From NCBI RefSeq assembly GCF_004123675.1, contig NZ_CP035418.1:62001-126000 (forward strand): a stretch of DNA of 64,000 nucleotides, read 5' to 3'. Made by a program: the position numbers and the translations under genes. Under the pieces are notes generated by a model. That model made no database searches and was not told where the DNA came from. It saw only the letters and a program-made list of their open reading frames with translations. The stretch is from Leisingera sp. NJS204. GTDB lineage: Bacteria; Pseudomonadota; Alphaproteobacteria; Rhodobacterales; Rhodobacteraceae. This document shows positions 1 to 64,000 of the stretch, in pieces (the stretch's first letter is position 1; the number at the start of each line of letters is the position of its first letter).

Positions 1-895
1 AGATCAGGAAGCCGGACCGGGACATCTGTTGCTTGGCGAGGGCGTGAGAGGGGTCGGACGCCAGCCCCGGAAACCGGATTTCCTGCACCCGCGGGTGCGC
101 CGCCAGCCGTTCGGCCAGAACCTCCGCCGTGCTGCACATCCGGTCAAAGCGCACCTCCAACGTCTCTAAACCCCGGTGCGCCAGCCAGGCCTCCTGCGGG
201 CCGGGAATGCCGCCGCCGAACTGGCGCCATTCGCGTGCAGCCTGAAGGATCCCGGCGTTGCGGGTGGCCAGATGCCCCATCAGTACATCCGAATGGCCGC
301 CCGGCGCCTTGGTGTCGGAGGCCACAACCACATCCGCCCCCAGCTCCAGCGGGCGCTGGCCCAGCGGGGTCATGGTGGTGTTGTCAACGATCAGCAGCCC
401 GCCCGCCGCGTGGACCGCACCAGCAATCGCGCGCAGATCGCAGAGATCCAGGCCGGGGTTCGAAGGCGTCTCTGCAAAAACAACGTCAATGCCCTCAAAT
501 CCGCCCTCGGCAAATCCGGTGGTGGGGCGCTGTTCGACCTCCACGCCAAGGTTCTGTAAAAACCGCTCGCTCAGCCGCCGGGTGACATAATATCCGTCAG
601 ACGGGATCAGCAGTTTCGAACCTGCTTTCAAGGTGGCAAACAGCGCCGCCGAAATCGCCGCCATGCCCGACGGAAACGCCAGCGCAGGCGCGTCCTCCAG
701 ATAGGCCAGCATATGCTCCAGCTGCTCCCAGGTGGCATTGTCCGCCCGGCCATAGCTGGGGCCGCCGGTCCAGTCGCCGGGCAGGTGGTACATTGAGCTT
801 TGCGTGAGCGGCAGCGCCACCGGCTCGCCTTCGGACAGCATGTTGCCGCGCAGGTGCAGCATGGCGCCGGCTTTGGGGGCGGTGGGGGTGTCCAT
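1..895 (-). CDS. Cys/Met-metabolism PLP enzyme (cystathionine gamma-lyase/synthase family), 3' end outside window
   Basis: The first 298 residues are visible; the gene runs off the left edge. The PLP-binding pattern of the Cys/Met metabolism family is present: a GxA loop near residue 77 (FPSGMAAIS), the cofactor-ring aspartate in LIVDNTT (about D171) and the Schiff-base lysine in ASDTKAPGGHSD (about K196). Members carry out beta/gamma-elimination or replacement on cysteine, cystathionine or homoserine esters; the exact substrate cannot be read here. The ATG start follows an AAAGG ribosome site. Just upstream is an 8-bp inverted repeat. The next gene, a ThDP enzyme, lies upstream on the same strand about 115 bp away. 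Confidence 0.85.
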   Translation of the reverse strand, partial: MDTPTAPKAGAMLHLRGNMLSEGEPVALPLTQSSMYHLPGDWTGGPSYGRADNATWEQLEHMLAYLEDAPALAFPSGMAAISAALFATLKAGSKLLIPSDGYYVTRRLSERFLQNLGVEVEQRPTTGFAEGGFEGIDVVFAETPSNPGLDLCDLRAIAGAVHAAGGLLIVDNTTMTPLGQRPLELGADVVVASDTKAPGGHSDVLMGHLATRNAGILQAAREWRQFGGGIPGPQEAWLAHRGLETLEVRFDRMCSTAEVLAERLAAHPRVQEIRFPGLASDPSHALAKQQMSRSGFLI

Positions 896-911
896 GGGAT
901 GGCGCCTTTCG

Positions 912-934
912 TGAATTCGGGTATCACGAATTCA
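912..934. promoter_or_regulatory. Inverted repeat upstream of the PLP lyase
   Basis: The arms TGAATTCG and CGAATTCA form a perfect 8-bp inverted repeat around a 7-bp spacer, 16 bp upstream of the start codon of the leftward PLP-enzyme gene. Position and symmetry suggest an operator, but no regulator is assigned. Confidence 0.4.
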
Positions 935-1011
935 TAGCGGGCAGCGTGTGAAAGAAACAAGGCCGGGAGCGCATGTTTCCCGGCCTTCCGATTTCCCGGT
1001 TTAAGAACGGA

Positions 1012-2715
1012 TTACCCCATCCAGCGGCGGACAGGCGCGGCGGCCTCTTCCAGCGCCTGGCAGACCACGTCAATCAGGGTCGGGCCGTCATGGGCAAAGG
1101 CTTCTTTGATGGCTGGGTCCAGATCCTCAGGGTGTTCCACCCGCCAGGTCTTGACGCCGAACGCTTCGGCCACGGCGGCGTGGTTGGTGCGGTTGAAGTC
1201 GACATTGTAATACCGCTTATCGCAGTCGTCGCGCTGGCTGGCCTTGATCCAGCCGAAGTTGGCGTTGGAGAACACCACATAGGTGATCGGTGCATTGCAG
1301 CGCACCACGGTTTCCAGCTCGCCGCAGGTGAAGTTGAAGGAGCCGTCGCCCATCATCCCGACAACCTTGGAGCCGGGACGCCCGAACCAGGCACCCAGCG
1401 ACGCCGACAAGGAATAGCCCAAGGCGCCATGCGCCCGGTTGGTGATATACTGCCGCCCCGAATGCTGCTGCTGTGAATAGGCGTTGAAATAGGGGCAGCT
1501 GGTGCCGGGGTCGGAGACCACGATGGCGTCATCGGGCAGGTTCCGGTTCAGCGCGTGGATGATCTGCTCCGGCAGGACCTGATCGGTTGCGCTGTTTGCC
1601 AGCGCCTCGAACTTGGCGAACTTGCGCTGTTTGATGTCCGCGGTTTTCGCGGCCCCGCTGAACGTTGGCACTTCGCCCTTGCGTCCGTCCAGATAGGCAT
1701 TGACCGCCTGCAGCGCCAGTTTCAGGTCGGCCACCACGCCGACCTCTGTCGGGTAATTGGCGCCGATGGTCATCGGGTCGTTGTCAAAATGCACGATGCG
1801 GCGGCCAGGCTTGGGCGCCTCCCAGCGCGAGGTGGTGGTGGAGCCTGCCCGGCAGCCCATGAAGATGACCAGATCGGCACCCTCCATCATCTCCCAGGTC
1901 TCATCTGTGCCGCCGTTGGAGCCGACCACGCCCAGCGATTGCGGATGCGTATCAGCCAGCGAACCCTTGCCGGAGATAGAGGTGCCCACGGCGATGTCAA
2001 GGCGGGAAGCAAGCCTGCCCAGCTCCTCCATCGCGCCGGAGATCACCACACCGCCGCCGCAGACGATCAGCGGTGATTTGGCGGTGAGGATGGCCTCAAC
2101 CGCGGCTTCTGCCGCACCCGGTTCGGGGGCTGCGCGGTAGGACGGGTAGCTTTGGTGTTTGGGATCACCCCAAATGTCTTCCGCCGGAACATCGTCATAC
2201 TGGATGTCATAGGGCAGCCCCAGATGCGCCGAGCCGGAACGCCCGGTGGTCATCGCCCGGAACGCCTGGCGCACCATGCGCGGGATGTGTTCGGCGCGTT
2301 TGATCACCGTGTTGAACTTGGTCAGCGGCGCCATCAGGACCTCCTGATTGACCTCGGTCAGCGGGTATTTCCCGTAAGAGCCGACCGAGATGTCGGTGGT
2401 GATCGCCAGCACCGCATAAGAGCTCTCATTGGCCTCAATAAGCCCCGGCAGGATGTAAGTGGCGCCACCGCCTGAGGGGCCTTCGCAAACACCCACCCGG
2501 CCGGTCACGCGGGAAAACCCGTCGGCCATATAGGCCGCACTGCGCTCATCCCGGGTCAGGACATGGGCGATGCCATGCTCCAGCCGGTTCATCGCGTCAT
2601 AGAATGGCAGCGTGGTGTCGCCGCACAGGCCAAAGATATGGGTGACGCCATGCGCCTCCAAAGAGCGCACCATCGCCTCGGCCCCGGTCAGCGCGTTGGT
2701 CATCGAGTCTTTCAT
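1012..2715 (-). CDS. Thiamine-diphosphate-dependent enzyme, acetolactate synthase large-subunit-like
   Basis: A 567-residue protein with the three-domain ThDP fold. The N-terminal pyrimidine-binding domain has the activating glutamate in TRDERSAAYMADGFSR (about E57). The C-terminal PP domain carries the ThDP/Mg motif GDGSFNFT followed about 30 residues later by NANFGW. Family members decarboxylate or ligate 2-oxo acids (acetolactate synthase, sulfoacetaldehyde acetyltransferase, benzoylformate decarboxylase). No acetolactate synthase small subunit is adjacent, so a catabolic role is more likely than branched-chain biosynthesis. The ATG at 2715 has an AAGGGGG ribosome site 7 bp upstream. It is probably expressed with, or next to, the PLP lyase downstream. 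Confidence 0.8.
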   Translation of the reverse strand: MKDSMTNALTGAEAMVRSLEAHGVTHIFGLCGDTTLPFYDAMNRLEHGIAHVLTRDERSAAYMADGFSRVTGRVGVCEGPSGGGATYILPGLIEANESSYAVLAITTDISVGSYGKYPLTEVNQEVLMAPLTKFNTVIKRAEHIPRMVRQAFRAMTTGRSGSAHLGLPYDIQYDDVPAEDIWGDPKHQSYPSYRAAPEPGAAEAAVEAILTAKSPLIVCGGGVVISGAMEELGRLASRLDIAVGTSISGKGSLADTHPQSLGVVGSNGGTDETWEMMEGADLVIFMGCRAGSTTTSRWEAPKPGRRIVHFDNDPMTIGANYPTEVGVVADLKLALQAVNAYLDGRKGEVPTFSGAAKTADIKQRKFAKFEALANSATDQVLPEQIIHALNRNLPDDAIVVSDPGTSCPYFNAYSQQQHSGRQYITNRAHGALGYSLSASLGAWFGRPGSKVVGMMGDGSFNFTCGELETVVRCNAPITYVVFSNANFGWIKASQRDDCDKRYYNVDFNRTNHAAVAEAFGVKTWRVEHPEDLDPAIKEAFAHDGPTLIDVVCQALEEAAAPVRRWMG

Positions 2716-2777
2716 GGGGCCCCCTTAAGCCGTCGTGAGATCTGTCCTGGAGCGCACGCCCAGGATTCGTGTTCTTA

Positions 2778-2789
2778 ACTGTATACAAT
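2778..2789. promoter_or_regulatory. Palindrome centred on GTATAC upstream of the ThDP gene
   Basis: ACTGTATACAAT is a near-perfect palindrome 60-75 bp upstream of the ThDP enzyme start. TNGTATACNA is the type of site bound by FadR-subfamily GntR regulators, so it could be an operator. No GntR gene is adjacent; the nearest encoded one is at 47386. Confidence 0.3.
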
Positions 2790-2860
2790 TCTGTAGATAG
2801 ATGTGAAGACTGAAATTCGGGCATCCTGTGCGGACGAATTTATCTTTCCTGCACAGCAGC

Positions 2861-3772
2861 TTACGCAAGTATATTCTGGATGTACTCCCGCCAGGCCTTG
2901 GCAAAACTGGCCGCCAATTGCGACAACGGCCGCGCGCTGGGGGTCAGAATCGAATAGCCAAAAGGGATCTGCGGCTCAAACGGCAGAAACCGGATCCGGT
3001 CCTCATCCGGGTTGCTGCGGCGGTAGCTTTCAGCGCTGAGGACATCGACAATGGCGCAAGCCTGACCGGCGGCGATGAAGTGGAACAGCGGCAGGAAATA
3101 CTGCGCGTCATAGCGCAGGTTGAATTCGGCCTCCGCCTGCTGAAACGCCTGCGAGGTGGCCTGATAGGTGTTGTGATCCGGCTGCAGCGCGCCCATTGGC
3201 ACTCCGTTCAGATCCGCGGCGGTGATCACGCCGCGGTGTGCCAGCGGATGGCCGGCCGGCACCGCGCACAGGCAATTGCTGGGCAGTTCTTCTGCCGTGT
3301 ACAGCTTGCGGTCGCCGCGGAACCGGCTCATGTCGCAAAAGCCGATGTCGAAACTGCCGGCCGCCACCAGGCTGCGCACCTGCGGCGAGGAGCGCGTAGC
3401 CAGCGTCACCCGCACCTCGGGTTTGCCATCCACAAAGCGGCTGATGAATTCCGGCAGCAGATAGGTTGACGGCCCCGGCATCGCCACGATCCGGATAGAG
3501 CCCTGCACCCGGTCGCGCATGTTCGCCAGGTTCTGCTGCGCGGTTTCCAGCCGCGACAGGATCTCGGTCGCTTCTTCCATCAGATACTGCGCCTCGGGCA
3601 CCGGCACCAAACGGCGGCCCTCGCGCAAAAACAGGGTCAGGCCCAGCTCCTCCTCCAGCGCCTTGATGGCAGCGCTGATTGCGGGCTGGGTGCGGTGCAG
3701 GTTGCGCGCCGCCTGGCTGACAGAGCCTGTTTTCATGACCTCGTGGAAAACCGCAAGCTGATGAGAGTTCAT
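2861..3772 (-). CDS. LysR-family transcriptional regulator
   Basis: A 303-residue protein. It starts MNSHQLAVFHEVMKTGSVSQAAR, the classic LysR winged helix-turn-helix (residues 1-60, including RTQPAISAAIKALEEELG), followed by a periplasmic-binding-like effector domain. A longer open frame to 3892 exists, but its first 40 codons do not fit the family and the ATG at 3772 aligns with the usual LysR N-terminus. The gene is divergent from the TAXI-TRAP operon starting at 3911. The intergenic space holds a symmetric TATAC-N5-GTATA site, so control of the transporter operon is the natural inference. Confidence 0.9.
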   Translation of the reverse strand: MNSHQLAVFHEVMKTGSVSQAARNLHRTQPAISAAIKALEEELGLTLFLREGRRLVPVPEAQYLMEEATEILSRLETAQQNLANMRDRVQGSIRIVAMPGPSTYLLPEFISRFVDGKPEVRVTLATRSSPQVRSLVAAGSFDIGFCDMSRFRGDRKLYTAEELPSNCLCAVPAGHPLAHRGVITAADLNGVPMGALQPDHNTYQATSQAFQQAEAEFNLRYDAQYFLPLFHFIAAGQACAIVDVLSAESYRRSNPDEDRIRFLPFEPQIPFGYSILTPSARPLSQLAASFAKAWREYIQNILA

Positions 3773-3795
3773 GTTAAGCCACCATAAATTCAATC

Positions 3796-3810
3796 TATAC
3801 ATACCGTATA
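3796..3810. promoter_or_regulatory. Candidate LysR box between regulator and TAXI operon
   Basis: TATAC-ATACC-GTATA is a perfect 5-bp inverted repeat with a 5-bp spacer and fits the T-N11-A form of LysR operators. It lies between the divergent LysR gene (start 3772) and the TAXI gene (start 3911), in an AT-rich stretch likely to hold both promoters. Confidence 0.5.
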
Positions 3811-3910
3811 ATTTTAAATTTGTACTTATGCATTTCCTTTTCCATGATGCAAAGATCGGAGGAGAAAGCTGCAGCGGCAAAGCTGCGGCCAATAATCAAG
3901 GGAAGAGATT

Positions 3911-4921
3911 ATGGGAATTTTCAAGAAACTGACCGGGGCCGCATTGGCCTGTACCATGCTGACCGGTGCTGCAGCCGCACAGGATATGACCTTTTTCCGC
4001 ATCGGCACCGGCGGCGCGGGCGGCACTTACTTCCCGATCGGCGGCATCATCGCCAATGCGATTTCCAACCCGCCCGGCTCACGCGCCTGTGACGAAGGCG
4101 GCAATTGCGGCGTGCCCGGCCTTGTGGCGATGGCGCAGTCGACCAATGCCTCGGCGCATAATGTGAATGCCATCCAGAACGGCCAGATGGAAGCAGGCCT
4201 GTCCGGCGCCGCGACCCTGCATTTCGCCTATCACGGCACCGGCAAGTTCGAAGGCAATGCCAAGCCCGACTTGCGGGTGATCGCCAATCTGTTCCCGGAA
4301 GACCTGCATCTGGTGCTGCCCGAGGGCCACAAGCTGGACGGGCTTGCCGATCTCAAGGGCAAACGCGTGGGCATCGCCCAGGCCGGCTCTGGCACCCAGA
4401 TCGCGGTTGAGCTGATTCTGGACGACCACGGTGTCAACCGCGACAACATGGATGAGGCCGAGCTGAACAACGCCCAATCCGCCGAGCGCATCGCCGACGG
4501 CCAGCTGGACGCCTATTTCTATGCTGCCGGCACGCCCGTCGCAGCGATGATCCAGCTGGATAACACCAAGGGCATGGAGCTGCACAACTGGTCCGCGGAA
4601 GAGATCAAACAGGCCAATACCACCGTGCCTTACTACATCCCCTCAACCATTCCGGCGGGCACCTATCCGGGTGTGGACTATGACGTGAACACCGTGGCGG
4701 TTTCCGGCATGCTGGTCACCAATGCCAATATGGACGAAGAGCTGATCTATGGCATCACCAAGGCGATGTGGTCCGATACCGCCCGCAAACTGCTGGACAA
4801 CGGCCACCCCAAGGGCAAGGCGATCACCCTGGAAACCGCGCTGGAAGGCGTTGAGGGCATCGGCGTTCCGCTGCATCCGGGTGCTGAGCGGTTCTACCGC
4901 GAAATCGGCCTGCTGAAGTAA
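3911..4921 (+). CDS. TAXI-family TRAP transporter solute-binding protein
   Basis: A 336-residue secreted protein. The first 23 residues form a Sec signal peptide (basic start, hydrophobic core, cleavage after AAA before QDM). The mature protein begins with the TAXI signature FFRIGTGGAGGTYFPIGG and has the family's conserved later motif LKGKRVGIAQAGSGT. TAXI proteins capture a solute, often glutamate or another organic acid, in the periplasm and hand it to a DctQM-type permease. It is the first gene of a + strand operon with the fused permease at 5059, from which an intrinsic terminator separates it. The ligand is unknown; the oxidoreductase and racemase genes downstream suggest an amino acid or related acid. 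Confidence 0.92.
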   Translation: MGIFKKLTGAALACTMLTGAAAAQDMTFFRIGTGGAGGTYFPIGGIIANAISNPPGSRACDEGGNCGVPGLVAMAQSTNASAHNVNAIQNGQMEAGLSGAATLHFAYHGTGKFEGNAKPDLRVIANLFPEDLHLVLPEGHKLDGLADLKGKRVGIAQAGSGTQIAVELILDDHGVNRDNMDEAELNNAQSAERIADGQLDAYFYAAGTPVAAMIQLDNTKGMELHNWSAEEIKQANTTVPYYIPSTIPAGTYPGVDYDVNTVAVSGMLVTNANMDEELIYGITKAMWSDTARKLLDNGHPKGKAITLETALEGVEGIGVPLHPGAERFYREIGLLK

Positions 4922-4938
4922 CTCCTCCCCCCTGAACT

Positions 4939-4975
4939 GCGGCAGCAGGGTCCGCCTTGCTGCCGCCTTTTGTTT
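4939..4975 (+). terminator. Intrinsic terminator between TAXI binding protein and permease genes
   Basis: The stem GCGGCAGC/GCTGCCGC, extendable by one A-T pair, is followed by CTTTTGTTT. It lies 18 bp after the binding-protein stop. Partial termination here would give more binding protein than permease, a common arrangement in transporter operons. Confidence 0.7.
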
Positions 4976-5058
4976 CCCGGTGCCCCTGCCCGCCTGCAGC
5001 CCGCATTGCGCGGATGCATGACGCACGCGCCGTTTACCCTGCTAGACTGGAACCCCCG

Positions 5059-7284
5059 ATGTCCCTGGACACTCACCTTGACAATAAGGCGCTGGAGGAG
5101 CTGGAGAAGCAGTATGACTCCGCTCTGAACACGCGCGACAACGGACCCAGGCTGACGGGGTTCATCTATTGGGCCAGCATCGCCTTTGCCCTGTATCATC
5201 TGTGGACGGCCGGGTTCGGCACCCCGGTGGACCATGTGCATATGGGCATTCACCTGGCAGGCCTGTTCCTTTTCATCTTTGTCGGCTTCCCGCTGATCAA
5301 ATCGGCGCGCAGCCTGGAATGGCGCGGTGCCAGCGCGCTGCGCCCCGGCAATGTGCCGCTTTATGACTGGGCGCTGACCGGTCTCAGCATGGCGGCGGCG
5401 CTGTTCCTCTGGGTCAGCTGGCGCGGCTTCGATATGTTCGGGTTCGACATTGCCGAACAGGCGCTGCGGCAGGGCAACCCGTCCAGCCTGGACGTGTTCT
5501 TTGGCTCGGTGCTGATCCTGACGGTGCTGGAAATCGCGCGGCGCACCATCGGCTTTGTGCTGCCGCTGATCATCCTGGTGTTCATGATTTATGCGCTGTT
5601 CGGCCCCTATATGCCCGCGCAGATCCTGAAGCATCCGGGCGTCAACTGGCAGCAGTTCGTCAACAACATGTATTTCCCGTCCGAAGGCATATTCGGCGTG
5701 ACGCTGTGGGTGGTCTCCACCGTTGTGTTCCACTTTGTGCTGTTTGGTGTGGTGGCGCAGCGGATGGGGCTGGGGCAGTTCTTTGTCGATAATGCGATGA
5801 TCATGGCCGGGCGTTACACCGGCGGCCCGGCCAAAGTATCCGTGGTCTCCTCGGCCTTTTTCGGCACCATCTCCGGCTCGTCGATTGCCAACACGGTTTC
5901 CACCGGCTCGCTCACCATCCCCAATATGAAGAAGATGGGCTATCCCGGCCATTTCGCAGGCGGGGTTGAGGCCGCGGCCTCTGCAGGCGGGCAGATCACC
6001 CCGCCGATCATGGGGGCGGCGTCCTTCCTGATGGCCGAGTATCTGGAGGTGCCTTACACTACCATCGTGATTGCGGCGATTGTGCCGGCGTTGATGCACT
6101 ATATCGGGGTGATCTCGATTGTGCATTTCACTGCCAAGAAACTGGGGCTGACCGCCTACCCGAAAGAGCAGCTGCCCAAGTTCCTGGCAGTGTGGAAGGA
6201 CGGCTGGTACACCATCGTGCCGCTGATTGCGCTGCTTCTGGTGCTGTTCTCGGGCTATTCGCCGAATATGGCGGCCTTTATCGGCCTTAGCCTTTGTGTG
6301 GTGGTTGGCTTCTGCGCCTTTGACAAGCCCGCAACCCTGCTGGTGCCCTTGGCCTTGCTTGGGTTTATTTTCTGGAAGGCTTCGCCCTATTCCGGTGAGG
6401 GGTATTCGCCGGTGATGGCCGGGATGCTGGCCGCGCTGACGCTGGTGGGCTGCCTGCACCGCAATGAACGGCAAAGCTTCCGCGATCTGTTCGACAGCTT
6501 CCATGTCGGTGTGCAATACGCGCTGGCGGTGGGTGCGGCCTCGGCTGCGGTGGGCATCGTGGTCGGTGTGATCAACACCACCGGCGTTGGCTTCCGGCTT
6601 GGCTTTATGGTCACCGGCGGTGCGGCGGATATGGCCACGGCGATTGCGCCGCTGTTGGACTGGACCACGATCGAAGCGTTCAGTCAGCCGTCGATCCAGC
6701 AGTTCCTGTCGCTGGTGCTGATCGCCATGGCCTGCATCCTGATGGGGGCCGGGCTGCCGACCACTGCGCTTTATATCATGCTGGTCGCCGTCGCGACGCC
6801 GGCCCTCAGCCAGCTGGGCGTGCCGCCGCTCGCCACCCATATGTTCGTGCTCTACTACGGTGTGATATCCGAGATCACCCCGCCGGTCTGTGCCTCGGCC
6901 TATGCGGCGGCGGGGATTGCAGGATCCAACCCGTTCCGCACCGGATTGAATGCCTTCACCCTGGGGCTGGGCAAGCTGATGGTGCCGATGGTGTTTGTCT
7001 ATGCGCCCACCATGCTGATCGTGCTGCCCGAGCATTTCACCCTGCTCAGCTTCACGCAGGTGACCGTGACCTGCGCAGCAGGTGTCTTTGCTATCGCCAC
7101 CGCGGTATCGGCCTATTTCCTGGCACCGCTCACGGGGCTGTGGCGGTTGCTGATGGCGATTGGCGGCCTGCTGCTGGTGGCGCCTTCGGGCGGCTCCGAC
7201 CTTGCCGCTCTTGCGGTGATGGCGCCGGTGCTGCTGCAGCAGCTGGGCCAGCAGCGCAAACTGCAGGCTGAGGCCGCCCGATGA
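5059..7284 (+). CDS. TRAP transporter permease, fused DctQ-DctM type (TAXI-associated)
   Basis: A 741-residue integral membrane protein. A short cytoplasmic N-terminus (MSLDTHLDNKALEELEKQYDSAL) leads to four hydrophobic segments (the DctQ-like part). These are followed by the large DctM-like domain with many membrane helices and the signatures GTISGSSIANTVSTGSLTIP and ASAGGQITPPIMGAASF. TAXI systems typically have this fused 4TM/12TM permease, which drives solute uptake with an ion gradient. An in-frame upstream ATG at 4957 would add 34 non-hydrophobic residues overlapping the terminator hairpin, so 5059 is preferred. The 3' end overlaps the next gene by ATGA. Confidence 0.9.
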   Translation: MSLDTHLDNKALEELEKQYDSALNTRDNGPRLTGFIYWASIAFALYHLWTAGFGTPVDHVHMGIHLAGLFLFIFVGFPLIKSARSLEWRGASALRPGNVPLYDWALTGLSMAAALFLWVSWRGFDMFGFDIAEQALRQGNPSSLDVFFGSVLILTVLEIARRTIGFVLPLIILVFMIYALFGPYMPAQILKHPGVNWQQFVNNMYFPSEGIFGVTLWVVSTVVFHFVLFGVVAQRMGLGQFFVDNAMIMAGRYTGGPAKVSVVSSAFFGTISGSSIANTVSTGSLTIPNMKKMGYPGHFAGGVEAAASAGGQITPPIMGAASFLMAEYLEVPYTTIVIAAIVPALMHYIGVISIVHFTAKKLGLTAYPKEQLPKFLAVWKDGWYTIVPLIALLLVLFSGYSPNMAAFIGLSLCVVVGFCAFDKPATLLVPLALLGFIFWKASPYSGEGYSPVMAGMLAALTLVGCLHRNERQSFRDLFDSFHVGVQYALAVGAASAAVGIVVGVINTTGVGFRLGFMVTGGAADMATAIAPLLDWTTIEAFSQPSIQQFLSLVLIAMACILMGAGLPTTALYIMLVAVATPALSQLGVPPLATHMFVLYYGVISEITPPVCASAYAAAGIAGSNPFRTGLNAFTLGLGKLMVPMVFVYAPTMLIVLPEHFTLLSFTQVTVTCAAGVFAIATAVSAYFLAPLTGLWRLLMAIGGLLLVAPSGGSDLAALAVMAPVLLQQLGQQRKLQAEAAR

Positions 7285-8546
7285 GCACCCCCGCCGCCCC
7301 CGATGTAACGGTTCTGGGCGCCGGGATCGTCGGCATCTGCTCGGCCCTGTCATTGGCAGAGCGGGGCCTGCAGGTCCGGCTGATCGACCGGGATGCGCCG
7401 GGTCAGGCGACCTCCTTTGGCAATGCCGGCATTATCTCGCCCTGGTCGGTGGTGCCGCAATCGATGCCGGGGTTGTGGAAGAAAGTACCAGGCTGGCTGA
7501 TTGATCCGCTGGGGCCAGTCACGGTGAAACCCGCCTACCTGCCCAGGGTTGCGCCCTGGGGGCTGCGGTTCCTGTCGGAAGGGCGCGCGGGGCGGGTCCA
7601 GCAGATCTCTGACGCGATGGACACGCTGAACCGCAATTGCGTCGAGATGTACCGGCTGCATCTGGCGGGCACCGGCCACGAGGATCTGGTGCAGGACAGC
7701 TATTACGTTCATGCGTTCCGCAACGCGGACGCTGCCGATCTAGGTTCGGTCGACTACCGGATGCGGGCCGAGCGCGGCGCAGATATGGAACGGATTGGTG
7801 CAGCTGAGCTGCGCGATCTGGAGCCTGCCCTGACGCCGGAATTCCAGGCCGCAATCCTGATCAAGGGCCAGGCACGGGCGACCTCTCCCGGGCGTATCGG
7901 CACCGTTCTGGCAGCAAAGCTCCAATCCATGGGCGGTGAAATCCTGCAGCAAACCGTGCGGGGCATCCTGCCTGCACAAACCGGCGGCTGGACCTATACC
8001 ACCGAGGCGGGCCAGGACTGGACGCCCAAGCTGGTGCTGGCGATGGGCGTCTGGTCCGGGGAGCTGCTGAGGCCCTTGGGCATCAGGATCCCGATGGAAT
8101 CCGAGCGCGGCTATCATGTGTCCTTCAAAAACCCTGGCGTCGCGCTGAACAACTCGATCATGGATATGGACATGAAATTCGTGGCCTCCTCGATGCAGGA
8201 AGGGTTGCGGGTGGCCGGCACGGCCGAATTTGCAGGCCTGGACCAGCCGCTCAATCAGAAACGGCTCGACGGGCTGGCGGAGCTGGCCCGTGCGCTGCTG
8301 CCCGATTTGCAGGCCGGCGATATGGACACCTGGTCCGGCCAGCGCCCCAGCCTGCCCGACAGCCTGCCCTGCATCGGCGAGGTTGAGGGTTTTCCGGACC
8401 TGATCGCCGCCTTCGGCCACAGCCATTACGGGCTGATGATGGCCCCGAAAACCGGACGGCTAGTGGCGGATATCGTCAGCGGCACACCGGTGAACGAAGA
8501 CCTCGCGCCGTTCCGCGCGCGGCGGTATGAAAGGATCACGACATGA
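7281..8546 (+). CDS. FAD-dependent oxidoreductase, DadA (D-amino-acid dehydrogenase) family
   Basis: A 421-residue protein with an N-terminal Rossmann FAD motif (VTVLGAGIVGICSALSLAERG, then LIDRDAPGQATSFGNAG) and the C-terminal GHSHYGLMMAPKTG segment typical of DadA-like enzymes. These oxidise D-amino acids or N-substituted glycines to 2-oxo acids and ammonia, passing electrons to the quinone pool or oxygen. It starts inside the permease stop (ATGA overlap) and ends with an ATGA overlap into the racemase-like gene, so translation is coupled. Oxidation of the solute imported by the TAXI transporter is a reasonable inference. Confidence 0.88.
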   Translation: MSTPAAPDVTVLGAGIVGICSALSLAERGLQVRLIDRDAPGQATSFGNAGIISPWSVVPQSMPGLWKKVPGWLIDPLGPVTVKPAYLPRVAPWGLRFLSEGRAGRVQQISDAMDTLNRNCVEMYRLHLAGTGHEDLVQDSYYVHAFRNADAADLGSVDYRMRAERGADMERIGAAELRDLEPALTPEFQAAILIKGQARATSPGRIGTVLAAKLQSMGGEILQQTVRGILPAQTGGWTYTTEAGQDWTPKLVLAMGVWSGELLRPLGIRIPMESERGYHVSFKNPGVALNNSIMDMDMKFVASSMQEGLRVAGTAEFAGLDQPLNQKRLDGLAELARALLPDLQAGDMDTWSGQRPSLPDSLPCIGEVEGFPDLIAAFGHSHYGLMMAPKTGRLVADIVSGTPVNEDLAPFRARRYERITT

Positions 8547-9271
8547 CCATCCACCCCGGCGGCCAGAACATCTGCGGCGTCTCCATCGGCGTGCTGGCAC
8601 TGGAAAGCTATTTCCCCAAACCTCCCGGCCATATCAAGAACCCTTCCAGCCTGCAGTTCACCACGCTTTATGAAATGCTGGACGGCATCACCGTGCCGAA
8701 ACTGCTGGCCAGCCCCACCGGCGAAATGAAGGACCGGCTGATCGAGGCGGCCCGGCGGCTGGAGGCCAAGGGCGTGCGGGCGATCACCGGCTCCTGCGGG
8801 TTTCTGGCGATCTTCCAGCGCGAGATTGCCGCGGCAGTGAATGTGCCGGTGTTTGTCTCCTCGCTGATCCAGGTGCCGCTGGCGCATCTGATGACCGGGC
8901 GCACGGTGGGGGTGATCACCGCCTCCGCCGGCAGCCTGACGTCGGCCCATCTGCAAGGCGTCGGCGCCGAACACACGCCGATTGCGGTGCAGGGGCTGGA
9001 CGATGCGGAAGAATTCTCAACCGTGATCCTGCGCAATGAGCGCACGGCGATGGATCTGGCCAAGGTCGAGGCAGAATTGCTGGCCGCAGCCAAAGGCATG
9101 ATCGCCCGCAATCCGGAGATCGGCCCGATCGTGCTGGAATGCACCGATCTGCCGCCCTACGCCCATGCGCTGCAGGCAGAGCTGAACCGGCCGGTGTTCG
9201 ACATCATTACCTTGACGGAAATGGTACACCGGGCTGCGCTGCGCGTGCCGTTTCCGGGCTTTATCACCTAA
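8543..9271 (+). CDS. Aspartate/glutamate racemase superfamily protein
   Basis: A 242-residue cytoplasmic protein with the paired-cysteine layout of the Asp/Glu racemase superfamily: ITGSCGFLA in the first half and VLECTDLPPYA in the second, supplying two catalytic thiols. The superfamily includes amino-acid and hydantoin racemases and arylmalonate decarboxylases; the exact reaction is not determined. It is the last gene of the TAXI operon. Together with the D-amino-acid-type dehydrogenase upstream it suggests racemisation followed by oxidation of an imported compound. Confidence 0.8.
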   Translation: MTIHPGGQNICGVSIGVLALESYFPKPPGHIKNPSSLQFTTLYEMLDGITVPKLLASPTGEMKDRLIEAARRLEAKGVRAITGSCGFLAIFQREIAAAVNVPVFVSSLIQVPLAHLMTGRTVGVITASAGSLTSAHLQGVGAEHTPIAVQGLDDAEEFSTVILRNERTAMDLAKVEAELLAAAKGMIARNPEIGPIVLECTDLPPYAHALQAELNRPVFDIITLTEMVHRAALRVPFPGFIT

Positions 9272-9285
9272 GACCGTGACCGGCG

Positions 9286-9303
9286 CGCCCGCTCCTGCGG
9301 GCG
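9286..9303 (+). terminator. GC hairpin after the TAXI operon
   Basis: CGCCCGC-TCCT-GCGGGCG is a perfect 7-bp stem 14 bp after the racemase-like gene. No T-run follows, so it may be a weak or Rho-assisted terminator. Confidence 0.4.
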
Positions 9304-9443
9304 AACGGGTGCTGCCCGGTGCGCTGCCTGGCGAAATTGCACAGAGATTTCCAGCCCTCAGCCCCGGAATTTTTTGCATGCTCCAGCCCGGCAACCGCCC
9401 TACTGTTGCGGCAAATTGAACTCTTTTCCCGGTTGGACTTGCC

Positions 9444-10697
9444 ATGCCCCAGATCACCGACGCCATTCTTGCCCAAATCCGCGCCCGCTTTGCCCAGATC
9501 GACGACTGCCCCGAACAGGGCAGCCGCATCTTCTTTGAAAACGCCGGCGGCGCGCTGACGCTGAACTCGGTGGTGGAAACCTCTGCCCGATATGCCGCCA
9601 TCCCCGACAACCAGGGCCGCGACAATCCCGGCAGCCATGAACTGGTGCGGGTGATCGCCAAGGCCAAGGACGACATGCGCGTCTTCATGAACGCGCTCGG
9701 CGGCCAGTTCTTTGCCGGTGAAAGCGGCACCGAGCTGTTGTTCCGCCTGATCACGAACGCCTGCCTCGGCTCGCCTGAGGGCGGCACTGTTCTGGGCTCA
9801 ACGCTGGAGCATCCCGCCACCCGCTCTGCCTGTGCCCGCTGGGCCGGGGTGGCACGGCAGAACCATGTGCTGATCCCGCATGACGACGCCATCGGTACAA
9901 TTGCAGCCGAATCCTACGCCAAGGCGGTCACGCCTGACACGGTTGTCGCCACCATCGTCCACACCTCGCCGGTCACCGGCATGGGTGTCGACGTGGCCGC
10001 CTGCGCCGCGGCCATCCGTGAAGTGGCGCCGGACTGCCTGATCATTGTCGACGGCATCCAGCACGCCGCCCACGGGCGGATTGATCTGACGGCATACGGC
10101 GTCGATGGCTATGTGATCTCACCCTACAAGATGTTCTCGCGCCACGGCTATGGCCTTGCCTGGATCTCGGACCGGCTGACCAGGCTGCCGCATAACGCGC
10201 TGATCGACGGGCCGGAGGACAACTGGGAAATGGGCACCCGCGACACCGGCAGCTATGCCACCCTGTCGGATGTGGCCGAATACCTCGAATGGCTTGGCGG
10301 CGAGGTGAGCGACGCCACGGACCGGCGCGCGAAATTCCTGGCGGCGGGCGAGGCGATCCACGCGCATGAAAAAGCCCTGACCGACGCAATGATCCATGGC
10401 ACCGGCAATCTGCCCGGTCTCGCGGAAATGGAGGGCGTCACCATCCTGGGCGGCGCGGACAACCCCGCGCGCGAGGGGCTGGTGTCGTTGACCGTGGACG
10501 GCGTGCCGTCGGTGGATGTGGTAAAGCGGTTGAACGAACAGGGCATCCGCACCCATCTGCGCAAGGCGGATCACTACTCGGGCAATATCCTGACGCCTTT
10601 GGGCTTGGACAGCTGCGTCAGGGTTTCCCTGTGCCACTACAACAGTGTTGGCGAAGTCTCCAAGTTTTTGGGCGTTATGAAAGAGATTGCGGATTAA
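9444..10697 (+). CDS. PLP-dependent class V aminotransferase / cysteine desulfurase-like protein
   Basis: A 417-residue fold-type I PLP enzyme. The family pattern is clear: FFENAGGALT near the N-terminus, VDGIQHAAH (PLP-ring aspartate about D203, following histidine about H207) and the Schiff-base lysine in ISPYKMFSRHGYG (about K229). Relatives act as cysteine desulfurases, selenocysteine lyases or isopenicillin-N epimerase-like enzymes. No Suf/Isc genes are nearby, so a catabolic lyase or epimerase is as likely as a desulfurase. It lies 172 bp after the TAXI operon on the same strand and may have its own promoter in that gap. Confidence 0.85.
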   Translation: MPQITDAILAQIRARFAQIDDCPEQGSRIFFENAGGALTLNSVVETSARYAAIPDNQGRDNPGSHELVRVIAKAKDDMRVFMNALGGQFFAGESGTELLFRLITNACLGSPEGGTVLGSTLEHPATRSACARWAGVARQNHVLIPHDDAIGTIAAESYAKAVTPDTVVATIVHTSPVTGMGVDVAACAAAIREVAPDCLIIVDGIQHAAHGRIDLTAYGVDGYVISPYKMFSRHGYGLAWISDRLTRLPHNALIDGPEDNWEMGTRDTGSYATLSDVAEYLEWLGGEVSDATDRRAKFLAAGEAIHAHEKALTDAMIHGTGNLPGLAEMEGVTILGGADNPAREGLVSLTVDGVPSVDVVKRLNEQGIRTHLRKADHYSGNILTPLGLDSCVRVSLCHYNSVGEVSKFLGVMKEIAD

Positions 10698-10759
10698 GAA
10701 CCGCCGCGACGGCCGTGTCAACCTGCTGCCGGCCCGCCGGACGCACGCTGCAAAACGCT

Positions 10760-11331
10760 TCACCTGTCGCGGGTGTGGTACGGGAACAGAGCCAGGGAGT
10801 GATGGATGGTTCCCAGCCGCATCAGCGGCGCATCGCCGATACGGTCACTTGCCCGCGCATTGCATACTTGCGTCCAGAATGCCTCGTCCCGTGTGGCATT
10901 CGTGATGTAAAGGCCAACATGTGAAAAGCCCGTGATCCCGGGTGCCGTGATACCGCACACCACTGGTCTCCGGGCGCACGACGAATTCAATTCGTATTTC
11001 CTGTGGGATTGCGGAACCGTATGAATTCCTGCACCAGGCGCTGCCCGCATTCCTCGCCTGTGCCGTAAGATACCTCCTGCCCGATGGCTTCCAAAGCGGC
11101 GGCCGCTTTCTGGAAATCCCCAGCGCGGCCCAAGCCAAAGGCGGCGGCTTGATCCGCAAGGCCTCCATCAATGCAGCAAAGTGAATGCGCACGCTGATCA
11201 GATTTGAAATAGACCGCATTGATCCGGCGCTCAGACACTTCCAGCCCCGGGATATTGACAGCGTACTACTCTGCTGCGGCTAGATCCTGCGTCCCAAGCC
11301 GGCAATAGACAACGTCCTTTAAATCAATCAT
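10760..11331 (-). pseudogene. Degenerate VOC-family (extradiol dioxygenase/glyoxalase-like) gene
   Basis: Read from the ATG at 11331, the frame begins MIDLKDVVYCRLGTQDLAAAE and then meets an in-frame TAG (11266-11268) before continuing YAVNIPGLEVSERRINAVYF. After RFRNPTGNT an extra A near 10991 shifts the frame to IEFVVRPETSGV, and a second shift near 10950 restores APGITGFSHVGLYITNATRDEAF. These segments read in order as the N-terminal domain and the start of the C-terminal domain of a two-domain VOC protein. The rest of the C-terminal domain, including the last metal ligands, is missing. One nonsense mutation, two frameshifts and truncation mark a dead gene next to the IS elements. Confidence 0.75.
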
Positions 11332-11555
11332 CGCCGGTTTTCTCTGTGTAACTCTTCAAGCTTTGTCTCTGCCCCCCAGATGCCATGGCTCCTGGCAGAA
11401 TCTTCGAACTGCCTAGGCTCTGGACTCATTGAGTTTCAAAGCCAGTAGATAACGAGTGCTGCAAGCGCGATTGCTGACAGGAAGACTTTTGGGCATCTGT
11501 CGTATCGTGTCGCAACCCGCCGCCAGTCCTTCAGCCTGCCGAACATAATCTCAAT

Positions 11556-11596
11556 CACTGCCCGGCAGGGCATTGCGCAGCAATGTCACGAGAGGG
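11556..11596. repeat. ~41-bp multi-hairpin insertion, copy A1
   Basis: On the + strand it reads as three small stems in a row: GCCC-GGCA-GGGC, CATTGC-GCA-GCAATG, and a short stem closed by a GAGA loop. It splits the transposase codons for RRRNR and IEIMF of IS copy 1, where uninterrupted coding would join directly. Confidence 0.8.
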
Positions 11597-11884
11597 GCGG
11601 TTGCGCCGCCTATTTCGGCGTTTGTCGTAACCGATGGCTTTCTTGCGCTGCTTTCGACCGGAGATGCAGGCGCGTATCCCTTTGTCTTTCAACGCTTCTC
11701 TAAACCAATCGGCATCATACCCGCGATCTCCGAGAAGCCATTGGACGTCAGGCAGGCCACTCAGCAGCGCCTTTACACCGGTGTAATCACTGACCTGTCC
11801 GGCGGTCACGAACAGGTTCAGTGGACGCCCCTGGCTGTCACAGATTGCGTGCAGCTTAGTGTTCATGCCGCCCTTAGTGCGCCC

Positions 11885-11924
11885 CCTCTCGGGACATTGC
11901 TGCGCAACGCCCTGCCGGGCAAGG
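11885..11924. repeat. ~40-bp multi-hairpin insertion, copy B1 (opposite orientation)
   Basis: The same element in the opposite orientation to A1. One stem has a G-U-compatible change (CGTTGC against GCAATG) and the last stem is CCC-GAGA-GGG. It lies between orfA and orfB of IS copy 1. The equivalent site in IS copy 2 (near 12803) is empty, which shows the uninterrupted target. Confidence 0.8.
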
Positions 11925-12469
11925 GATCAGGCGCCCGCGCCCCCCTTTTTAACCCCAAGACTGGAGGCCGTACGATGTGCCTTCAGGTAAGTCGCGTCGA
12001 TCATCACGGTCTTTTCCTCACCGTTATCAGCAGCCAGACCGGCCATCATCTGGGCAAAGATGCCTTTGTCGCTCCACCGCTTCCAACGGTTGTACAAGGT
12101 CTTGTGCGGGCCGTAATCTTTGGGCGCATCACGCCAGCGCAAGCCATTGCGATTGATGAAGATAATTCCGCTCAGAACACGCCGGTCATCAACACGCGGC
12201 TTACCGTGGGACTTCGGGAAATAAGGCTCAAGACGGGCCATCTGCGAGTCCGTCAGCCAGAAAAGATCAGACATATCACCGCTCATTTTTCGAACCGTGA
12301 ATCACGCCACCCACCGGAAATCAATGGGTCCTGAGCCTAGGGTCAGGATTCATAACCAATAGATGACGGTCGCGGCCAGAGCGATGGCTGAGAGGAAGAC
12401 CTTGGGACAGCGATCATAGCGTGTCGCCACACGCCGCCAGTCTTTTAGCCTGCCGAACATGATCTCAAT

Positions 12470-12510
12470 CACTGCCCGGCAGTGCATTGCGCAGCAATGT
12501 CACGAGAGGG
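12470..12510. repeat. ~41-bp multi-hairpin insertion, copy A2
   Basis: Same orientation and same insertion point as copy A1. Only one base differs across 41, whereas the flanking IS sequences differ at many positions. Confidence 0.8.
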
Positions 12511-12872
12511 GCGGTTGCGTCGTTTGTATCGGCGCTTGTCGTATTTGACCGGGGTCTTGCGTTGCTTTCTGCCGGGGATGCAGGCGCGTATCCCTTTGTC
12601 TTTCAACGCGTCCCTGAACCAGTCGGCGTCATAGCCACGATCCCCGTGCAACCAGTCGACCTTTGGCAGGCTACTGAGCAGTGCCCGCGCGCCGATGTAG
12701 CCGCTGACTTGGCCGGCGGTGACGAACAGGTTGAGCGGCCGCCCTTGGCTATCGCAGATGGCGTGCAGTTTGGTGTTCATGCCGCCCTTGGTCCGACCGA
12801 TCAGGCGTCCACGCCCCCCTTTTTCGCGGCCATGCTGGTCGCAGTGCGGTGTGCCTTCAAATAGGTCGCGTC

Positions 12873-12913
12873 CGCTGCCCGGCAGGGCATTGCGCAGCAA
12901 TGTCCCGAAAGGG
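12873..12913. repeat. ~41-bp multi-hairpin insertion, copy C2
   Basis: Same orientation as A1, inserted between the transposase codons for MI and DA. IS copy 1 has the uninterrupted sequence at this point (near 12003), so the length of 41 bp can be read directly. The last stem is CCC-GAAA-GGG. Confidence 0.85.
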
Positions 12914-13223
12914 GATCATCACGGTCTTTTCCTCGCCGTGTTCGACAGCCAGGCCGACCATCATCTGCGCGAAGATGCCTTTCTCGCTCCAACGCTTCCA
13001 TCGGCTGTACAGCGTCTTGTGCGGAGCATATTCCCGCGGCGCATCCCGCCAGCGCAACCCATTGCGATTGATGAAGATAATCCCACTCAACACCCGCCTG
13101 TCATCGACCCGTGGCTTGCCGTGAGACTTCGGGAAGAAAGGGGCAAGTTTGGCCATCTGCTCGTCGGTCAGCCAGTAAAGGTCGCTCATGTCACCGCACC
13201 GTTTGCTAATCATAGGGACGGAC

Positions 13224-13738
13224 CACTTCTTTGGGGGAGGCTCAAGCTGGCCCTTTCACGGCGCGCCGCGCCGTCTGGCCCCCGATTGCACACTGTGCGG
13301 TTGGGGAATTGAAGGAAAGAACCTGGCCAGGTGTGAGCTTCAGTCCTGCTCAATACGGCTGTTTCAGTCAACAGGTGCGCTGATCTTCGGAGGGGAAACG
13401 GATCCCTTCAGCATGTAGAAGGCAGAGATCACATAAGTCATTGTTTTAAAATAAAACCACCGGCCGAAGATCGGCCGGTGGCAATTAACCTCGTGTCAGA
13501 ATGGCAGAAAACCCCCACCAATGGCAGTTATTTCTTGGGTCCGACATCAGTCAACAGGAGACGCTTCACTGCAAGGGTAAGCCGGGTCCGATGACCAAAG
13601 AAATCCGGGGGCATTGGGTCTGAATTCTTCACGGGTCATCCCAGCCCCCCGCAACTAGGGTCTCGGTTAAGGAATTGGCGGCACTTCCGGGCCTGCAGGG
13701 CGTGCCGCATCCCACACGCAGGCAAGGGAAACAAACGC
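13224..13738. other. Intergenic remnant zone between IS copy 2 and the demethylase gene
   Basis: About 515 bp without a convincing gene. A + strand frame ending at 13418 (…ALIFGGETDPFSM) is open back into the IS, but I do not recognise it and it looks like a truncated remnant. A strong hairpin with a T-run on the minus strand at 13447-13481 has no gene to terminate. The last 200 bp probably hold the promoter of the gene at 13739; I see no riboswitch fold there. Confidence 0.5.
13447..13481 (-). terminator. Strong intrinsic terminator on the minus strand, orphaned
   Basis: A perfect 11-bp stem (CCACCGGCCGA/TCGGCCGGTGG) with a 3-nt loop is followed on the minus strand by TTTTATTTTAAAA. No leftward gene lies upstream of it. 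On the + strand it has only an A-run before it and CAATT after it. Confidence 0.65.
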
Positions 13739-16156
13739 ATGAAAACCCATGCACAGGCAGTTGTGATCGGCGGGGGCCTGGTCGGCTGCTCTATCCTCTA
13801 CCACCTCGCGAAACTTGGCTGGACCGACGTGGTTCTGCTGGAACGCGACGAGCTGACCGCCGGCTCCACCTGGCACGCGGCGGCCAACATCCACGGGCTG
13901 CACGACAACAACAACGTGACCCGCGTTCAGCACTACACGATGAATCTTTACAAGGAACTGGAGAAGGAAACCGGCCAGGGCTGCGGCGTGTTCCAGCCCG
14001 GCTCGCTGTACCTGGCCAAGACCGAACAGCGCGAGCACCAGTTGCGCCTGCAGGAGGCCAAGGCGAAGTATTATGGCCTGAACTTCCACGAGGTCAGCCG
14101 CGAACAGGCCAAGGAGCTGCACCCGCTGGCGCAGTTCGACGATATCCGCTGCATCATGTTCGAACCCGACGGCGGCAACGTGGACCCTTCGGGCGTGACC
14201 ATGGCCTATGCGGCCGGCGCCCGCGCCATGGGTGCGCAGATCGAACGGTTCTGCCCGGTGACCGGCACCGAACAGCAGCCCGACGGCAGCTGGATCGTGA
14301 AGACCGACAAGGGCGACATACATACGCAATGGGTGGTGAACGCAGGTGGTCTTTGGGGCCGAGAGGTGGCGGCGATGGCGGGCCTCACCCTGCCGCTGCA
14401 GCCGACCGAACACCAGTATTTTGTGACCGAGTCCATCGACGAAGTGGCAAACATGGGCCGCCGCCTGCCTTCGATCGCGGACCGTGACGGCGAATACTAC
14501 TTCCGGCAGGAGGGCAACGGCTTCCTGATCGGCGCTTATGAAAAGGACATGCGGTTCTGGGCCGAAAACGGCACGCCCTTGGACTTTGCCCATGAGCTGT
14601 TCCCCGACGATCTGGACCGGATCATGGAGAACGTTATCCGCGCCACCGAACGGGTGCCCTGCGCCGAAACAGCCGGCGTCAAGCGCGTGATCAACGGCCC
14701 GATGATCTGGTCGCCGGATTCCAACGCAATCTGGGGCCCGGTGCCGGAACTGAAAAACTACTTCTGCTGCACCGGCATTATCCCCGGCTTCTCGCAGTCC
14801 GGCGGCCTTGGCCTGCTGGCCGCCCAGTGGATGATCGAGGGCGAGCCGCAATACGACATGTTCGCCTGGGATCTGGCGCGTTTTGGCGACTGGGCCGACA
14901 AGGCATTCACCAAATCCCGCGTCGAAGACCAGTATGCACACCGGTTCGCCATTCACTTCCCGAACGAGGAACGCAGCGCCGGCCGTCCGGCCCGTGTGCG
15001 CCCCGCATATGAAATGCAGCAGGAACTGGGCTGCGTCTTTGGCCTGAACTGCGGCTGGGAACATCCGCTGTGGTTCTCCGGCACCCCCGGCACCAAGGAC
15101 ACCAACAGCTTCAACCGCCAGAACTGGTGGGAGCCGGTGGGCCGCGAGGTCAGCATGCTGCGCGAAAACGTCGGCGTGATCGACATCTCGAACTTCGCCA
15201 ACTACGTGGTCAAGGGTCCGGGCGCGTTTGACTGGCTGGACAAGCTGGTCGCCAACAAGGTGCCAACCGAAGCGGGCCGTTCCTGCCTGACCCCGCTGAT
15301 TTCGGTCCGCGGCGGCGTGGCCGGCGATTTCACCATCACCAAGGTAGCGGATGACGAATACATGATGGTCGGCTCCGGCATGGCGGAACGCTATCACCAG
15401 CGCTTTTTCAACATGGTCGAGCTGCCGGAAGGCACCACATTCGAGGTCGCCACCAACCGCATCGCGGGTTTCAACGTGGCCGGTCCGAAATCCCGCGACA
15501 TGCTGCAGCGGCTGACCAATGCGGATCTGAGCAATGAAAACTTCCGCTTCATGCGCTCGCGCACCATCGAGGTGGCGGGGGTGGAATGCCTGGCAATCCG
15601 GGTGTCCTTCACTGGCGATCTGGGCTGGGAACTGCACTGTGCCGAGGACGACCAGGTCAAACTGTACTCTGCCCTGCTGGCAGCTGCCGCAGAGTTCGGC
15701 GGCGGCCCGGTTGGCGGCCGCGCGCTGGGGAGCTTACGGATCGAAAAGGGCTATGGCTCCTGGGGCCGCGAGTACAGCCAGGAATACTGGCCGCAGGAGG
15801 TGGGCCTGGCCGGTCTCATCAAGCTGGACAAGGATTTCCTCCACAAGGACGCCTATCTGAAGGTCAAGGACAACGCCCCGCGCGAAATGCTGTCCGCCTT
15901 CGAGATCGACGCGGTGAACGATGCCGATGCTTCTGGCGGTGAGCCCATTTTCACGCCCGAAGGCAAACCGGTGGGCCGGGTGACGTCTGGTGCCTATGGC
16001 TACTCCGTCGGCAAGTCGCTGGCGCTGGGATACGCGAACCCTGCAGTTGCCAAACCCGGTGACGAGGTCGAGGTTTTCATCCTGGGCAAGCCGCATAAGG
16101 CGCGTATTCTGGAAGCGGCGGCCTTTGATCCCTCCGGCGCACGGCTGCGGGCCTGA
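13739..16156 (+). CDS. FAD-dependent N-methyl demethylase fused to GcvT domain (dimethylglycine/sarcosine dehydrogenase family)
   Basis: An 805-residue two-part enzyme. Residues 1 to about 420 are a DAO-type flavoprotein with VVIGGGLVGCSILYHLAKLG and the histidine in AGSTWHAA (about H46) at the covalent FAD position of dimethylglycine dehydrogenase. Residues about 430-800 are a GcvT/aminomethyltransferase tetrahydrofolate domain (REVSMLRENVGVIDIS, LGWELHC, ALGSLRIEKGYGSWGREY). Such enzymes oxidise an N-methyl group and pass the carbon to tetrahydrofolate. The substrate is not fixed. It is a single-gene unit bounded by the IS region and a hairpin at 16204, fitting the window's methylated-amine theme. 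Confidence 0.9.
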   Translation: MKTHAQAVVIGGGLVGCSILYHLAKLGWTDVVLLERDELTAGSTWHAAANIHGLHDNNNVTRVQHYTMNLYKELEKETGQGCGVFQPGSLYLAKTEQREHQLRLQEAKAKYYGLNFHEVSREQAKELHPLAQFDDIRCIMFEPDGGNVDPSGVTMAYAAGARAMGAQIERFCPVTGTEQQPDGSWIVKTDKGDIHTQWVVNAGGLWGREVAAMAGLTLPLQPTEHQYFVTESIDEVANMGRRLPSIADRDGEYYFRQEGNGFLIGAYEKDMRFWAENGTPLDFAHELFPDDLDRIMENVIRATERVPCAETAGVKRVINGPMIWSPDSNAIWGPVPELKNYFCCTGIIPGFSQSGGLGLLAAQWMIEGEPQYDMFAWDLARFGDWADKAFTKSRVEDQYAHRFAIHFPNEERSAGRPARVRPAYEMQQELGCVFGLNCGWEHPLWFSGTPGTKDTNSFNRQNWWEPVGREVSMLRENVGVIDISNFANYVVKGPGAFDWLDKLVANKVPTEAGRSCLTPLISVRGGVAGDFTITKVADDEYMMVGSGMAERYHQRFFNMVELPEGTTFEVATNRIAGFNVAGPKSRDMLQRLTNADLSNENFRFMRSRTIEVAGVECLAIRVSFTGDLGWELHCAEDDQVKLYSALLAAAAEFGGGPVGGRALGSLRIEKGYGSWGREYSQEYWPQEVGLAGLIKLDKDFLHKDAYLKVKDNAPREMLSAFEIDAVNDADASGGEPIFTPEGKPVGRVTSGAYGYSVGKSLALGYANPAVAKPGDEVEVFILGKPHKARILEAAAFDPSGARLRA

Positions 16157-16203
16157 TCAGGATTGAGCACTTGGCCCGTCGCGTCTGCGGCGGGCACGCG
16201 TCC

Positions 16204-16221
16204 GCCCGCCCCACGGCGGGC
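16204..16221. terminator. GC hairpin between convergent demethylase and toxin genes
   Basis: GCCCGCC-CCAC-GGCGGGC forms a perfect 7-bp stem in the 98-bp convergent gap. An overlapping alternative stem uses GGCGGGC upstream at about 16188. No T-run is present. Confidence 0.45.
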
Positions 16222-16254
16222 GCGCACCGTGATACTTCCAGGCAAGGCGCTGGT

Positions 16255-16641
16255 TCAGATCGGCGCCATTCCCGCTGTCAGCCATTCTGCAAATGCAGCC
16301 TCATCCACATCCCCCGTGGCGAGGTCTTCCATCATCCGCACGCCCTCCACCGGGTCCGGGCGGAACTGGTAGCCATTGAGGCGCAGAAAGGTCACAGCGG
16401 TCACAAAGGCCGTGCGCTTGTTGCCATCGACAAAGGCATGCGCCTTGGCGATGCCAAATGCATAAGCCGCGGCAACCTCGGCCACTCCCGCGTCCGAATA
16501 GGCTGCCAAATTCATCGCCCGCGCACAGCCCATTTCGAGCAGTGCCTTGTCGCGCATCCCCGCAGCGCCGCCATGGCGGGCGATCTGCCGGTCATGAAAA
16601 ACTATGACGGCGGCCAGCGGCACCCATTTAAAGCGGCTCAC
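16255..16641 (-). CDS. doc: Doc-type (death on curing, Fic-fold) toxin
   Basis: A 128-residue protein with the Doc/Fic active-site motif HAFVDGNKRTA (histidine about residue 68), matching HxFx(D/N)GNKR. In phage P1, Doc is a kinase that inactivates EF-Tu; this protein is the right size for that group. The start overlaps the stop of the upstream antitoxin gene (ATGA), so the two are translationally coupled. On a repABC replicon it would act as an addiction module. The partner is AbrB-like rather than Phd-like. Confidence 0.88.
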   Translation of the reverse strand: MSRFKWVPLAAVIVFHDRQIARHGGAAGMRDKALLEMGCARAMNLAAYSDAGVAEVAAAYAFGIAKAHAFVDGNKRTAFVTAVTFLRLNGYQFRPDPVEGVRMMEDLATGDVDEAAFAEWLTAGMAPI

Positions 16642-16862
16642 GCCAGGGCCTGAAGCAAATCCCGGTTCTCGTCCATCACAATCTCAGCCGCGGCCAGCGC
16701 CTCGGCCACCGAGGGATCATGCGCCATCACCCGCAGGCTGCCATCATCGCCGCGCACCACAAACAGCGTATCGCCTTCCTTGGCGTCCAGCATCGTCAGC
16801 ATCTCCGTCGTCAGCGTGATGACGGCAGAGTTTCCGACTTTCCTGATCTTGGTCTCAATCAT
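16638..16862 (-). CDS. AbrB/MazE-type antitoxin
   Basis: A 74-residue protein beginning MIETKIRKVGNSAVITLTTEML, the swapped-hairpin AbrB DNA-binding fold. It is followed by an acidic tail (DPSVAEALAAAEIVMDENRDLL) suited to neutralising the toxin. A longer frame to 16910 would begin upstream of the operator palindrome, so the ATG at 16862 is used. A perfect 9-bp inverted repeat lies 11 bp upstream, the expected autoregulatory operator. It overlaps doc by 4 bp. Confidence 0.85.
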   Translation of the reverse strand: MIETKIRKVGNSAVITLTTEMLTMLDAKEGDTLFVVRGDDGSLRVMAHDPSVAEALAAAEIVMDENRDLLQALA

Positions 16863-16873
16863 TGGCAGGCCTC

Positions 16874-16897
16874 GCGTATATATACCCGTATATACGC
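16874..16897. promoter_or_regulatory. Antitoxin operator palindrome
   Basis: GCGTATATA-TACCCG-TATATACGC is a perfect 9-bp inverted repeat immediately upstream of the antitoxin gene. Its AT-rich arms also resemble a -10 region, so binding would block transcription. Autorepression is inferred from other toxin-antitoxin systems. Confidence 0.7.
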
Positions 16898-16941
16898 TGA
16901 ATGCCGCCAAATTTCAATGCCGCCTGCAGGCAACGTTAAAG

Positions 16942-17829
16942 CTACAGTTCCATCCCCGCCGCGGCCTTCAGCAGCCAAGTCTTGAAATGCTTGACCGAGG
17001 GCGTCGCCGCCTTGTCCTTGAACGTGGCGAAATAGGTCCACGGGCAGTCGAGATCAAAGGCGAAGGGCGCCACCAGCCGCCCGGCCTCCACATGGCTCCG
17101 CACCAGGGATTTCGGCAAAACCACGCAGCCAAGCGCGTTGACCGCAAATTCCAGCCCCATATTGGAGGAGTTGGTCTGCAAGCCGCCCCTCAGTTCAATC
17201 CCGGACAGCCCATAATGCTTGGCGATTTTCTCCCAATAGATCGGGCGGCCCAGAATGTGGATCAGCTTGGCCTCCATCAGCTGCTCCGGCCTGCTCAGCG
17301 CCGCGCCATTCACCCGGAAGTCAGGGGAGCAGACCAGCGCCAGTTTTTCATCCCACAGTTTGACCGCCGGCCCCATCACATCATCGACATGGTTGATGGT
17401 GATCGAAATGTCCGAAACGTTGGTCTCCACATCCACCCAGATGGTGCTGTGAATGGTCAGATCGATATCGGGATGCACCTTGGTGAAATCCTCGATCACG
17501 TCGATCAGCCATTTCTCTGCCAGGCTGACCGGGCAGGAAATCACCACCTCCCGTTTGTGGCTTTGCGAGATCAACAGCTGGGTGGCACTATCGATCTCCT
17601 GCAGCGCGTGTCGGACCGAAGGCAGATAGGCCTCGCCCACATCCGTCAGCGACAAGGACCGCGGGTGCCGTACGAACAACGGCCGGCCGATGAATTCCTC
17701 CAGGCTGCGCACGTGGTTCGACACCGCCGACTGGGTGCAGTTCAGCTCATCCGCCGCCGAAGTGAAGCTAAGATAGCGGGCGGCGGCCTCAAACGAGCGC
17801 AGGAAAGTCAGGTGGGGGAGATTCTTCAT
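16942..17829 (-). CDS. LysR-family regulator, GcvA-like
   Basis: A 295-residue protein from the ATG at 17829 (MKNLPHLTFLRSFEAAARYLSFTSAADEL), which matches the usual GcvA-subfamily N-terminus. In-frame starts at 17859 and 17886 exist but add unconserved residues. The helix-turn-helix contains CTQSAVSNHVRSLEEFIGRPLF; the rest is the effector-binding domain. The gene is divergent from the MmgE/PrpD-MttB pair starting at 18040, the likely target. About 80 bp separate its end from the antitoxin gene. Confidence 0.88.
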   Translation of the reverse strand: MKNLPHLTFLRSFEAAARYLSFTSAADELNCTQSAVSNHVRSLEEFIGRPLFVRHPRSLSLTDVGEAYLPSVRHALQEIDSATQLLISQSHKREVVISCPVSLAEKWLIDVIEDFTKVHPDIDLTIHSTIWVDVETNVSDISITINHVDDVMGPAVKLWDEKLALVCSPDFRVNGAALSRPEQLMEAKLIHILGRPIYWEKIAKHYGLSGIELRGGLQTNSSNMGLEFAVNALGCVVLPKSLVRSHVEAGRLVAPFAFDLDCPWTYFATFKDKAATPSVKHFKTWLLKAAAGMEL

Positions 17830-18039
17830 CAGGCGGTCCGCTGGCGGTTTCGGGGCCATGTTCACATGCTTTGGAATGCGCCGCAATTCCCAAGGGTTAG
17901 CGGCCCGGAATGGTCAAAAAACGACGTCTAACACGCATTTCACGAAATAACCCATCCCTATGACCCCGGTTTATTTGCGGGTCACCGGATCCAGGACACC
18001 CTAGCCTGACGCGGAAACCGCCCCTGCGAGAGATCCGCC

Positions 18040-19392
18040 ATGACCGCCACTTTCGACCGCGCCGCCGACTTCACCTTCGGCCTCACCCCCGCCGCTCTGC
18101 CGGACAGCACCCGCAAGGCGGCAGCACTGATGTTCCTCGACACCTTGGGCATCACCATCGGCGCCACCCCGATGGAGGCCGGCCGCATCGCCCGCGAAAC
18201 CGCCGTGGCGCTTTATGGCTGCGGCGAGCCTGGATTGGCGGCGCGCATGTTGTTCGACGGCCGCAGGGTAAGCGTCGCAGGCGCCGCCTATGCCGCCGCC
18301 GCCGCCACCGACAATCTGGACGGCCATGACGGCTATTACCCGACCAAGGGCCACATCGGTGTGGTGGTGATCCCGGCAATTGCGGCGCTGGCAGAAACCG
18401 TGCCGGATTTTTCGGGACCGGAGGTGCTGGCGATCACCACACTGGGCTATGAGCTGGCGGGCCGCGCGGCGCTGTCGCTGCACAGCACCGTCAGCGACTA
18501 CCACACCTCCGGCGCCTGGAACGCCCTGGGGGTTGCAGCCATTGCAGCCCGGATGCGCGGCCTCAGCCGCACCCAGCTGCGCGAGGCGCTGGGGATTGCC
18601 GAATTCCACGGCCCGCGCAGTCAGATGATGCGCGAGATCGCCAACCCCTCGATGCTGCATGACGGCTCCGGCTGGGGGGCGATGGCGGGCATGTCCTCGG
18701 CAATTCTGGCCGAGAAAGGTTTTACCGGCGCGCCCGCGATCACCCTCGAGGAAGACCGGGTTGCGGAATACTGGCAGGACCTAGGCAGCTTCTGGCAAAT
18801 GGAGCATCAATACGTGAAGCCCTACCCGATCTGCCGCTGGGCCCATGCGCCGATCGACGCTCTGCGCCAGGTGATGCTGGAGCACGATCTGACCCATGAA
18901 CAGATCGCCAGGATCCGCATCAACACCTTTCACGAAAGCGCCTGCCTCTATCCCGGCATCCCGTCGACCACCAGCCAGGCGCAGTATTCGCTGGGCTTTG
19001 CCGTCGCAACCCAGGCCGCCTATGGCCGGATCGGGGTTGAACATATCACCGGCGAGGGGCTTGCAGATCCGCTGGTGGCCTCGATCCACCAGCGGATTTC
19101 GGTCGCCGAGGCCGCGCGCCATTCGGTGCGCTTCCCGGTTTGCCGGGTTGCCGATGTGGTGGTGACGCTAACCGACGGGCGGGTGATAGAGAGCGGCGAC
19201 GTGCATGCCCGCGGCGGCCCCGAGGCGCCATTCTCGCAGGCGGATGTGGTGCGCAAATTCATGGAATTTGCCGCCCCGGTGCTGGGCGAGGCCCGCGCCA
19301 GCGGCATCCGCGATGCGGTGCTGGGGTTCACCAGCGACGGCAGCAAATTCTCCGGTCTGGGCCGTCTGATCTACGATGCGCCGGAAACCTAA
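18040..19392 (+). CDS. MmgE/PrpD family protein
   Basis: A 450-residue protein of the MmgE/PrpD family: an N-terminal helical domain with the DNLDGHDGYYPTKGHIG region, then SLHSTVSDYHTSGAWNALGVAA and YPICRWAHAPIDA. PrpD is 2-methylcitrate dehydratase, and related proteins include cis-aconitate decarboxylase and iminodisuccinate epimerase. Without other methylcitrate-cycle genes here a propionate role is unlikely, so it is probably a dehydratase, isomerase or epimerase in a catabolic route. It is followed 21 bp later by an MttB-family methyltransferase, and the pair is divergent from a LysR regulator. Confidence 0.85.
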   Translation: MTATFDRAADFTFGLTPAALPDSTRKAAALMFLDTLGITIGATPMEAGRIARETAVALYGCGEPGLAARMLFDGRRVSVAGAAYAAAAATDNLDGHDGYYPTKGHIGVVVIPAIAALAETVPDFSGPEVLAITTLGYELAGRAALSLHSTVSDYHTSGAWNALGVAAIAARMRGLSRTQLREALGIAEFHGPRSQMMREIANPSMLHDGSGWGAMAGMSSAILAEKGFTGAPAITLEEDRVAEYWQDLGSFWQMEHQYVKPYPICRWAHAPIDALRQVMLEHDLTHEQIARIRINTFHESACLYPGIPSTTSQAQYSLGFAVATQAAYGRIGVEHITGEGLADPLVASIHQRISVAEAARHSVRFPVCRVADVVVTLTDGRVIESGDVHARGGPEAPFSQADVVRKFMEFAAPVLGEARASGIRDAVLGFTSDGSKFSGLGRLIYDAPET

Positions 19393-19413
19393 GCCTGCAA
19401 ACTGACCAGAAAG

Positions 19414-20961
19414 ATGAAAGACATGGCACGTGAAAGACGCGGCGGCGGACGCCGCGGGAAATCCAGCCGATCCGGCGGCAGTATCGAACAGCTGCCGTGG
19501 CAACAGGTGAAAAACACCTATCCGCCGTTTAAGCTGCTGAACCCGGACCAGATGGACCAGCTGCACGTCACCTCGATGCGGATCCTGTCGGAGGTCGGCA
19601 TCCGGGTGATGGGCGATAATGTCATGGACATCTTCGAGTGTGCAGGCGCCATCGTTGACCGGGACAGCAAGACCATCCGCATGGATGAAAGCCTCGTCAT
19701 GGAGGCGCTGAAGACGGTGCCGCGCACCTTCACACTGACCGCGCGCAACCGCGCCAAGCAGATCACCCTGGGCGGCAACAACGTGACCTTCGGCCTGGTG
19801 GCCGGACCGCCCAATGTGCATGACTGCATCAATGGGCGCCGGTCAGGCAACCTCACTGATTATCAGAACTTCATCAAGCTGGCGCATCACTTCAACGCCA
19901 TCCACTTGATCGGCAACCAGGTGACCGCGCCGCTGGAGCTGCCCGCCAACAACCGTCATCTGGACACTTATCTGGCCAACCTGACCTATTCGGACCTATC
20001 GTTCCACTGTTCCGCCATCGGCCGCGGCCGGGCTCTGGACGGGATCAACATGATGGCGATCACCCGAGGCCAGAAACCGGAAGATATGAAGGGGGATCCG
20101 GGCGTCATCACCATCATCTCAGTCAACTCGCCGCGGCTGTTCGACGATGCGATGGGCGACGGGCTGATTGCCATGGCAGAGTACGGCCAGCCGGTGACAG
20201 TGACGCCGTTCACCCTGATGGGCGCCATGACCCCGGTGACCTTGCCCGCCGCCTTGGCGCAGCAGAATGCCGAGGCGCTGTTCGGGGTGGTGCTGACCCA
20301 GCTGGTCAATCCCGGCACCCCGGTGATGTACGGCTCTTTCACGTCAAACGTCGACATGCGCTCCGGCGCGCCGGCCTTTGGCACGCCGGAAAACGCCAAG
20401 GCCAATATCGCCGGCGGCCAGCTGGCGCGGCGCTATGGCATCCCCTACCGGACCTCCAACGCCAATGCCTCCAACGCGGTGGACCTGCAGGCGGCCTATG
20501 AAACCATGATGGCCACCTGGGGCGCGGTGCTGGGCGGTGCCAATGTGATCTATCACGCGGCCGGCTGGCTGGAGGGCGGCCTGACCGCGTCTTATGAGAA
20601 ATTCATTATGGATGTGGAGATCATCCAGAACATGATCGAATTCCTGAAGCCGATGAAATTCGACGCCGATGAGCTGGGCTTTGACGCCATCCAGTCGGTG
20701 CCCGCCGGCGGCCATTTCTTTGGCGCCGGGCACACCATGGCACGCTATGAAACCGCGTTCTACACCCCGATGCTGTCGGACTGGCAGAACTACGAGAATT
20801 GGGAAGCGGCCGGCGCCAAGGATGCGCTGAGCCGCGCCACCGGCCTCTGGCAGCAGGCGCTGCGGGATTATGCGGAACCGCCGATGGATCCGGCCATCAA
20901 GGAAGAGCTGGAGGCCTATGCGGCCAAGCGGCGCGAGGAAATCGGGTCCGGCGAGCCTTGA
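19414..20961 (+). CDS. MttB-family (trimethylamine methyltransferase-like) methyltransferase, non-pyrrolysine
   Basis: A 515-residue protein of the MttB superfamily, recognisable by LNPDQMDQLHVTSMRILSEVGIRVMGD near residue 45 and the TIM-barrel segments TYLANLTYSDLSFHCSAIGRG and GTPVMYGSFTSNVDMRSGAPAFGTPE. True trimethylamine methyltransferases have an in-frame amber codon for pyrrolysine. This frame has none, placing it with the non-Pyl branch that includes glycine betaine (MtgB) and proline betaine (MtpB) methyltransferases. Those pass the methyl to a corrinoid protein, and none is encoded in the window. The basic N-terminus (RERRGGGRRGKSSRSGG) is also found on the second copy at 54605. Confidence 0.88.
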   Translation: MKDMARERRGGGRRGKSSRSGGSIEQLPWQQVKNTYPPFKLLNPDQMDQLHVTSMRILSEVGIRVMGDNVMDIFECAGAIVDRDSKTIRMDESLVMEALKTVPRTFTLTARNRAKQITLGGNNVTFGLVAGPPNVHDCINGRRSGNLTDYQNFIKLAHHFNAIHLIGNQVTAPLELPANNRHLDTYLANLTYSDLSFHCSAIGRGRALDGINMMAITRGQKPEDMKGDPGVITIISVNSPRLFDDAMGDGLIAMAEYGQPVTVTPFTLMGAMTPVTLPAALAQQNAEALFGVVLTQLVNPGTPVMYGSFTSNVDMRSGAPAFGTPENAKANIAGGQLARRYGIPYRTSNANASNAVDLQAAYETMMATWGAVLGGANVIYHAAGWLEGGLTASYEKFIMDVEIIQNMIEFLKPMKFDADELGFDAIQSVPAGGHFFGAGHTMARYETAFYTPMLSDWQNYENWEAAGAKDALSRATGLWQQALRDYAEPPMDPAIKEELEAYAAKRREEIGSGEP

Positions 20962-20971
20962 GAAGGCGGGT

Positions 20972-21020
20972 GCGAGGGGCCTGCCCCTCGCGCTCCCCGG
21001 AGTATTTTGGGAAAGATGAA
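20972..21020 (+). terminator. Hairpins plus conserved GGAGTATTTT…AAAGATGAA tail, copy 1
   Basis: A GCGAGGGGC/GCCCCTCGC stem is followed by CTCC-CC-GGAG and TATTTTGGGAAAGATGAA. The same architecture and tail recur at 51869-51922. The strong stem followed by TATTTT looks like an intrinsic terminator for the methyltransferase gene; the conserved AAAGATGAA part is not explained by termination. Confidence 0.6.
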
Positions 21021-21055
21021 ACAGTCAGGGACCGGCAGGCACCCTGGTCTTCGTT

Positions 21056-21796
21056 TTACAGCAATTCGAACAACCGGCCCGGCACATTGCTTTGACGGGG
21101 CAGCCCGAGCGCCCGCATCACCGCAAACATCATTGCCTGGTTTGAAGTGACAACCGGTTTATCAAGCGCCGTTTCGATCCGGCTGACAGCCTCAACCGCA
21201 CGCATGTCCGTGCAGCTGAGCACAATGGCCTGGGCTTCCGGGTGATCGGCCTGGCGGGCCAGGTCGAATACCTCCTCCGGTGTCAGCTCCCCCTGGCCGT
21301 AGTTGCCAAGCTCGCGCCCCGCATCGGCGCATTTCACTGTGGCAATCCGGTTCTGCGACAGGAAGTCCATTGCTTGCGTGTTGATCTCGCCCAGGTAGGG
21401 AGAGGAGAAGCCCACTTTGGTTGCGCCGAGGGCCTTGATCGCGTCAACCAGCGCCCCGGCAGCGGTAAAGGACAGCGCGCCGCAGCCTGCCTTGATGTCC
21501 TGCGCCAGCTTCTTATCAAACTCCGGCCCATGGGTCAGCGTTGCCGAGGTGCAACCGTAAAGCACCACATCAGGGCGCACGCCCGAGATCATCCTGAGAT
21601 CATGGCTGATGTCGGAGACGCCAAGCCCGGCCATCTGATTGGAACCCGGGATCTCGTCCACATCATAACCTCCCAAGCGCTGAAAGTGCACCGTGGTACC
21701 CGGTGCGCGCATCAGCATCATGTCCGGTTCCAGATTGGTGTTGGTGTAAGGCACCAGCACGCCGATTTTCGCGCGGGTGCGGGTTTCATGAGTCAT
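21056..21796 (-). CDS. Asp/Glu racemase superfamily protein, maleate isomerase / arylmalonate decarboxylase-like
   Basis: A 246-residue protein starting MTHETRTRAKIGVLVPYTNTNLEPD. The two superfamily cysteines are in VVLYGCTSATLTHG (about C82) and IVLSCTDMRAVE (about C195). The TNTNLEPD start and paired cysteines match the maleate isomerase/arylmalonate decarboxylase branch, which isomerises or decarboxylates dicarboxylates. The ATG at 21796 overlaps the upstream aminotransferase stop by ATGA and has an AGGAG site; the longer open frame is discarded. It is the last gene of a four-gene leftward operon with hyuA, hyuB and an aminotransferase. Confidence 0.82.
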   Translation of the reverse strand: MTHETRTRAKIGVLVPYTNTNLEPDMMLMRAPGTTVHFQRLGGYDVDEIPGSNQMAGLGVSDISHDLRMISGVRPDVVLYGCTSATLTHGPEFDKKLAQDIKAGCGALSFTAAGALVDAIKALGATKVGFSSPYLGEINTQAMDFLSQNRIATVKCADAGRELGNYGQGELTPEEVFDLARQADHPEAQAIVLSCTDMRAVEAVSRIETALDKPVVTSNQAMMFAVMRALGLPRQSNVPGRLFELL

Positions 21797-22860
21797 GTGA
21801 GCACTCCTTTCAGCACCGCCAGCGCCCGGTCCATCACGTTCTGGCTGCTGATGGTGGCGCGCAGGCAATCGCTGAGGCCATAGCCGCCCATGCCGCGCAT
21901 CAGCAGCTTTTCCGCCCGCAGCGCCGCATCCGCTGCCTGCGCCTGCACGGGCGAGGCAAAGCGCATCAGCACGAAATTGGTGTGGCTTTGCGGCACCGTC
22001 AGCCCCAGCGCGCGGCAGCCCGCGGCAAAGCCATCACGGATCGCGGCAGTTTTGGCCACTGTATCACGCATATGCGCCTGGTCCTGCATTGCTGCTGCCG
22101 CCATCACCTGTGACGGGATGGAGATATTGTTTGGGTTCAACAGCTTGCGCACTTCGCCCGCGATCTGAGGCGGGAAATAGCCCCAACCTGCCCGGGCACC
22201 TGCCAGACCATAAGCCTTGGACAATGTGCGCATCACCACGGTATCGCCGCGCTCTGCCAGGGCGAAGATTTCGGCAGGGTTGTTTTCCGCATCGGCAAAC
22301 TCGGCATAGGCCTGATCCACCACCAGCAGCACATCTGCAGGCAGGCCCGCGCGCAGGCGCTGAATTTCAGCGTTGGGGATCAGCGTTCCGGTAGGATTGC
22401 CAGGATTGCAGACAAAGACAATACGGGTTTGCGGCGTAACGGCGGCAAGAATGTCATCGACTGAGACCGTAAGCGCCCGTTCCCGCGCCTTGACGTACTC
22501 CGCCTGCACCTGGGCCGAGGCCGAGGACACAAAGGCATAGCCGTAATCGGTGCCCAAGACCCTGTCGCCCGGCCCGGCAAAGGCGCGGATCAGGCAGGTG
22601 ATCAGCTCCATCGAACCGGCGCCGCACAGCACCTTGGCCGGGTCCAGCCTGTGTACCTCCGCCACCGCGGCGCGCAGATCGGGCCATTCCGGGTCCGGAT
22701 AAAGCGGCATCTGATCCAGCACCCTCTTGCCTGCCGCAATCGCCGCCGGGCTGGCAGCAAAGGCGCTTTCGTTCTGGGCGAGGGAAATGACCCCCTCGCC
22801 GCCGAGATCCGCCAGCGCATAAGGCGCCATGGCGGCAACATGCGGAACGGCGCGGATCAT
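21793..22860 (-). CDS. Histidinol-phosphate aminotransferase-like class I/II aminotransferase
   Basis: A 355-residue PLP enzyme. It shows ISLAQNESAFAASP near the N-terminus, CNPGNPTGT, VDQAYAEF and the lysine motif TLSKAYGLAGARAGW, which together mark the HisC-like branch of fold-type I aminotransferases. The setting is not histidine biosynthesis: it lies between hyuB and an Asp/Glu-racemase-like gene with 4-bp overlaps on both sides, so it probably transaminates an intermediate of that catabolic route. The substrate is unknown. Confidence 0.85.
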   Translation of the reverse strand: MIRAVPHVAAMAPYALADLGGEGVISLAQNESAFAASPAAIAAGKRVLDQMPLYPDPEWPDLRAAVAEVHRLDPAKVLCGAGSMELITCLIRAFAGPGDRVLGTDYGYAFVSSASAQVQAEYVKARERALTVSVDDILAAVTPQTRIVFVCNPGNPTGTLIPNAEIQRLRAGLPADVLLVVDQAYAEFADAENNPAEIFALAERGDTVVMRTLSKAYGLAGARAGWGYFPPQIAGEVRKLLNPNNISIPSQVMAAAAMQDQAHMRDTVAKTAAIRDGFAAGCRALGLTVPQSHTNFVLMRFASPVQAQAADAALRAEKLLMRGMGGYGLSDCLRATISSQNVMDRALAVLKGVLT

Positions 22861-24518
22861 TTGGCACCTCCATAGGCGCTTGCGCCTTCCGCGGTCACCA
22901 GCCCGCGTTTCAGATCCAGCGCCAGGGCGTCCGGGTCGCGTTCCGCCGGGTCGCCAAAACCGCCGCCGCCTGGGGTTTCAAAGATCAGATAGTCGCCTGC
23001 CTCCACCCGCAGCTCGCCCTTGCCGGGGATGTCCTGCCCGCCATCGCGCAAGCGGATGCGGCCCGGGGCGCCGGGTAAACCGCCCATCCTGCCAAGCGCC
23101 GGGAACTTCAGCCGCTCCACCGACAGGAACACGATGAAGGGCGCATCGTTGGAGGCGGTCATTTCGATCCGCTGGCCCAGCCCGCCGCGATATTTGCCGG
23201 CCCCGCCGGAGTCAGGCCGCAGCTCTCGCCGCCACAGGATGACCGGGGCAACCGACTCGGTGATTTCCACCTGGCTGCCATAGACGCCAGAGGGATAGGC
23301 AGTCGCCGACAGCCCGTCCGCGTTGGGCCGCGCTCCGGTGCCGCCATTGTGGACCGGCTCAATGGCGAATTCGCGGCCGCCGCCTCGGGCCACTTCGGGT
23401 GCGTGGCGCATCGGCAGGTCGAACATGCAGCTGGCGCCTTCGGCCGGCACCTGATCGGGCAGCGCCTGATGCAAGCAACCCAGCACCAGATCCGGCGTCA
23501 CCTGCCCCAGCGTGTGGCGCATCGCGACCGGCACCGGGCGTCGCGCGTTCAGGATGCAGCCCTTGGGGCCATCCACCGTGAACAGCTCCAAAGACCCGGC
23601 ATTGTTGGGAATATCCGGCCCCACAATGCAGCGCAGCGCAAACACGGTATAGGCGGTGGCATAGTTCAAGGGCACGTTGATACCCTTCTTGGAACAGCCC
23701 GAGGTGCCGGTGAAATCCACATGCATTCCGGTTTTGGAGACCGTCAGCGTTGCGTGCAGCTCCAGCTCATTCTCATAGCCGTCCATTTTCAGGACGTTCT
23801 TGTAGACGCCTTCTGGCACTTCCGCGATCGCCTCCAGCGTGCCGCGGCGGGAGGTGTCGATGATGTAGGCGCCCAAGGCATCCAGATCATCGATGCGGAA
23901 CTCCTCCATCATGTCCACAAGCCGCGCCGCCCCCGCCTCGCAGCAGGCAATCAGCGCGTAAATATCGCCCTCATTGGCAACCGGCTCGCGGCTGTTGGCA
24001 CGGATGATGTCCATCAGCAGCGCATTCAGCTCGCCTTCCTCGACCAGCTTGCAGGGCGGGATCAGCAGACCCTCGTCATAGATGTCGGAGCCCTCCGGCC
24101 CCATGCCCAGACCGCCCAGATCCACCAGATGCGAGGTGCAGGAGGTGAAGCCCACCACCTTGCCCCCCTTGAAGGCGGGCATCATCAAAAGGAAGTCGTT
24201 CAGATGCCCTGAGGCCAGCCAGGGATCGTTGGTCATGTAGATATCGCCGGGCTTCATGGTCTGCACCGGGAAGCGTTCGCGCAGATGCAGCACCGCTTCG
24301 GCCATGGTGTTGATATGGCCGGGCGTGCCGGTCACGGCCTGGGCCAGCATCCGGCCCTGCACATCAAAGATGCCGGCCGAGATGTCGCCGCATTCACGCA
24401 CGATGGGGCTAAACGCGGCGCGGATCAGGGTCTGGCCCTGCTCCTCAACCACCGCTAGCAGGCGGTTCCACATGACTTGAAGGCGGGCCGGCGAGAGATC
24501 GTGTGAGAGGTCGGCCAT
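22857..24518 (-). CDS. hyuB: Hydantoinase B / oxoprolinase-type subunit
   Basis: A 553-residue protein of the HyuB family (N-methylhydantoinase B, 5-oxoprolinase C-half, acetone carboxylase-like subunits). Characteristic segments are IVRECGDISAGIFDVQGRMLAQAVTGTPGHI, GDIYMTNDPWLASGHLNDF and the C-terminal ETPGGGGFGDP. With HyuA it forms the ATP-dependent enzyme that opens cyclic amides. Two adjacent ATGs (24521, 24518) are possible; 24518 gives better spacing from AGGAGG. A longer open frame to 24650 lies inside hyuA and is discarded. The end overlaps the aminotransferase start. Confidence 0.88.
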   Translation of the reverse strand: MADLSHDLSPARLQVMWNRLLAVVEEQGQTLIRAAFSPIVRECGDISAGIFDVQGRMLAQAVTGTPGHINTMAEAVLHLRERFPVQTMKPGDIYMTNDPWLASGHLNDFLLMMPAFKGGKVVGFTSCTSHLVDLGGLGMGPEGSDIYDEGLLIPPCKLVEEGELNALLMDIIRANSREPVANEGDIYALIACCEAGAARLVDMMEEFRIDDLDALGAYIIDTSRRGTLEAIAEVPEGVYKNVLKMDGYENELELHATLTVSKTGMHVDFTGTSGCSKKGINVPLNYATAYTVFALRCIVGPDIPNNAGSLELFTVDGPKGCILNARRPVPVAMRHTLGQVTPDLVLGCLHQALPDQVPAEGASCMFDLPMRHAPEVARGGGREFAIEPVHNGGTGARPNADGLSATAYPSGVYGSQVEITESVAPVILWRRELRPDSGGAGKYRGGLGQRIEMTASNDAPFIVFLSVERLKFPALGRMGGLPGAPGRIRLRDGGQDIPGKGELRVEAGDYLIFETPGGGGFGDPAERDPDALALDLKRGLVTAEGASAYGGAK

Positions 24519-26629
24519 CATGCGCCTCCTTTCTGGTCGTCTTTCTGATCCTGGATCAGGACGAGGTTGCCAATTGCGTCCACATGGGCAGAGAAATCCG
24601 CCGAGACCAGCGTGGTGGTTTGCGGTTCGGTGATCAGAGCGGGGCCGCAAACCTGGTCGCCGGGCCGCAAGCTGTCGCGCGGGACAAATGCTGCTTGCTT
24701 CACCGTGCCATCCACGTCGCAGGTGATCGGGCGGAAGGCTGCGGCACAGATGTTCTTGAGTTCCGGCGTTTCCGGCACCGCCGTGACCCCAGCGTCCGGC
24801 GTCGCCACCCGCACCGCCCAGTTCAGGATCTCGATCTTCATACCCGGCACCGGGCGCGAGAACTGCTTGGCGTACTCACGCTCAAACGCCGCGGTCAGGG
24901 GGCCACGATCCTCAGCCGTCAGATCGCGGTCCGGCAGGGTGATCTCAATCTCATGCCCCTGCCCGTTATAACGCATGAAGGCGGTGCGCCGGATCTCTGT
25001 TTCCGCGTCGCCAGCGCCCTGTGCCACCACCGATTTCGCCTCGTCGATCATCTGGGCAAACAGGCTGTTGATGCCGCCCAAACCCATGGTTTCGAGCAGC
25101 GAATAACGCGAGCGCACGATCTCGAAACTGACCGGCGCAAACAGGAACCCCACAGCCGACCCGACACCCGGGTTCGGCGGGATCAAGATGCGCGACACGC
25201 CTGCCGAGCGCGCCACCCGGCTTGCATGCAGCGGGCCGTTGCCGCCAAATGCAATCATGGTGCGCGGCCCCAGATCCTTGCCCGATTCCACGGCATGCAT
25301 CCGCCCGGCGCTGGCCATGCTTTCATCAACAATGCGGCTGACGCCATCGGCGGCGCCAACGCCGTCCAGCTCCAGCCGTGAACCGATCACCCGCCCCAGC
25401 GCCTCCTTGGAGGCTGCCGGGTCGATCTTGATAAACCCTTCGGCAAAAGTATCCGGCACGATGTAGCCCAGCGTAATGTCGCTGTCGGTCACCGTCGGTT
25501 CCGTCCCGCCGCGCCCGAACGCCACCGGGCCGGGTTCAGACCCCGCTGATTTCGGCCCCACGGTCAGCCGCCCCAGCCGGTCCACCCCGGCAATGGAGCC
25601 GCCGCCCGCACCAATCTCGATCATCTCGATCACCGGGATGCGCACCGGCATGCCCGACCCTTTGATGAACCGCGCCGCGCGGGCGATTTCAAACTGGCGC
25701 GAGGTTTGCGGGCGGGCGTTATCAATCAGGCACAGCTTGGCTGTGGTGCCGCCGACGTCGAATGACAAGACCTGATCCAGCCCCGCCTGTGCCGCGATAC
25801 GGGCGGCAAGGATTGCACCGCCGGCGGGTCCGCTCTCCACCAGCCGGACCGGAAAGCGCGCCGCGGTCTGGATGGTGCACATGCCGCCGCCGGCGGTCAT
25901 CATCAGGATCGGGCAGGTCACGCCTTCCGCCGCAAACTGGTCGGCAAAGCGCGCGAGGTAGGTCTCCATCAGCGGCTGGATACAGGCATTGGCCACGGTG
26001 GTGCAAAGCCGGTCGAATTCCCGCGCCTCGGGGCTGACCTCGGACGAGATCGACACCGTCAGGCCGGGACGGCGCTCAGCCAAGGCATCCCGCAGCCAGC
26101 GTTCATGATCCGGATTGGCGTAAGAATGCATCAGGCAGACCGCCACCGCATCAGCACTGCAGGCATCCAGCCCGGCAATCAGCGCGTCGACCGCGCTGTC
26201 CTCCATGCCGATCAGCACCTCGCCCGCGGCCGACATCCGTTCGCGGATGGTCAGCGCGCGTTCGCGCGGCACCAGCAGGCCGGGCTTTTCCAGATTGATG
26301 TCATACTGCGAATAACGCCGCTCATAGGCGATTTCCAGAATGTCCCGGAACCCCTCGGTGGTCACCGTCGCCACCGTTGCCCCGCGCCGCTCGATCAGCG
26401 CGTTGGTGGCCAGCGTGGTGCCATGGATGAAGCCCGTCACTTCCCCCAGAGAACGCCCCGATTGCGCCATCACCCGTGCGGCACCTTCCATGGCGCCGTC
26501 TGCCGGGTTCTGATGGGTGGTCAGGGTCTTGGCCGAGGCCAGAATCGTGTCTTCGCCCGCCACCAGAACAGTGTCGGTAAAGGTGCCGCCTATATCAATG
26601 GCAAGGCGCAGCGTGTTTGAGGCTGTCAT
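24518..26629 (-). CDS. hyuA: Hydantoinase A / oxoprolinase-type ATP-binding subunit
   Basis: A 703-residue HyuA-family protein. The N-terminus LRLAIDIGGTFTDTVLVAGED is the actin-like phosphate-binding loop, and a second one, VLSFDVGGTTAKLCLID, lies in the middle domain. It then shows MIEIGAGGGSIAGVD and the GPALITEPQTTTLV C-terminal region. The HyuA-HyuB pair uses ATP to hydrolyse lactam or hydantoin rings. It is the first gene of a leftward operon of four overlapping genes, and the operon promoter should be in the 262-bp gap up to 26891. N-methylhydantoin, hydantoins, oxoproline or another cyclic imide are possible substrates. Confidence 0.9.
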   Translation of the reverse strand: MTASNTLRLAIDIGGTFTDTVLVAGEDTILASAKTLTTHQNPADGAMEGAARVMAQSGRSLGEVTGFIHGTTLATNALIERRGATVATVTTEGFRDILEIAYERRYSQYDINLEKPGLLVPRERALTIRERMSAAGEVLIGMEDSAVDALIAGLDACSADAVAVCLMHSYANPDHERWLRDALAERRPGLTVSISSEVSPEAREFDRLCTTVANACIQPLMETYLARFADQFAAEGVTCPILMMTAGGGMCTIQTAARFPVRLVESGPAGGAILAARIAAQAGLDQVLSFDVGGTTAKLCLIDNARPQTSRQFEIARAARFIKGSGMPVRIPVIEMIEIGAGGGSIAGVDRLGRLTVGPKSAGSEPGPVAFGRGGTEPTVTDSDITLGYIVPDTFAEGFIKIDPAASKEALGRVIGSRLELDGVGAADGVSRIVDESMASAGRMHAVESGKDLGPRTMIAFGGNGPLHASRVARSAGVSRILIPPNPGVGSAVGFLFAPVSFEIVRSRYSLLETMGLGGINSLFAQMIDEAKSVVAQGAGDAETEIRRTAFMRYNGQGHEIEITLPDRDLTAEDRGPLTAAFEREYAKQFSRPVPGMKIEILNWAVRVATPDAGVTAVPETPELKNICAAAFRPITCDVDGTVKQAAFVPRDSLRPGDQVCGPALITEPQTTTLVSADFSAHVDAIGNLVLIQDQKDDQKGGA

Positions 26630-26850
26630 GTTTCATTCCAAAGTCTGCCTTTAGGGATCCGTCCAACGCCCGGTCAGGGCTGACAGACTTCAGGCAGCGA
26701 CCAGATTGCATCCGGTTGCGCGGCGATCCATGCGTTTGGGAATGAAGGTGTGCTTCATGCTTGTATTCTGCGGTGCAGCCCCTCGGACAGCTTGGCGGAT
26801 TGCGACATGTAAATTGTCTGATTGCGCCGCAAAACCCACAGGCAGCAGCC

Positions 26851-26886
26851 TTCCCCTCCCGGCAGCAAATTCCGCCGGAAGGGGAA
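26851..26886 (-). terminator. Hairpin after the aldehyde dehydrogenase gene
   Basis: A 13-bp stem with one mismatch (arms at 26851-26863 and 26874-26886, TTCCCCT…AGGGGAA outer part) encloses a 10-nt loop, 6 bp after the stop of the leftward dehydrogenase gene. No T-run follows, so it may only partly insulate hyuA. Confidence 0.5.
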
Positions 26887-26891
26887 ATGAC

Positions 26892-28313
26892 TTAGCCGAA
26901 GTGCAGGGTTTTGACTTCCTGATAGTCCTCCAGCCCCAGCATGCCGCCTTCGCGGCCGTTGCCGGACTGTTTGTAGCCGCCAAAAGGCGAGCCGTAGTTG
27001 AAGCCGCCGCCGTTGATATGCACGGCACCTGCCCGCAGGCGGGCGGCGACACGTTCCGCGCGTTCCGGGTTGCCGGTCTGCAAATAGGCCGCCAGGCCAT
27101 AAGGCGTGTCGTTGGCGATGCGGATGGCGTCTTCTTCATCCTCAAACGGGATGATCACCAGGACCGGGCCAAAGATCTCTTGCTGCGCGATCGCCATCCC
27201 GTTGGTCACATCGGCAAAAACCGTCGGGCGCACGTACCAGCCCTTGTCCAGCCCTTCGGGACGGCCCAGTCCGCCCGCCAGTACCGTGGCGCCTTCGTCA
27301 ATGCCCGTTTGGATCATCGACTGTACCCGGTCGAACTGGATGCGGTCGAACATCGGGCCGATGTGGCCGCCCTCCTGCGCAGGATCACCAACCGCCTGCC
27401 CTTCAGCTGCCGCCTTGGCAATCTCCAGCACTTGATCGTAACAGCTGCGCTCCACCAGCATCCGGGTCGGCGCGTCACAGCTTTGGCCGGTGTTATACAT
27501 GCACTCCAGCACCGAGGCCGTTACCTTCTCCGGCAGATCGGCATCGGCGAACACCAGGTTCGGGGACTTGCCCCCCAGTTCCAGCGTCACCCGTTTGACC
27601 GTTTCCGCGGAATCCTTGGCCACCGCAACGCCCGCCCGGGTTGAACCGGTAAAGGACATCATGTCCACGTCCCTGTGCCGCGACAGCCCCGCACCCACGG
27701 TTGGCCCGTCGCCATGGATCAGGTTGAACACACCGGCGGGATAGCCCGCATCATGGATCATCTGCGCATAGACCGCTGCCGACACCGGCGTGTGCTCTGA
27801 CGGTTTCAGCACGCAGGTGGACCCGGTCGCAAGCGCCGGCAGCACCTTCAGCGCGATCTGGTTCACCGGCCAGTTCCACGGCGTGATCAACCCGCAAACG
27901 CCAATCGGCTCGCGTACCAGAATGTCGCCGTTGGGCAGGGTTTCGCGCAGCTCCTGGGTTTTCAGCGCCTCAAGAATCCCCTCCAAATGGCCGATGCCCG
28001 CATCCGCCTGGGCGTCGCGCGCCATCGAGATCGGCGCGCCCATTTCCGCGCTCAATGCCTGCGCCATCTCCTCGCGGCGCGCGTTGCTGATCTCCAGCAA
28101 CCGCTCCAAAAGCGCGATCCGCTCATCGCGCGAAGTGCGGGAGAAACTCTCAAACGCCGCTTTGGCCGCCGCCACCGCGGCGTTCACATCCACTTCGTCG
28201 CCCAGGATTATTGTCCCGATCCGGCCCTCGGTCGCGGGGTTCAGAACCGGGAATTCGCGGCTGGAATGCGGTGTCACCCAGGCGCCGCCGATATAGAATT
28301 TTTGCAGGTCCAT
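26892..28313 (-). CDS. NAD(P)-dependent aldehyde dehydrogenase
   Basis: A 473-residue ALDH-superfamily protein. It shows the cofactor-binding TPWNWPVNQIALKVLPALATG, the glycine motif SFTGSTRAGV, the general-base glutamate in TLELGGKSPN and the catalytic cysteine in NTGQSCDAPTRMLVE. The C-terminal GGYKQSGNGREGG is typical of class-1/betaine-aldehyde-type enzymes. It oxidises an aldehyde to an acid in the cytoplasm. It lies upstream of the hyuA operon on the same strand, separated by 262 bp containing a hairpin, so a shared pathway is possible but not shown. Confidence 0.9.
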   Translation of the reverse strand: MDLQKFYIGGAWVTPHSSREFPVLNPATEGRIGTIILGDEVDVNAAVAAAKAAFESFSRTSRDERIALLERLLEISNARREEMAQALSAEMGAPISMARDAQADAGIGHLEGILEALKTQELRETLPNGDILVREPIGVCGLITPWNWPVNQIALKVLPALATGSTCVLKPSEHTPVSAAVYAQMIHDAGYPAGVFNLIHGDGPTVGAGLSRHRDVDMMSFTGSTRAGVAVAKDSAETVKRVTLELGGKSPNLVFADADLPEKVTASVLECMYNTGQSCDAPTRMLVERSCYDQVLEIAKAAAEGQAVGDPAQEGGHIGPMFDRIQFDRVQSMIQTGIDEGATVLAGGLGRPEGLDKGWYVRPTVFADVTNGMAIAQQEIFGPVLVIIPFEDEEDAIRIANDTPYGLAAYLQTGNPERAERVAARLRAGAVHINGGGFNYGSPFGGYKQSGNGREGGMLGLEDYQEVKTLHFG

Positions 28314-28701
28314 CAGATCAGTCTCACTTTTGCGTGGTGATTTCGGTTCAGAAGCTCAAGGAGCCGGGGCCGATGCGCCGGCACCGGGCGCACCTCAGCC
28401 GTTTCAGAAACAGTGGACGGGGGCCCTGCCGCCGTCAAGCGCAGGGACAGCCCTGCTGTAAACTCTTCCAGCCCTCCCGGGCTGCGCGTGCTGACACCGG
28501 AGAATGACCGGCCTGGCGCCGCGCCGGCACAGCAAAAACGGCAAGACGACATCATTTTGCGCAGTCCCCGGGTTGTGGGTTGCGCGCATCAGTGCCCGAC
28601 AAAGACGCCGATTGCGGCAGGAATCTGTTCGCGGCCCGCGCTGCCCGGTTTAGGTTTTTCAAAAGCCCGCACCAAAAAGACCGGGCGTCTAGAGGCAAGT
28701 C
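28314..28701. other. 388-bp divergent intergenic region
   Basis: Between the leftward aldehyde dehydrogenase and the rightward outer-membrane factor. Several short open frames run through it on both strands, but none has a ribosome site or a recognisable protein. It should hold both promoters. I see no strong palindrome or repeat. Confidence 0.5.
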
Positions 28702-30114
28702 ATGAGCAGATCCAAGTGGACAGCCCGTTGTGTGCTGCTGGCCGGGACCATCCTGTGCAGCTGCACCGTTGTTGGCGTTGACTACCAGCGCCCGGACTTT
28801 GCGGTGCCGGCGGCCTATTACCAATCCCGCAGCTATGCGACCGCGCAGGGCGCGGCTGAGACCTGGTGGCAGGGGCTGAACGATGCCACGCTGAACCGCA
28901 TGGTTGACGCAGGCCTGGCGCAAAACCTTGGCATCAAGGCCGCCCGCGAACGCCTGAAAGCCGCCGAAGCCCTGCGCCGCGGCAGCGGCCGGCCGCAGCA
29001 GGTCAGCGGCAGCCTGGAAGGCAGTTCGATCTTTTCGCGCCGCGAATCCCAGAACAATTCCTCCAGCCAGGATGTTGCCGAGGTTGGCGCAACCTACGTC
29101 TTTGACCTGTTCGGCGAATTCGAACGCCGCTCTGAACGCGCCGTTGCCGACCGGGACGCGCAGTTTTATCAGATGGCCACCACCCGGCTGGCGATCACCG
29201 ACGCGATCACCCGCACCTATATCCAGGCCCGCTTTTTCCAGCGCGGCGCAGCTGTCACCCGCAAGACGATCCGCCTGCGCGAACAGATACTGGGAACCGT
29301 GGTTGAACTGCAGGAAGCCCGCGCCGTGCTGGCGCTGGATGTGGAACGCACCAAACTGCAGGTTGCCAGTGCCAAGGCAGACCTGCCCGGCTTTATTGCC
29401 AGCTATGAATCCTCGGTGTTTGCCCTGGCCACCTTGCTGGACCGCGACGCGTCCGAAGTTTTTGCGATGATGAAGGGCAGCTACAGCCAGCCCTACCCGG
29501 CGACCAAGCCGGAACTGGGCGTGCCCGCCACCCTGCTGCGCAACCGCCCGGACATCCTGCTGGCCGAGGCCCAGCTGCGCAGCGCCACCGCCGATATCGG
29601 CGTCACCGAGGCGGAACTCTACCCGTCGCTGGAAATTACCGGCTCGGTGCAGGCGGTCCGGCATGTGCCCGATCTCTACTCCATCGGTCCGAGCCTGAAT
29701 TTCCCGCTGTTCAACCGTCCTGTGCTGCGTGCCTTCCACAAACGGGCCATCGCCGAGGCCAAAGCGACGGAGTACGATTACCGCGCAGCCGTGCGCGGCG
29801 CCGTTGAAGAAGTCCAGTCCCAGCAAAGCACGCTGCGCGCCGCCCGCCAGCGCACCGCGGCGCAGGTCCGGGCGGTCAATCTGGGCACCAAAGTTGCCGA
29901 TCTGGCGCGCGAAACCTTCACCGCCAGCGAAATCACCTTGTTCGACCTGCTCAACACCGAAGAAGCACTGCGTGCCAACGAGCTGAACCTGATCTCCGCC
30001 CGCCGTGACCTGGCGCTGGCCTGGGCCGGGCTGCAGATTTCACTGGGCAAAGGCTGGGCACCGGATCAAACCCCGGCCAGCGCAGCAGCAGCTTTGTCAG
30101 CAAAGGCTGAGTAA
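28702..30114 (+). CDS. Outer-membrane efflux lipoprotein, NodT/TolC family
   Basis: A 470-residue protein. A lipoprotein signal peptide ends at the cysteine of ILCSC (about C21). TolC-like repeats follow, with the OEP-family motifs ETWWQGLNDATLNRMVDAGL, LRNRPDILLAEAQLRSATADIGVTEAELYPSLEITGS and ASEITLFDLLNTEEALRANELNLISARRDLALAWAGL. Such proteins form the outer-membrane channel of RND or MFS tripartite pumps. No membrane-fusion or inner-membrane pump gene is adjacent, so its partners are encoded elsewhere. It is convergent with nqrM. Confidence 0.88.
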   Translation: MSRSKWTARCVLLAGTILCSCTVVGVDYQRPDFAVPAAYYQSRSYATAQGAAETWWQGLNDATLNRMVDAGLAQNLGIKAARERLKAAEALRRGSGRPQQVSGSLEGSSIFSRRESQNNSSSQDVAEVGATYVFDLFGEFERRSERAVADRDAQFYQMATTRLAITDAITRTYIQARFFQRGAAVTRKTIRLREQILGTVVELQEARAVLALDVERTKLQVASAKADLPGFIASYESSVFALATLLDRDASEVFAMMKGSYSQPYPATKPELGVPATLLRNRPDILLAEAQLRSATADIGVTEAELYPSLEITGSVQAVRHVPDLYSIGPSLNFPLFNRPVLRAFHKRAIAEAKATEYDYRAAVRGAVEEVQSQQSTLRAARQRTAAQVRAVNLGTKVADLARETFTASEITLFDLLNTEEALRANELNLISARRDLALAWAGLQISLGKGWAPDQTPASAAAALSAKAE

Positions 30115-30173
30115 CTTCAGGCGTCTTGTTCCGGTGCAGAGCAGGTTCAGCGCGGGATAGGTCCCGAGCGGTC

Positions 30174-30413
30174 TCAGGCCTGTTCCTGCTGCATCTGTTC
30201 GACCATCCGGCGCGCGCGCTTGCACTGCAGCTTGTCGCGCAGCGGGCTGTCGGGGTCGATGTCCTTCGAGCAGACCACGCATTTGTCGGCGCCCGAGATC
30301 GCATTCAGCCCGCCGCAGCTGCCCTTGATCTTCTTGCCCATCAGGATCACGCCCAGCGACATCCCCAGGGTGACGATCAGCAGCAGGATGAAGGCCAGAA
30401 GAAAGGTGCTCAT
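30174..30413 (-). CDS. nqrM: Na+-NQR maturation protein NqrM
   Basis: A 79-residue membrane protein: one N-terminal transmembrane helix (LLAFILLLIVTLGMSLGVILMG), then the cysteine motif GKKIKGSCGGLNAISGADKCVVCSKDI. NqrM is needed to assemble the iron centre between NqrD and NqrE. The four cysteines and length match the family. It follows apbE by 35 bp on the same strand, the usual apbE-nqrM order, but here the pair is separated from nqrABCDEF by yceI, marR and two small genes. Confidence 0.88.
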   Translation of the reverse strand: MSTFLLAFILLLIVTLGMSLGVILMGKKIKGSCGGLNAISGADKCVVCSKDIDPDSPLRDKLQCKRARRMVEQMQQEQA

Positions 30414-30448
30414 GTGTGGTCCCTCGCAGGATGGCTTGGTGCGCGGCT

Positions 30449-31483
30449 TCAGTTTCCGGTCAGCGCCTCGAATGCGCTGCTGGCAGTGGTCATATAGGCA
30501 TCCGCACCGGCTTGCACGTCCCGATCAATGAAAAACACGGCAAGTTTATGCTCTTGGGCAAGCTTAAGCCCGTTTTCGCGGCCCAAAACCAGCATCGCGG
30601 TGGCCCAGGCATCCGCCAGCATCGCGTTTTCCGCAATCACCGTGACAGAAGTGGTGCTGTGCGTCACCGGCCGCCCCGCCACCGGATCCAGGATATGGGA
30701 ATAGCGCGTGCCCTCATGCTCAAAGTAATTCCGGTAATCACCGGATGTCGCCAGCCCCAGATTGCTGACCGGCACAATCAGTTGCACCGTCTGCGCCGCC
30801 GCATCGGGTTTTTCGATGCCGATGCGCCATGCCTCGCCTTTGGCGTTTTCGCCCTTGGTCACCAAATCGCCGCCGATTTCCACCATGTAGTGCTCGATAC
30901 CGAACCCCTGCAAAGCCCCGGCCACCGCATCAACGCCATAGCCCTTGGCGATGGCGGACAGGTTGATGCCGGTGCCCGGCGCGGATTTCTTCAGCGTGCC
31001 CGCCGCAGCATCCAGCACCAGCAGCCGGGCCTGTCCCACATTTTCCAGCGCCTTGGCAATAGCGGCATCGGATGGCACCGGATCCTCGGGCTGGCGCGGG
31101 CCGAAGCCCCACAGCTCGATCAGCGGCCCCAGGGTCACGTCAAACTTGCCGCCTGTCTTTTCATGCACATCATTGGCCGCAGCCAGCACATGGGCAAACT
31201 CCGGCGACACCCGCACCGGCGCAGTGCTGCGCTCGGCCGAGAAGGTGGAGACCTCCGAGGCCGGATCCCAGTTCGACATCTTGGCATTGACTGCCGCCAG
31301 GGTGCCCTCCACCGCGGACCCCAGCGCCTCGGCGTCCAGATCCTCGCCAATCGCTATCACGCTGTAAGTGGTGCCCATGGTTTCACCCGACAGCCGCACC
31401 TCTTGCGGCGCGCTTTCGAACCAGCAGCCGGACACCGCCAGCACCGCGGGCAGGATCAGGGCAAACAAAAACCTTCTGGGCAT
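30449..31483 (-). CDS. apbE: FAD:protein FMN transferase
   Basis: A 344-residue lipoprotein (lipobox LAVSGC, about C20) of the ApbE family. It attaches FMN through a phosphoester bond to threonines in NqrB and NqrC. Family signatures include GETMGTTYSVI, MSNWDPASEVSTFS, GINLSAIAKGYGVDAVAGAL, YMVEIGGDLVTKG and the C-terminal YSHILDPVAGRPV. It acts in the periplasm. The target threonines are visible in the NqrB (FSGATALG) and NqrC (LAGATLTS) proteins of this window, so the gene is functionally tied to the nqr operon. Confidence 0.93.
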   Translation of the reverse strand: MPRRFLFALILPAVLAVSGCWFESAPQEVRLSGETMGTTYSVIAIGEDLDAEALGSAVEGTLAAVNAKMSNWDPASEVSTFSAERSTAPVRVSPEFAHVLAAANDVHEKTGGKFDVTLGPLIELWGFGPRQPEDPVPSDAAIAKALENVGQARLLVLDAAAGTLKKSAPGTGINLSAIAKGYGVDAVAGALQGFGIEHYMVEIGGDLVTKGENAKGEAWRIGIEKPDAAAQTVQLIVPVSNLGLATSGDYRNYFEHEGTRYSHILDPVAGRPVTHSTTSVTVIAENAMLADAWATAMLVLGRENGLKLAQEHKLAVFFIDRDVQAGADAYMTTASSAFEALTGN

Positions 31484-31559
31484 TGGTACATCTCCGGCGG
31501 CAAAACTGGCGCTGCTATGCCCCCGCCCTGCGCCAGAGTCAAATTTGGCGCACCAAGGA

Positions 31560-31748
31560 TCAGAACTTCAGCGGCACAAAAGCCAGCGCCAGCAGGCCCA
31601 AGGCGGCAGGCACCCCGAACAGCCAGGCCCGCAGCCGACCGTTCGGCGCTTCGCTCTTCCAGGTCTGCCGGTACATATGGCCGCAGACCACCACCAGGAA
31701 CACGGTCAGCGCACCGGTCACGGGGGTCAGATAAAGGGTGTCGAACAT
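31560..31748 (-). CDS. Small two-helix membrane protein, unknown
   Basis: A 62-residue protein with two hydrophobic helices (TPVTGALTVFLVVVCGHMY and LRAWLFGVPAALGLLALAFVPL) joined by a short polar loop (RQTWKSEAPNGR). I do not recognise it. It lies 76 bp upstream of apbE on the same strand and could be co-transcribed with apbE-nqrM, so a link to NQR assembly is possible but unsupported. Confidence 0.55.
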   Translation of the reverse strand: MFDTLYLTPVTGALTVFLVVVCGHMYRQTWKSEAPNGRLRAWLFGVPAALGLLALAFVPLKF

Positions 31749-31858
31749 GTTGTTTTCCGGCCTATGTTAGCGCTCGCGTCATTTCGCCCCTTCCCGGATC
31801 GTAATCCCGCGTTAAGATGAGCATATCACCTGATCCAGGATAGGAGGAGACCCGCGCA

Positions 31859-32383
31859 ATGGCACCGACCTCATACCAAGCTCCGATGCGGGGCGACAAG
31901 GAGGACAAGCACACATACAGCCAGTCCGCCGAGTCAAACCTGTCGCATTCGCAGACAACAGTGGCCAAGCTGCTGGAGGGCAAGGGCGATGCCATCTTTG
32001 CGGTGCGCCCCAATGATACCATCGGCCATGTGGTGGATGTGCTGAAGGAAAAGCACATCGGCGCGCTGGTGGTGACCGATCAGAACGGCGACCTGCAGGG
32101 CATCCTGTCGGAACGCGACATCGTGCGGCGGATGGCGGAAACGCCCGGCCACACCCTGCCGCAGGAAGTTTCGGCGCTGATGACCACAGCCGTCAAATCC
32201 TGCACCCCCGATGACTATCTGCATGACGTGCTGAAAACCATGAGCGAAGGCCGCTTCCGCCACATGCCAGTCCTGAAGGACGGCAAGCTGGCCGGCATGA
32301 TCACCGTGGGCGACGTGGTGAATTTCCGCCTGAAAGAGCTGGAATATGAAACCCTGCGGATGAAACAGATGATCGTCGGCTAA
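31859..32383 (+). CDS. CBS-domain protein
   Basis: A 174-residue protein with a polar N-terminal 35 residues and then two CBS motifs: VRPNDTIGHVVDVLKEKHIGALVVTDQNGDLQGILSERDIVRR and CTPDDYLHDVLKTMSEGRFRHMPVLKDGKLAGMITVGDVVNF. A CBS pair usually senses adenine nucleotides. It is a stand-alone protein with no effector domain. The ATG follows a good AGGAGG site. It is convergent with marR. Confidence 0.88.
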   Translation: MAPTSYQAPMRGDKEDKHTYSQSAESNLSHSQTTVAKLLEGKGDAIFAVRPNDTIGHVVDVLKEKHIGALVVTDQNGDLQGILSERDIVRRMAETPGHTLPQEVSALMTTAVKSCTPDDYLHDVLKTMSEGRFRHMPVLKDGKLAGMITVGDVVNFRLKELEYETLRMKQMIVG

Positions 32384-32393
32384 GGTTTTTGAC

Positions 32394-32423
32394 GGCGGCG
32401 GGTCACGGAAACGGCCCGCCGCC
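32394..32423. terminator. Hairpin between convergent CBS and marR genes
   Basis: GGCGGCGGG/CCCGCCGCC forms a perfect 9-bp stem with a 12-nt loop, 10 bp after the CBS stop and overlapping the 3' end of marR. A TTTTT run precedes it rather than following it on the + strand, so it is not a textbook terminator in either direction. Confidence 0.5.
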
Positions 32424-32846
32424 TGTTTCCTGCAGAATGGTCAGGAACGACTGAACATCTTCTGCTTCGGCCAGCGCCGCCATGCTGCGTTTGATTGCCG
32501 GTCCGTAGATCCCCCACATCCGCAGGCGCAGCGCTGCGCCAGCCGCGGTCAGGTGCAGCACCTTGCCGCGCCGGTCGTGTTCATAGACCGCTTCGCGCAC
32601 CAGACCCTGCTTTGCCATCTGTGCCAGGATGCGCGACAGGTTCGATTGCTCAAACAGCAGGTTCCTGGTCAGCTCAAAAGCACGCACCCCGCCGTCCCCC
32701 GCCAATTCGATCCCCCACAGCACGTCGTACCAGCGCATGCCGGGCAGCCCCGCCTCGCGCAGTTCCGTTTCAATATCCCGATGGGTCTGCCGGCAGGCCC
32801 GGTTCAGCAGGATCCATATCTCGGTTTCCCGTTTGCTCGGCGTCAT
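32403..32846 (-). CDS. MarR-family transcriptional regulator
   Basis: A 147-residue winged-helix regulator starting MTPSKRETEIWILLNRACRQTH. The DNA-binding part contains FELTRNLLFEQSNLSRILAQMAKQGLVREAVYEHDRRGKVLHLTAAG, the MarR recognition helix and DxR wing. The ATG at 32846 has no strong ribosome site, and a TTG two codons earlier is possible. A perfect 7-bp inverted repeat lies between this gene and the divergent yceI, suggesting control of both genes. Confidence 0.88.
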   Translation of the reverse strand: MTPSKRETEIWILLNRACRQTHRDIETELREAGLPGMRWYDVLWGIELAGDGGVRAFELTRNLLFEQSNLSRILAQMAKQGLVREAVYEHDRRGKVLHLTAAGAALRLRMWGIYGPAIKRSMAALAEAEDVQSFLTILQETGGGPFP

Positions 32847-32908
32847 AGGCAATCACGAATTGGTGAACGAAGCACGCGGCAGGCATTTTTGCATGCGGAT
32901 GCGGCGGA

Positions 32909-32928
32909 ATAGATGCCATAACATCTAT
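32909..32928. promoter_or_regulatory. Candidate MarR operator
   Basis: ATAGATG-CCATAA-CATCTAT is a perfect 7-bp inverted repeat with a 6-bp spacer (20 bp total), in the divergent marR-yceI gap. Size and position are typical of MarR operators. Confidence 0.55.
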
Positions 32929-33002
32929 ACGGGGTTCCGCGCCAGGATTGAACCCCGCAATTCAATACCGCCCCAAGGGCAAATCCAAACAGGGATACCG
33001 TC

Positions 33003-33581
33003 ATGCTGATCAAGATTGCACCGCTTGCCGCCGCCGCACTGCTGGCCGCGCCCGCCGCTTTTGCTGCCACGTATAAAACCGATCAGGGCCACACCGAAGT
33101 TCAGTTCAGCTGGAGCCACGCCGGCGTTTCGGTCCAGTCCGGCGAGTTCACCCAAGCCGAGGGCACGCTGGAAATCGACCCCGAAAACCCCGAAGCCGCA
33201 TCGTTGAATGTCACCATCAAGACAGACAGCCTGGCCACCGGCTTTGGCCCGCTGGACGATCACATTTCCAGCGCCGATTTTCTGGAGGTTGCGACCTATC
33301 CCGAAATCACCTTTGTCAGCACCAGCGTTGAAAAGACCGGCGAAAACACGGCCAATGTCACCGGCGACCTGACCATCCATGGCACCACCAAGCCGGTTGT
33401 GCTGGAAACCACCATGACCCATTTCGGCCCGCATCCGCTGGGCGGCGCGATTGAATATTACCAGGGCGATTGGGCCGCATTTAAGGCCAGCACCACCATC
33501 GACCATCAGGCCTTCGGCGTCGGCGGCTTTTCCACCGGGCCGATCACCATCCGCATCAGCACCGAGATGAGAGCACAGTAA
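33003..33581 (+). CDS. YceI-family periplasmic protein
   Basis: A 192-residue protein: signal peptide of 21 residues (cleavage after AFA), then a YceI lipocalin-like domain (YKTDQGHTEVQFSWSHAGVS, LDDHISSADFLEVATYPEITF, ADLTIHG-like VTGDLTIHGTTKPVVLE). YceI proteins bind polyisoprenoids or amphiphiles in the periplasm. It is divergent from marR, and a shared terminator separates it from nqrF on the other side. Confidence 0.9.
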   Translation: MLIKIAPLAAAALLAAPAAFAATYKTDQGHTEVQFSWSHAGVSVQSGEFTQAEGTLEIDPENPEAASLNVTIKTDSLATGFGPLDDHISSADFLEVATYPEITFVSTSVEKTGENTANVTGDLTIHGTTKPVVLETTMTHFGPHPLGGAIEYYQGDWAAFKASTTIDHQAFGVGGFSTGPITIRISTEMRAQ

Positions 33582-33605
33582 ACGCCGCCAGGCGTTGGAA
33601 CAAAG

Positions 33606-33635
33606 AAAGCCCCGGAGAAAACATCCGGGGCTTTT
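33606..33635. terminator. Bidirectional intrinsic terminator between yceI and nqrF
   Basis: AAAGCCCCGGA/TCCGGGGCTTT forms an 11-bp stem with a 7-nt loop followed by TTTT. The A-rich start gives a matching T-run on the minus strand, so it can end both yceI and the nqr operon. Confidence 0.85.
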
Positions 33636-33658
33636 GATTTTCCGCGCTGCGTTCCGGC

Positions 33659-34882
33659 TTAGCCGCCGAAGTCGTCCAGCATGATGTCCTCGCGGTCCAC
33701 ACCCAGATCCAGCAGCATGTTGATAACCGACTGGTTCATGATCGGCGGGCCGCACATGTAGAATTCGCAGTCTTCCGGCGCCGGATGGTTCTTGAGGTAT
33801 TCCTCGAACAGAACGTTATGGATAAAGCCGGTATAGCCTTTCCAATCGTCCTCGGGCTGGGCATCCGACAGCGCCACATGCCAGTCAAAGTTGTCGAACT
33901 CCTCGGCCAGGCTGTCGAAATCCTCGACAAAGAACATCTCTTTCTTGGAACGCGCACCGTACCAGAAGCTGATCTTGCGGTCGCGGTTTTGCAGCCGCTT
34001 CAGCTGGTCGAAGATGTGGCTGCGCATCGGCGCCATGCCGGCACCGCCGCCGATGAACACCATTTCCTTTTGGGTGTCGCGGGCAAAGAATTCGCCGAAC
34101 GGACCGGAAATAGTGACTTCATCACCCGGCTTCAGGTTAAAGATGTAGGACGACATCATGCCCGCAGGAATGCCCTCGGAGCCCGGAGGCGGCGAGGCGA
34201 CACGGACGTTCAGCATGATAATGCCCTTTTCGTCCGGGTAGTTCGCCATTGAATAGGCGCGTTCAACCGGTTCGTTCACCTGGGACTTATACTGCCACAG
34301 ATTGAAACGGTCCCAGTCCTCGCGGTATTCTTCCTGGATGTCGAAATCGGTATAGGCCAGCTGGTGCGCGGGTGCCTCGATCTGGATGTAGCCGCCGGCG
34401 CGGAAGTTCACATCCTCGCCTTCGGGCAGTTCCAGCACCAGCGCCTTGATAAAGGTCGCCACGTTGTCGTTCGAGCGCACCTTGCAGCGCCACTTCTTGA
34501 CGCCAAAGACTTCCTCGGGGACTTCGACTTCCATGTCCTGCTTGACCGCAACCTGGCAGGACAGGCGGTCGCCGCAGCCCGCTTCGCGCTTGGTTATATG
34601 GCTTTCCTCGGTCGGCAGGATCGACCCGCCGCCCGAATGCACCCGCACCCGGCACTGGGCACAGGTGCCGCCGCCGCCGCAGGCGGAGGGGACGAACAGT
34701 TTTTCCGCCGCCAGCGTTTGCAGCAGCTTGCCGCCCGCAGGCACCGAGATGGTTTTTTCACCGTTGATGGTGATATTGACGTTGCCGGTTGAGACCAGGC
34801 GGGAACGGGCGACCAGGATGATGGTCACCAGCGCCAGCACGATCACCGTGAAAAGGGCTACGCCGAGCGTGAAAGTTTCCAT
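33659..34882 (-). CDS. nqrF: Na+-translocating NADH:quinone reductase subunit F
   Basis: A 407-residue protein with an N-terminal membrane helix ([22 protein letters not shown]), a 2Fe-2S ferredoxin domain ([16 protein letters not shown] and later GDRLSCQV cysteines) and a ferredoxin-reductase FAD/NADH domain ([43 protein letters not shown]). It oxidises NADH and feeds electrons into the complex. It is the last gene of nqrABCDEF, 15 bp after nqrE, and its length matches the family. Confidence 0.97.
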
Positions 34883-34897
34883 GTTTCCGCGCTCTCC

Positions 34898-35506
34898 TTA
34901 CAGTTTGACGCCGCTGAAGGACATAAAGGCCATCGCCATCAGTCCCGCGGTGATAAAGGTGATGCCAAGGCCCTGCAGACCGTCCGGCACGTCGGAATAC
35001 TTCAGCTTCTCGCGCACACCGGCCATCGCGGTGATCGCCAGCGCCCAGCCAAAGCCGGAAGACAGGCCATAGGTGGTTGCTTCGGCAAAATTGTAATCGC
35101 GTTCCACCATGAACAGCGAACCGCCCAGAATGGCGCAGTTCACCGTGATCAGCGGCAGGAAGATCCCCAGCGCGTTGTAGAGCGGCGGGAAATACTTATC
35201 CAGGATCATCTCCAGGATCTGCACCATCGCCGCAATCACCCCGATGTACGAAATCAGACCAAGAAAGGTCAGATCCACATCCGGGAAGCCGGCCCAGGCC
35301 AGCGCGCCGGGTTTCAGCAGGTAAGTCAGCAGCAGGTTGTTGGCCGGCACGGTGATGGCCTGCACCACCATGACCGAAATCCCCAGCCCCAGCGCGGTCG
35401 AGATCTTTTTCGACACCGCAATGAAGGTACACATACCCAGGAAGAAGGACAGCGCCAGGTTTTCAACAAAGATGGCCTTGACGGCGAGTGAAATCAGCCC
35501 TTCCAT
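34898..35506 (-). CDS. nqrE: Na+-translocating NADH:quinone reductase subunit E
   Basis: A 202-residue protein with six hydrophobic helices ([27 protein letters not shown]…). It contains the conserved cysteine regions FFLGMCTF and [10 protein letters not shown], which with NqrD hold an intramembrane iron centre. It shares one base with nqrD (TGATG) and is followed by nqrF. Confidence 0.96.
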
Positions 35507-36159
35507 CAGTGCGCCTCCACGGTTTGGATTTTATATTCACGCTCTTCCACCTGGTTCGGTTTCCAAGTGCGGAAGCCCCAGATCAGCAAGCCGATGACAA
35601 AGAACGCCGAGGGCGGCAGCAGCAGCAGGCCGTTGGGCACATACCAGCCGCCGTTGTTCACGGTCTCCAGGATGGTGATCCCGAACAGCGAGCCAGAGCC
35701 GAACAGCTCTCGGATCACGCCGACCAGCATCAGGATCAACCCATAGCCCAGACCGTTGCCGATGCCGTCGATAAAGGACGCGACCGGCGGGTTCTTCATC
35801 GCAAACGCTTCGGCGCGGCCCATCACGATACAGTTGGTGATGATCAGGCCAACAAAGACCGACAGGGTTTTTGAGATCTCGAACGCATAGGCCTTCAGCA
35901 CCTGATCCACCAGGATCACCAGGGACGCGATGATCACCATCTGCACGATGATCCGGATCGAGCCGGGGATCTGGTTGCGCAGGACCGAGATGAACATTGA
36001 CGAGAACGCGGTCACAAAAGTCACCGCCAGGGTCATAACAAAGGCCACCTGCAGCGACGATGTCACCGCCAGCGCCGAGCAGATGCCCAGAACCTGCAGC
36101 GTGATCGGGTTGTTGTCGACCAGCGGGTCGACCAGCATTTCCTTCTTGGTCTGCGACAT
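35506..36159 (-). CDS. nqrD: Na+-translocating NADH:quinone reductase subunit D
   Basis: A 217-residue membrane protein ([36 protein letters not shown]…) with the conserved [15 protein letters not shown] segment that pairs with NqrE. It overlaps nqrC and nqrE by one base each, indicating tight translational coupling. Confidence 0.96.
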
Positions 36160-36962
36160 CAGAAGTCTCCCGCTTGCAGGGCGGTCAGGAAGGGTGCGTA
36201 ACCCTCTTCGCCCATCCAGAATTTCACCAGGTTGTCGACACCGACAGAGGTCAGCGTCGCGCCGGCCAGCGCATCAATGTGGTGCTCCGGCCCGGCCGGG
36301 CCTTGCGCCTTGGCAACGGTGATCTGCAATTCGCCATCAGCGTCATGCAGCTTCTTGCCGCTCCACAGGGATTTCCAGCGCGGGTTGTCCACCTCGGCGC
36401 CCAGGCCGGGGGTTTCGCCGTGCTGGTAGAATTGCAGACCAAAGATGTCGTTGCCGTTCTCCTCAACCGCGATAAAGCCATAGAGGGTCGACCACAGGCC
36501 ATAGCCGTGGATCGGCAGGATCACCTTGTCCAGCGCACCCGCGTCGTCGCGCAGCAGGTAAACGGTCTTGTAGCGCGACTGGCGGCCGATGCCGGCCGGA
36601 TCATTGTCCAGCGCGCGGCTCAGCTCCGGGTCCTGCGCGGCGGCCAGACCGTCAAAGCTGGCGGCGTCGAACTGATCGGTGAATTCACCGGTCTGCAGAT
36701 CCAGCACCTGCGGTTCAAACGCGGCAAAAGCTTCGGCGACATCTGTGCCCGGCTCATACAATCCCGCCACCTGCAGCACGTTCAGCTGCTTGTCGCGTTT
36801 GCGGTTGGTTTCCTGCACCGGGCGCAAGCTGACAGCGGCGGAGGACACGATCATCGAGGCCACCAGACAGACGGCGACAGCAATGAACACGGTCTTGCCA
36901 ACCGAATCCGGCGATGCGGCAAGGAAACGGCCGATCAGGCCCTTGCTTTGGGTATCAGCCAT
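36159..36962 (-). CDS. nqrC: Na+-translocating NADH:quinone reductase subunit C
   Basis: A 267-residue protein with one N-terminal membrane helix ([23 protein letters not shown]) and a periplasmic FMN-binding domain. The covalent FMN threonine is in [15 protein letters not shown] (about T236), the ApbE target motif. It overlaps nqrB by 8 bp and nqrD by 1 bp. Confidence 0.96.
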
Positions 36963-38163
36963 GGCGGCGCGCCCTCCGTTTGATGTTGGCCTGCACGACG
37001 AAGTAGTCGATCAGCGGTGCAAAGACGTTGCCGAACAGGATCGCCAGCATCATGCCTTCGGGGAAGGCCGGGTTCAGCACCCGGATCAGCACAACCATCA
37101 CACCGATGAGAGCACCATAGATATAGCGGCCCGCGTTGGTGTGCGATGCGGACACAGGTTCCGTGACCATGAACACCAGACCGAACGCATAGCCGCCCAG
37201 CACCAGGTGCCAGTACCACGGCATTGCAAACATCGGGTTGGTGTCGGAGCCGATGAGGTTCAGCAGCAGCGAGAACGCAATCATCCCGCCCAAACAGCCC
37301 GCGATCAGGCGCCAGTTGGCGATCTTGGTGAACAGCAGGAAGGCCAGACCAATGGCGCAGGCCACGGTCGAGGTCTCGCCAAAGCTGCCCTGAATGGTGC
37401 CAATGAAGGCGTCCGACCATTCGATGCCCTTGGCAGCCAGCGCCTGCACACCGTCGGCGGCTGTCACACCCAGCGCGGTGGCGCCGGAAAACCCGTCAAC
37501 CGGGGTCCAGACACTGTCGCCCGACATGTTCGCCGGATAGGCGAAATACAGGAACGCCCTGCCGGTCAATGCGGGGTTCAGAAAGTTCTTGCCGGTGCCG
37601 CCAAAAACTTCCTTGCCGATCACCACGCCAAAGATGATGCCCAATGCCACCTGCCACAGCGGCGCCGAGGCCGGCATGATCAGCGTGTAAAGCATCGAAG
37701 TCACAAGGAAGCCCTCGTTCACCTCGTGGCCGCGCACGGTGGCAAAGATCACCTCGAAAATGCCGCCGGCAATCAGCGTCACCAAATAGATCGGCAGGAA
37801 ATACAGGAACCCGTGCGCGATATTGGCCATCGGGTTCGCCGCATCCAGCGAAATGCCGAACATCTGCAGAATGGCAATGCGCCAGCCGGTCGCGGCATCA
37901 GCGCCAAGCCCGGCAATCGCCGCGTTCGCCTGATAGCCGGTGTTCCACATACCCCACAGAATGCAGGGGATAGTGGCGATCACCACATAGGTCATGATCC
38001 GCTTCATATCGACGTATGAACGCGCATGCGGCGCTGCGGTGGTCACAGTCTTGGGGGTGTAAAGAAAGCTCTCCACCATCTCATAGACGGGGAAGAGTTT
38101 CTCGTATTTGCCGCCCTTTTCAAAGTGCGGCTCGATCCTGTCAAAGAAGCTGCGCAATCCCAT
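36955..38163 (-). CDS. nqrB: Na+-translocating NADH:quinone reductase subunit B
   Basis: A 402-residue membrane subunit with about ten helices (VVIATIPCILWGMWNTGYQ, FLPIYLVTLIAGGIFEVIFA and others). It carries the covalent FMN threonine in VDGFSGATALGVTA (about T227). It binds riboflavin and quinone and is part of the Na+ path. It follows nqrA by 5 bp. Confidence 0.96.
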   Translation of the reverse strand: MGLRSFFDRIEPHFEKGGKYEKLFPVYEMVESFLYTPKTVTTAAPHARSYVDMKRIMTYVVIATIPCILWGMWNTGYQANAAIAGLGADAATGWRIAILQMFGISLDAANPMANIAHGFLYFLPIYLVTLIAGGIFEVIFATVRGHEVNEGFLVTSMLYTLIMPASAPLWQVALGIIFGVVIGKEVFGGTGKNFLNPALTGRAFLYFAYPANMSGDSVWTPVDGFSGATALGVTAADGVQALAAKGIEWSDAFIGTIQGSFGETSTVACAIGLAFLLFTKIANWRLIAGCLGGMIAFSLLLNLIGSDTNPMFAMPWYWHLVLGGYAFGLVFMVTEPVSASHTNAGRYIYGALIGVMVVLIRVLNPAFPEGMMLAILFGNVFAPLIDYFVVQANIKRRARRHG

Positions 38164-38168
38164 CCGGC

Positions 38169-39512
38169 TCAGCCCTCCTTTTCAATCTTGGCGAGGCAGT
38201 CGCGCAGCGCTTGCCCGTATTCATATTTGGCGGGGCAGGCAAAACCGACGAGGCCCATGTCCTCTTCGTCCAGCTCCAGCGCACCCAGCGCCTGCGCGGT
38301 GTCGGTGTCCATCACCAGCAATGCCCGCAACAGCTGTGTCGGCAGATAGTCCTGCGGCATCAGCTGCTCAAACGTGCCGGTGGGCACCATCGCGCGGCGG
38401 CCGCCGTTCAGATTGCTGGTCAGGCTGAACAGCTTGCGCGACAGGGCGGACCCCAGCACAGGCTGCACCGCGTATTTGCCGCCCATGGGGCGGATCCAGC
38501 CCAGCGGGATCTGCTTGCGGTCTTCTTCCATCAGGGCAACCTGACGGGCGAACCGGCCCAGATATGCAAACGAGCCCGCAGCCTGACGGCCCGACAGGAT
38601 AGAGCCGGAGATCACCCGCACCGGGCCGTCCGCAGCAATCTCGCCGCGGGTCAGCTCATCGGTGGAGGCCCCCATCACGGTGCGGACCAGACGCGGCTCG
38701 CGCGCCGCAGGCCCGGCGAGCGCAACAACAATGGAAGGGTCCAGATGGCCGGTCAGCAGCAGGCGGCCGATGGCGATCACATCCTGATAGGAAATCGTCC
38801 AGACCTGATCCTCGGCGCGCAGCGGTTTCAGGAAATGGATGTGGGTCCCGGCAAGACCTGCAGGGTGCGGGCCGGAGAAGGCCGCCGCCTCAACCCCGGC
38901 AACATCGGTGCCCGGAATGCTGTCGCCAGCCTTCTGGCACAGATAGGTGGTGCCCTCGGTCAGCAGGGTCAGCGCTTTCAGACCTGCCGCAAATGCCTCA
39001 GCCGCATCATTGATGATCACGGCAGCGTCAGCCGCCAGCGGCTCGCTGTCGATCGCAGTCACAAAGATCGCGCCCGGCTTGGAACCCGGCTGCGGCATCT
39101 TGGAATAAGGACGGGTGCGGAACGCGGTCCACAGACCAGCCGCGCACAGCTTTTCGGTCAGCCCCTCGGCAGTATCGGCATTGCCGGTGGCCGAGAAATC
39201 AACGCCGTTGTCGTCCGCATCGGAAACCGCGATCACCACGCTTTCCAGCACCCGGCGCGCACCGCGGTTGATTGCCACGACCTTGCCGGTCATCGGCGCG
39301 ACCATCATCGCGGCTTCGGCATCCTTGTGGCAGAACAGCGGAGTTCCGCGCTGGACCTCCTCGCCTTCCTGCACCAGCATGCGGGGTTTCAAACCCAGAT
39401 AATCGGGGCCCAGAACCGCCACCGAAGTGATGGCCGGGCCGGGGTGAATGGTCTGTTCCGGCGCGCCTGTCACCGGCAGATCCAGCCCCTTCCTCAAGTT
39501 AAATGTCTTCAT
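38169..39512 (-). CDS. nqrA: Na+-translocating NADH:quinone reductase subunit A
   Basis: A 447-residue cytoplasmic subunit, first gene of the operon. Recognised by LRKGLDLPVTGAPEQTIHPGPAITSVAVLGPDYLGLKPRMLVQEGEEVQRG, a barrel-sandwich start shared with RnfC, and the GTHIHFLKPL region. An AAGGA ribosome site precedes the ATG. NqrA takes part in quinone binding. The operon exports Na+ during NADH oxidation, typical of marine bacteria. Confidence 0.96.
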   Translation of the reverse strand: MKTFNLRKGLDLPVTGAPEQTIHPGPAITSVAVLGPDYLGLKPRMLVQEGEEVQRGTPLFCHKDAEAAMMVAPMTGKVVAINRGARRVLESVVIAVSDADDNGVDFSATGNADTAEGLTEKLCAAGLWTAFRTRPYSKMPQPGSKPGAIFVTAIDSEPLAADAAVIINDAAEAFAAGLKALTLLTEGTTYLCQKAGDSIPGTDVAGVEAAAFSGPHPAGLAGTHIHFLKPLRAEDQVWTISYQDVIAIGRLLLTGHLDPSIVVALAGPAAREPRLVRTVMGASTDELTRGEIAADGPVRVISGSILSGRQAAGSFAYLGRFARQVALMEEDRKQIPLGWIRPMGGKYAVQPVLGSALSRKLFSLTSNLNGGRRAMVPTGTFEQLMPQDYLPTQLLRALLVMDTDTAQALGALELDEEDMGLVGFACPAKYEYGQALRDCLAKIEKEG

Positions 39513-39916
39513 ATTTGCGCTACGTCCTTGTGAGGCCGATTCCCGTGGCGGTACTTATCTGTTTCCGGCGGCGGAGACAAAGAAAACGCAAGATACGGTC
39601 GCTTTTGACTCTTCACCAGCCGGGTCCGGCCCTGTTTGATCGGGCGCACTCGAATCAAATTTGCCGCCGAATGGCAAGGCCGCCCCCCTGCTTGCCGGGC
39701 AGATTCCTCCGTGATCGCAGCTTCTAAGCCAGAATGCCGCATCTGCAGCCTGCCAATACGTCAGATGCGCCACCCGGAAGCGGCAATCGCACGCCCTGCC
39801 TGTGGACAAAACACCCCGTCCAAGCAACGCTTGCCGGGGCGGTCCAATGTGATGGCGCTAACGCCTGCGGCAGCCCGCATGTGATTCGCGACAGGCCTGC
39901 GGATTTTGCGCTAATC
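39513..39916. other. 404-bp region upstream of nqrA
   Basis: It lies between the end of the leftward dehydratase gene (39917) and the nqrA start. It contains the nqr promoter by position. Short minus-strand frames (up to 90 codons) read through it but lack ribosome sites and recognisable content. I see no clear operator palindrome or terminator. Confidence 0.5.
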
Positions 39917-41041
39917 TCACGCTTCCCAGACAGCCTGCGGCGCGCCCATCAGATCACGGTCAACGGTGATCCCAAGCCCCGGCGCATCCGGCACCAGCAC
40001 GCCGCCGTCCTGCACAGGCGCGTCGAATTCCGCGGTTTTCAGCGTCACCATATCGCGGCAGTCCAAAATGCAGCGCAGGGACCGCTCCGGCACCGTGGCG
40101 CCCAGATGCGCAATGGCGGAAAACGCCACGGCAGAGCCGACGGTATCCTGCACACTGACCGTCGCACCGGCAGCCAGGCACATGTCCCGGTGCCGCCGTC
40201 CATGGGTCAGCCCGCCCGCCTTGGAGATCTTGAGGCCGATGCCGTCGGCCACGTCCTCGACCAGCATCAGCGCGATGTCCTCATCCTGCTGCACCAGCTC
40301 ATCCAGGATGATCGGCACGCTGCAGCGCTTGCGCAGCGACATCGTCTCGCGCCAGGTCTTGCAAGGCGCCTCCAGCACAAAATCCAGCCCCTCGGGCAGC
40401 ATCCGCAGTATCCGCAAGGCGGTCTCCGGCGTCAGCCCGCCATTGGCATCGACCAGAAAGAACTCCCCCGGCTGCCGGTCCGCCAAGGACGCGCGGATAC
40501 GCTCCGCGTCCAGCGCCGGGCCGCCTTCGCTGTCCAGCGCGCCGACCTTGACCGAATGCCCCAGATAGCCCATCTCGCGGTGCTGCGCGACGCGCGCGCG
40601 CATGTCCTCAGGGCTGCCCGCATAGATCGAAGAGATCACCGGCAGGCGTTTGCCCGTAGAGCCGCCCAGCAATTCGCAGACCGGCAGGTTCACCGATTTC
40701 CCGAACAGGTCCCAGCAGGCCAGATCAATTGCCGATTTGGCGTGATTGTGGCCCAGCAGCGCCTCGTCCATCGCATCGTTGATGCGGTCCATCTGCCGCG
40801 GATCACGGTCCAGCAGATACGGCGCAATCTCGACGATCCCCGCTCGCGCACCCAAGGCGTGCGCGGCGATATAGGTGGCGCCGAACGGCGTGCTCTCGCC
40901 CCAGCCTTCCAGTCCGGTGTCGGTGGTGATCCGCACAAAAGAGGCATCAAAACTGCGGTACTCCCGTCCGCCTGACAGCATGTAGGTGCCGCCGGAATAG
41001 GGCAGGTCCAGCTGATACAATTCGATTTTCTTGATCTTCAC
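39917..41041 (-). CDS. Mandelate racemase/muconate-lactonizing family enzyme, probable cis-3-hydroxy-L-proline dehydratase
   Basis: A 374-residue enolase-superfamily enzyme. Likely acid/base lysines are K165 (GHSVKVGA) and K271 (GLKISKAGG). Metal ligands fit D198 (FLVDANGG), E224 (FVLEAPC) and D247 (ILDELV). The segments LPYSGGTYMLSGGREYRSFDASFVRI and WGESTPFGATYIAAHA resemble, from memory, characterised cis-3-hydroxyproline dehydratases; this needs alignment. The start codon is GTG, overlapping the preceding dehydrogenase stop (GTGA). It is the last gene of a leftward operon starting with the Rieske oxygenase or the zinc dehydrogenase. Confidence 0.78.
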   Translation of the reverse strand: MKIKKIELYQLDLPYSGGTYMLSGGREYRSFDASFVRITTDTGLEGWGESTPFGATYIAAHALGARAGIVEIAPYLLDRDPRQMDRINDAMDEALLGHNHAKSAIDLACWDLFGKSVNLPVCELLGGSTGKRLPVISSIYAGSPEDMRARVAQHREMGYLGHSVKVGALDSEGGPALDAERIRASLADRQPGEFFLVDANGGLTPETALRILRMLPEGLDFVLEAPCKTWRETMSLRKRCSVPIILDELVQQDEDIALMLVEDVADGIGLKISKAGGLTHGRRHRDMCLAAGATVSVQDTVGSAVAFSAIAHLGATVPERSLRCILDCRDMVTLKTAEFDAPVQDGGVLVPDAPGLGITVDRDLMGAPQAVWEA

Positions 41042-42132
41042 GCCTCGGCCTCCGGGATCATCAGCACCAGCTTGCCGGTATGTTTCTTGCTCAGGAAGTC
41101 CTCCTGCGCGGTTGCAATCTCAGCCAGCGGATAAGTCTTGGCGACCAGCGGGCGGATTTCCCCGGCCTCGATATATGAGATCAGATTGGCGAACACCTCA
41201 TCCTCCTGAAAGGTGCAGCCCATCAGGGTCAGGTCCTTCAGGTACAGCGTGCGCACGTCGATCTCAGCAATCGGCCCTGCAATGGCGCCGGCGGTGGCAT
41301 AACGCCCGCCGCGCCGTAAAACGTCCATAAACGCAGGCCACTGCGGGCCAGCGACCAGATCGACCACCACATCGACGGATCCCTCGCCCAGCTCTGTGCG
41401 CAGATCAGCGTTGCGGTCCACCACACGGTCGGCGCCAAGCGCCAGCACCTCCTCCGCCTTCGCAGCAGAGGACAGCGCGATCACGGTGGCACCGCGGCGC
41501 TTGGCCAATTGCACGGCGGCAGAGCCGACGCCGCCCGACGCGCCCGAGATCAGCACGGTTTCGGCGCCAAGGCCAACCCGGTGCAGCATGTTCTCAGCCG
41601 TCGAATAGGCGCAAGGGATCGAGGCCAGCTCGGCATCGGACCAGTTGCAGTTCACTGCATGGGTCTCGCGCGCCGGGGCGACCGCGAACTGGGCAAAACC
41701 GCCGTCGCATTCGCTGCCGAAGGTCCAGCACTCAAAGGGGCGGTAATCGACGTAAGAGCGCAGCATGTTGCGCACCAGCACCCGCTCGCCGATACGGGAC
41801 GGGTCGACCCTCTCCCCCACCGCTGCGATGTGCCCGCAGGCATCCGCGCCCTGAATGCGCGGGAATTCCAGCGGCTTGCCGGACCAGCTGGCATCGTCGT
41901 CATCGACGCTGTCAAACCCGGTGGCGCCGCCCGCATTGGTGTCCGCATCCACCGCCTTGGAGTACCAGCCGATCCGGGTGTTGATGTCGGTGTTGTTAAT
42001 GCCCGCCGCCGCAATGCGGATCAGCACCTCGCCGGCCTTGGGCTGCGGCACCGGCACATCGGTGCGGTAGTCCAGTTTGCCGATACCGCCGTGGCCGGTT
42101 AGCAGCACGGCTGCCATTTTACTGGGGATCAT
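41038..42132 (-). CDS. Zinc-type alcohol dehydrogenase / quinone oxidoreductase-like MDR protein
   Basis: A 364-residue medium-chain dehydrogenase/reductase. The N-terminal GroES-like domain shows VLIRIAAAGINNTDINTR, and the NAD(P) Rossmann motif is VLISGASGGVGSAAVQLAKRRGATVIAL. The RIQGADACGHI region is typical, but the classic catalytic-zinc cysteine/histidine set is incomplete, so it may be a zinc-independent reductase. The ATG at 42132 has a GGGAGAGA ribosome site; the longer frame is discarded. It is coupled to the dehydratase gene downstream. Confidence 0.82.
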   Translation of the reverse strand: MIPSKMAAVLLTGHGGIGKLDYRTDVPVPQPKAGEVLIRIAAAGINNTDINTRIGWYSKAVDADTNAGGATGFDSVDDDDASWSGKPLEFPRIQGADACGHIAAVGERVDPSRIGERVLVRNMLRSYVDYRPFECWTFGSECDGGFAQFAVAPARETHAVNCNWSDAELASIPCAYSTAENMLHRVGLGAETVLISGASGGVGSAAVQLAKRRGATVIALSSAAKAEEVLALGADRVVDRNADLRTELGEGSVDVVVDLVAGPQWPAFMDVLRRGGRYATAGAIAGPIAEIDVRTLYLKDLTLMGCTFQEDEVFANLISYIEAGEIRPLVAKTYPLAEIATAQEDFLSKKHTGKLVLMIPEAEA

Positions 42133-42222
42133 GAGTGTCTCTCCCTGAATAAAACTGGCCGGCCCTCCCCTGCCGGCCAAACAGGCTGCTGTCCCCGTGG
42201 GGACAACACCCTGAAACCTGTG

Positions 42223-42462
42223 TCATAGATCCAGCGGATGCGCCCGGCCCCGCTCCGCCAGGCGGCGGTTCAGTTCCCTGGCTTCCGGCAGACCCGCTTC
42301 CAGCGCAAAGACAAATGCGTGGGTCAGGTAGAAGCAGGCGGCGTCGATATTGCCTGCCTCCTCAGCCCTGTCCCCGGCCAGCGTATAGAGCCGCACCAGC
42401 TCGGCATTGTCCTTATCTTCATGCGCCTGCAAAAGTGCGCGGTCGAGATCTGCACGCTCCAT
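42223..42462 (-). CDS. Small conserved-looking protein of unknown function
   Basis: A 79-residue hydrophilic, helix-rich protein (MERADLDRALLQAHEDKDNAELVRLYTLAG…ACFYLTHAFVFALEAGLPEARELNRRLAERGR) with a tetratricopeptide-like feel: paired helices with ALxxAxxxD…LYxxAGDxAEExGNxxxAxFYxxxA spacing. It begins 3 bp after the aldehyde dehydrogenase stop with a GAGG site, so it is part of the operon. Function not recognised; a single TPR-like helix pair could mediate protein contact. Confidence 0.7.
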   Translation of the reverse strand: MERADLDRALLQAHEDKDNAELVRLYTLAGDRAEEAGNIDAACFYLTHAFVFALEAGLPEARELNRRLAERGRAHPLDL

Positions 42463-42465
42463 CCC

Positions 42466-43917
42466 TCAGCCCTTCAGCGAGATCGCGATGTTCTTGGTGC
42501 GCACATAATTATAAAGCGCCTCCAATCCCTTTTCACGACCAAAGCCCGATTTGCCAACGCCGCCGAACGGGGTCGAGATGCCGCCAGCGAACCATTCGTT
42601 CACAAACACCTGCCCGGCGCGCAGGCGGTTCGCGACCCGGTGCGCCCGTGCGAGGTCTCGGGTAAAGACGCCGGCCACCAGCCCGAACGCGGTGCCGTTG
42701 GCCATGGCGATCGCCTCGGCCTCGGTGTCGAAGGGGGTGAAGCAGGTGACGGGGCCAAAGATCTCTTCCTGCGCGACACGGGACGCGGGATCCACATCCG
42801 CCAGAATGGTCGGCGCCATAAAGTAGCCGTCGCGTTCCAGCCGGGCACCGCCAGATGCTGCGCGGGCACCGCTTTGGCGGGCGGTGGCCACCAGTGTTTC
42901 GATGCCGTCCAGCTGACGCGCCGAGATCACCGGGGTGAGGCCGGGGTTGTCCAATCCGTGGCCAACGCTGAGACCATTTGCCAGCGCCGCGGCGCGTTCC
43001 ACCGCCTCGTCATAGATCGAACGGTGCACCAGCACCCGAGACATCGCCGAACACACCTGACCGGCGTTATAGAAGATGCCGCTTTGCAAGCTGGACATCA
43101 GCGTGTCGAGGTTGGCATCCTCAAACGCCACAGCCGCGGATTTGCCGCCCAGCTCCATCAGCGCGGGCGTCACCGGATTGGCCGCGGCGCGCAGGATCGC
43201 CTGGCCGGTCGGCACCGAGCCGGTAAAGACGATCTGGTCGATTTGGCTGCTTTCCACCAGCCGCGCGCCAAGGTCTGCACCGATGCCGTTCAGAATCGAC
43301 ACTGTCCCCGCGGGGACATCAGCGCGTTCCAATGCGACACCCAGCATCGCCAGCGCCATCGGGTCCAGCTCCGGCGATTTGATGATCACCGAGTTGCCCG
43401 CCGCCATCGCAGGCGCCAGCGAGCGTGCGGCAATCGAAACCGGGAAGTTCCAAGGCACGATCTGGGCAGAGACGCCATAAGGCTCATAGACCGTAAAATC
43501 AGCGTAATCCGGGCCAAGCGGGATCGACTTGCCTTCGATCTTGTCGGCCATGCCGCCGTAATATTCGAAATACTGCGCGGCTTCTTCGAATTCGTCATGC
43601 GCCGCGCTGAGGCTCTTGCCGCTTTCGCGGCACAAAAGCTCTGCGCCCTCACCCGCGATGCCGCGGATTTCCGCTGCAATGCGCTGCATCAGCTGGCCGC
43701 GTTTTGCGGGCTTCATGGCCGCCAGATCGCCGCGGTCAAAACTGGCGCGGGCGGCTTCCAGTGCGCGGGCCAGGCTTTCCTCGCCCGCCAGTGCGCAATC
43801 AGCCACATGGCGGCCGTTGCCAGGGTCCTCAACGGCGATGCGTTTGCCGCCATCGCCCTCGGCCCAGGCTCCGGCCAGGAAATTCCTGGCCAGACCGTCG
43901 TTTAAAAAACGGCTCAT
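42466..43917 (-). CDS. NAD(P)-dependent aldehyde dehydrogenase
   Basis: A 483-residue ALDH. Key motifs: VPWNFPVSIAARSLAPAMAAGNSVI, VFTGSVPTGQAI, LMELGGKSAAVAFEDA (glutamate) and NAGQVCSAMSRVLVH (catalytic cysteine). The C-terminus has TPFGGVGKSGFGREKGLEALYNYVRTKNIAI. It overlaps the Rieske oxygenase stop by ATGA, so it probably oxidises an aldehyde formed in the same pathway, possibly formaldehyde-derived or a ring-opened semialdehyde. Confidence 0.9.
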   Translation of the reverse strand: MSRFLNDGLARNFLAGAWAEGDGGKRIAVEDPGNGRHVADCALAGEESLARALEAARASFDRGDLAAMKPAKRGQLMQRIAAEIRGIAGEGAELLCRESGKSLSAAHDEFEEAAQYFEYYGGMADKIEGKSIPLGPDYADFTVYEPYGVSAQIVPWNFPVSIAARSLAPAMAAGNSVIIKSPELDPMALAMLGVALERADVPAGTVSILNGIGADLGARLVESSQIDQIVFTGSVPTGQAILRAAANPVTPALMELGGKSAAVAFEDANLDTLMSSLQSGIFYNAGQVCSAMSRVLVHRSIYDEAVERAAALANGLSVGHGLDNPGLTPVISARQLDGIETLVATARQSGARAASGGARLERDGYFMAPTILADVDPASRVAQEEIFGPVTCFTPFDTEAEAIAMANGTAFGLVAGVFTRDLARAHRVANRLRAGQVFVNEWFAGGISTPFGGVGKSGFGREKGLEALYNYVRTKNIAISLKG

Positions 43918-45068
43918 GCCGCGCGGCCCTTGGTCACCTGATCGGCCACCCAGGCGTGGAAGTTATGGGTCGGCCCGTCCATCGCGGGCGAGAAACGGCC
44001 GCCGTCGAACAGCTCGCCGTGGCGGCCCTTCTGCATGCCCTCGACGACAAAGACGTCTTCCTCGAACACGGTCTTCCACAGTTTGGCGTTCTCATCGCGC
44101 AGCTGTTCCAGGTCCGGCGTGTCATCGGCGGATTTGGCGTAATAGAGCTCGATGTGTTCAACGGTGTTTTCGGTGTCGACCGGCTCAAGGATGATCGCAA
44201 AGGCATGGTCACGCTGCACACCCAGCAGCACGTTCGGGTAGACGGCCACATATTCGCCGCCCTCGTCCCATTTGCTGCTCAGCCCTTCGAAATCCGGGAA
44301 CATTGTGCCGTCTTCGCCCTTCATCTGGCGGTAGACCAGGGTGCCCTGGCCAGAATAATGGCCCGGAACCTCGATGTTGTAATGGTCTTCCAGCCGGGAA
44401 TAGCTGTTCAGCCCCGGATGCACCCAGGGCAGGTGGTAGCTTTCGCAGTAGTTCTCAACCGCCAGTTTCCAGTTGGTTTTGACCTCCAGCTGAAAGCCCG
44501 AGGTTTCGCCGCCGTGATGCACCGGGGTCTCAAATTCCTTCCAGCGTTCCAGAAGGCCAGCGTGGGCGTCTTCAAACGCGGGCGCGTTGCCGTCGACATT
44601 GGCAAAGATCACGTCGCGCCAGACATAGGAACGGATGCGGACCAGGCCCAGCTCGTCCAGCTTGATGTCTTCATGCTTGTTGTTGCCGGGGCCGCCCACA
44701 TGCGGGGTTGAGACCAGGCGGCCGTTCAGGCCATAGCACCAGCTGTGATAGGGGCAGCGGATGGCGCCCCGGATCTTGCCGGGTTTTTCAACCAGGATCA
44801 TGCCGCGGTGGCGGCAAGTGTTCTGAAAAACGCCGACTTCGCCATCATTGTCGCGCACGATCAACAGCGGCATCCCGAGGAAATCCACCGGTTTGGCATA
44901 GCCCGGTTCCGGCACATCCTTGCCAAAGCCGATGCCGGACCAATTGGCAAACAGCACCGAGCGTTTCTCTTCGGCAAAGACGGCGGGGTCGATGTAATGG
45001 GCGTTCGGCAGGCCGTTGGCCACGTTGACCGGAGCCATCACCGGGGCAAGCGTGTCATGCTTGTTCAT
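43914..45068 (-). CDS. Rieske non-heme iron oxygenase, betaine N-demethylase type
   Basis: A 384-residue oxygenase. The Rieske cluster ligands are C85, H87, C105 and H108 (NTCRHRGM…RCPYHSWCYG). The mononuclear iron site is in NYCESYHLPWVH (H212, H217 with E209 and N206). This architecture matches the GbcA/stachydrine-demethylase group, which removes an N-methyl group of a betaine as formaldehyde. The start at 45068 follows a GGAGAG site. No reductase is adjacent. With HpbD at 53436, a hydroxyproline- or proline-betaine demethylase is the best guess. Confidence 0.87.
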   Translation of the reverse strand: MNKHDTLAPVMAPVNVANGLPNAHYIDPAVFAEEKRSVLFANWSGIGFGKDVPEPGYAKPVDFLGMPLLIVRDNDGEVGVFQNTCRHRGMILVEKPGKIRGAIRCPYHSWCYGLNGRLVSTPHVGGPGNNKHEDIKLDELGLVRIRSYVWRDVIFANVDGNAPAFEDAHAGLLERWKEFETPVHHGGETSGFQLEVKTNWKLAVENYCESYHLPWVHPGLNSYSRLEDHYNIEVPGHYSGQGTLVYRQMKGEDGTMFPDFEGLSSKWDEGGEYVAVYPNVLLGVQRDHAFAIILEPVDTENTVEHIELYYAKSADDTPDLEQLRDENAKLWKTVFEEDVFVVEGMQKGRHGELFDGGRFSPAMDGPTHNFHAWVADQVTKGRAA

Positions 45069-45163
45069 CTGGGTCTCTCCAAACCTGAATAAAGATGTGC
45101 GCGTTGTGCGCCATTGAAAGGAGAGAGCGGATTCACTCAATATCAGAAAACTTCGCGCTGACC

Positions 45164-46078
45164 TTAGCTGGATTCATCTGAGGCGTGACTCAGCTCGTCA
45201 ATCACCCAATTGCGAAGCAACCGGGCGGATTCCGACATTTCCGCATCCGGGCGGCCCACCAGGTGGAACCCGTGCGGGGCGGCCAGCACATGCGGGCCGA
45301 TCGGCACCAGCTGGCCCGTGGTCAGCAAGGGGTTCAGCAGGCGCTGCCACCCCAGCGCCAGCCCGGTTCCGTCCTGCGCGGCCTGCAGCGCGACCGAGTA
45401 GTTGTTGACCCGCACCCCTGGCGCGATGGGGCCGTCATAGCCCTGCTGCTGGAACCAGTCGGCCCAGGTGGTCCAGCTTTTGTCGTCGGATTCCAGATGC
45501 AGCAGCCGCTGCTGCGCCAGTTCCTCCAGCGGGCAGCCGGTCAGCTTTTCAGCCAGTTCCCGGTTGCCCACCGGCACCAGGTGGTCGCGGTACAACTCGG
45601 TCTGTTGCAGCCTGGTGTCGCGCTCGCGCCCGTAGCGGATGTAGAAATCCACGTCGGGCATACTGCGCAAGGGCCGGTCGTTGACGATTTGGTTGACGTT
45701 CACATCCGGGTGCCGGCGCCAGAACCGCACCACCGACGGCGACAGCCACAATGAGGCCACCGCAGAGGTGGAACCGATGGTCACTGTGTCGCCGGTATGG
45801 CGGTCGCGGATGGTTTTCAGGCTAAGCGAGATCTTGGAAAACGAGGTCGCCAGCGTATCAAACAACGCCTCGCCTTCCTCAGTCAGCTCGACTCCGCGGT
45901 GCTTGCGCTGAAACAGCGGCACCTGCAGTTCGGCCTCCAGCGCCTTGACCTGATGGCTGACGGCGCCGGGGGTGACGGACAGCTCCTGCGCGGCATTCTT
46001 AAAGCTGAGATGCCGGGCGGCGGCCTCAAACGCGGCCAGGGTGGTCAGCGGCGGCAGGCTGTAATGGCGGCGGGACAT
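45164..46078 (-). CDS. LysR-family regulator, GcvA-like
   Basis: A 304-residue LysR protein: MSRRHYSLPPLTTLAAFEAAARHLSFKNAAQELSVTPGAVSHQVKALEAELQVPLFQRKHRGVELT is a GcvA-type helix-turn-helix domain, followed by the effector domain. It lies 95 bp upstream of the Rieske operon on the same strand and could regulate it or be co-transcribed with it. Confidence 0.88.
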   Translation of the reverse strand: MSRRHYSLPPLTTLAAFEAAARHLSFKNAAQELSVTPGAVSHQVKALEAELQVPLFQRKHRGVELTEEGEALFDTLATSFSKISLSLKTIRDRHTGDTVTIGSTSAVASLWLSPSVVRFWRRHPDVNVNQIVNDRPLRSMPDVDFYIRYGRERDTRLQQTELYRDHLVPVGNRELAEKLTGCPLEELAQQRLLHLESDDKSWTTWADWFQQQGYDGPIAPGVRVNNYSVALQAAQDGTGLALGWQRLLNPLLTTGQLVPIGPHVLAAPHGFHLVGRPDAEMSESARLLRNWVIDELSHASDESS

Positions 46079-46187
46079 CTGCGGCTCCTGGCATGCGGCT
46101 CGGATGAGAGGGCTTCATTTCAATATGGGAAATACGCCTTTGATTACCAGCACGGAATTTGCGGACGCGCGCGCTGTTCCGGTGCGC

Positions 46188-47138
46188 CTAGTCGATCCGG
46201 CCCCGTTGCAGCATTGGCGTCACGTTAAAGGCAGCCTTGTACACCCTTGAGAAATGGCCGGGGCTGTCAAACCCGCAGGACAACGCCACCTCGGTCACCG
46301 AAGATTCGGTCTGGATCAACAGATTGCGGGCGCGCTCCAACCGCATCTCCATTGAATATTTCTTGGGCGAGGTGTTCAGGTATTTGCCGAACAGCCGTTC
46401 CAGCTGGCGGGTGGAGATGCCGATATCCTCGGCAATCAGCGCAGGCGAGATGGGATCGCTGATATGGTCGTGCATCATCTGGATCGCCCGCGCCAGATGC
46501 CGGTTGCGCATGCCGTTGCGCGATTGCAGCGAAACCTTCTGCTCGGCAGTTGCATTGCGCACCGCGTTGTAAACCATCTGATCCGCCACCGCGACCGCCA
46601 GGTCATAGCCGTGATCGCGTTCGATCAGGTGCAGCATCAGATCCGCTGTGGCGGTGCCGCCCGAGGCGGTCATGTGCTTTTCATCGGCCACAAAGACGCT
46701 GCGCACCAGGTTCACCTCCGGAAAGCCCTCCATGAAACTGTCGTGGTATTCCCAGTGGATTGCCGCCTGCATGCCGTTGAGAAACCCGGCTTCAGCCAGC
46801 ACCCAGGCGCCGGAACACAGGGCGCCGATCCGCGTACCGCGCGCCCGTTCGCGCCGCAACGCTGCCAGCAGCGGCTTGGTCACATGGTTGCGCATATGGA
46901 TGCCGGACAGGGCAAACAGCTGGCGGCATTTCGGGATCGCATCAAAGCCGTAATGCACCAGCGTCACCGAGCCATTGGAACAGGTCGCGGTCTCGCCGTT
47001 CTCTGATCCGAACGACCAGTCATACAAGTCCTGCCCGCTGACCAGATTGGCAATACGCAAGGGCTCCACCGCGCAGGAAAAGGCGAGATGCGAGAATTCC
47101 TCGACCAGAAGAAAGGCAAAATGCTGGGTGTTGGACAT
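46188..47138 (-). CDS. GlxA-family AraC-type regulator (DJ-1/PfpI-like sensor plus AraC HTH)
   Basis: A 316-residue regulator. Residues about 5-170 form a class-I glutamine-amidotransferase-like domain (LVEEFSHLAFSCAVEPLRIANL, RIGALCSGAWVLAEAGFL). The C-terminal part is an AraC double HTH (ISPALIAEDIGISTRQLERLFGKYLNTSPKKYSMEMRLERARNLL…GFDSPGHFSRVYKAAF). The group includes GbdR and CdhR, which control betaine and carnitine catabolism, and this fits the surrounding genes. The ATG at 47138 is chosen over the longer frame. It is divergent from the GntR gene. Confidence 0.9.
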   Translation of the reverse strand: MSNTQHFAFLLVEEFSHLAFSCAVEPLRIANLVSGQDLYDWSFGSENGETATCSNGSVTLVHYGFDAIPKCRQLFALSGIHMRNHVTKPLLAALRRERARGTRIGALCSGAWVLAEAGFLNGMQAAIHWEYHDSFMEGFPEVNLVRSVFVADEKHMTASGGTATADLMLHLIERDHGYDLAVAVADQMVYNAVRNATAEQKVSLQSRNGMRNRHLARAIQMMHDHISDPISPALIAEDIGISTRQLERLFGKYLNTSPKKYSMEMRLERARNLLIQTESSVTEVALSCGFDSPGHFSRVYKAAFNVTPMLQRGRID

Positions 47139-47283
47139 GGTGTGACCGCCTGACAAAAACCGCGCGGGACCGCCCTGTGCAACACAGCCCTGCGGTCCGG
47201 GCAGGCTACGCCCCCTGCCCCGTCCGCCGCAAGCTGCTGCACAGCGCAAAGCGCCCGCAAACTGCACACATCATATTTTTTCC

Positions 47284-47313
47284 GTGTACACAATATGTAT
47301 TTTTTCTGTACAG
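47284..47313. promoter_or_regulatory. Two TGTACA palindromes upstream of gntR
   Basis: GTGTACAC (47284-47291) and CTGTACAG (47306-47313) have starts 22 bp apart, about two helical turns, in the divergent glxA-like/gntR gap. Paired palindromes of this form fit a dimeric GntR regulator acting on its own operon. Confidence 0.45.
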
Positions 47314-47385
47314 GGCGCATATAGTCATGACATAGAGACTGCGACCCGACGAATCCCACCCGCAACAGCGGCAGGAGAGAGATCC

Positions 47386-48096
47386 ATGAAAGACGCCTCC
47401 AAGACCCGTAAGGCCGAGCTGCACAGCCGTCTCAAGGCGGCCATCATGACGCTGGAGCTGCGCCCGGGCGCCGATCTGGACGAGGCGAAACTGTCCGAGG
47501 ATACCGGCCTGTCGCGCACGCCTTTGCGCGAAGTGCTGCGCCAGCTGGCAGGCGAAGGCTATGTGGATCTGCGCGAAAACCGCGGTGCCCGGGTCAGCGA
47601 GATGTCGCATATGACCCTGCGCGATTTCTTCCTGGCGGCGCCAATGATCTATGGCGCGGTGCTGCAACTGGCGGCGAAACACGCAACGCCCGCCCAGATC
47701 GAGGTGCTGAAGGCCGCGCAGGAGGATTTCAAAGCCGCCCTGCGCAGCGGCTCCAGCGCCGAGCGGGCGATGGCCAACAACCGTTTCCACGAAGTGACCG
47801 GCGAGATGGCCGACAACATCTATCTGCTGCCCTCGTTTCAGCGGCTGCTGATTGATCACGCCCGTATTTCGATGACCTTTTACCGGCCGCAAAGCCCCGA
47901 GATGGCTGAAAACGTCTCGGAAGCCAGCGCCCAGCATGACGCCATCATCACCGCGATTGAGACGGGCGACGAGGCGGCGGCGGCGCAGCTGGCGATTGAT
48001 CACTGGAACCTGTCACGCGACCGGATTGAACTGTTTGTCATGCCCGCCGGGCTGGACGTGCCGCTGGGCACGGTCGCACGCAAAACCCCTGCATAG
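47386..48096 (+). CDS. GntR-family (FadR/FCD) transcriptional regulator
   Basis: A 236-residue regulator: winged helix with LHSRLKAAIMTLELRPGADLDEAKLSEDTGLSRTPLREVLRQLAGEGYVDLRENRGARV, then an all-helical FCD ligand domain (NNRFHEVTGEMADN, SAQHDAIITAIETGDEAAAAQLAIDHW). The start at 47386 has an AGGAGA site. It is first in a + strand operon with the DHDPS-family deaminase, an aldehyde dehydrogenase and an FAD oxidoreductase, so it probably responds to a hydroxyproline-type metabolite. Confidence 0.9.
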   Translation: MKDASKTRKAELHSRLKAAIMTLELRPGADLDEAKLSEDTGLSRTPLREVLRQLAGEGYVDLRENRGARVSEMSHMTLRDFFLAAPMIYGAVLQLAAKHATPAQIEVLKAAQEDFKAALRSGSSAERAMANNRFHEVTGEMADNIYLLPSFQRLLIDHARISMTFYRPQSPEMAENVSEASAQHDAIITAIETGDEAAAAQLAIDHWNLSRDRIELFVMPAGLDVPLGTVARKTPA

Positions 48097-48104
48097 AGGA
48101 CAAA

Positions 48105-49022
48105 ATGACCCCAATATTCCGCTTTGAAGGGATCTACACCCCTGTGGTGACGCCCTATCACGAGGACGGCAGCGTCAATTGGGACGCGCAGGCCGAGGTG
48201 ATCGAATACCTGGTTGAAAACGGCGTGCATGGCCTGATCTCCGGCGGCTCGACCGGTGAAAACTATGCCCAGACCGTCGAGGAACGGCTGGAGCTGGCAA
48301 AGTTCACCCATGAGCAGCTCAAGGGCCGGCTGCCGCTGGTTGTCGGCACCGGCGCGATGCTGACCGGCGACTCCGTGGCGCTGGCCGCGGGTGCCCGCGA
48401 CATCGGCGCCGACAGTATCCTCTTGGCCTCGCCCCCCTATTCGGTACCGACCGACCGCGAAAACGCGCTGAATGCGCTGGCCATCGACAAGGCTGCTGAT
48501 CTGCCGGTGATGCTGTACAATTACCCGCACCGCACCGGCACCATGATGGGCGAGGAGTTCCTGGACCGGGTCGGGCGCAGCCGCAATTTCTGCGGCATCA
48601 AGGAAAGCTCGGGCGATATCAACCGGGTGCACCTGCTGGCCCGCGACTATCCGCATATCCAGCTGGGCTGCGGCATGGATGATCAGGCGCTGGAATTCTT
48701 TGCCTGGGGCGCGCCGTTCTGGGTCTGCGGCGGATCGAACTTCCTGCCGGCCGAACATGTGGCGCTGTATAACGCCTGCGTGGTGGAGGGCAATTACACC
48801 AAGGGCCGCCGCATCATGTCGGCGATGATGCCCTTGATGCATGTGCTGGAGCAGGGCGGCAAGTTCATCCAGACCATCAAACACGGCGTCACCCTGAACG
48901 GCATCGCAGCCGGTGCCATGCGTGCTCCGCTGAAAGGGCTGAACAAGGACGACAAACGCGCATTGGAACAGGTTGTGCGGGTGCTGAAACAGAAAATTGC
49001 CGACATTCAGGCGGAGGGCTGA
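48105..49022 (+). CDS. DHDPS/NAL-family protein, probable pyrroline-4-hydroxy-2-carboxylate deaminase
   Basis: A 305-residue TIM-barrel class-I aldolase-family enzyme. GGSTGENY (residues 47-54) is the carboxylate-binding loop, YNYPHRTG supplies the tyrosine, and the Schiff-base lysine is in FCGIKESSGD (K166). In hydroxyproline catabolism this family deaminates and dehydrates 1-pyrroline-4-hydroxy-2-carboxylate to 2-oxoglutarate semialdehyde. The aldehyde dehydrogenase gene 3 bp downstream would then give 2-oxoglutarate. Other family activities (dihydrodipicolinate synthase, KDG aldolase) are possible but fit the context less well. Confidence 0.83.
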   Translation: MTPIFRFEGIYTPVVTPYHEDGSVNWDAQAEVIEYLVENGVHGLISGGSTGENYAQTVEERLELAKFTHEQLKGRLPLVVGTGAMLTGDSVALAAGARDIGADSILLASPPYSVPTDRENALNALAIDKAADLPVMLYNYPHRTGTMMGEEFLDRVGRSRNFCGIKESSGDINRVHLLARDYPHIQLGCGMDDQALEFFAWGAPFWVCGGSNFLPAEHVALYNACVVEGNYTKGRRIMSAMMPLMHVLEQGGKFIQTIKHGVTLNGIAAGAMRAPLKGLNKDDKRALEQVVRVLKQKIADIQAEG

Positions 49023-49025
49023 GCC

Positions 49026-50525
49026 ATGACATTGCTGACCCAGGACGAATACACATCCATCGCCGCAGGGCTGGCCCTGCCCACTGGTGCCTTCATCGAC
49101 GGTAAATTCCGCCCGGCAGCTTCGGGAAACACCTTTGAAACGGTGAACCCGGCCACTGGAGTGAAACTCGCCGATATTGCCGCCTGCAGCGCCGAGGATG
49201 TTGATTTCGCGGTTGAAAAATCCCGCGAAGCCTTTGACGACGGGCGCTGGTCCCGCCTGCACCCGTCTGAGCGCAAGGACGTGCTGATCCGGCTGGCCAA
49301 GCTGATGACCCGCAACGCGCGTGAACTGGCGGTGATGGAGAGCATCGACAGCGGCAAAACCATCTATGACTGCGAAACCGTTGATGTGCCGGAGACCATC
49401 CACTGCATCAAATGGCACGCCGAGGCGATCGACAAGATCTACGACCAGGTATCGCCTGCCTCGGATGATCACATCGCCATGGTGGTGCGCGAACCCATCG
49501 GCGTGGTCGGCCTGGTGCTGCCGTGGAATTTTCCGCTCTTGATGCTGGCGTGGAAGATCGGCCCGGCGCTGGCGGCGGGCTGCTCGGTTGTGGTGAAGCC
49601 TGCGGCGGAGACCACCCTGACCGCCCTGAGGGTGGCGGAACTGGCGATGGAAGCCGGCCTGCCCCGCGGTGTCTTGAACATTGTTCCCGGCGGCGGCGCC
49701 AACGTGGGCGAGCCCATCGGGCGGCATATGGATATCGACATGGTGTCCTTCACCGGCTCCACCGTGACCGGCAAGCGGTTCCTGTCCTATTCGGCCGAAA
49801 GCAACGCCAAGGAAGTGGTGCTGGAGATGGGCGGCAAGAACCCCGCCATCGTGATGGACGACGCCGAAAACCTGGACCGGGTTGCCGCCCATGTGGTGAA
49901 CGGCGCGTTTTGGAACATGGGCGAGAATTGCTCGGCCTCCTCGCGGCTGATCGTGCATAAGGACGTGAAGGCCGAGCTTTTGGAGCGGATTGCGCATCAC
50001 GCCAAGCAGTGGAACATCGGTGATCCGCTGGACCCGGAGGTCCGCATGGGCGCGCTGGTCTCACCCGCGCATTTCGACAAGGTCTGCGGCTATCTGGAGC
50101 AGGCGGAAAACGTGGTTCTGGGCGGCAAATCGCATGATGGCGCCTTTGTCGAACCCACGGTGGTTGAAGTGCCCGGCAATGATGCGGTGCTGGCGCGCGA
50201 AGAGATTTTCGGCCCCGTCCTGTCGGTGATCGAAGTCACTGGCTTTGACGAGGCTATCCGGATCGCCAATGACACCGACTATGGCCTCTGTGCGTCGATC
50301 TTCACCGCCAATGCCAAACGCGCCATCCGCGGCGCGCGGGCTATCCGGGCGGGCACGGTGACGGTGAACAGCTTTGGCGAGGGTGACATCTCCACGCCAT
50401 TTGGCGGCTACAAGCAGTCGGGTTTTGGCGGCCGCGACAACTCGGTCCATGCCCATGACCAGTACACCCAGCTGAAAACCATCTGGATTGATCTGGCCGA
50501 CGACGCAGATGAGGCCGTGGATTGA
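49026..50525 (+). CDS. Aldehyde dehydrogenase, PuuC/2-oxoglutarate-semialdehyde type
   Basis: A 499-residue ALDH with LVLPWNFPLLMLAWKIGPALAAG, SFTGSTVTGKRF, VLEMGGKNPAIV and the cysteine motif NMGENCSASSRLIV. The C-terminal GGYKQSGFGGRDNSVHAHDQYTQLKTIWIDL is characteristic of the PuuC-like group. Its place after the deaminase suggests oxidation of 2-oxoglutarate semialdehyde. The stop overlaps the TTG start of the FAD oxidoreductase. Confidence 0.88.
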   Translation: MTLLTQDEYTSIAAGLALPTGAFIDGKFRPAASGNTFETVNPATGVKLADIAACSAEDVDFAVEKSREAFDDGRWSRLHPSERKDVLIRLAKLMTRNARELAVMESIDSGKTIYDCETVDVPETIHCIKWHAEAIDKIYDQVSPASDDHIAMVVREPIGVVGLVLPWNFPLLMLAWKIGPALAAGCSVVVKPAAETTLTALRVAELAMEAGLPRGVLNIVPGGGANVGEPIGRHMDIDMVSFTGSTVTGKRFLSYSAESNAKEVVLEMGGKNPAIVMDDAENLDRVAAHVVNGAFWNMGENCSASSRLIVHKDVKAELLERIAHHAKQWNIGDPLDPEVRMGALVSPAHFDKVCGYLEQAENVVLGGKSHDGAFVEPTVVEVPGNDAVLAREEIFGPVLSVIEVTGFDEAIRIANDTDYGLCASIFTANAKRAIRGARAIRAGTVTVNSFGEGDISTPFGGYKQSGFGGRDNSVHAHDQYTQLKTIWIDLADDADEAVD

Positions 50526-51862
50526 GCACCTACACCGCCAAACGCCTGCCCCGGCAGACCGCAGCGGCGGGATGGAATGCCATCCTGCCGCCGCAAGATC
50601 CGCTGCCGGTGCTGGACCAGGATCTGACCGCCGATGTGACCATCATCGGCGGCGGATTTGCCGGACTGTCGGCGGCCCGGCGCCTGCATCAGCTGGACCC
50701 GTCCCTGACGGTCGCGGTACTGGAAGCCGGGCAATTCGCCGAAGGCTCTGCCGGACGCAATTCCGGCTTTATGATCGACCTGCCGCATGATCTGGCCTCG
50801 GACAATTACGCCGGCGACGCGTTGGAGGCCGACCGCGCCGCCATTGCCCTGAACCGCCAGGCCATCGCGTTTGCCAAGGGCATCGCCGAAGACTGTGCGC
50901 TGCCGCAGGAGATCTTTGATCCCGCCGGTAAAATCAACGCCGCCGCCACCCGTGCAGGCGATCGGCACAACCGCGACTTTGCCGCCCATCTGGAGCGGCT
51001 GGGCGAGCCGCATACGCTCTACTCGCAAACGGAAATGCAGGCGCTGACAGGCAGCCCGCATTACACCTCCGGCCTTTATGCGCCGGGTACGGTGATGATC
51101 CAGCCCGCGGGCTATATCAGGGCCTTGTCGGCACATCTGGCCAGGCAAATCAGCGTCTTTGAAAACACCCCCGCCACGGGGTTCGAAAAACAGGGCAGAG
51201 GCTGGCTGGTTTCCACCCCCAAGGGCCGCATCAGCACCGGCAGGATTATCCTGGCCAACAACGGCCATCTGGAAAGCTTCGGCTTTTACCAGCGCCGCCT
51301 GATGCATATCTGCCTATATGCCTCGATGACCAAACGCCTGACACCGGAACAGATCACCCGGCTGGGCGGCGAAGCGCGCTGGTCGGTGACGCCATCGGAC
51401 CCGGTCGGCACCTCGGTGCGGCGAATTTCCGGCTCATACGGCGACCGCATCCTGATCCGCACCTGCGCCAGTTTTCACCCCACGATTGAGACCAGCCGGA
51501 TGCGCCTGCGCAATGCCGGCTGGGTGCATGACCGCAAGTTCCGCGAACGCTTCCCGCATCTGGGGGATGTGCAGATGGAGCACCGCTGGGCCGGGATGCT
51601 GTGCCTCAGCCGCAACGGGTCTGCGGCGTTTGGCGAGCTGGAACAGGGTGTCTTTTCCGCCTGCTGCCAGAACGGCCTTGGCATTGCCCGCGGCACCCAG
51701 CAGGGGATGGGGGCGGCTGAACTGCTGCTGCAGGGCGGATCGGAGATTGCCAGCCATTTTCTAGCCCAGCCGGAGCCGCCGAGGCTGCCGCCGGAACCCT
51801 TTGCCTCGCTTGGGGCGAACACCTATCTGATGTGGAAGGAATGGCGGTCCGGGAAGGAATAA
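50522..51862 (+). CDS. FAD-dependent oxidoreductase, DAO superfamily (PuuB/DadA-like)
   Basis: A 446-residue protein that probably starts at a TTG overlapping the previous stop. The FAD-binding motif is VTIIGGGFAGLSAARRLHQ, and RNSGFMIDLPHDL and CCQNGLGIARGTQQGMGAAEL are typical of the PuuB/OrdL branch. It oxidises an amine or imino acid. In this operon, oxidation of (hydroxy)-D-proline or an N-methylproline to the pyrroline used by the deaminase is the most coherent role. Confidence 0.85.
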   Translation: MSTYTAKRLPRQTAAAGWNAILPPQDPLPVLDQDLTADVTIIGGGFAGLSAARRLHQLDPSLTVAVLEAGQFAEGSAGRNSGFMIDLPHDLASDNYAGDALEADRAAIALNRQAIAFAKGIAEDCALPQEIFDPAGKINAAATRAGDRHNRDFAAHLERLGEPHTLYSQTEMQALTGSPHYTSGLYAPGTVMIQPAGYIRALSAHLARQISVFENTPATGFEKQGRGWLVSTPKGRISTGRIILANNGHLESFGFYQRRLMHICLYASMTKRLTPEQITRLGGEARWSVTPSDPVGTSVRRISGSYGDRILIRTCASFHPTIETSRMRLRNAGWVHDRKFRERFPHLGDVQMEHRWAGMLCLSRNGSAAFGELEQGVFSACCQNGLGIARGTQQGMGAAELLLQGGSEIASHFLAQPEPPRLPPEPFASLGANTYLMWKEWRSGKE

Positions 51863-51868
51863 GGCGTT

Positions 51869-51922
51869 GGGGGCGCTGCCCCCGGCCTGCGGCCTCCCCC
51901 GGAGTATTTTTGCAAAGATGAA
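51869..51922 (+). terminator. Hairpins plus conserved GGAGTATTTTT…AAAGATGAA tail, copy 2
   Basis: GGGGGC-GCT-GCCCCC and GGCC-TGC-GGCC stems are followed by CTCC-CCC-GGAG and TATTTTTGCAAAGATGAA. The tail matches the copy at 20993-21020 although the first stem differs. It ends the gntR operon and faces the leftward SDR genes. Confidence 0.65.
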
Positions 51923-51955
51923 GCGGGGCCGGGCCTTGAAGGTCCGGCTGTTGGT

Positions 51956-52690
51956 TCAAGGCAGGCTCAGCTTGGCCATTCGCCCGCCGTCAACGGTATA
52001 GACCTGGCCGGTGATGAAGCCCGCGTCGTCTGATGCCAGGAAAGCCACCAGCGCCGCCACTTCTTGCGGCTTGCCGGTGCGGGCCACCGGGTGGATGCCG
52101 GCGATATCGCGGCGGAAGGCCTCCGGATCGGGCATGGCGCCGATGAAATCGAGGTTCAGCTCGGTGTCGATCCAGCCCGGCGCCACCGCGTTGCAGCGGA
52201 TGCCTTCCGCTCCGTGATCCACCGCCACCGCGCGGGTGAGGCCATGCAGCCCGGCCTTGGAGGCGCAATAGGCGGCGTGGCCGGGGTTGCTGCCCAGGCC
52301 TTCGATGGATCCGGTGTTGACGATACTGCCCTTGGATTTGCGCAGATGCGGCAGGGCGGCCTGGATCATCAGGAAGGGTGCCGTCAGGTTCACGGTCAAA
52401 TTGCGTTGCCAGTCGGCGAGGGTCATGTCCTCGACCCGGGCCTCCTGCATCATGCCGGCGTTGTTGACCAGCACATCAAGGCGCCCTGCCCTGTTGACGG
52501 CCTCGGCGATGACCTGCGCCGGGCTGTCCGGTTCGGTGAAATCGGCGGCGATGCCCTCAAAATTTGCATCCGTGCCGCGCTGCGCAGTGAAGACGCGGGC
52601 GCCCTCGTCGCGCAGACGGTGGGCGATGGCCTGGCCGATACCGCTGCGGCCGCCGGTGACCAGCGCAACCTTGCCTTCAAACCGGCTCAT
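51956..52690 (-). CDS. Short-chain dehydrogenase/reductase
   Basis: A 244-residue classical [22 protein letters not shown] (TGxxxGIG), DVLVNNAG, the catalytic serine in [10 protein letters not shown] and YCASK (YxxxK). It uses NAD(P) to oxidise or reduce a hydroxyl or keto group. It is last in the leftward operon hpbD-SDR-SDR and starts with a 4-bp overlap of the upstream SDR gene. Confidence 0.88.
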
Positions 52691-53421
52691 GACACCGGTT
52701 TCCCGCCGTTCACCTCAACCAGCGCGCCGCACATGTAGCGGGCGGCGTCCGAGGCGAGGAACAGCACCACATCGGCGATATCCTCGGGCTCGGCAATCCG
52801 GCCCAGCGGCACCGATTTGCCCAGCTCGGCCACTGCCGAGTCCGGGTCAAAGCCGCGTTTGGCAAAGCCCGAACGCAGCATCGGCGTGTTCACCTCGTTC
52901 GGGCAGACCGCGTTGATGCGGATGCCCTGATGCGCATGGTCCATCCCCATGCATTGGGTCAGCGAGGCAATTGCCGCCTTGGTCATGCAGTAAAGCGCGT
53001 GGTTCAGCCCCGGAGCCTTGCCGCCCCAGCAGGACGCGGTGTTGACGATGGCGCCGCCGCCGGTTTCAGCCATCAGCGGGATTGCGGCGCGGCAGATGCG
53101 GAACGGCGCCTGCACATTGACGCCCATCGACAGGTCCCAGTCGGCATCCGAGGTCTCTGTCACCGGGCCGCGGGTGATGACGCCGGCGTTGTTGATAACA
53201 ATATCCAGCCCGCCAAGCGCCTCTGCGGTGGCCAGCGGCAGGGTGTTGGCATAATCCGCGTCCAGCAGATCGCCGGGCAGATGCGCTTCGGCCTCAATAC
53301 CGCTGGTGTCGCGGTCGGCAACCGCCACCTTGACGCCAGCGGCGCGCAGGCGTTCCACGATGGAGGCACCGATGCCCCCTGCTGCGCCGGTGACCAGCGC
53401 GCATTTTCCCTGAAATTCCAT
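52687..53421 (-). CDS. Short-chain dehydrogenase/reductase
   Basis: A 244-residue [41 protein letters not shown]. The ATG at 53421 has a GGAGAC site; an alternative start 18 bp upstream lacks one. It lies 14 bp after hpbD and overlaps the second SDR. Tandem SDRs could act on hydroxyproline-derived intermediates; the substrate is not determined. Confidence 0.87.
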
Positions 53422-53435
53422 AATTCTGTCTCCAA

Positions 53436-54539
53436 TCAAAAGGATGCCACCGGCGCGCCGAACAGGCTCTCGTCCGGGGTGATGCCCAGGCCGGGACCTT
53501 GCGGGACGCTGATATGGCCACCCTCGATGCGGATACCGTTTTCCGCGTCGTAGTTGCCCTCGATATAGGGGGCCGCCAGCCAGACACCCTCCAGCAGGTC
53601 CGGCTTAACGGTGGCGCCGATATGGGTGCAGGCCGCCGCAATGATATCGCCGCCCCAGCTGTCGTCGCAGGTGTGCGGCAGGTTGCGCGCCTCGCAGATG
53701 TCGCGGAAGGCGCGCATCGGCTGCAGGCCGCCAATCCGTGTCACCTTCATGCCGAACCCATCGACCAGCCCGGTGCCGGCGGCAGTGATCACCGTGTTCA
53801 GGCTGGTGCTGTTTTCATCCATGTAGAGGCCGTGGGTTATCTGCGGGCGGATTTTCTGCAGATCTTCCAACGTGTTGCAGGGCTGCTCCATGATAAAGGG
53901 GATCTCAGGGCATTCGCGGCTGACGCGCAGCGCATCCCGCGTGGTCCAGCCGCGGTTGCCGTCCACCGCCAGCCGCATGCCGGAACCGCCAATCTGTTCC
54001 CAGACCTTGCGAATGGTCTCAATGTCCAGTTCCACAGGCCGTCCGCCGACCTTGACCTGCAGGCGGGGATAGCCCTCGGCCAGTTTCCCGGCAGCCAGCC
54101 GCGCGATATCATCGGGCGCGCCGACGCCGGTGGCATAGTAGGAGGGCACGCGGTCGGTGAACGCACCGCCCAAAAGGGTTGAGACGCTGACGCCGAACTG
54201 CTTGCCCAAGAGATCATGCGCAGCGATGTCGATGGCGGCCTTGGCGTAATTGTGTCCGTTCAGCAGCCCGTCCATGCGCCGGTGCAGGGTCACGGGTGCG
54301 ATTTCGGCGCCGATCAGCCCCTCTGCCATCGCGGCCAGCGCTGCGCGGGCGCCGCCGGCGTGGGATTCGGCGTAAGTGGGGCCAACCGGACAGGTCTCGC
54401 CCCAGCCTTCCAACCCGTTGTCCGCCACCAGCTTCACCAGCGTTGTGTCCAGCGACCAAACCGCGGCGTTGGCCATGGTGTAGGGGCCGTTTTTCACCGG
54501 CAGATCGTGCTGATAAATATGGATTTCCGCGATTTTCAT
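53436..54539 (-). CDS. hpbD: 4-hydroxyproline betaine 2-epimerase (MR/MLE enolase superfamily)
   Basis: A 367-residue enolase-superfamily racemase. The paired catalytic lysines fall at K163 (RLQVKVGG) and K265 ([11 protein letters not shown]). Metal ligands fit D193 (AVDGNRGW), the glutamate in FIMEQPC (about 218) and D241 (YMDEN). From memory, the N-terminus ([20 protein letters not shown]), the [19 protein letters not shown] segment and the lysine numbering closely match Pelagibaca HpbD, which epimerises trans-4-hydroxy-L-proline betaine. Proline betaine can be a secondary substrate. It heads a leftward operon with two SDRs. Confidence 0.87.
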
Positions 54540-54555
54540 ATGCTTGCCCTGTTGG

Positions 54556-54590
54556 AAAAAAGGCCCGCCCGCTAATCGCCGGGGCGGGCC
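54556..54590 (-). terminator. Intrinsic terminator after the second mttB homolog
   Basis: GGCCCGCCC/GGGCGGGCC forms a perfect 9-bp stem with an 11-nt loop, followed on the minus strand by TTTTTT. It separates mttB (54605) from hpbD (54539) within the same direction. Confidence 0.85.
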
Positions 54591-54604
54591 AGTCGGGGGA
54601 AAGG

Positions 54605-56161
54605 TCAGTAGCTTTGGTTCAGCTCATCCGCAGCGGGGATTTCGCGTTCGCGCCGGGCGATGTAGTCCAGCAATTCTTCGTTCCTGGCCTCGTCCAGCTT
54701 CGGCTCCTGGTATTCCGACAGCAGCTTCTTGGCACGGGTCAGGGCGCGTTCGGTGATCTCAACCCCGCCTTCGGCCTGCCATTGCTCGATCGAGTTGTTG
54801 TCGAACATCTCCGGCATAAAAAACGCCTCCTGGAAATTCTCCTGGGTATGCGGATGGCCCAGATAATGGCCGCCCGGCCCGACATCCGGCACCGCCGACA
54901 GCGCCTGATCAAAGTCATGCCATTTCGGCCCCTCTGCCATCCGGTAGGCCATCGCGCATTGCTCGGCATCGACGATGAACTTGGCGACGGAACAATGCAT
55001 CCCGGCCTCGTTCCAGCCCGCCGAATGCCAGATATAGTTGGCGCCGGCATGCATCACCGCCTGCAGTGTGGTGGCGCTCTCATAGCCCGCCTGCGCGTCG
55101 AACGTCTTGGCCCCGCCCAGCGTGTTGGAGGTCCGCCACGGCACGCCATAGTAGCGCGCCATCTGGCCGATCATGAAGTTCATCAGGCTGATTTCCGGCG
55201 TCCCCGCCATCGGCGCGCCGGACTTCATGCTGACGGTCGACAGGTAATGGCCATAGATCGCAGGCGCGCCCTTGCGGATCACCTGGGTATAGGCCAGCGC
55301 GCTCAGCGCCTCGGCATTCAGCTGCGCCACGGTGGCGGGGACCGAGGCAGGCGTATTGGCGCCGCCCAGCACAAACGGCGAGCACAGCACCGGCTGGTTG
55401 CGGCGGCAATAGGCGCGCATTGCGCCCAGCATGGTTTCGTCCCAGACCAGCGGCGAGTTGCCGTTGCAATTGCCGGTCACCACCGGGTGGCTGTCGATGA
55501 AATCCGCGCCGAACAGGATCGCGCACATGTCCAGCACATCCTCGGCGTTCTTAGGCGAAGTGGTCATGCCCATGAACGTCTTGTCGGAATATTTCATCGA
55601 CGAATAGGTGATCCGCAGATGCCGCTGGCTGATCGGGTGATCATAGGGCTCCACGATGTGATGCGCCGAGGAGTGCAAGGACGGCATCATATGCGCCAGC
55701 TTGTGGAACATCGCCAGGTCGTCCATCATCGGGTTGCGGCGCACGTCGTCCAGATCGCGCAGGAACGGCGCGCCGGTCATCGGGATGAACATCGAATGCT
55801 TGCCGCCCAGGCGCAGGTTCTTTTGCGGATCGCGCGCGTGATAGGTAAAGTCGCTGGGGATTGTCGCAATCAGCTCCCGCACCAATCCGCGGTCCAGATA
55901 GACCAGCTCGCCCTCGACCTTGGCGCCGGCGCGCTTCCAGTCTTCCAGCGCAATCGGATCGCGGAACTGGACGCCCACGTTTTCCAGAATATCCATCGAG
56001 GCGTTGTCGATCATCTCGACTTGGGCGCCATCCATCACCTCGCACAGGGGGATATTGCGGGTCAGGCCCGGGAGCATGTCGAATTTCGGGGCGGTGCGCA
56101 GGGCGCGGCGGGCGGTGCGGCCGCCCGAGCGCGAACGGGTCGCAGTGGCTTGCTCAGTCAT
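54605..56161 (-). CDS. MttB-family methyltransferase, non-pyrrolysine (possible proline betaine methyltransferase)
   Basis: A 518-residue MttB-superfamily protein. It has a basic N-terminus ([15 protein letters not shown]), then [65 protein letters not shown] and [26 protein letters not shown]. There is no in-frame amber codon. Next to hpbD, a proline- or hydroxyproline-betaine substrate is plausible, as for MtpB. No corrinoid protein is encoded nearby. The ATG at 56161 has a GGAGA site; the longer frame is rejected. The 3' end is closed by a strong terminator. Confidence 0.87.
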
Positions 56162-56650
56162 GGCAGGGGTCTCCTTTGACGGAGAGTTTTTCTGAAATTT
56201 CCGGGCTTCACCTGCAGGATTACGAAATGCGATTGCAAAAACCGACACTCCGCCCGGCGGAAGCGGCCAGGGGGCTGCTGCCTTGCTTTGCGGCGGATTC
56301 TCCGACCCTGTCAGACCTCAAATCAGACCCTAAGTAACGCCTGTTCGGGCAAAAACCGGGGGAATCCCCGATCTGCCGCGACTCAGCCTATGCGCCATCT
56401 ACGGATCATCTACAAAGAGGGCCGGAAAATGCGCTTTTCCCGACCGCGCCTGGCAGAACTTGATTTAAATGTTTTATTTCAATACATTACCCATCACTTA
56501 CGGACAAAGCCGGCCTTCGGTCAGAAACCCCGGACATCCGCCTGCAACCTGTAAATGAAGGAATCTATTGCAAAACACTGTGCGCATTGCGTATAGAAAC
56601 GATAAATAAAGCGCTGACGCAAAACAGCGTTACTATCGAGAGGGCAGCAG
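56162..56650. other. 489-bp divergent region between mttB homolog and repA
   Basis: It holds the mttB promoter on one side and the repA promoter on the other. Its central part (56440-56620) is AT-rich compared with the surroundings. No gene is seen. A small stem CGCTG…CAGCG lies near 56611-56628, just before repA, and could be part of RepAB autoregulation. Confidence 0.5.
56568..56597 (+). promoter_or_regulatory. Candidate repA promoter
   Basis: TTGCAA and TATAGA hexamers are spaced 18 bp, about 55 bp upstream of the repA start. Sigma-70-like by inspection only. Confidence 0.45.
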
Positions 56651-57826
56651 TTGGCAGTAGCACTCCACATCAATCAGCGAATCCGCGAAAACGCGGAAAG
56701 CCTCAGTGCGGCTCTCGAAAGCCACATGCTGGCGAGTTTCGCGCCGGATGCAAGGAAGGAATTGCGTCTGTTCAGCGCCGGCGAAGCGGCGGAAATGCTG
56801 GGCATTTCCTCCAGTTTCCTGCGCAAGCTGCATTTTGACGGCAAACTGCCCGAGGTGCACACCACGCCGGGCGGGCGGCGCCACTATTCCGCCGCTGATC
56901 TGCTGGAAATGCGCAAGATCCTGGATGCCGCGGCCAAAACGCCCGGCACCTATCTGCGCGGCCGCCGCGACGGCGACAAGGTGCAGGTGCTGTCCTTCCT
57001 GAACTTCAAGGGCGGCTCGGGCAAGACCACCTCGTCCATCCACACCGCCCAGCGGCTGGCGCTGAAAGGCTACCGGGTGCTGGCAGTGGATATCGACCCG
57101 CAGGCGTCTTTGACGACGCTTTTCGGCTATCGGCCCGAGGTCGATTTCCTTGAAACAGGGACGATTTATGACGCAATCCGCTATGAAGACCCCCTGCCCC
57201 TGCGCCAGATCATCCAGCAGACTTACTTCAGCGGTCTGGATCTGGCCCCCGGCGGGCTGATCCTGCAGGAATTCGAGCATGAGACGCCTCAAGCCCTTTT
57301 GAACAACGTTCAACCAGCGTTTTTCTCGCGCATGGCCGCAGCATTGCAGGAGGTCGAGAAGGATTACGACGTGATCATCTTCGACTGCCCGCCGCAGCTG
57401 GGCTACCTGACCATGTCGGCGCTCTGTGCCTCGACCGGCGTGATCATCACCGTGGTGCCGAACATGCTCGACATCGCGTCGATGTCGCAGTTCCTGCAGA
57501 TGTCAGCCGAACTGCTGGATGTTGTGTCTAATGCGGGCGCCGCGCTGGAGTTTGATTTTCTGCGCTTCCTGATCAACCGGTACGAACCCAACGACGGACC
57601 GCAGCAACAGGTGGTTGCCTTCATGCGGCAGCTGTTCGGCGAAGAAGTCATGGTGGCCCCGATGCTGAAATCCACCGCGATTTCCGACGCAGGACTGACC
57701 CAGCAGACCGTTTACGAGGTGGAAAGATCCCAGTTTCACAGGTCAACCTATGACCGTGCGGTCGATTCACTGAATCAAGTTAACGATGAAATAGAATCGC
57801 TCCTTCAACACGCATGGAGGCGTTGA
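56651..57826 (+). CDS. repA: Plasmid partitioning ATPase RepA (ParA family)
   Basis: A 391-residue ParA-type protein. The N-terminal domain (residues 30-95, AGEAAEMLGISSSFLRKLHFDGKLPEV…GGRRHYSAADL) is the MerR-like DNA-binding part used for autorepression. The deviant Walker A motif is FKGGSGKTTSS, followed by VDIDPQASLTTLFG and FDCPPQLGYLT. The start is probably TTG with a GAGAGG site. It is the first gene of repABC and overlaps repB. RepA positions the replicon by ATP-driven movement and represses the operon with RepB. Confidence 0.93.
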   Translation: MAVALHINQRIRENAESLSAALESHMLASFAPDARKELRLFSAGEAAEMLGISSSFLRKLHFDGKLPEVHTTPGGRRHYSAADLLEMRKILDAAAKTPGTYLRGRRDGDKVQVLSFLNFKGGSGKTTSSIHTAQRLALKGYRVLAVDIDPQASLTTLFGYRPEVDFLETGTIYDAIRYEDPLPLRQIIQQTYFSGLDLAPGGLILQEFEHETPQALLNNVQPAFFSRMAAALQEVEKDYDVIIFDCPPQLGYLTMSALCASTGVIITVVPNMLDIASMSQFLQMSAELLDVVSNAGAALEFDFLRFLINRYEPNDGPQQQVVAFMRQLFGEEVMVAPMLKSTAISDAGLTQQTVYEVERSQFHRSTYDRAVDSLNQVNDEIESLLQHAWRR

Positions 57827-58800
57827 TGGCACGCAAAGGCATTCTCAGCACGGCCCTGAACACCCCCGCAGCATCCGCTGGCGGGCCGAAACCCAAAATG
57901 ATGCCGCGCGGCGCCGTCGGGGCGCTGCAGTCCTCGCTCAGCAAGCTGCAGGAAAGCGCGGTGCAGGAGATCGACACCGCGCTGATCGACGATGCGGGCT
58001 ATGAGGACCGCCTGGGCATGGACGGGGCGGCTTTCAACCAGTTGAAGGACAGCCTGCAGACCTATGGCCAGCAGGTGCCGGTGCTGCTGCGCCCGCATCC
58101 CAAGACACAGGGGCGGTTCGAAATCGTCTATGGCCGCCGCCGCCTGAAGGCGCTGCGCGAGCTGGGCCAGCCGGTCAAGGCGATGGTGCGGCAGCTGGAT
58201 GATCATGCGCTGGTGATGGCCCAGGGCCAGGAAAACACCTCGCGCCAGGACCTCAGTTTCATTGAAAAGGCCGCCTTTGCGGCGCAGTTGCAGGCGGATG
58301 GCTATGGACGGCAGACAATTGCCGCCGCACTGTCGATCGACCTGCCGATGGTGTCGCGGATGCTCAAGGTCGGCACGGCCTTTGATTTGCCGTTCCTGCG
58401 GACGATCGGCTCAGCCCCCGGCATTGGCCGCGACCGCTGGATGATGCTGGTTAAGCTGTTCGACGATCCACCGGCACGGACCCGGGCCATCACCCGGACG
58501 AACCGGCCCGACTTTACGACCTATGACTCTGACGGGCGGTTCGAGGCGGTTCTGAAACATGCCCGGAACGTGCCGCAAGAACCCGAACCGGCCCCTGCCC
58601 CGCCGAAAGTCCGCGCCCTGCCCGGCAACGGCGGCGCTGAGGTGGCAGGCATTAAAACCACCGCCAAAGGTATTACCCTGACGATCTCTGCCAAGGACAC
58701 GCCCGGCTTTGACACCTGGTTCGACGCCCATGCAGAAGAGATCATGGAAGAGCTTCACGGCCGCTGGCAGCAAGACCAGCCCGAGCAGCCGGAAGACTGA
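57826..58800 (+). CDS. repB: Partitioning protein RepB (ParB family)
   Basis: A 324-residue ParB-like protein from the ATG at 57826, which overlaps the repA stop (TGATGG) and is preceded by GGAGG. The ParB/Srx domain contains VLLRPHPKTQGRFEIVYGRRRLKALRELG and QGQENTSRQDLSFIEKA, then a helix-turn-helix (RQTIAAALSIDLPMVSRMLKVG). It should bind the palindromes found downstream of repC. An alternative ATG four codons earlier exists. Confidence 0.93.
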   Translation: MARKGILSTALNTPAASAGGPKPKMMPRGAVGALQSSLSKLQESAVQEIDTALIDDAGYEDRLGMDGAAFNQLKDSLQTYGQQVPVLLRPHPKTQGRFEIVYGRRRLKALRELGQPVKAMVRQLDDHALVMAQGQENTSRQDLSFIEKAAFAAQLQADGYGRQTIAAALSIDLPMVSRMLKVGTAFDLPFLRTIGSAPGIGRDRWMMLVKLFDDPPARTRAITRTNRPDFTTYDSDGRFEAVLKHARNVPQEPEPAPAPPKVRALPGNGGAEVAGIKTTAKGITLTISAKDTPGFDTWFDAHAEEIMEELHGRWQQDQPEQPED

Positions 58801-58842
58801 GCAAGAGCAGAAACACTAAGGACAGGAGGCACGTAAGCAGGC

Positions 58843-58897
58843 AAAAGAAAAGCCCCCCAGGACATTACATCCCAGAAGGCCGTTCTCAGATTTAGCA
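58843..58897 (-). ncRNA. Antisense counter-transcribed RNA (ctRNA) of the repABC cassette
   Basis: In the repB-repC gap, the minus strand has TTGACA (58927-58932) and TATTCC (58903-58908) spaced 18 bp. These are followed by a short transcript ending in an 11-bp stem (GCCTTCTGGGA with TCCTGGGGGGC, counting G-U pairs) and TTTTCTTTT. All repABC replicons are expected to carry such an incompatibility RNA here; it base-pairs with repC leader mRNA and limits RepC synthesis. Confidence 0.8.
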
Positions 58898-58902
58898 CCT
58901 TT

Positions 58903-58932
58903 GGAATAGCCCTTCAGACTCGTCACTGTCAA
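58903..58932 (-). promoter_or_regulatory. ctRNA promoter
   Basis: A perfect -35 TTGACA and a TATTCC -10 on the minus strand, 18 bp apart, lie between repB and repC and drive the antisense RNA. Confidence 0.7.
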
Positions 58933-58982
58933 CTCCATGCGCTGTATGGGGGCGGGAATTCTTTGTCTTTCGTGAAATTAAC

Positions 58983-60125
58983 ATGGAACAGACGTCCCAA
59001 ATCGCATTTGGGCGGCAGGATCCGTGCGGCCGGCTGGCGGGAACTCACGACAAGTGGGACCTTCTGGCTGCGCTGACGCATGCCGCCGCGGAATTTGAAC
59101 TGAGCCACCGCACCCTAAGTGTGCTGAAGGCCCTGCTGACCTTTTTCCCCGACCGGGCGCTGCCTGCGGAACCGGGCAGCGCCATCGTGTTCCCGTCAAA
59201 CCGCAAACTGATGGAGCGGCTGAACGGGATGCCCGAAAGCACCCTGCGCCGCCATCTGGCCGCCCTCACCAGGCTGGGTATTGTCAGCCGGAAGAACAGC
59301 CCCAACCGCAAACGCTATGCCCGCCGCAGCGGCAGTGACATGCCGCTGGCCTTTGGCTTTGATCTGTCCCCCCTCGCCTGCCACGCCAGCCGGATCTTTG
59401 ACGCAGCACTGGATGCCAAGGCCCGTGCCGAGCATCTGGCGGTTCTGCGCGACCGGGTAGCCGTGCTGCGGCAAGACCTGCTGGAACTGGCTGATGGCAC
59501 GGCAGAGGCGCTGCTGGAGGCCGTGCGCAAACTGCTGCGCCGTAAACCCTGCGAGGCCGAATTGACCCAAGCGGCAGACGCTCTGCGCAGGGAAATTGCC
59601 AGCCGTACACCCGAAGAAAGCCCACCGGTCCCCAATCTGCCTGCACCCGTTTTGAGCGGCCCCGGCGACCAGAATGAGCGGCACATACAGGATTCAATAA
59701 AAAAAGATTCTGACTCTGAAGAGGCGCAGACCAAACCGCTTTCAAATCAGACGCAAAGGTCAAACGCAAAAGACAGCACAGCAGAGAAAAACAGTGAGCT
59801 GGCGACCCTCCGTCGTGCCTGCCCCGAAGTGCAAACCTACTTCCCCGGCAGTCTGCGCAACTGGCAGGATGCTGATCGCATAGCCGAGAATCTTTCACCG
59901 ATGATCGGCATCGACATGCCTGTCCTCAGCGACGCCCGCGCAGCGATGGGCCGTCAGGAGGCGGCTACTGCAGTGATGTGCATCCTGGAAAAGCTCGGGA
60001 CCATCCGCAGCCCAGGCGCCTATCTGCGGCGGCTGGCACAGAAGGCGCGTACGGGTCAGTTTTCTACCGCGCCGATGCTGAATGCGCTGTTGCAGGCAAG
60101 CCATCGCAGAGAAATTGTCAGCTGA
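58983..60125 (+). CDS. repC: Replication initiator RepC
   Basis: A 380-residue RepC-family protein. The N-terminal winged-helix region includes LSHRTLSVLKALLTFFPD, IVFPSNRKLMERLNGMPESTLRRHLAALTRLGIVSRKNSPNRKRYARR, and a C-terminal replication domain contains CPEVQTYFPGSLRNWQDADRIA. RepC opens the origin, which lies within its own gene in this family. The 182-bp gap from repB carries the ctRNA. The last codons (EIVS) and the stop lie inside the first copy of the 20-bp palindrome. Confidence 0.93.
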   Translation: MEQTSQIAFGRQDPCGRLAGTHDKWDLLAALTHAAAEFELSHRTLSVLKALLTFFPDRALPAEPGSAIVFPSNRKLMERLNGMPESTLRRHLAALTRLGIVSRKNSPNRKRYARRSGSDMPLAFGFDLSPLACHASRIFDAALDAKARAEHLAVLRDRVAVLRQDLLELADGTAEALLEAVRKLLRRKPCEAELTQAADALRREIASRTPEESPPVPNLPAPVLSGPGDQNERHIQDSIKKDSDSEEAQTKPLSNQTQRSNAKDSTAEKNSELATLRRACPEVQTYFPGSLRNWQDADRIAENLSPMIGIDMPVLSDARAAMGRQEAATAVMCILEKLGTIRSPGAYLRRLAQKARTGQFSTAPMLNALLQASHRREIVS

Positions 60126-60131
60126 CAATTT
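60112..60131. repeat. parS-type palindrome 1, overlapping the repC stop
   Basis: AAATTGTCAGCTGACAATTT, a perfect 20-bp palindrome. The repC stop codon (60123-60125) falls in its right half. Three further identical copies follow. Confidence 0.85.
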
Positions 60132-60244
60132 TGGTGCCCGTAGGGTTTTCTTTGTGTGCTCAGGCCCGGATTTGATCTCCCTCTGCTGCAGAAGCTCTGC
60201 CGGACAGCCTGGCAGAGAATAGCTTGCATCCGTGCCTCAGAGCA

Positions 60245-60264
60245 AAATTGTCAGCTGACAATTT
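60245..60264. repeat. parS-type palindrome 2
   Basis: Same 20-bp palindrome, extendable to 22 bp by one flanking A-T pair on each side. Confidence 0.85.
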
Positions 60265-60379
60265 TTGCCCACCGCAGGAATTCACGGCGAGGCAGGCTGC
60301 GGGATGTTTCCAGGCATAGAAGGACCGCATGGCAATCCGGCCCCATTTTTTTCCGGCGCCGGCCCGGGCATCATTGCAG

Positions 60380-60399
60380 AAATTGTCAGCTGACAATTT
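60380..60399. repeat. parS-type palindrome 3
   Basis: Same 20-bp palindrome, extendable to 22 bp with G and C flanks. Located 100 bp before the MFS start. Confidence 0.85.
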
Positions 60400-60499
60400 C
60401 TCATTTGCCGCACTGATACGGCCAATCAATCCATTGCCTTCGCCACCGCAGGAAGGCCACAGTGAGGGGATCTTCAAAGCGAAAGGAACCCGCCGCTCC

Positions 60500-61825
60500 A
60501 TGCTCTCTATCCTGCGCAACCGGACTTACCGGCATCTATTCCTGGCCCAGATTGTGGCGTTGACCGGCACCGGCCTTGCCACTGTCGCGTTGGGGCTGCT
60601 GGCCTATGATCTGGCCGGAGACCGCGCCGGGCTGGTGCTGGGCACAGCACTCACCATCAAGATGGTGGCCTATGTCACTGTTGCCCCCATCGCAGCCGCC
60701 TGGGCCGAACAAGTGAACCGGCGAAAGATGCTGATCACACTGGACCTGCTGCGGATGGCAGTTGCGGTTTGCCTGCCGTTTGTCTCTGAAGTCTGGCAAG
60801 TCTATGTGCTGATCTTTGTGCTGCAGTCGGCCTCTGCCGGATTCACGCCTGCGTTCCAGGCCTCGATCCCCGATGTGCTGTCAGAGGAGAAGGACTATAC
60901 GCAGGCGCTGTCCCTGTCGCGGATGGCCTATGAGCTGGAGAGCCTGGTCAGTCCGATGCTGGCAGCGGCACTGCTGGTTCTGGTGAGTTTCTCGACACTG
61001 TTCTGGGGCACTGCCGCGGGGTTTGCGGGATCTGCGCTGCTGCTGCTGTCGGTCACCCTGCCGTCGCCCGCGCCGAAAGCGCCCCGGCCGGTCTGGCAGC
61101 GCACCACCCGCGGTATCCGGAACTATCTGCGGACACCCCGGCTGCGCGGGTTGCTGGCATTGAATTGGGTGGTATCGGCGATGGCGGCGATGGTGCTGGT
61201 GAACACAGTGGTGCTGGTGCGGGCAAGCCTGGGGCAGGGCGAAAGCGCGGTTGCCTTGGCGCTGGCCGCCTTTGGCGGCGGTTCAATGCTGGCGGCCATG
61301 CTGCTGCCGCGTCTGCTGGAGCGGGTCCCCGACCGGACGGTGATGCTGGCGGGCGGCGCCCTGGGCAGTGCCGCACTTGCGGTGCTGTCGCTCAGCCTTT
61401 TTGCTGCGCCGCTGGGGTTTGCACGGCTGGCAATTGCCTGGGCCGTTATCGGCGTGGGATACTCAGCCGTGCTGACGCCCACGGGGCGGTTGCTGGCACG
61501 CTCGGCCCATGCGGCGGACCGGCCTGCGATCTTTGCCGCGCAGTTCACACTGTCGCATGCCTGCTGGCTGCTGTTCTACCCGCTGTCGGCCTGGCTGATG
61601 GCCGCCTGGGGCGGGGGAGCGGCGATGCTGGCCTTGGCTCTGCTGGCAACCGCGGGGCTGATCGCCGCGCACTTCCTGTGGCCCAAGGACAGCGCATCCC
61701 CCGTTGCGCACAGCCACCCTGATCTGCCGCCGGACCATCCGCATCTGCAGGGCGGCCACCCGCATGCGCATCCGGTTATTATCGACGATCTGCACCCGCG
61801 GATCCCGCAGCAAGCGGGTAGATAG
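60500..61825 (+). CDS. MFS transporter with histidine-rich C-terminal tail
   Basis: A 441-residue membrane protein with about twelve helices, starting MLSILRNRTYRHLFLAQIVALTGTGLATVALGLLAYDL. It carries the MFS loop AAAWAEQVNRRKMLI and the DLLRMAVAVCLPF helix of the NreB/enterobactin-exporter-like MFS group. The last ~40 residues are histidine-rich (HSHPDLPPDHPHLQGG, then HPHAHP), resembling the metal-binding tail of NreB-type nickel exporters. Metal export is therefore possible. The longer frame from 60329 runs through parS palindrome 3 and is rejected. Confidence 0.82.
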   Translation: MLSILRNRTYRHLFLAQIVALTGTGLATVALGLLAYDLAGDRAGLVLGTALTIKMVAYVTVAPIAAAWAEQVNRRKMLITLDLLRMAVAVCLPFVSEVWQVYVLIFVLQSASAGFTPAFQASIPDVLSEEKDYTQALSLSRMAYELESLVSPMLAAALLVLVSFSTLFWGTAAGFAGSALLLLSVTLPSPAPKAPRPVWQRTTRGIRNYLRTPRLRGLLALNWVVSAMAAMVLVNTVVLVRASLGQGESAVALALAAFGGGSMLAAMLLPRLLERVPDRTVMLAGGALGSAALAVLSLSLFAAPLGFARLAIAWAVIGVGYSAVLTPTGRLLARSAHAADRPAIFAAQFTLSHACWLLFYPLSAWLMAAWGGGAAMLALALLATAGLIAAHFLWPKDSASPVAHSHPDLPPDHPHLQGGHPHAHPVIIDDLHPRIPQQAGR

Positions 61826-61845
61826 GACAGGAGAGCTGCCCCATT

Positions 61846-61861
61846 TTATGACTAGACATAA
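61846..61861. promoter_or_regulatory. Inverted repeat upstream of hutI
   Basis: TTATG-A-CTAG-A-CATAA is symmetric except for the two A positions. It overlaps a possible -10 (CATAAT) 55-70 bp upstream of hutI. It could be a HutC-type operator, but hutC is not in the window. Confidence 0.4.
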
Positions 61862-61916
61862 TCGCCTAACTCCGTAGTTTATTGCCGAAATGGCAGTAAA
61901 GGGACTTAGGGATTCT

Positions 61917-63125
61917 GTGACTGGGGAATTTGTTCTGACAGGCGCGCGTCTGGCCACCATGGCCGGGACGGAGGCGCCTTACGGGCTGATCGAGGACGGC
62001 GCGGTTGCGGTCTCCGGCGGCAGGATTGTCTGGGCCGGTCCGCGGCAAAAATTGTCAGCTGACAATTTTTCCTGGGAACAGGTTGATCTGGGCGGACGGC
62101 TGGTGACACCGGGGCTGATTGACTGCCATACCCATATCGTCTTTGGCGGCAACCGGGCGATGGAGTTTGAGATGCGCCTGAATGGTGCGTCTTATGAGGA
62201 AGTCGCTAGGGCAGGGGGCGGCATCGTCTCCACCGTATCCGCGACCCGCACCGCATCGCTTGGGGATCTGGTGCAGGGCGCGCTGCCGCGTCTGGATGCG
62301 TTGATCGCCGAGGGCGCGACTGTGGTGGAGGTGAAATCCGGCTATGGGCTGGACCGCGAAACCGAACTGAACATGCTGCGCGCCGCCCGTCGTCTGGGCG
62401 AACTGCGCCCGGTGACCGTGAAAACCACCTTCCTTGGCGCGCATGCCACGCCCGGCGAATACAAAGGCCGCGATGATGCCTATATAGACGATGTCTGCAT
62501 TCCCGCCTTGCGTGCGGCCCATGCCGAGGGGCTGGTGGATGCGGTTGATGGCTTCTGCGAGAACATCGCCTTTGCGCCCGCGCAGATCGAGCGGGTGTTC
62601 AAGGTGGCACGGGAGCTGGGCCTTCCAGTAAAACTGCACGCCGAACAGCTGAGCCATCAGGGTGGCACGGCGTTGGCCGCGCAATACGGTGCGTTGTCAG
62701 TCGATCACGTGGAATACGCCACCGAGGACGACGCCAAGGCGATGGCCGCCGCGGGTTCCGTCGCGGTGATCCTGCCCGGTGCGTTTTACACCATACGCGA
62801 AACCCAGGTGCCGCCGATTGAGCATTTCCGCAGCCATGGCGTGCCGATGGCGCTGGCGACCGACTGCAACCCCGGCTCCTCGCCGCTGACCTCGCTGCTG
62901 CTGACAATGAACATGGGCTGCACCCTGTTCCGCATGACGCCGGAGGAGGCGCTGGCAGGCGTCACACGCAATGCAGCACGTGCGCTGGGGCTGAGTGACC
63001 TGGGCCAAATCGCCGCCGGAATGCGCGCCGATCTGGCGGTCTGGGACGTGGAAACGCCCGGTGAGCTGGCCTACCGCATCGGCTTCAACCCCCTTCACAC
63101 CCGTATCTATGAGGGCACCCAATGA
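61917..63125 (+). CDS. hutI: Imidazolonepropionase
   Basis: A 402-residue amidohydrolase from the GTG at 61917 (AGGGA five bases upstream); an ATG at 61890 would add nine residues. Metal-site motifs [35 protein letters not shown] and [11 protein letters not shown] are those of HutI, which opens imidazolone-5-propionate to N-formimino-glutamate in histidine breakdown. A full 20-bp parS-type palindrome lies inside the gene and is translated as KLSADNF in the variable N-terminal loop before [10 protein letters not shown]. It overlaps hutH by ATGA. Confidence 0.93.
62049..62068. repeat. parS-type palindrome 4, inside hutI
   Basis: The same 20-bp palindrome, here extendable to 24 bp (AAAAATTG…CAATTTTT), within the hutI reading frame. 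About 1.65 kb from palindrome 3. Confidence 0.85.
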
Positions 63126-64000
63126 TCGAGATGATTCAGATGGTTCCGGGCACAGTAACCCTGTCCACGCTGGAAGATATCTACCGCAACCTGACCCCGG
63201 CCAAGCTGGACGCCTCTGCCCGCGAACCGGTGGAGGCTGCTGCGCAGATGGTGGCGGATGCCGCCGCGGGCGAGGATGCCGTCTATGGCATCAACACCGG
63301 CTTCGGCAAGCTCGCCTCAACCAAGATCGCACCGGAAGACACCGCCACCCTGCAGCGCAACCTGATCCTGTCGCATTGCTGCGGGGTAGGGGAGGCACTG
63401 CCGGAGGACAAGACCCGGCTGATGATGACGCTGAAACTGCTGTCCATGGGGCGTGGTGCCTCGGGCGTGCGCTGGCTGGTGATTGATCAGATCGAACAGA
63501 TGCTGGCGCATGGCGTGGTGCCGGTGATCCCGTCACAGGGCTCGGTCGGCGCATCGGGCGATTTGGCGCCGCTGGCGCATATGGCGGCGGCGATGATCGG
63601 GGCAGGGGAGGCTATCTATGACGGCACCCGCATGTCCAGCGCGGATGCGCTGAAAAAGGCCGGGTTAGAGCCTATTGTGCTCGGCCCCAAGGAAGGTCTG
63701 GGGCTGATCAACGGCACGCAATTCTCGACCGCCTGCGCATTGGCCGGGCTGTTTGATGCCTGGCGTCTGGCCGAGGCCTCGATGACCATCGCATCGCTGA
63801 CGACGGACGCCATCATGGGCTCCACCGCGCCGCTGGTAGCTGACATTCACTCCTTGCGCGGTCATGCCGGCCAGATCGACGTGGCGCGCGAGATGCGCGG
63901 CATCATGGACGGCTCGGAAATCCGCGAAAGCCACCGCGAGGATGATACCCGGGTTCAGGATCCCTATTGCATCCGCTGCCAGCCGCAGGTGGTAGGCGCT
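63122..64000 (+). CDS. hutH: Histidine ammonia-lyase, 3' end outside window
   Basis: The first 293 residues are visible. The enzyme removes ammonia from histidine to give urocanate. The MIO cofactor tripeptide is in [14 protein letters not shown], preceded by [12 protein letters not shown] and [15 protein letters not shown], all diagnostic of HutH. The start ATG overlaps the hutI stop and has GAGGG upstream; ATGs 9 and 18 bp later are alternatives. The frame is open to the window end. Confidence 0.95.

Follow-up and report, generated by a model that had tools for sequence, protein, structure and literature searches.

A family of tiny hairpin elements, about 34–45 nt long and of the general form C[A/G][C/T]TGCCCGGCAG, variable stem-loop, GAGAGGG, was found almost only in mobile-element genes, where its members are inserted cleanly and on either strand with a preference for a 5′ RTY motif. 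They share a conserved fold, different variants re-use the same junctions, and the carriers have multiplied with the inserts in place. Transposases from nine or more IS families serve as hosts, together with a few tyrosine recombinases. The reading that we favor, with slightly less than even confidence, is that of a non-autonomous mobile hairpin that lives as a parasite of insertion sequences and would be moved by a putative enzyme acting in trans, its insertion being directed to, or favored in, IS DNA.

Four elements in two IS5 transposase genes

The window, that is, the whole analysed stretch of 64,000 nt from Leisingera sp. NJS204, is part of a 151-kb contig in a genome of 5.04 Mb. It contains two IS5-type insertion sequences on the minus strand, ISA at about 11412..12341 with 24-bp inverted ends, and ISB at about 12336..13207, whose right end is truncated here, and the transposase of each is split by two elements with an exact unit length of 41 nt. 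In ISA, E1 (CACTGCCC...GAGAGGG; 11556..11596, plus strand) lies antisense to the transposase between the codons RRNR/IEIMFG, while E2 (11884..11924, minus strand) is in sense orientation at RLIG/RTKGGM. In ISB, E3 (12470..12510, plus strand), of the GTG/CAC stem subtype, occupies the same codon junction as E1, and E4 (12873..12913, plus strand) is antisense at VMI/DATYLK, with the Asp codon of the conserved motif directly after it. A 26-nt core searched with up to 3 mismatches occurred at four places in the window, all of them E1–E4, against a shuffle expectation of 0.00.

An intact IS5 transposase from Paracoccus pantotrophus (WP_089852160.1), 89% identical to ISB and 80% to ISA, served as the reference. 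Relative to it, E1, E2, E3 and E4 add 41, 40, 41 and 41 nt, respectively, so that each frameshifts its host transposase, and no further gap of 5 nt or more was observed inside ISA and ISB, ends excepted. The exact units and this alignment confirm the sequence-only reading of the stretch, in which four copies of a ~41-nt element had each been taken to split an IS5 transposase. Its statement that the length is not a multiple of three is true for the four copies in the window and does not extend to the family, in which 39- and 45-nt inserts exist. The frame P(S/F)RDIAAQCPAGQ that it had noted in each copy is open in all four, though the peptide is not identical among them (PSRDIAAQCPAGQ in E1, PSRDIAAQRPAGQ in E2, PSRDIAAQCTAGQ in E3 and PFRDIAAQCPAGQ in E4); relatives that contain a TGA (TGACCGG...) are also known. 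At 13199-13244, the truncated right end of ISB abuts a 46-bp stretch that is 98% identical to part of locus L192 of the same genome, close to where the IS3 there ends.

Insertion sites, ends and target motif

Alignment of filled with empty sites revealed an insert with clean ends, C[A/G][C/T]TGCCC...GAGAGGG, with no target duplication and mostly with a net gain of 41 nt; overall, the net sizes against intact transposases range from 38 to 45 nt (41, 40, 39, 45 and 38). An IS3 of Phaeobacter inhibens carries three inserts of 45, 40 and 38 nt when compared with an intact IS3 of Leisingera thetidis (93.1% identical), and an IS3 of Leisingera NJS201 differs from the intact Leisingera thetidis IS3 (95.4%) by a single 38-nt insert, any other gap being shorter than 5 nt. 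Similarly, the IS3 present in eight copies in the window's own genome carries inserts of 41 and 39 nt relative to Sulfitobacter faviae (83.2%). The idea that the sequence is a normal part of the IS family fails, as intact relatives lack it.

A total of 131 sites were collected, of which 127 were usable for the consensus and 89 were non-redundant, and this agrees with the proposal that a tiny palindromic element occurs at independent sites, also elsewhere than in the window. The ends are conserved at unrelated sites over 13 nt on the left and 7 nt on the right, and each of the five positions of the foot C[A/G][C/T]TG agrees at 80–86 of the 89 sites. At 52 of the 89 non-redundant junctions, against a background of 6.1%, RTY stands at the end of the left flank, while 37 of the 89 do not fit. 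Written as YCRTCR, the motif occurs 6.9 times per kb in the window, and a motif this common does not account for the restriction to transposase hosts. Among the sites listed, 14 site types read by eye gave seven elements in sense and seven in antisense orientation, which suits DNA better than it suits mRNA of the host. Several junctions fall at codons that we take to be those of catalytic Asp or Glu residues (IDATYLK, LIDSTG and RIE).

A single nested hairpin supported by covariation

The fold was assessed in 100 distinct 41-nt elements, with 10 of the 131 sites excluded because of another register or damaged ends. It comprises an outer CCC/GGG stem, a GGCA/GAGA internal loop, a nine-pair stem with a bulged T, which is usual in the 41-nt form, and a triloop. 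In this nested fold 95.8% of the cells are paired, compared with 39–45% in slid versions. Changes on both sides of a pair were observed in 67 cells, at nine of the 12 pairs, while 2000 shuffles gave a mean of 9.4 and a maximum of 19; these shuffles keep relatedness in, and the subtypes do occur in unrelated hosts and genera. Examples of compensation include GGG/CCC, GTG/CAC and GGC/GCC stems, TGACC with GAGAGGT, and TGCCT with GAGAAGG, and other forms of the family have very different stems that are still self-complementary. Pairing is thus kept through stem changes, as had been suggested, and the covariation strongly supports one nested hairpin. It contradicts the triple hairpin proposed earlier, whose first hairpin shows one both-side change and whose third shows none; for the commonest variant taken alone, the triple fold has the lowest energy.

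The evidence on which strand folds is mixed. In the middle stem, G-T combinations outnumber A-C by 24 to 7; the outer stem has 2 against 9 and runs counter to that asymmetry between the strands.

Size and distribution of the family

In the window's own genome, a 16-mer core was enough to reveal copies outside IS5. A looser pattern gave 35 matches and the general pattern CTGNCNGNCAG-N10-30-GAGAGGG gave 32, partly the same as the 35, with no match for the reversed control in either case. Within the Rhodobacteraceae, 55 of 394 genomes match a 29-mer with up to 3 mismatches, with no match for the reversed pattern among the rows listed; the genus is represented in this search by one further genome, which has no 29-mer match. 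At class level, the general pattern was present in 13 of 385 genomes, nine of them outside the family, and self-complementary forms occur in only two of these nine, G586 and G508, while the others look like chance. The element of G586 (L250) lies inside DNA that reads as an IS3 transposase.

Among plasmids, 98 of 72,556 records contain the element, at 182 places, and the carriers among the genera listed are presumably all Rhodobacterales, judged from the genus names. An exact 38-mer gave 67 matches in 65 stretches among genomes of 84,980 species. We take the titles of these records to be rhodobacteral as well, except Enemella evansiae (L269 and L324; JAFKDC01 contigs), which is likely mislabelled. 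A phage origin was rejected, as none of 50,697 phage records matches the element and the sole IMG/VR contig containing it has it beside IS5 transposase reading frames. A known RNA family was likewise rejected as its identity, the three Rfam matches for 11400-13230 of the window all being far below the gathering scores. No published description was found in the full-text literature, in a search that covered few subscription papers and no preprints.

Two 34-nt forms, L198 and L207 (C1:863365 and C1:1524749 of the own genome), have a short GC-rich stem around TTT and lie in DNA that looks intergenic by eye; they could possibly be an ancestral or extragenic form of the element.

Host genes

The pieces abutting the 131 sites match 33 Pfam families, and 24 of the 25 listed are transposase, integrase or HTH families; these tallies are counted per piece and the families overlap, so they are not summed to a host percentage, nor were hosts assigned site by site for all 131. 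The lone odd match is Meth_synt_2 at L081, where the sides of the element read by eye as IS3 orfA. Pieces from the other side (98) match 17 families, all transposases, integrases or their HTH domains. In an independent set, the 67 exact 38-mer matches were reduced to 37 non-redundant sites flanked by 200 nt on either side, of which 19 were already in the first set and 18 were new. From the new sites, 36 pieces (one for each strand) match 21 families, all of the transposase or integrase kind or HTH/AAA domains, and 17 of the 18 read by eye as transposase or recombinase, with L321 unclear. The confinement to IS DNA first noticed in the window holds in that the location is almost only in mobile-element genes.

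With a Pfam-to-IS link that we partly presume, the host families are IS5, IS3, IS21, IS256, IS630, IS1380, IS110, IS6, IS66 and IS1182; an IS481 host was recognized by motif reading only. Tyrosine recombinases are the hosts at L034 (by Pfam) and at L214 and L277 (by eye), and a further Phage_integrase match in the new set is probably L277. Few intergenic or accessory-gene copies were met (L198, L207 and L255 of G508, by eye). Singly inspected sites left without a host are L042/L070, L107 (two), L123, L068, L049, L035, L126 and one in L088, some of which are perhaps chance matches. Screening for the longest ORF gave no useful information, the DNA being rich in GC. The IS3 transposase of Sulfitobacter pontiacus W028 (WP_260006160.1, L241) is listed as a CDS despite an element at the orfA/orfB junction.

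Other hairpins were also seen. A second dispersed type, AATTGATC-N-GATCAATT, occurs in transposase genes at L005:1400, L013:1180, L086:1151 and in L192 (near 1720), at the same IS5 position in L005 and L086, and L242 encodes a peptide that resembles that of this hairpin, at the peptide level only. A third type, GAAAACAGTCC-GGGG-GACTGTTTTC, lies at the end of the IS3 orfA of L083 (G075:C1:2247780-2250808), next to five inserts of the main family.

Repeated insertion and multiplication of the carriers

The IS5 junction RRNR/IEIMFG harbors an insert in 15 loci, seven of them with an identical core. At L001, L008 and L072 the element at this junction is identical, while the transposases differ by a dS of 0.76–1.15, and four distinct empty copies (eleven empty alignment rows, with several offsets) are interspersed with the filled ones in a tree read without regard to support values. 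An identical element in diverged hosts, together with these empty copies, argues for recent, repeated insertion. The omega values at this junction are 0.05–0.14 for most pairs, 0.3–0.5 with the decayed L108 and 0.80 for the near-identical L008/L010; an ancestral insertion under purifying selection, which the low values might suggest, was set aside, as the unchanged element in diverged hosts indicates recent insertion. Several different stem subtypes were found at the LI/DSTG junction, and the IS3 of L083 contains six inserts by eye, five of the main family and one of another type.

The carriers themselves have multiplied. ISB has two more chromosomal copies, with differing flanks, that match it at 100% over 872 and 874 nt and carry both of its inserts, and the insert-carrying IS3 occurs in eight copies at 99–100% identity; no near-identical empty copy of either was present in the own genome. 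A 75% relative of ISB has E4 and lacks E3. A truncated IS3 piece of ~420 bp, which is an IS-derived miniature element, lies at nine places (L192 and C1:537280, 1327710, 1548217, 1134586, 3601758, 295119, 1394957 and 571069) at 99–100% identity, eight of at least 419 nt and one of 203 nt, and eight of the nine hold an exact 37-nt hairpin insert. Amplification of carriers was dropped as proof of function, because this truncated piece is amplified too, which makes movement of the carriers in trans likely. In the IS3 pair L149/L185, which shares an insert at one site, dN/dS is about 0.16 upstream and 0.11 downstream of it, and these low values on both sides could be read as function.

Search for a mover

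Candidate enzymes were compared between 29 carrier genomes with at least two 29-mer matches and 29 genomes with none, both hand-picked rather than random, the latter possibly holding other forms. The Y1 transposase (PF01797), one of two movers suggested from the sequence, was detected in nine of the 29 carriers and one of the 29 others; it is absent from 20 of the 29 carriers, including G262 with 13 copies of the element. The IS200-like TnpA of the own genome was rejected as the mover, since its ends differ from the element and its family is missing from most carriers tested. The other suggested mover, a reverse transcriptase, found no support either: RVT_1 does not separate carriers (11 of 29) from others (nine of 29), both counts including one that scores under the cut-off for the family, and none was found in the own genome.

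Explanations considered

In the reading that we favor, one strand would fold as single-stranded DNA and would be cut out or copied and joined 3′ of the motif by a putative structure-recognising enzyme acting in trans in an IS200/REP-like manner. Insertion would be directed to, or strongly favored in, IS DNA, and broken carriers might be mobilised in trans by intact relatives, carrying the hairpin along. Several points count against it: Y1 is missing in the 20 carriers, the IS200-like ends are dissimilar, the strand evidence is mixed, the motif is common, and no transposition event was observed. A variant that appears somewhat unlikely has a dedicated structure-guided system, with a putative enzyme, aiming hairpins at transposase and recombinase genes of any family, either as a transposon hyperparasite or as a host immune device. 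The main rival is selection alone, by which hairpins would insert widely and those that switch off a transposase or recombinase would be kept because the host benefits. The hosts do span unrelated gene families, tyrosine recombinases among them, with no shared DNA sequence to explain the choice, both orientations occur and the frame is broken in all four copies of the window. However, one insert inactivates a transposase and six are present in one, and undirected insertion should have left copies in dispensable intergenic DNA and accessory genes, where few were noticed (L198, L207 and L255, by eye); we regard selection alone as unlikely.

A host anti-transposon device, in which a putative enzyme places structured inserts into transposase genes in order to silence them, would account for targets in at least nine IS families, for the sites at the presumed catalytic codons (IDATYLK, LIDSTG and RIE) and for the other, unrelated hairpin inserts in the same genes. 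We nevertheless judge it improbable, as no candidate gene was found, the copies form a replicating family with its own subtypes and the carriers still multiply. It is very improbable that the insert is skipped as a translational bypass element or mini-intron, leaving the transposase functional like the byps of Magnusiomyces mitochondria. Some carriers are otherwise intact and amplified, removal of 41 nt restores the frame at RRNR/IEIMFG, and the shared insert of L149/L185 has the low dN/dS on both sides; but the element occurs in both orientations and six times in one transposase, its identity in hosts at a dS of about 1 speaks for recent insertion rather than long tolerance, and the amplified defective ~420-bp pieces show that amplification needs no intact gene. 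An origin through slippage during replication, or through template switching, as a by-product at short palindromes, with which the hairpin shape and the missing target duplication would agree, is scarcely credible, for the 13-nt left and 7-nt right ends at unrelated sites and the compensatory subtypes across genera need copying from existing elements.

Relation to known systems and significance

Small palindromic repeats are common in bacteria and are usually extragenic or spread over unrelated genes. Integron attC sites have RYYYAAC and GTTRRRY boxes, and neither GTT nor AAC is present in the 41-nt consensus. MITEs, by a definition that we partly presume, are tiny non-autonomous mobile DNA like the element, which differs from them in having no target duplication and no visible IS terminal inverted repeats. 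The element works most like REP and IS200 hairpins, yet it lacks the features checked for REP/RAYT membership. As we partly assume and as the part of PMC3733652 consulted describes, REP/RAYT and IS200-IS605 hairpins are likewise short and imperfect with an unpaired 5′ foot, insert 3′ of a short motif without target duplication and are mobilised in trans, as is also reckoned for the element. The clean insertion and the short 5′ motif of an IS200/IS605-like mechanism are both seen here, the latter as RTY at 52 of 89 junctions against 6.1%, with 37 of 89 not fitting. In contrast to REP/RAYT, the element has the foot C[A/G][C/T]TG and no GTAG tag and is located inside transposase genes rather than extragenically, and its carriers have no consistent Y1, unlike the Y1/RAYT transposase of REP/RAYT and IS200/IS605.

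The CGTC-tagged palindromic repeats of alpha-proteobacteria, as far as the same part of PMC3733652 describes them, have 8–9 bp stems beginning with AT, a loop of 4–5 nt and mostly a CCA tail. They resemble the element as small alpha-proteobacterial palindromes with an RTC-like left tag, intragenic units and no dedicated transposase, while the element has the CCC/GGG outer stem, the GGCA/GAGA internal loop and transposase hosts and lacks the AT and CCA features. Rickettsia palindromic elements, in the portion of PMC10969869 that deals with them, are also palindromic selfish DNA within protein-coding genes, but they are about 150 bp long, in frame and in unrelated metabolic genes, whereas the element is 34–45 nt long, often frameshifting (41, 40 and 38 nt; 39 and 45 are in frame) and in transposases. 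Byps, according to the passages of PMC5009743 on them, are short frame-breaking inserts in many genes that are compensated at translation; the element shares such short inserts that break the frame in many genes and differs in occurring in both orientations, with many inserts in several hosts.

A structure-conserved family located almost only in transposases from many unrelated families would amount either to a parasite that lives on other parasites or to a means of disarming transposons that has gone unrecognised. Such a family would also account for the broken look of a share of the transposase genes in Rhodobacterales, and it lends itself to concrete tests of how bacteria keep insertion sequences in check.
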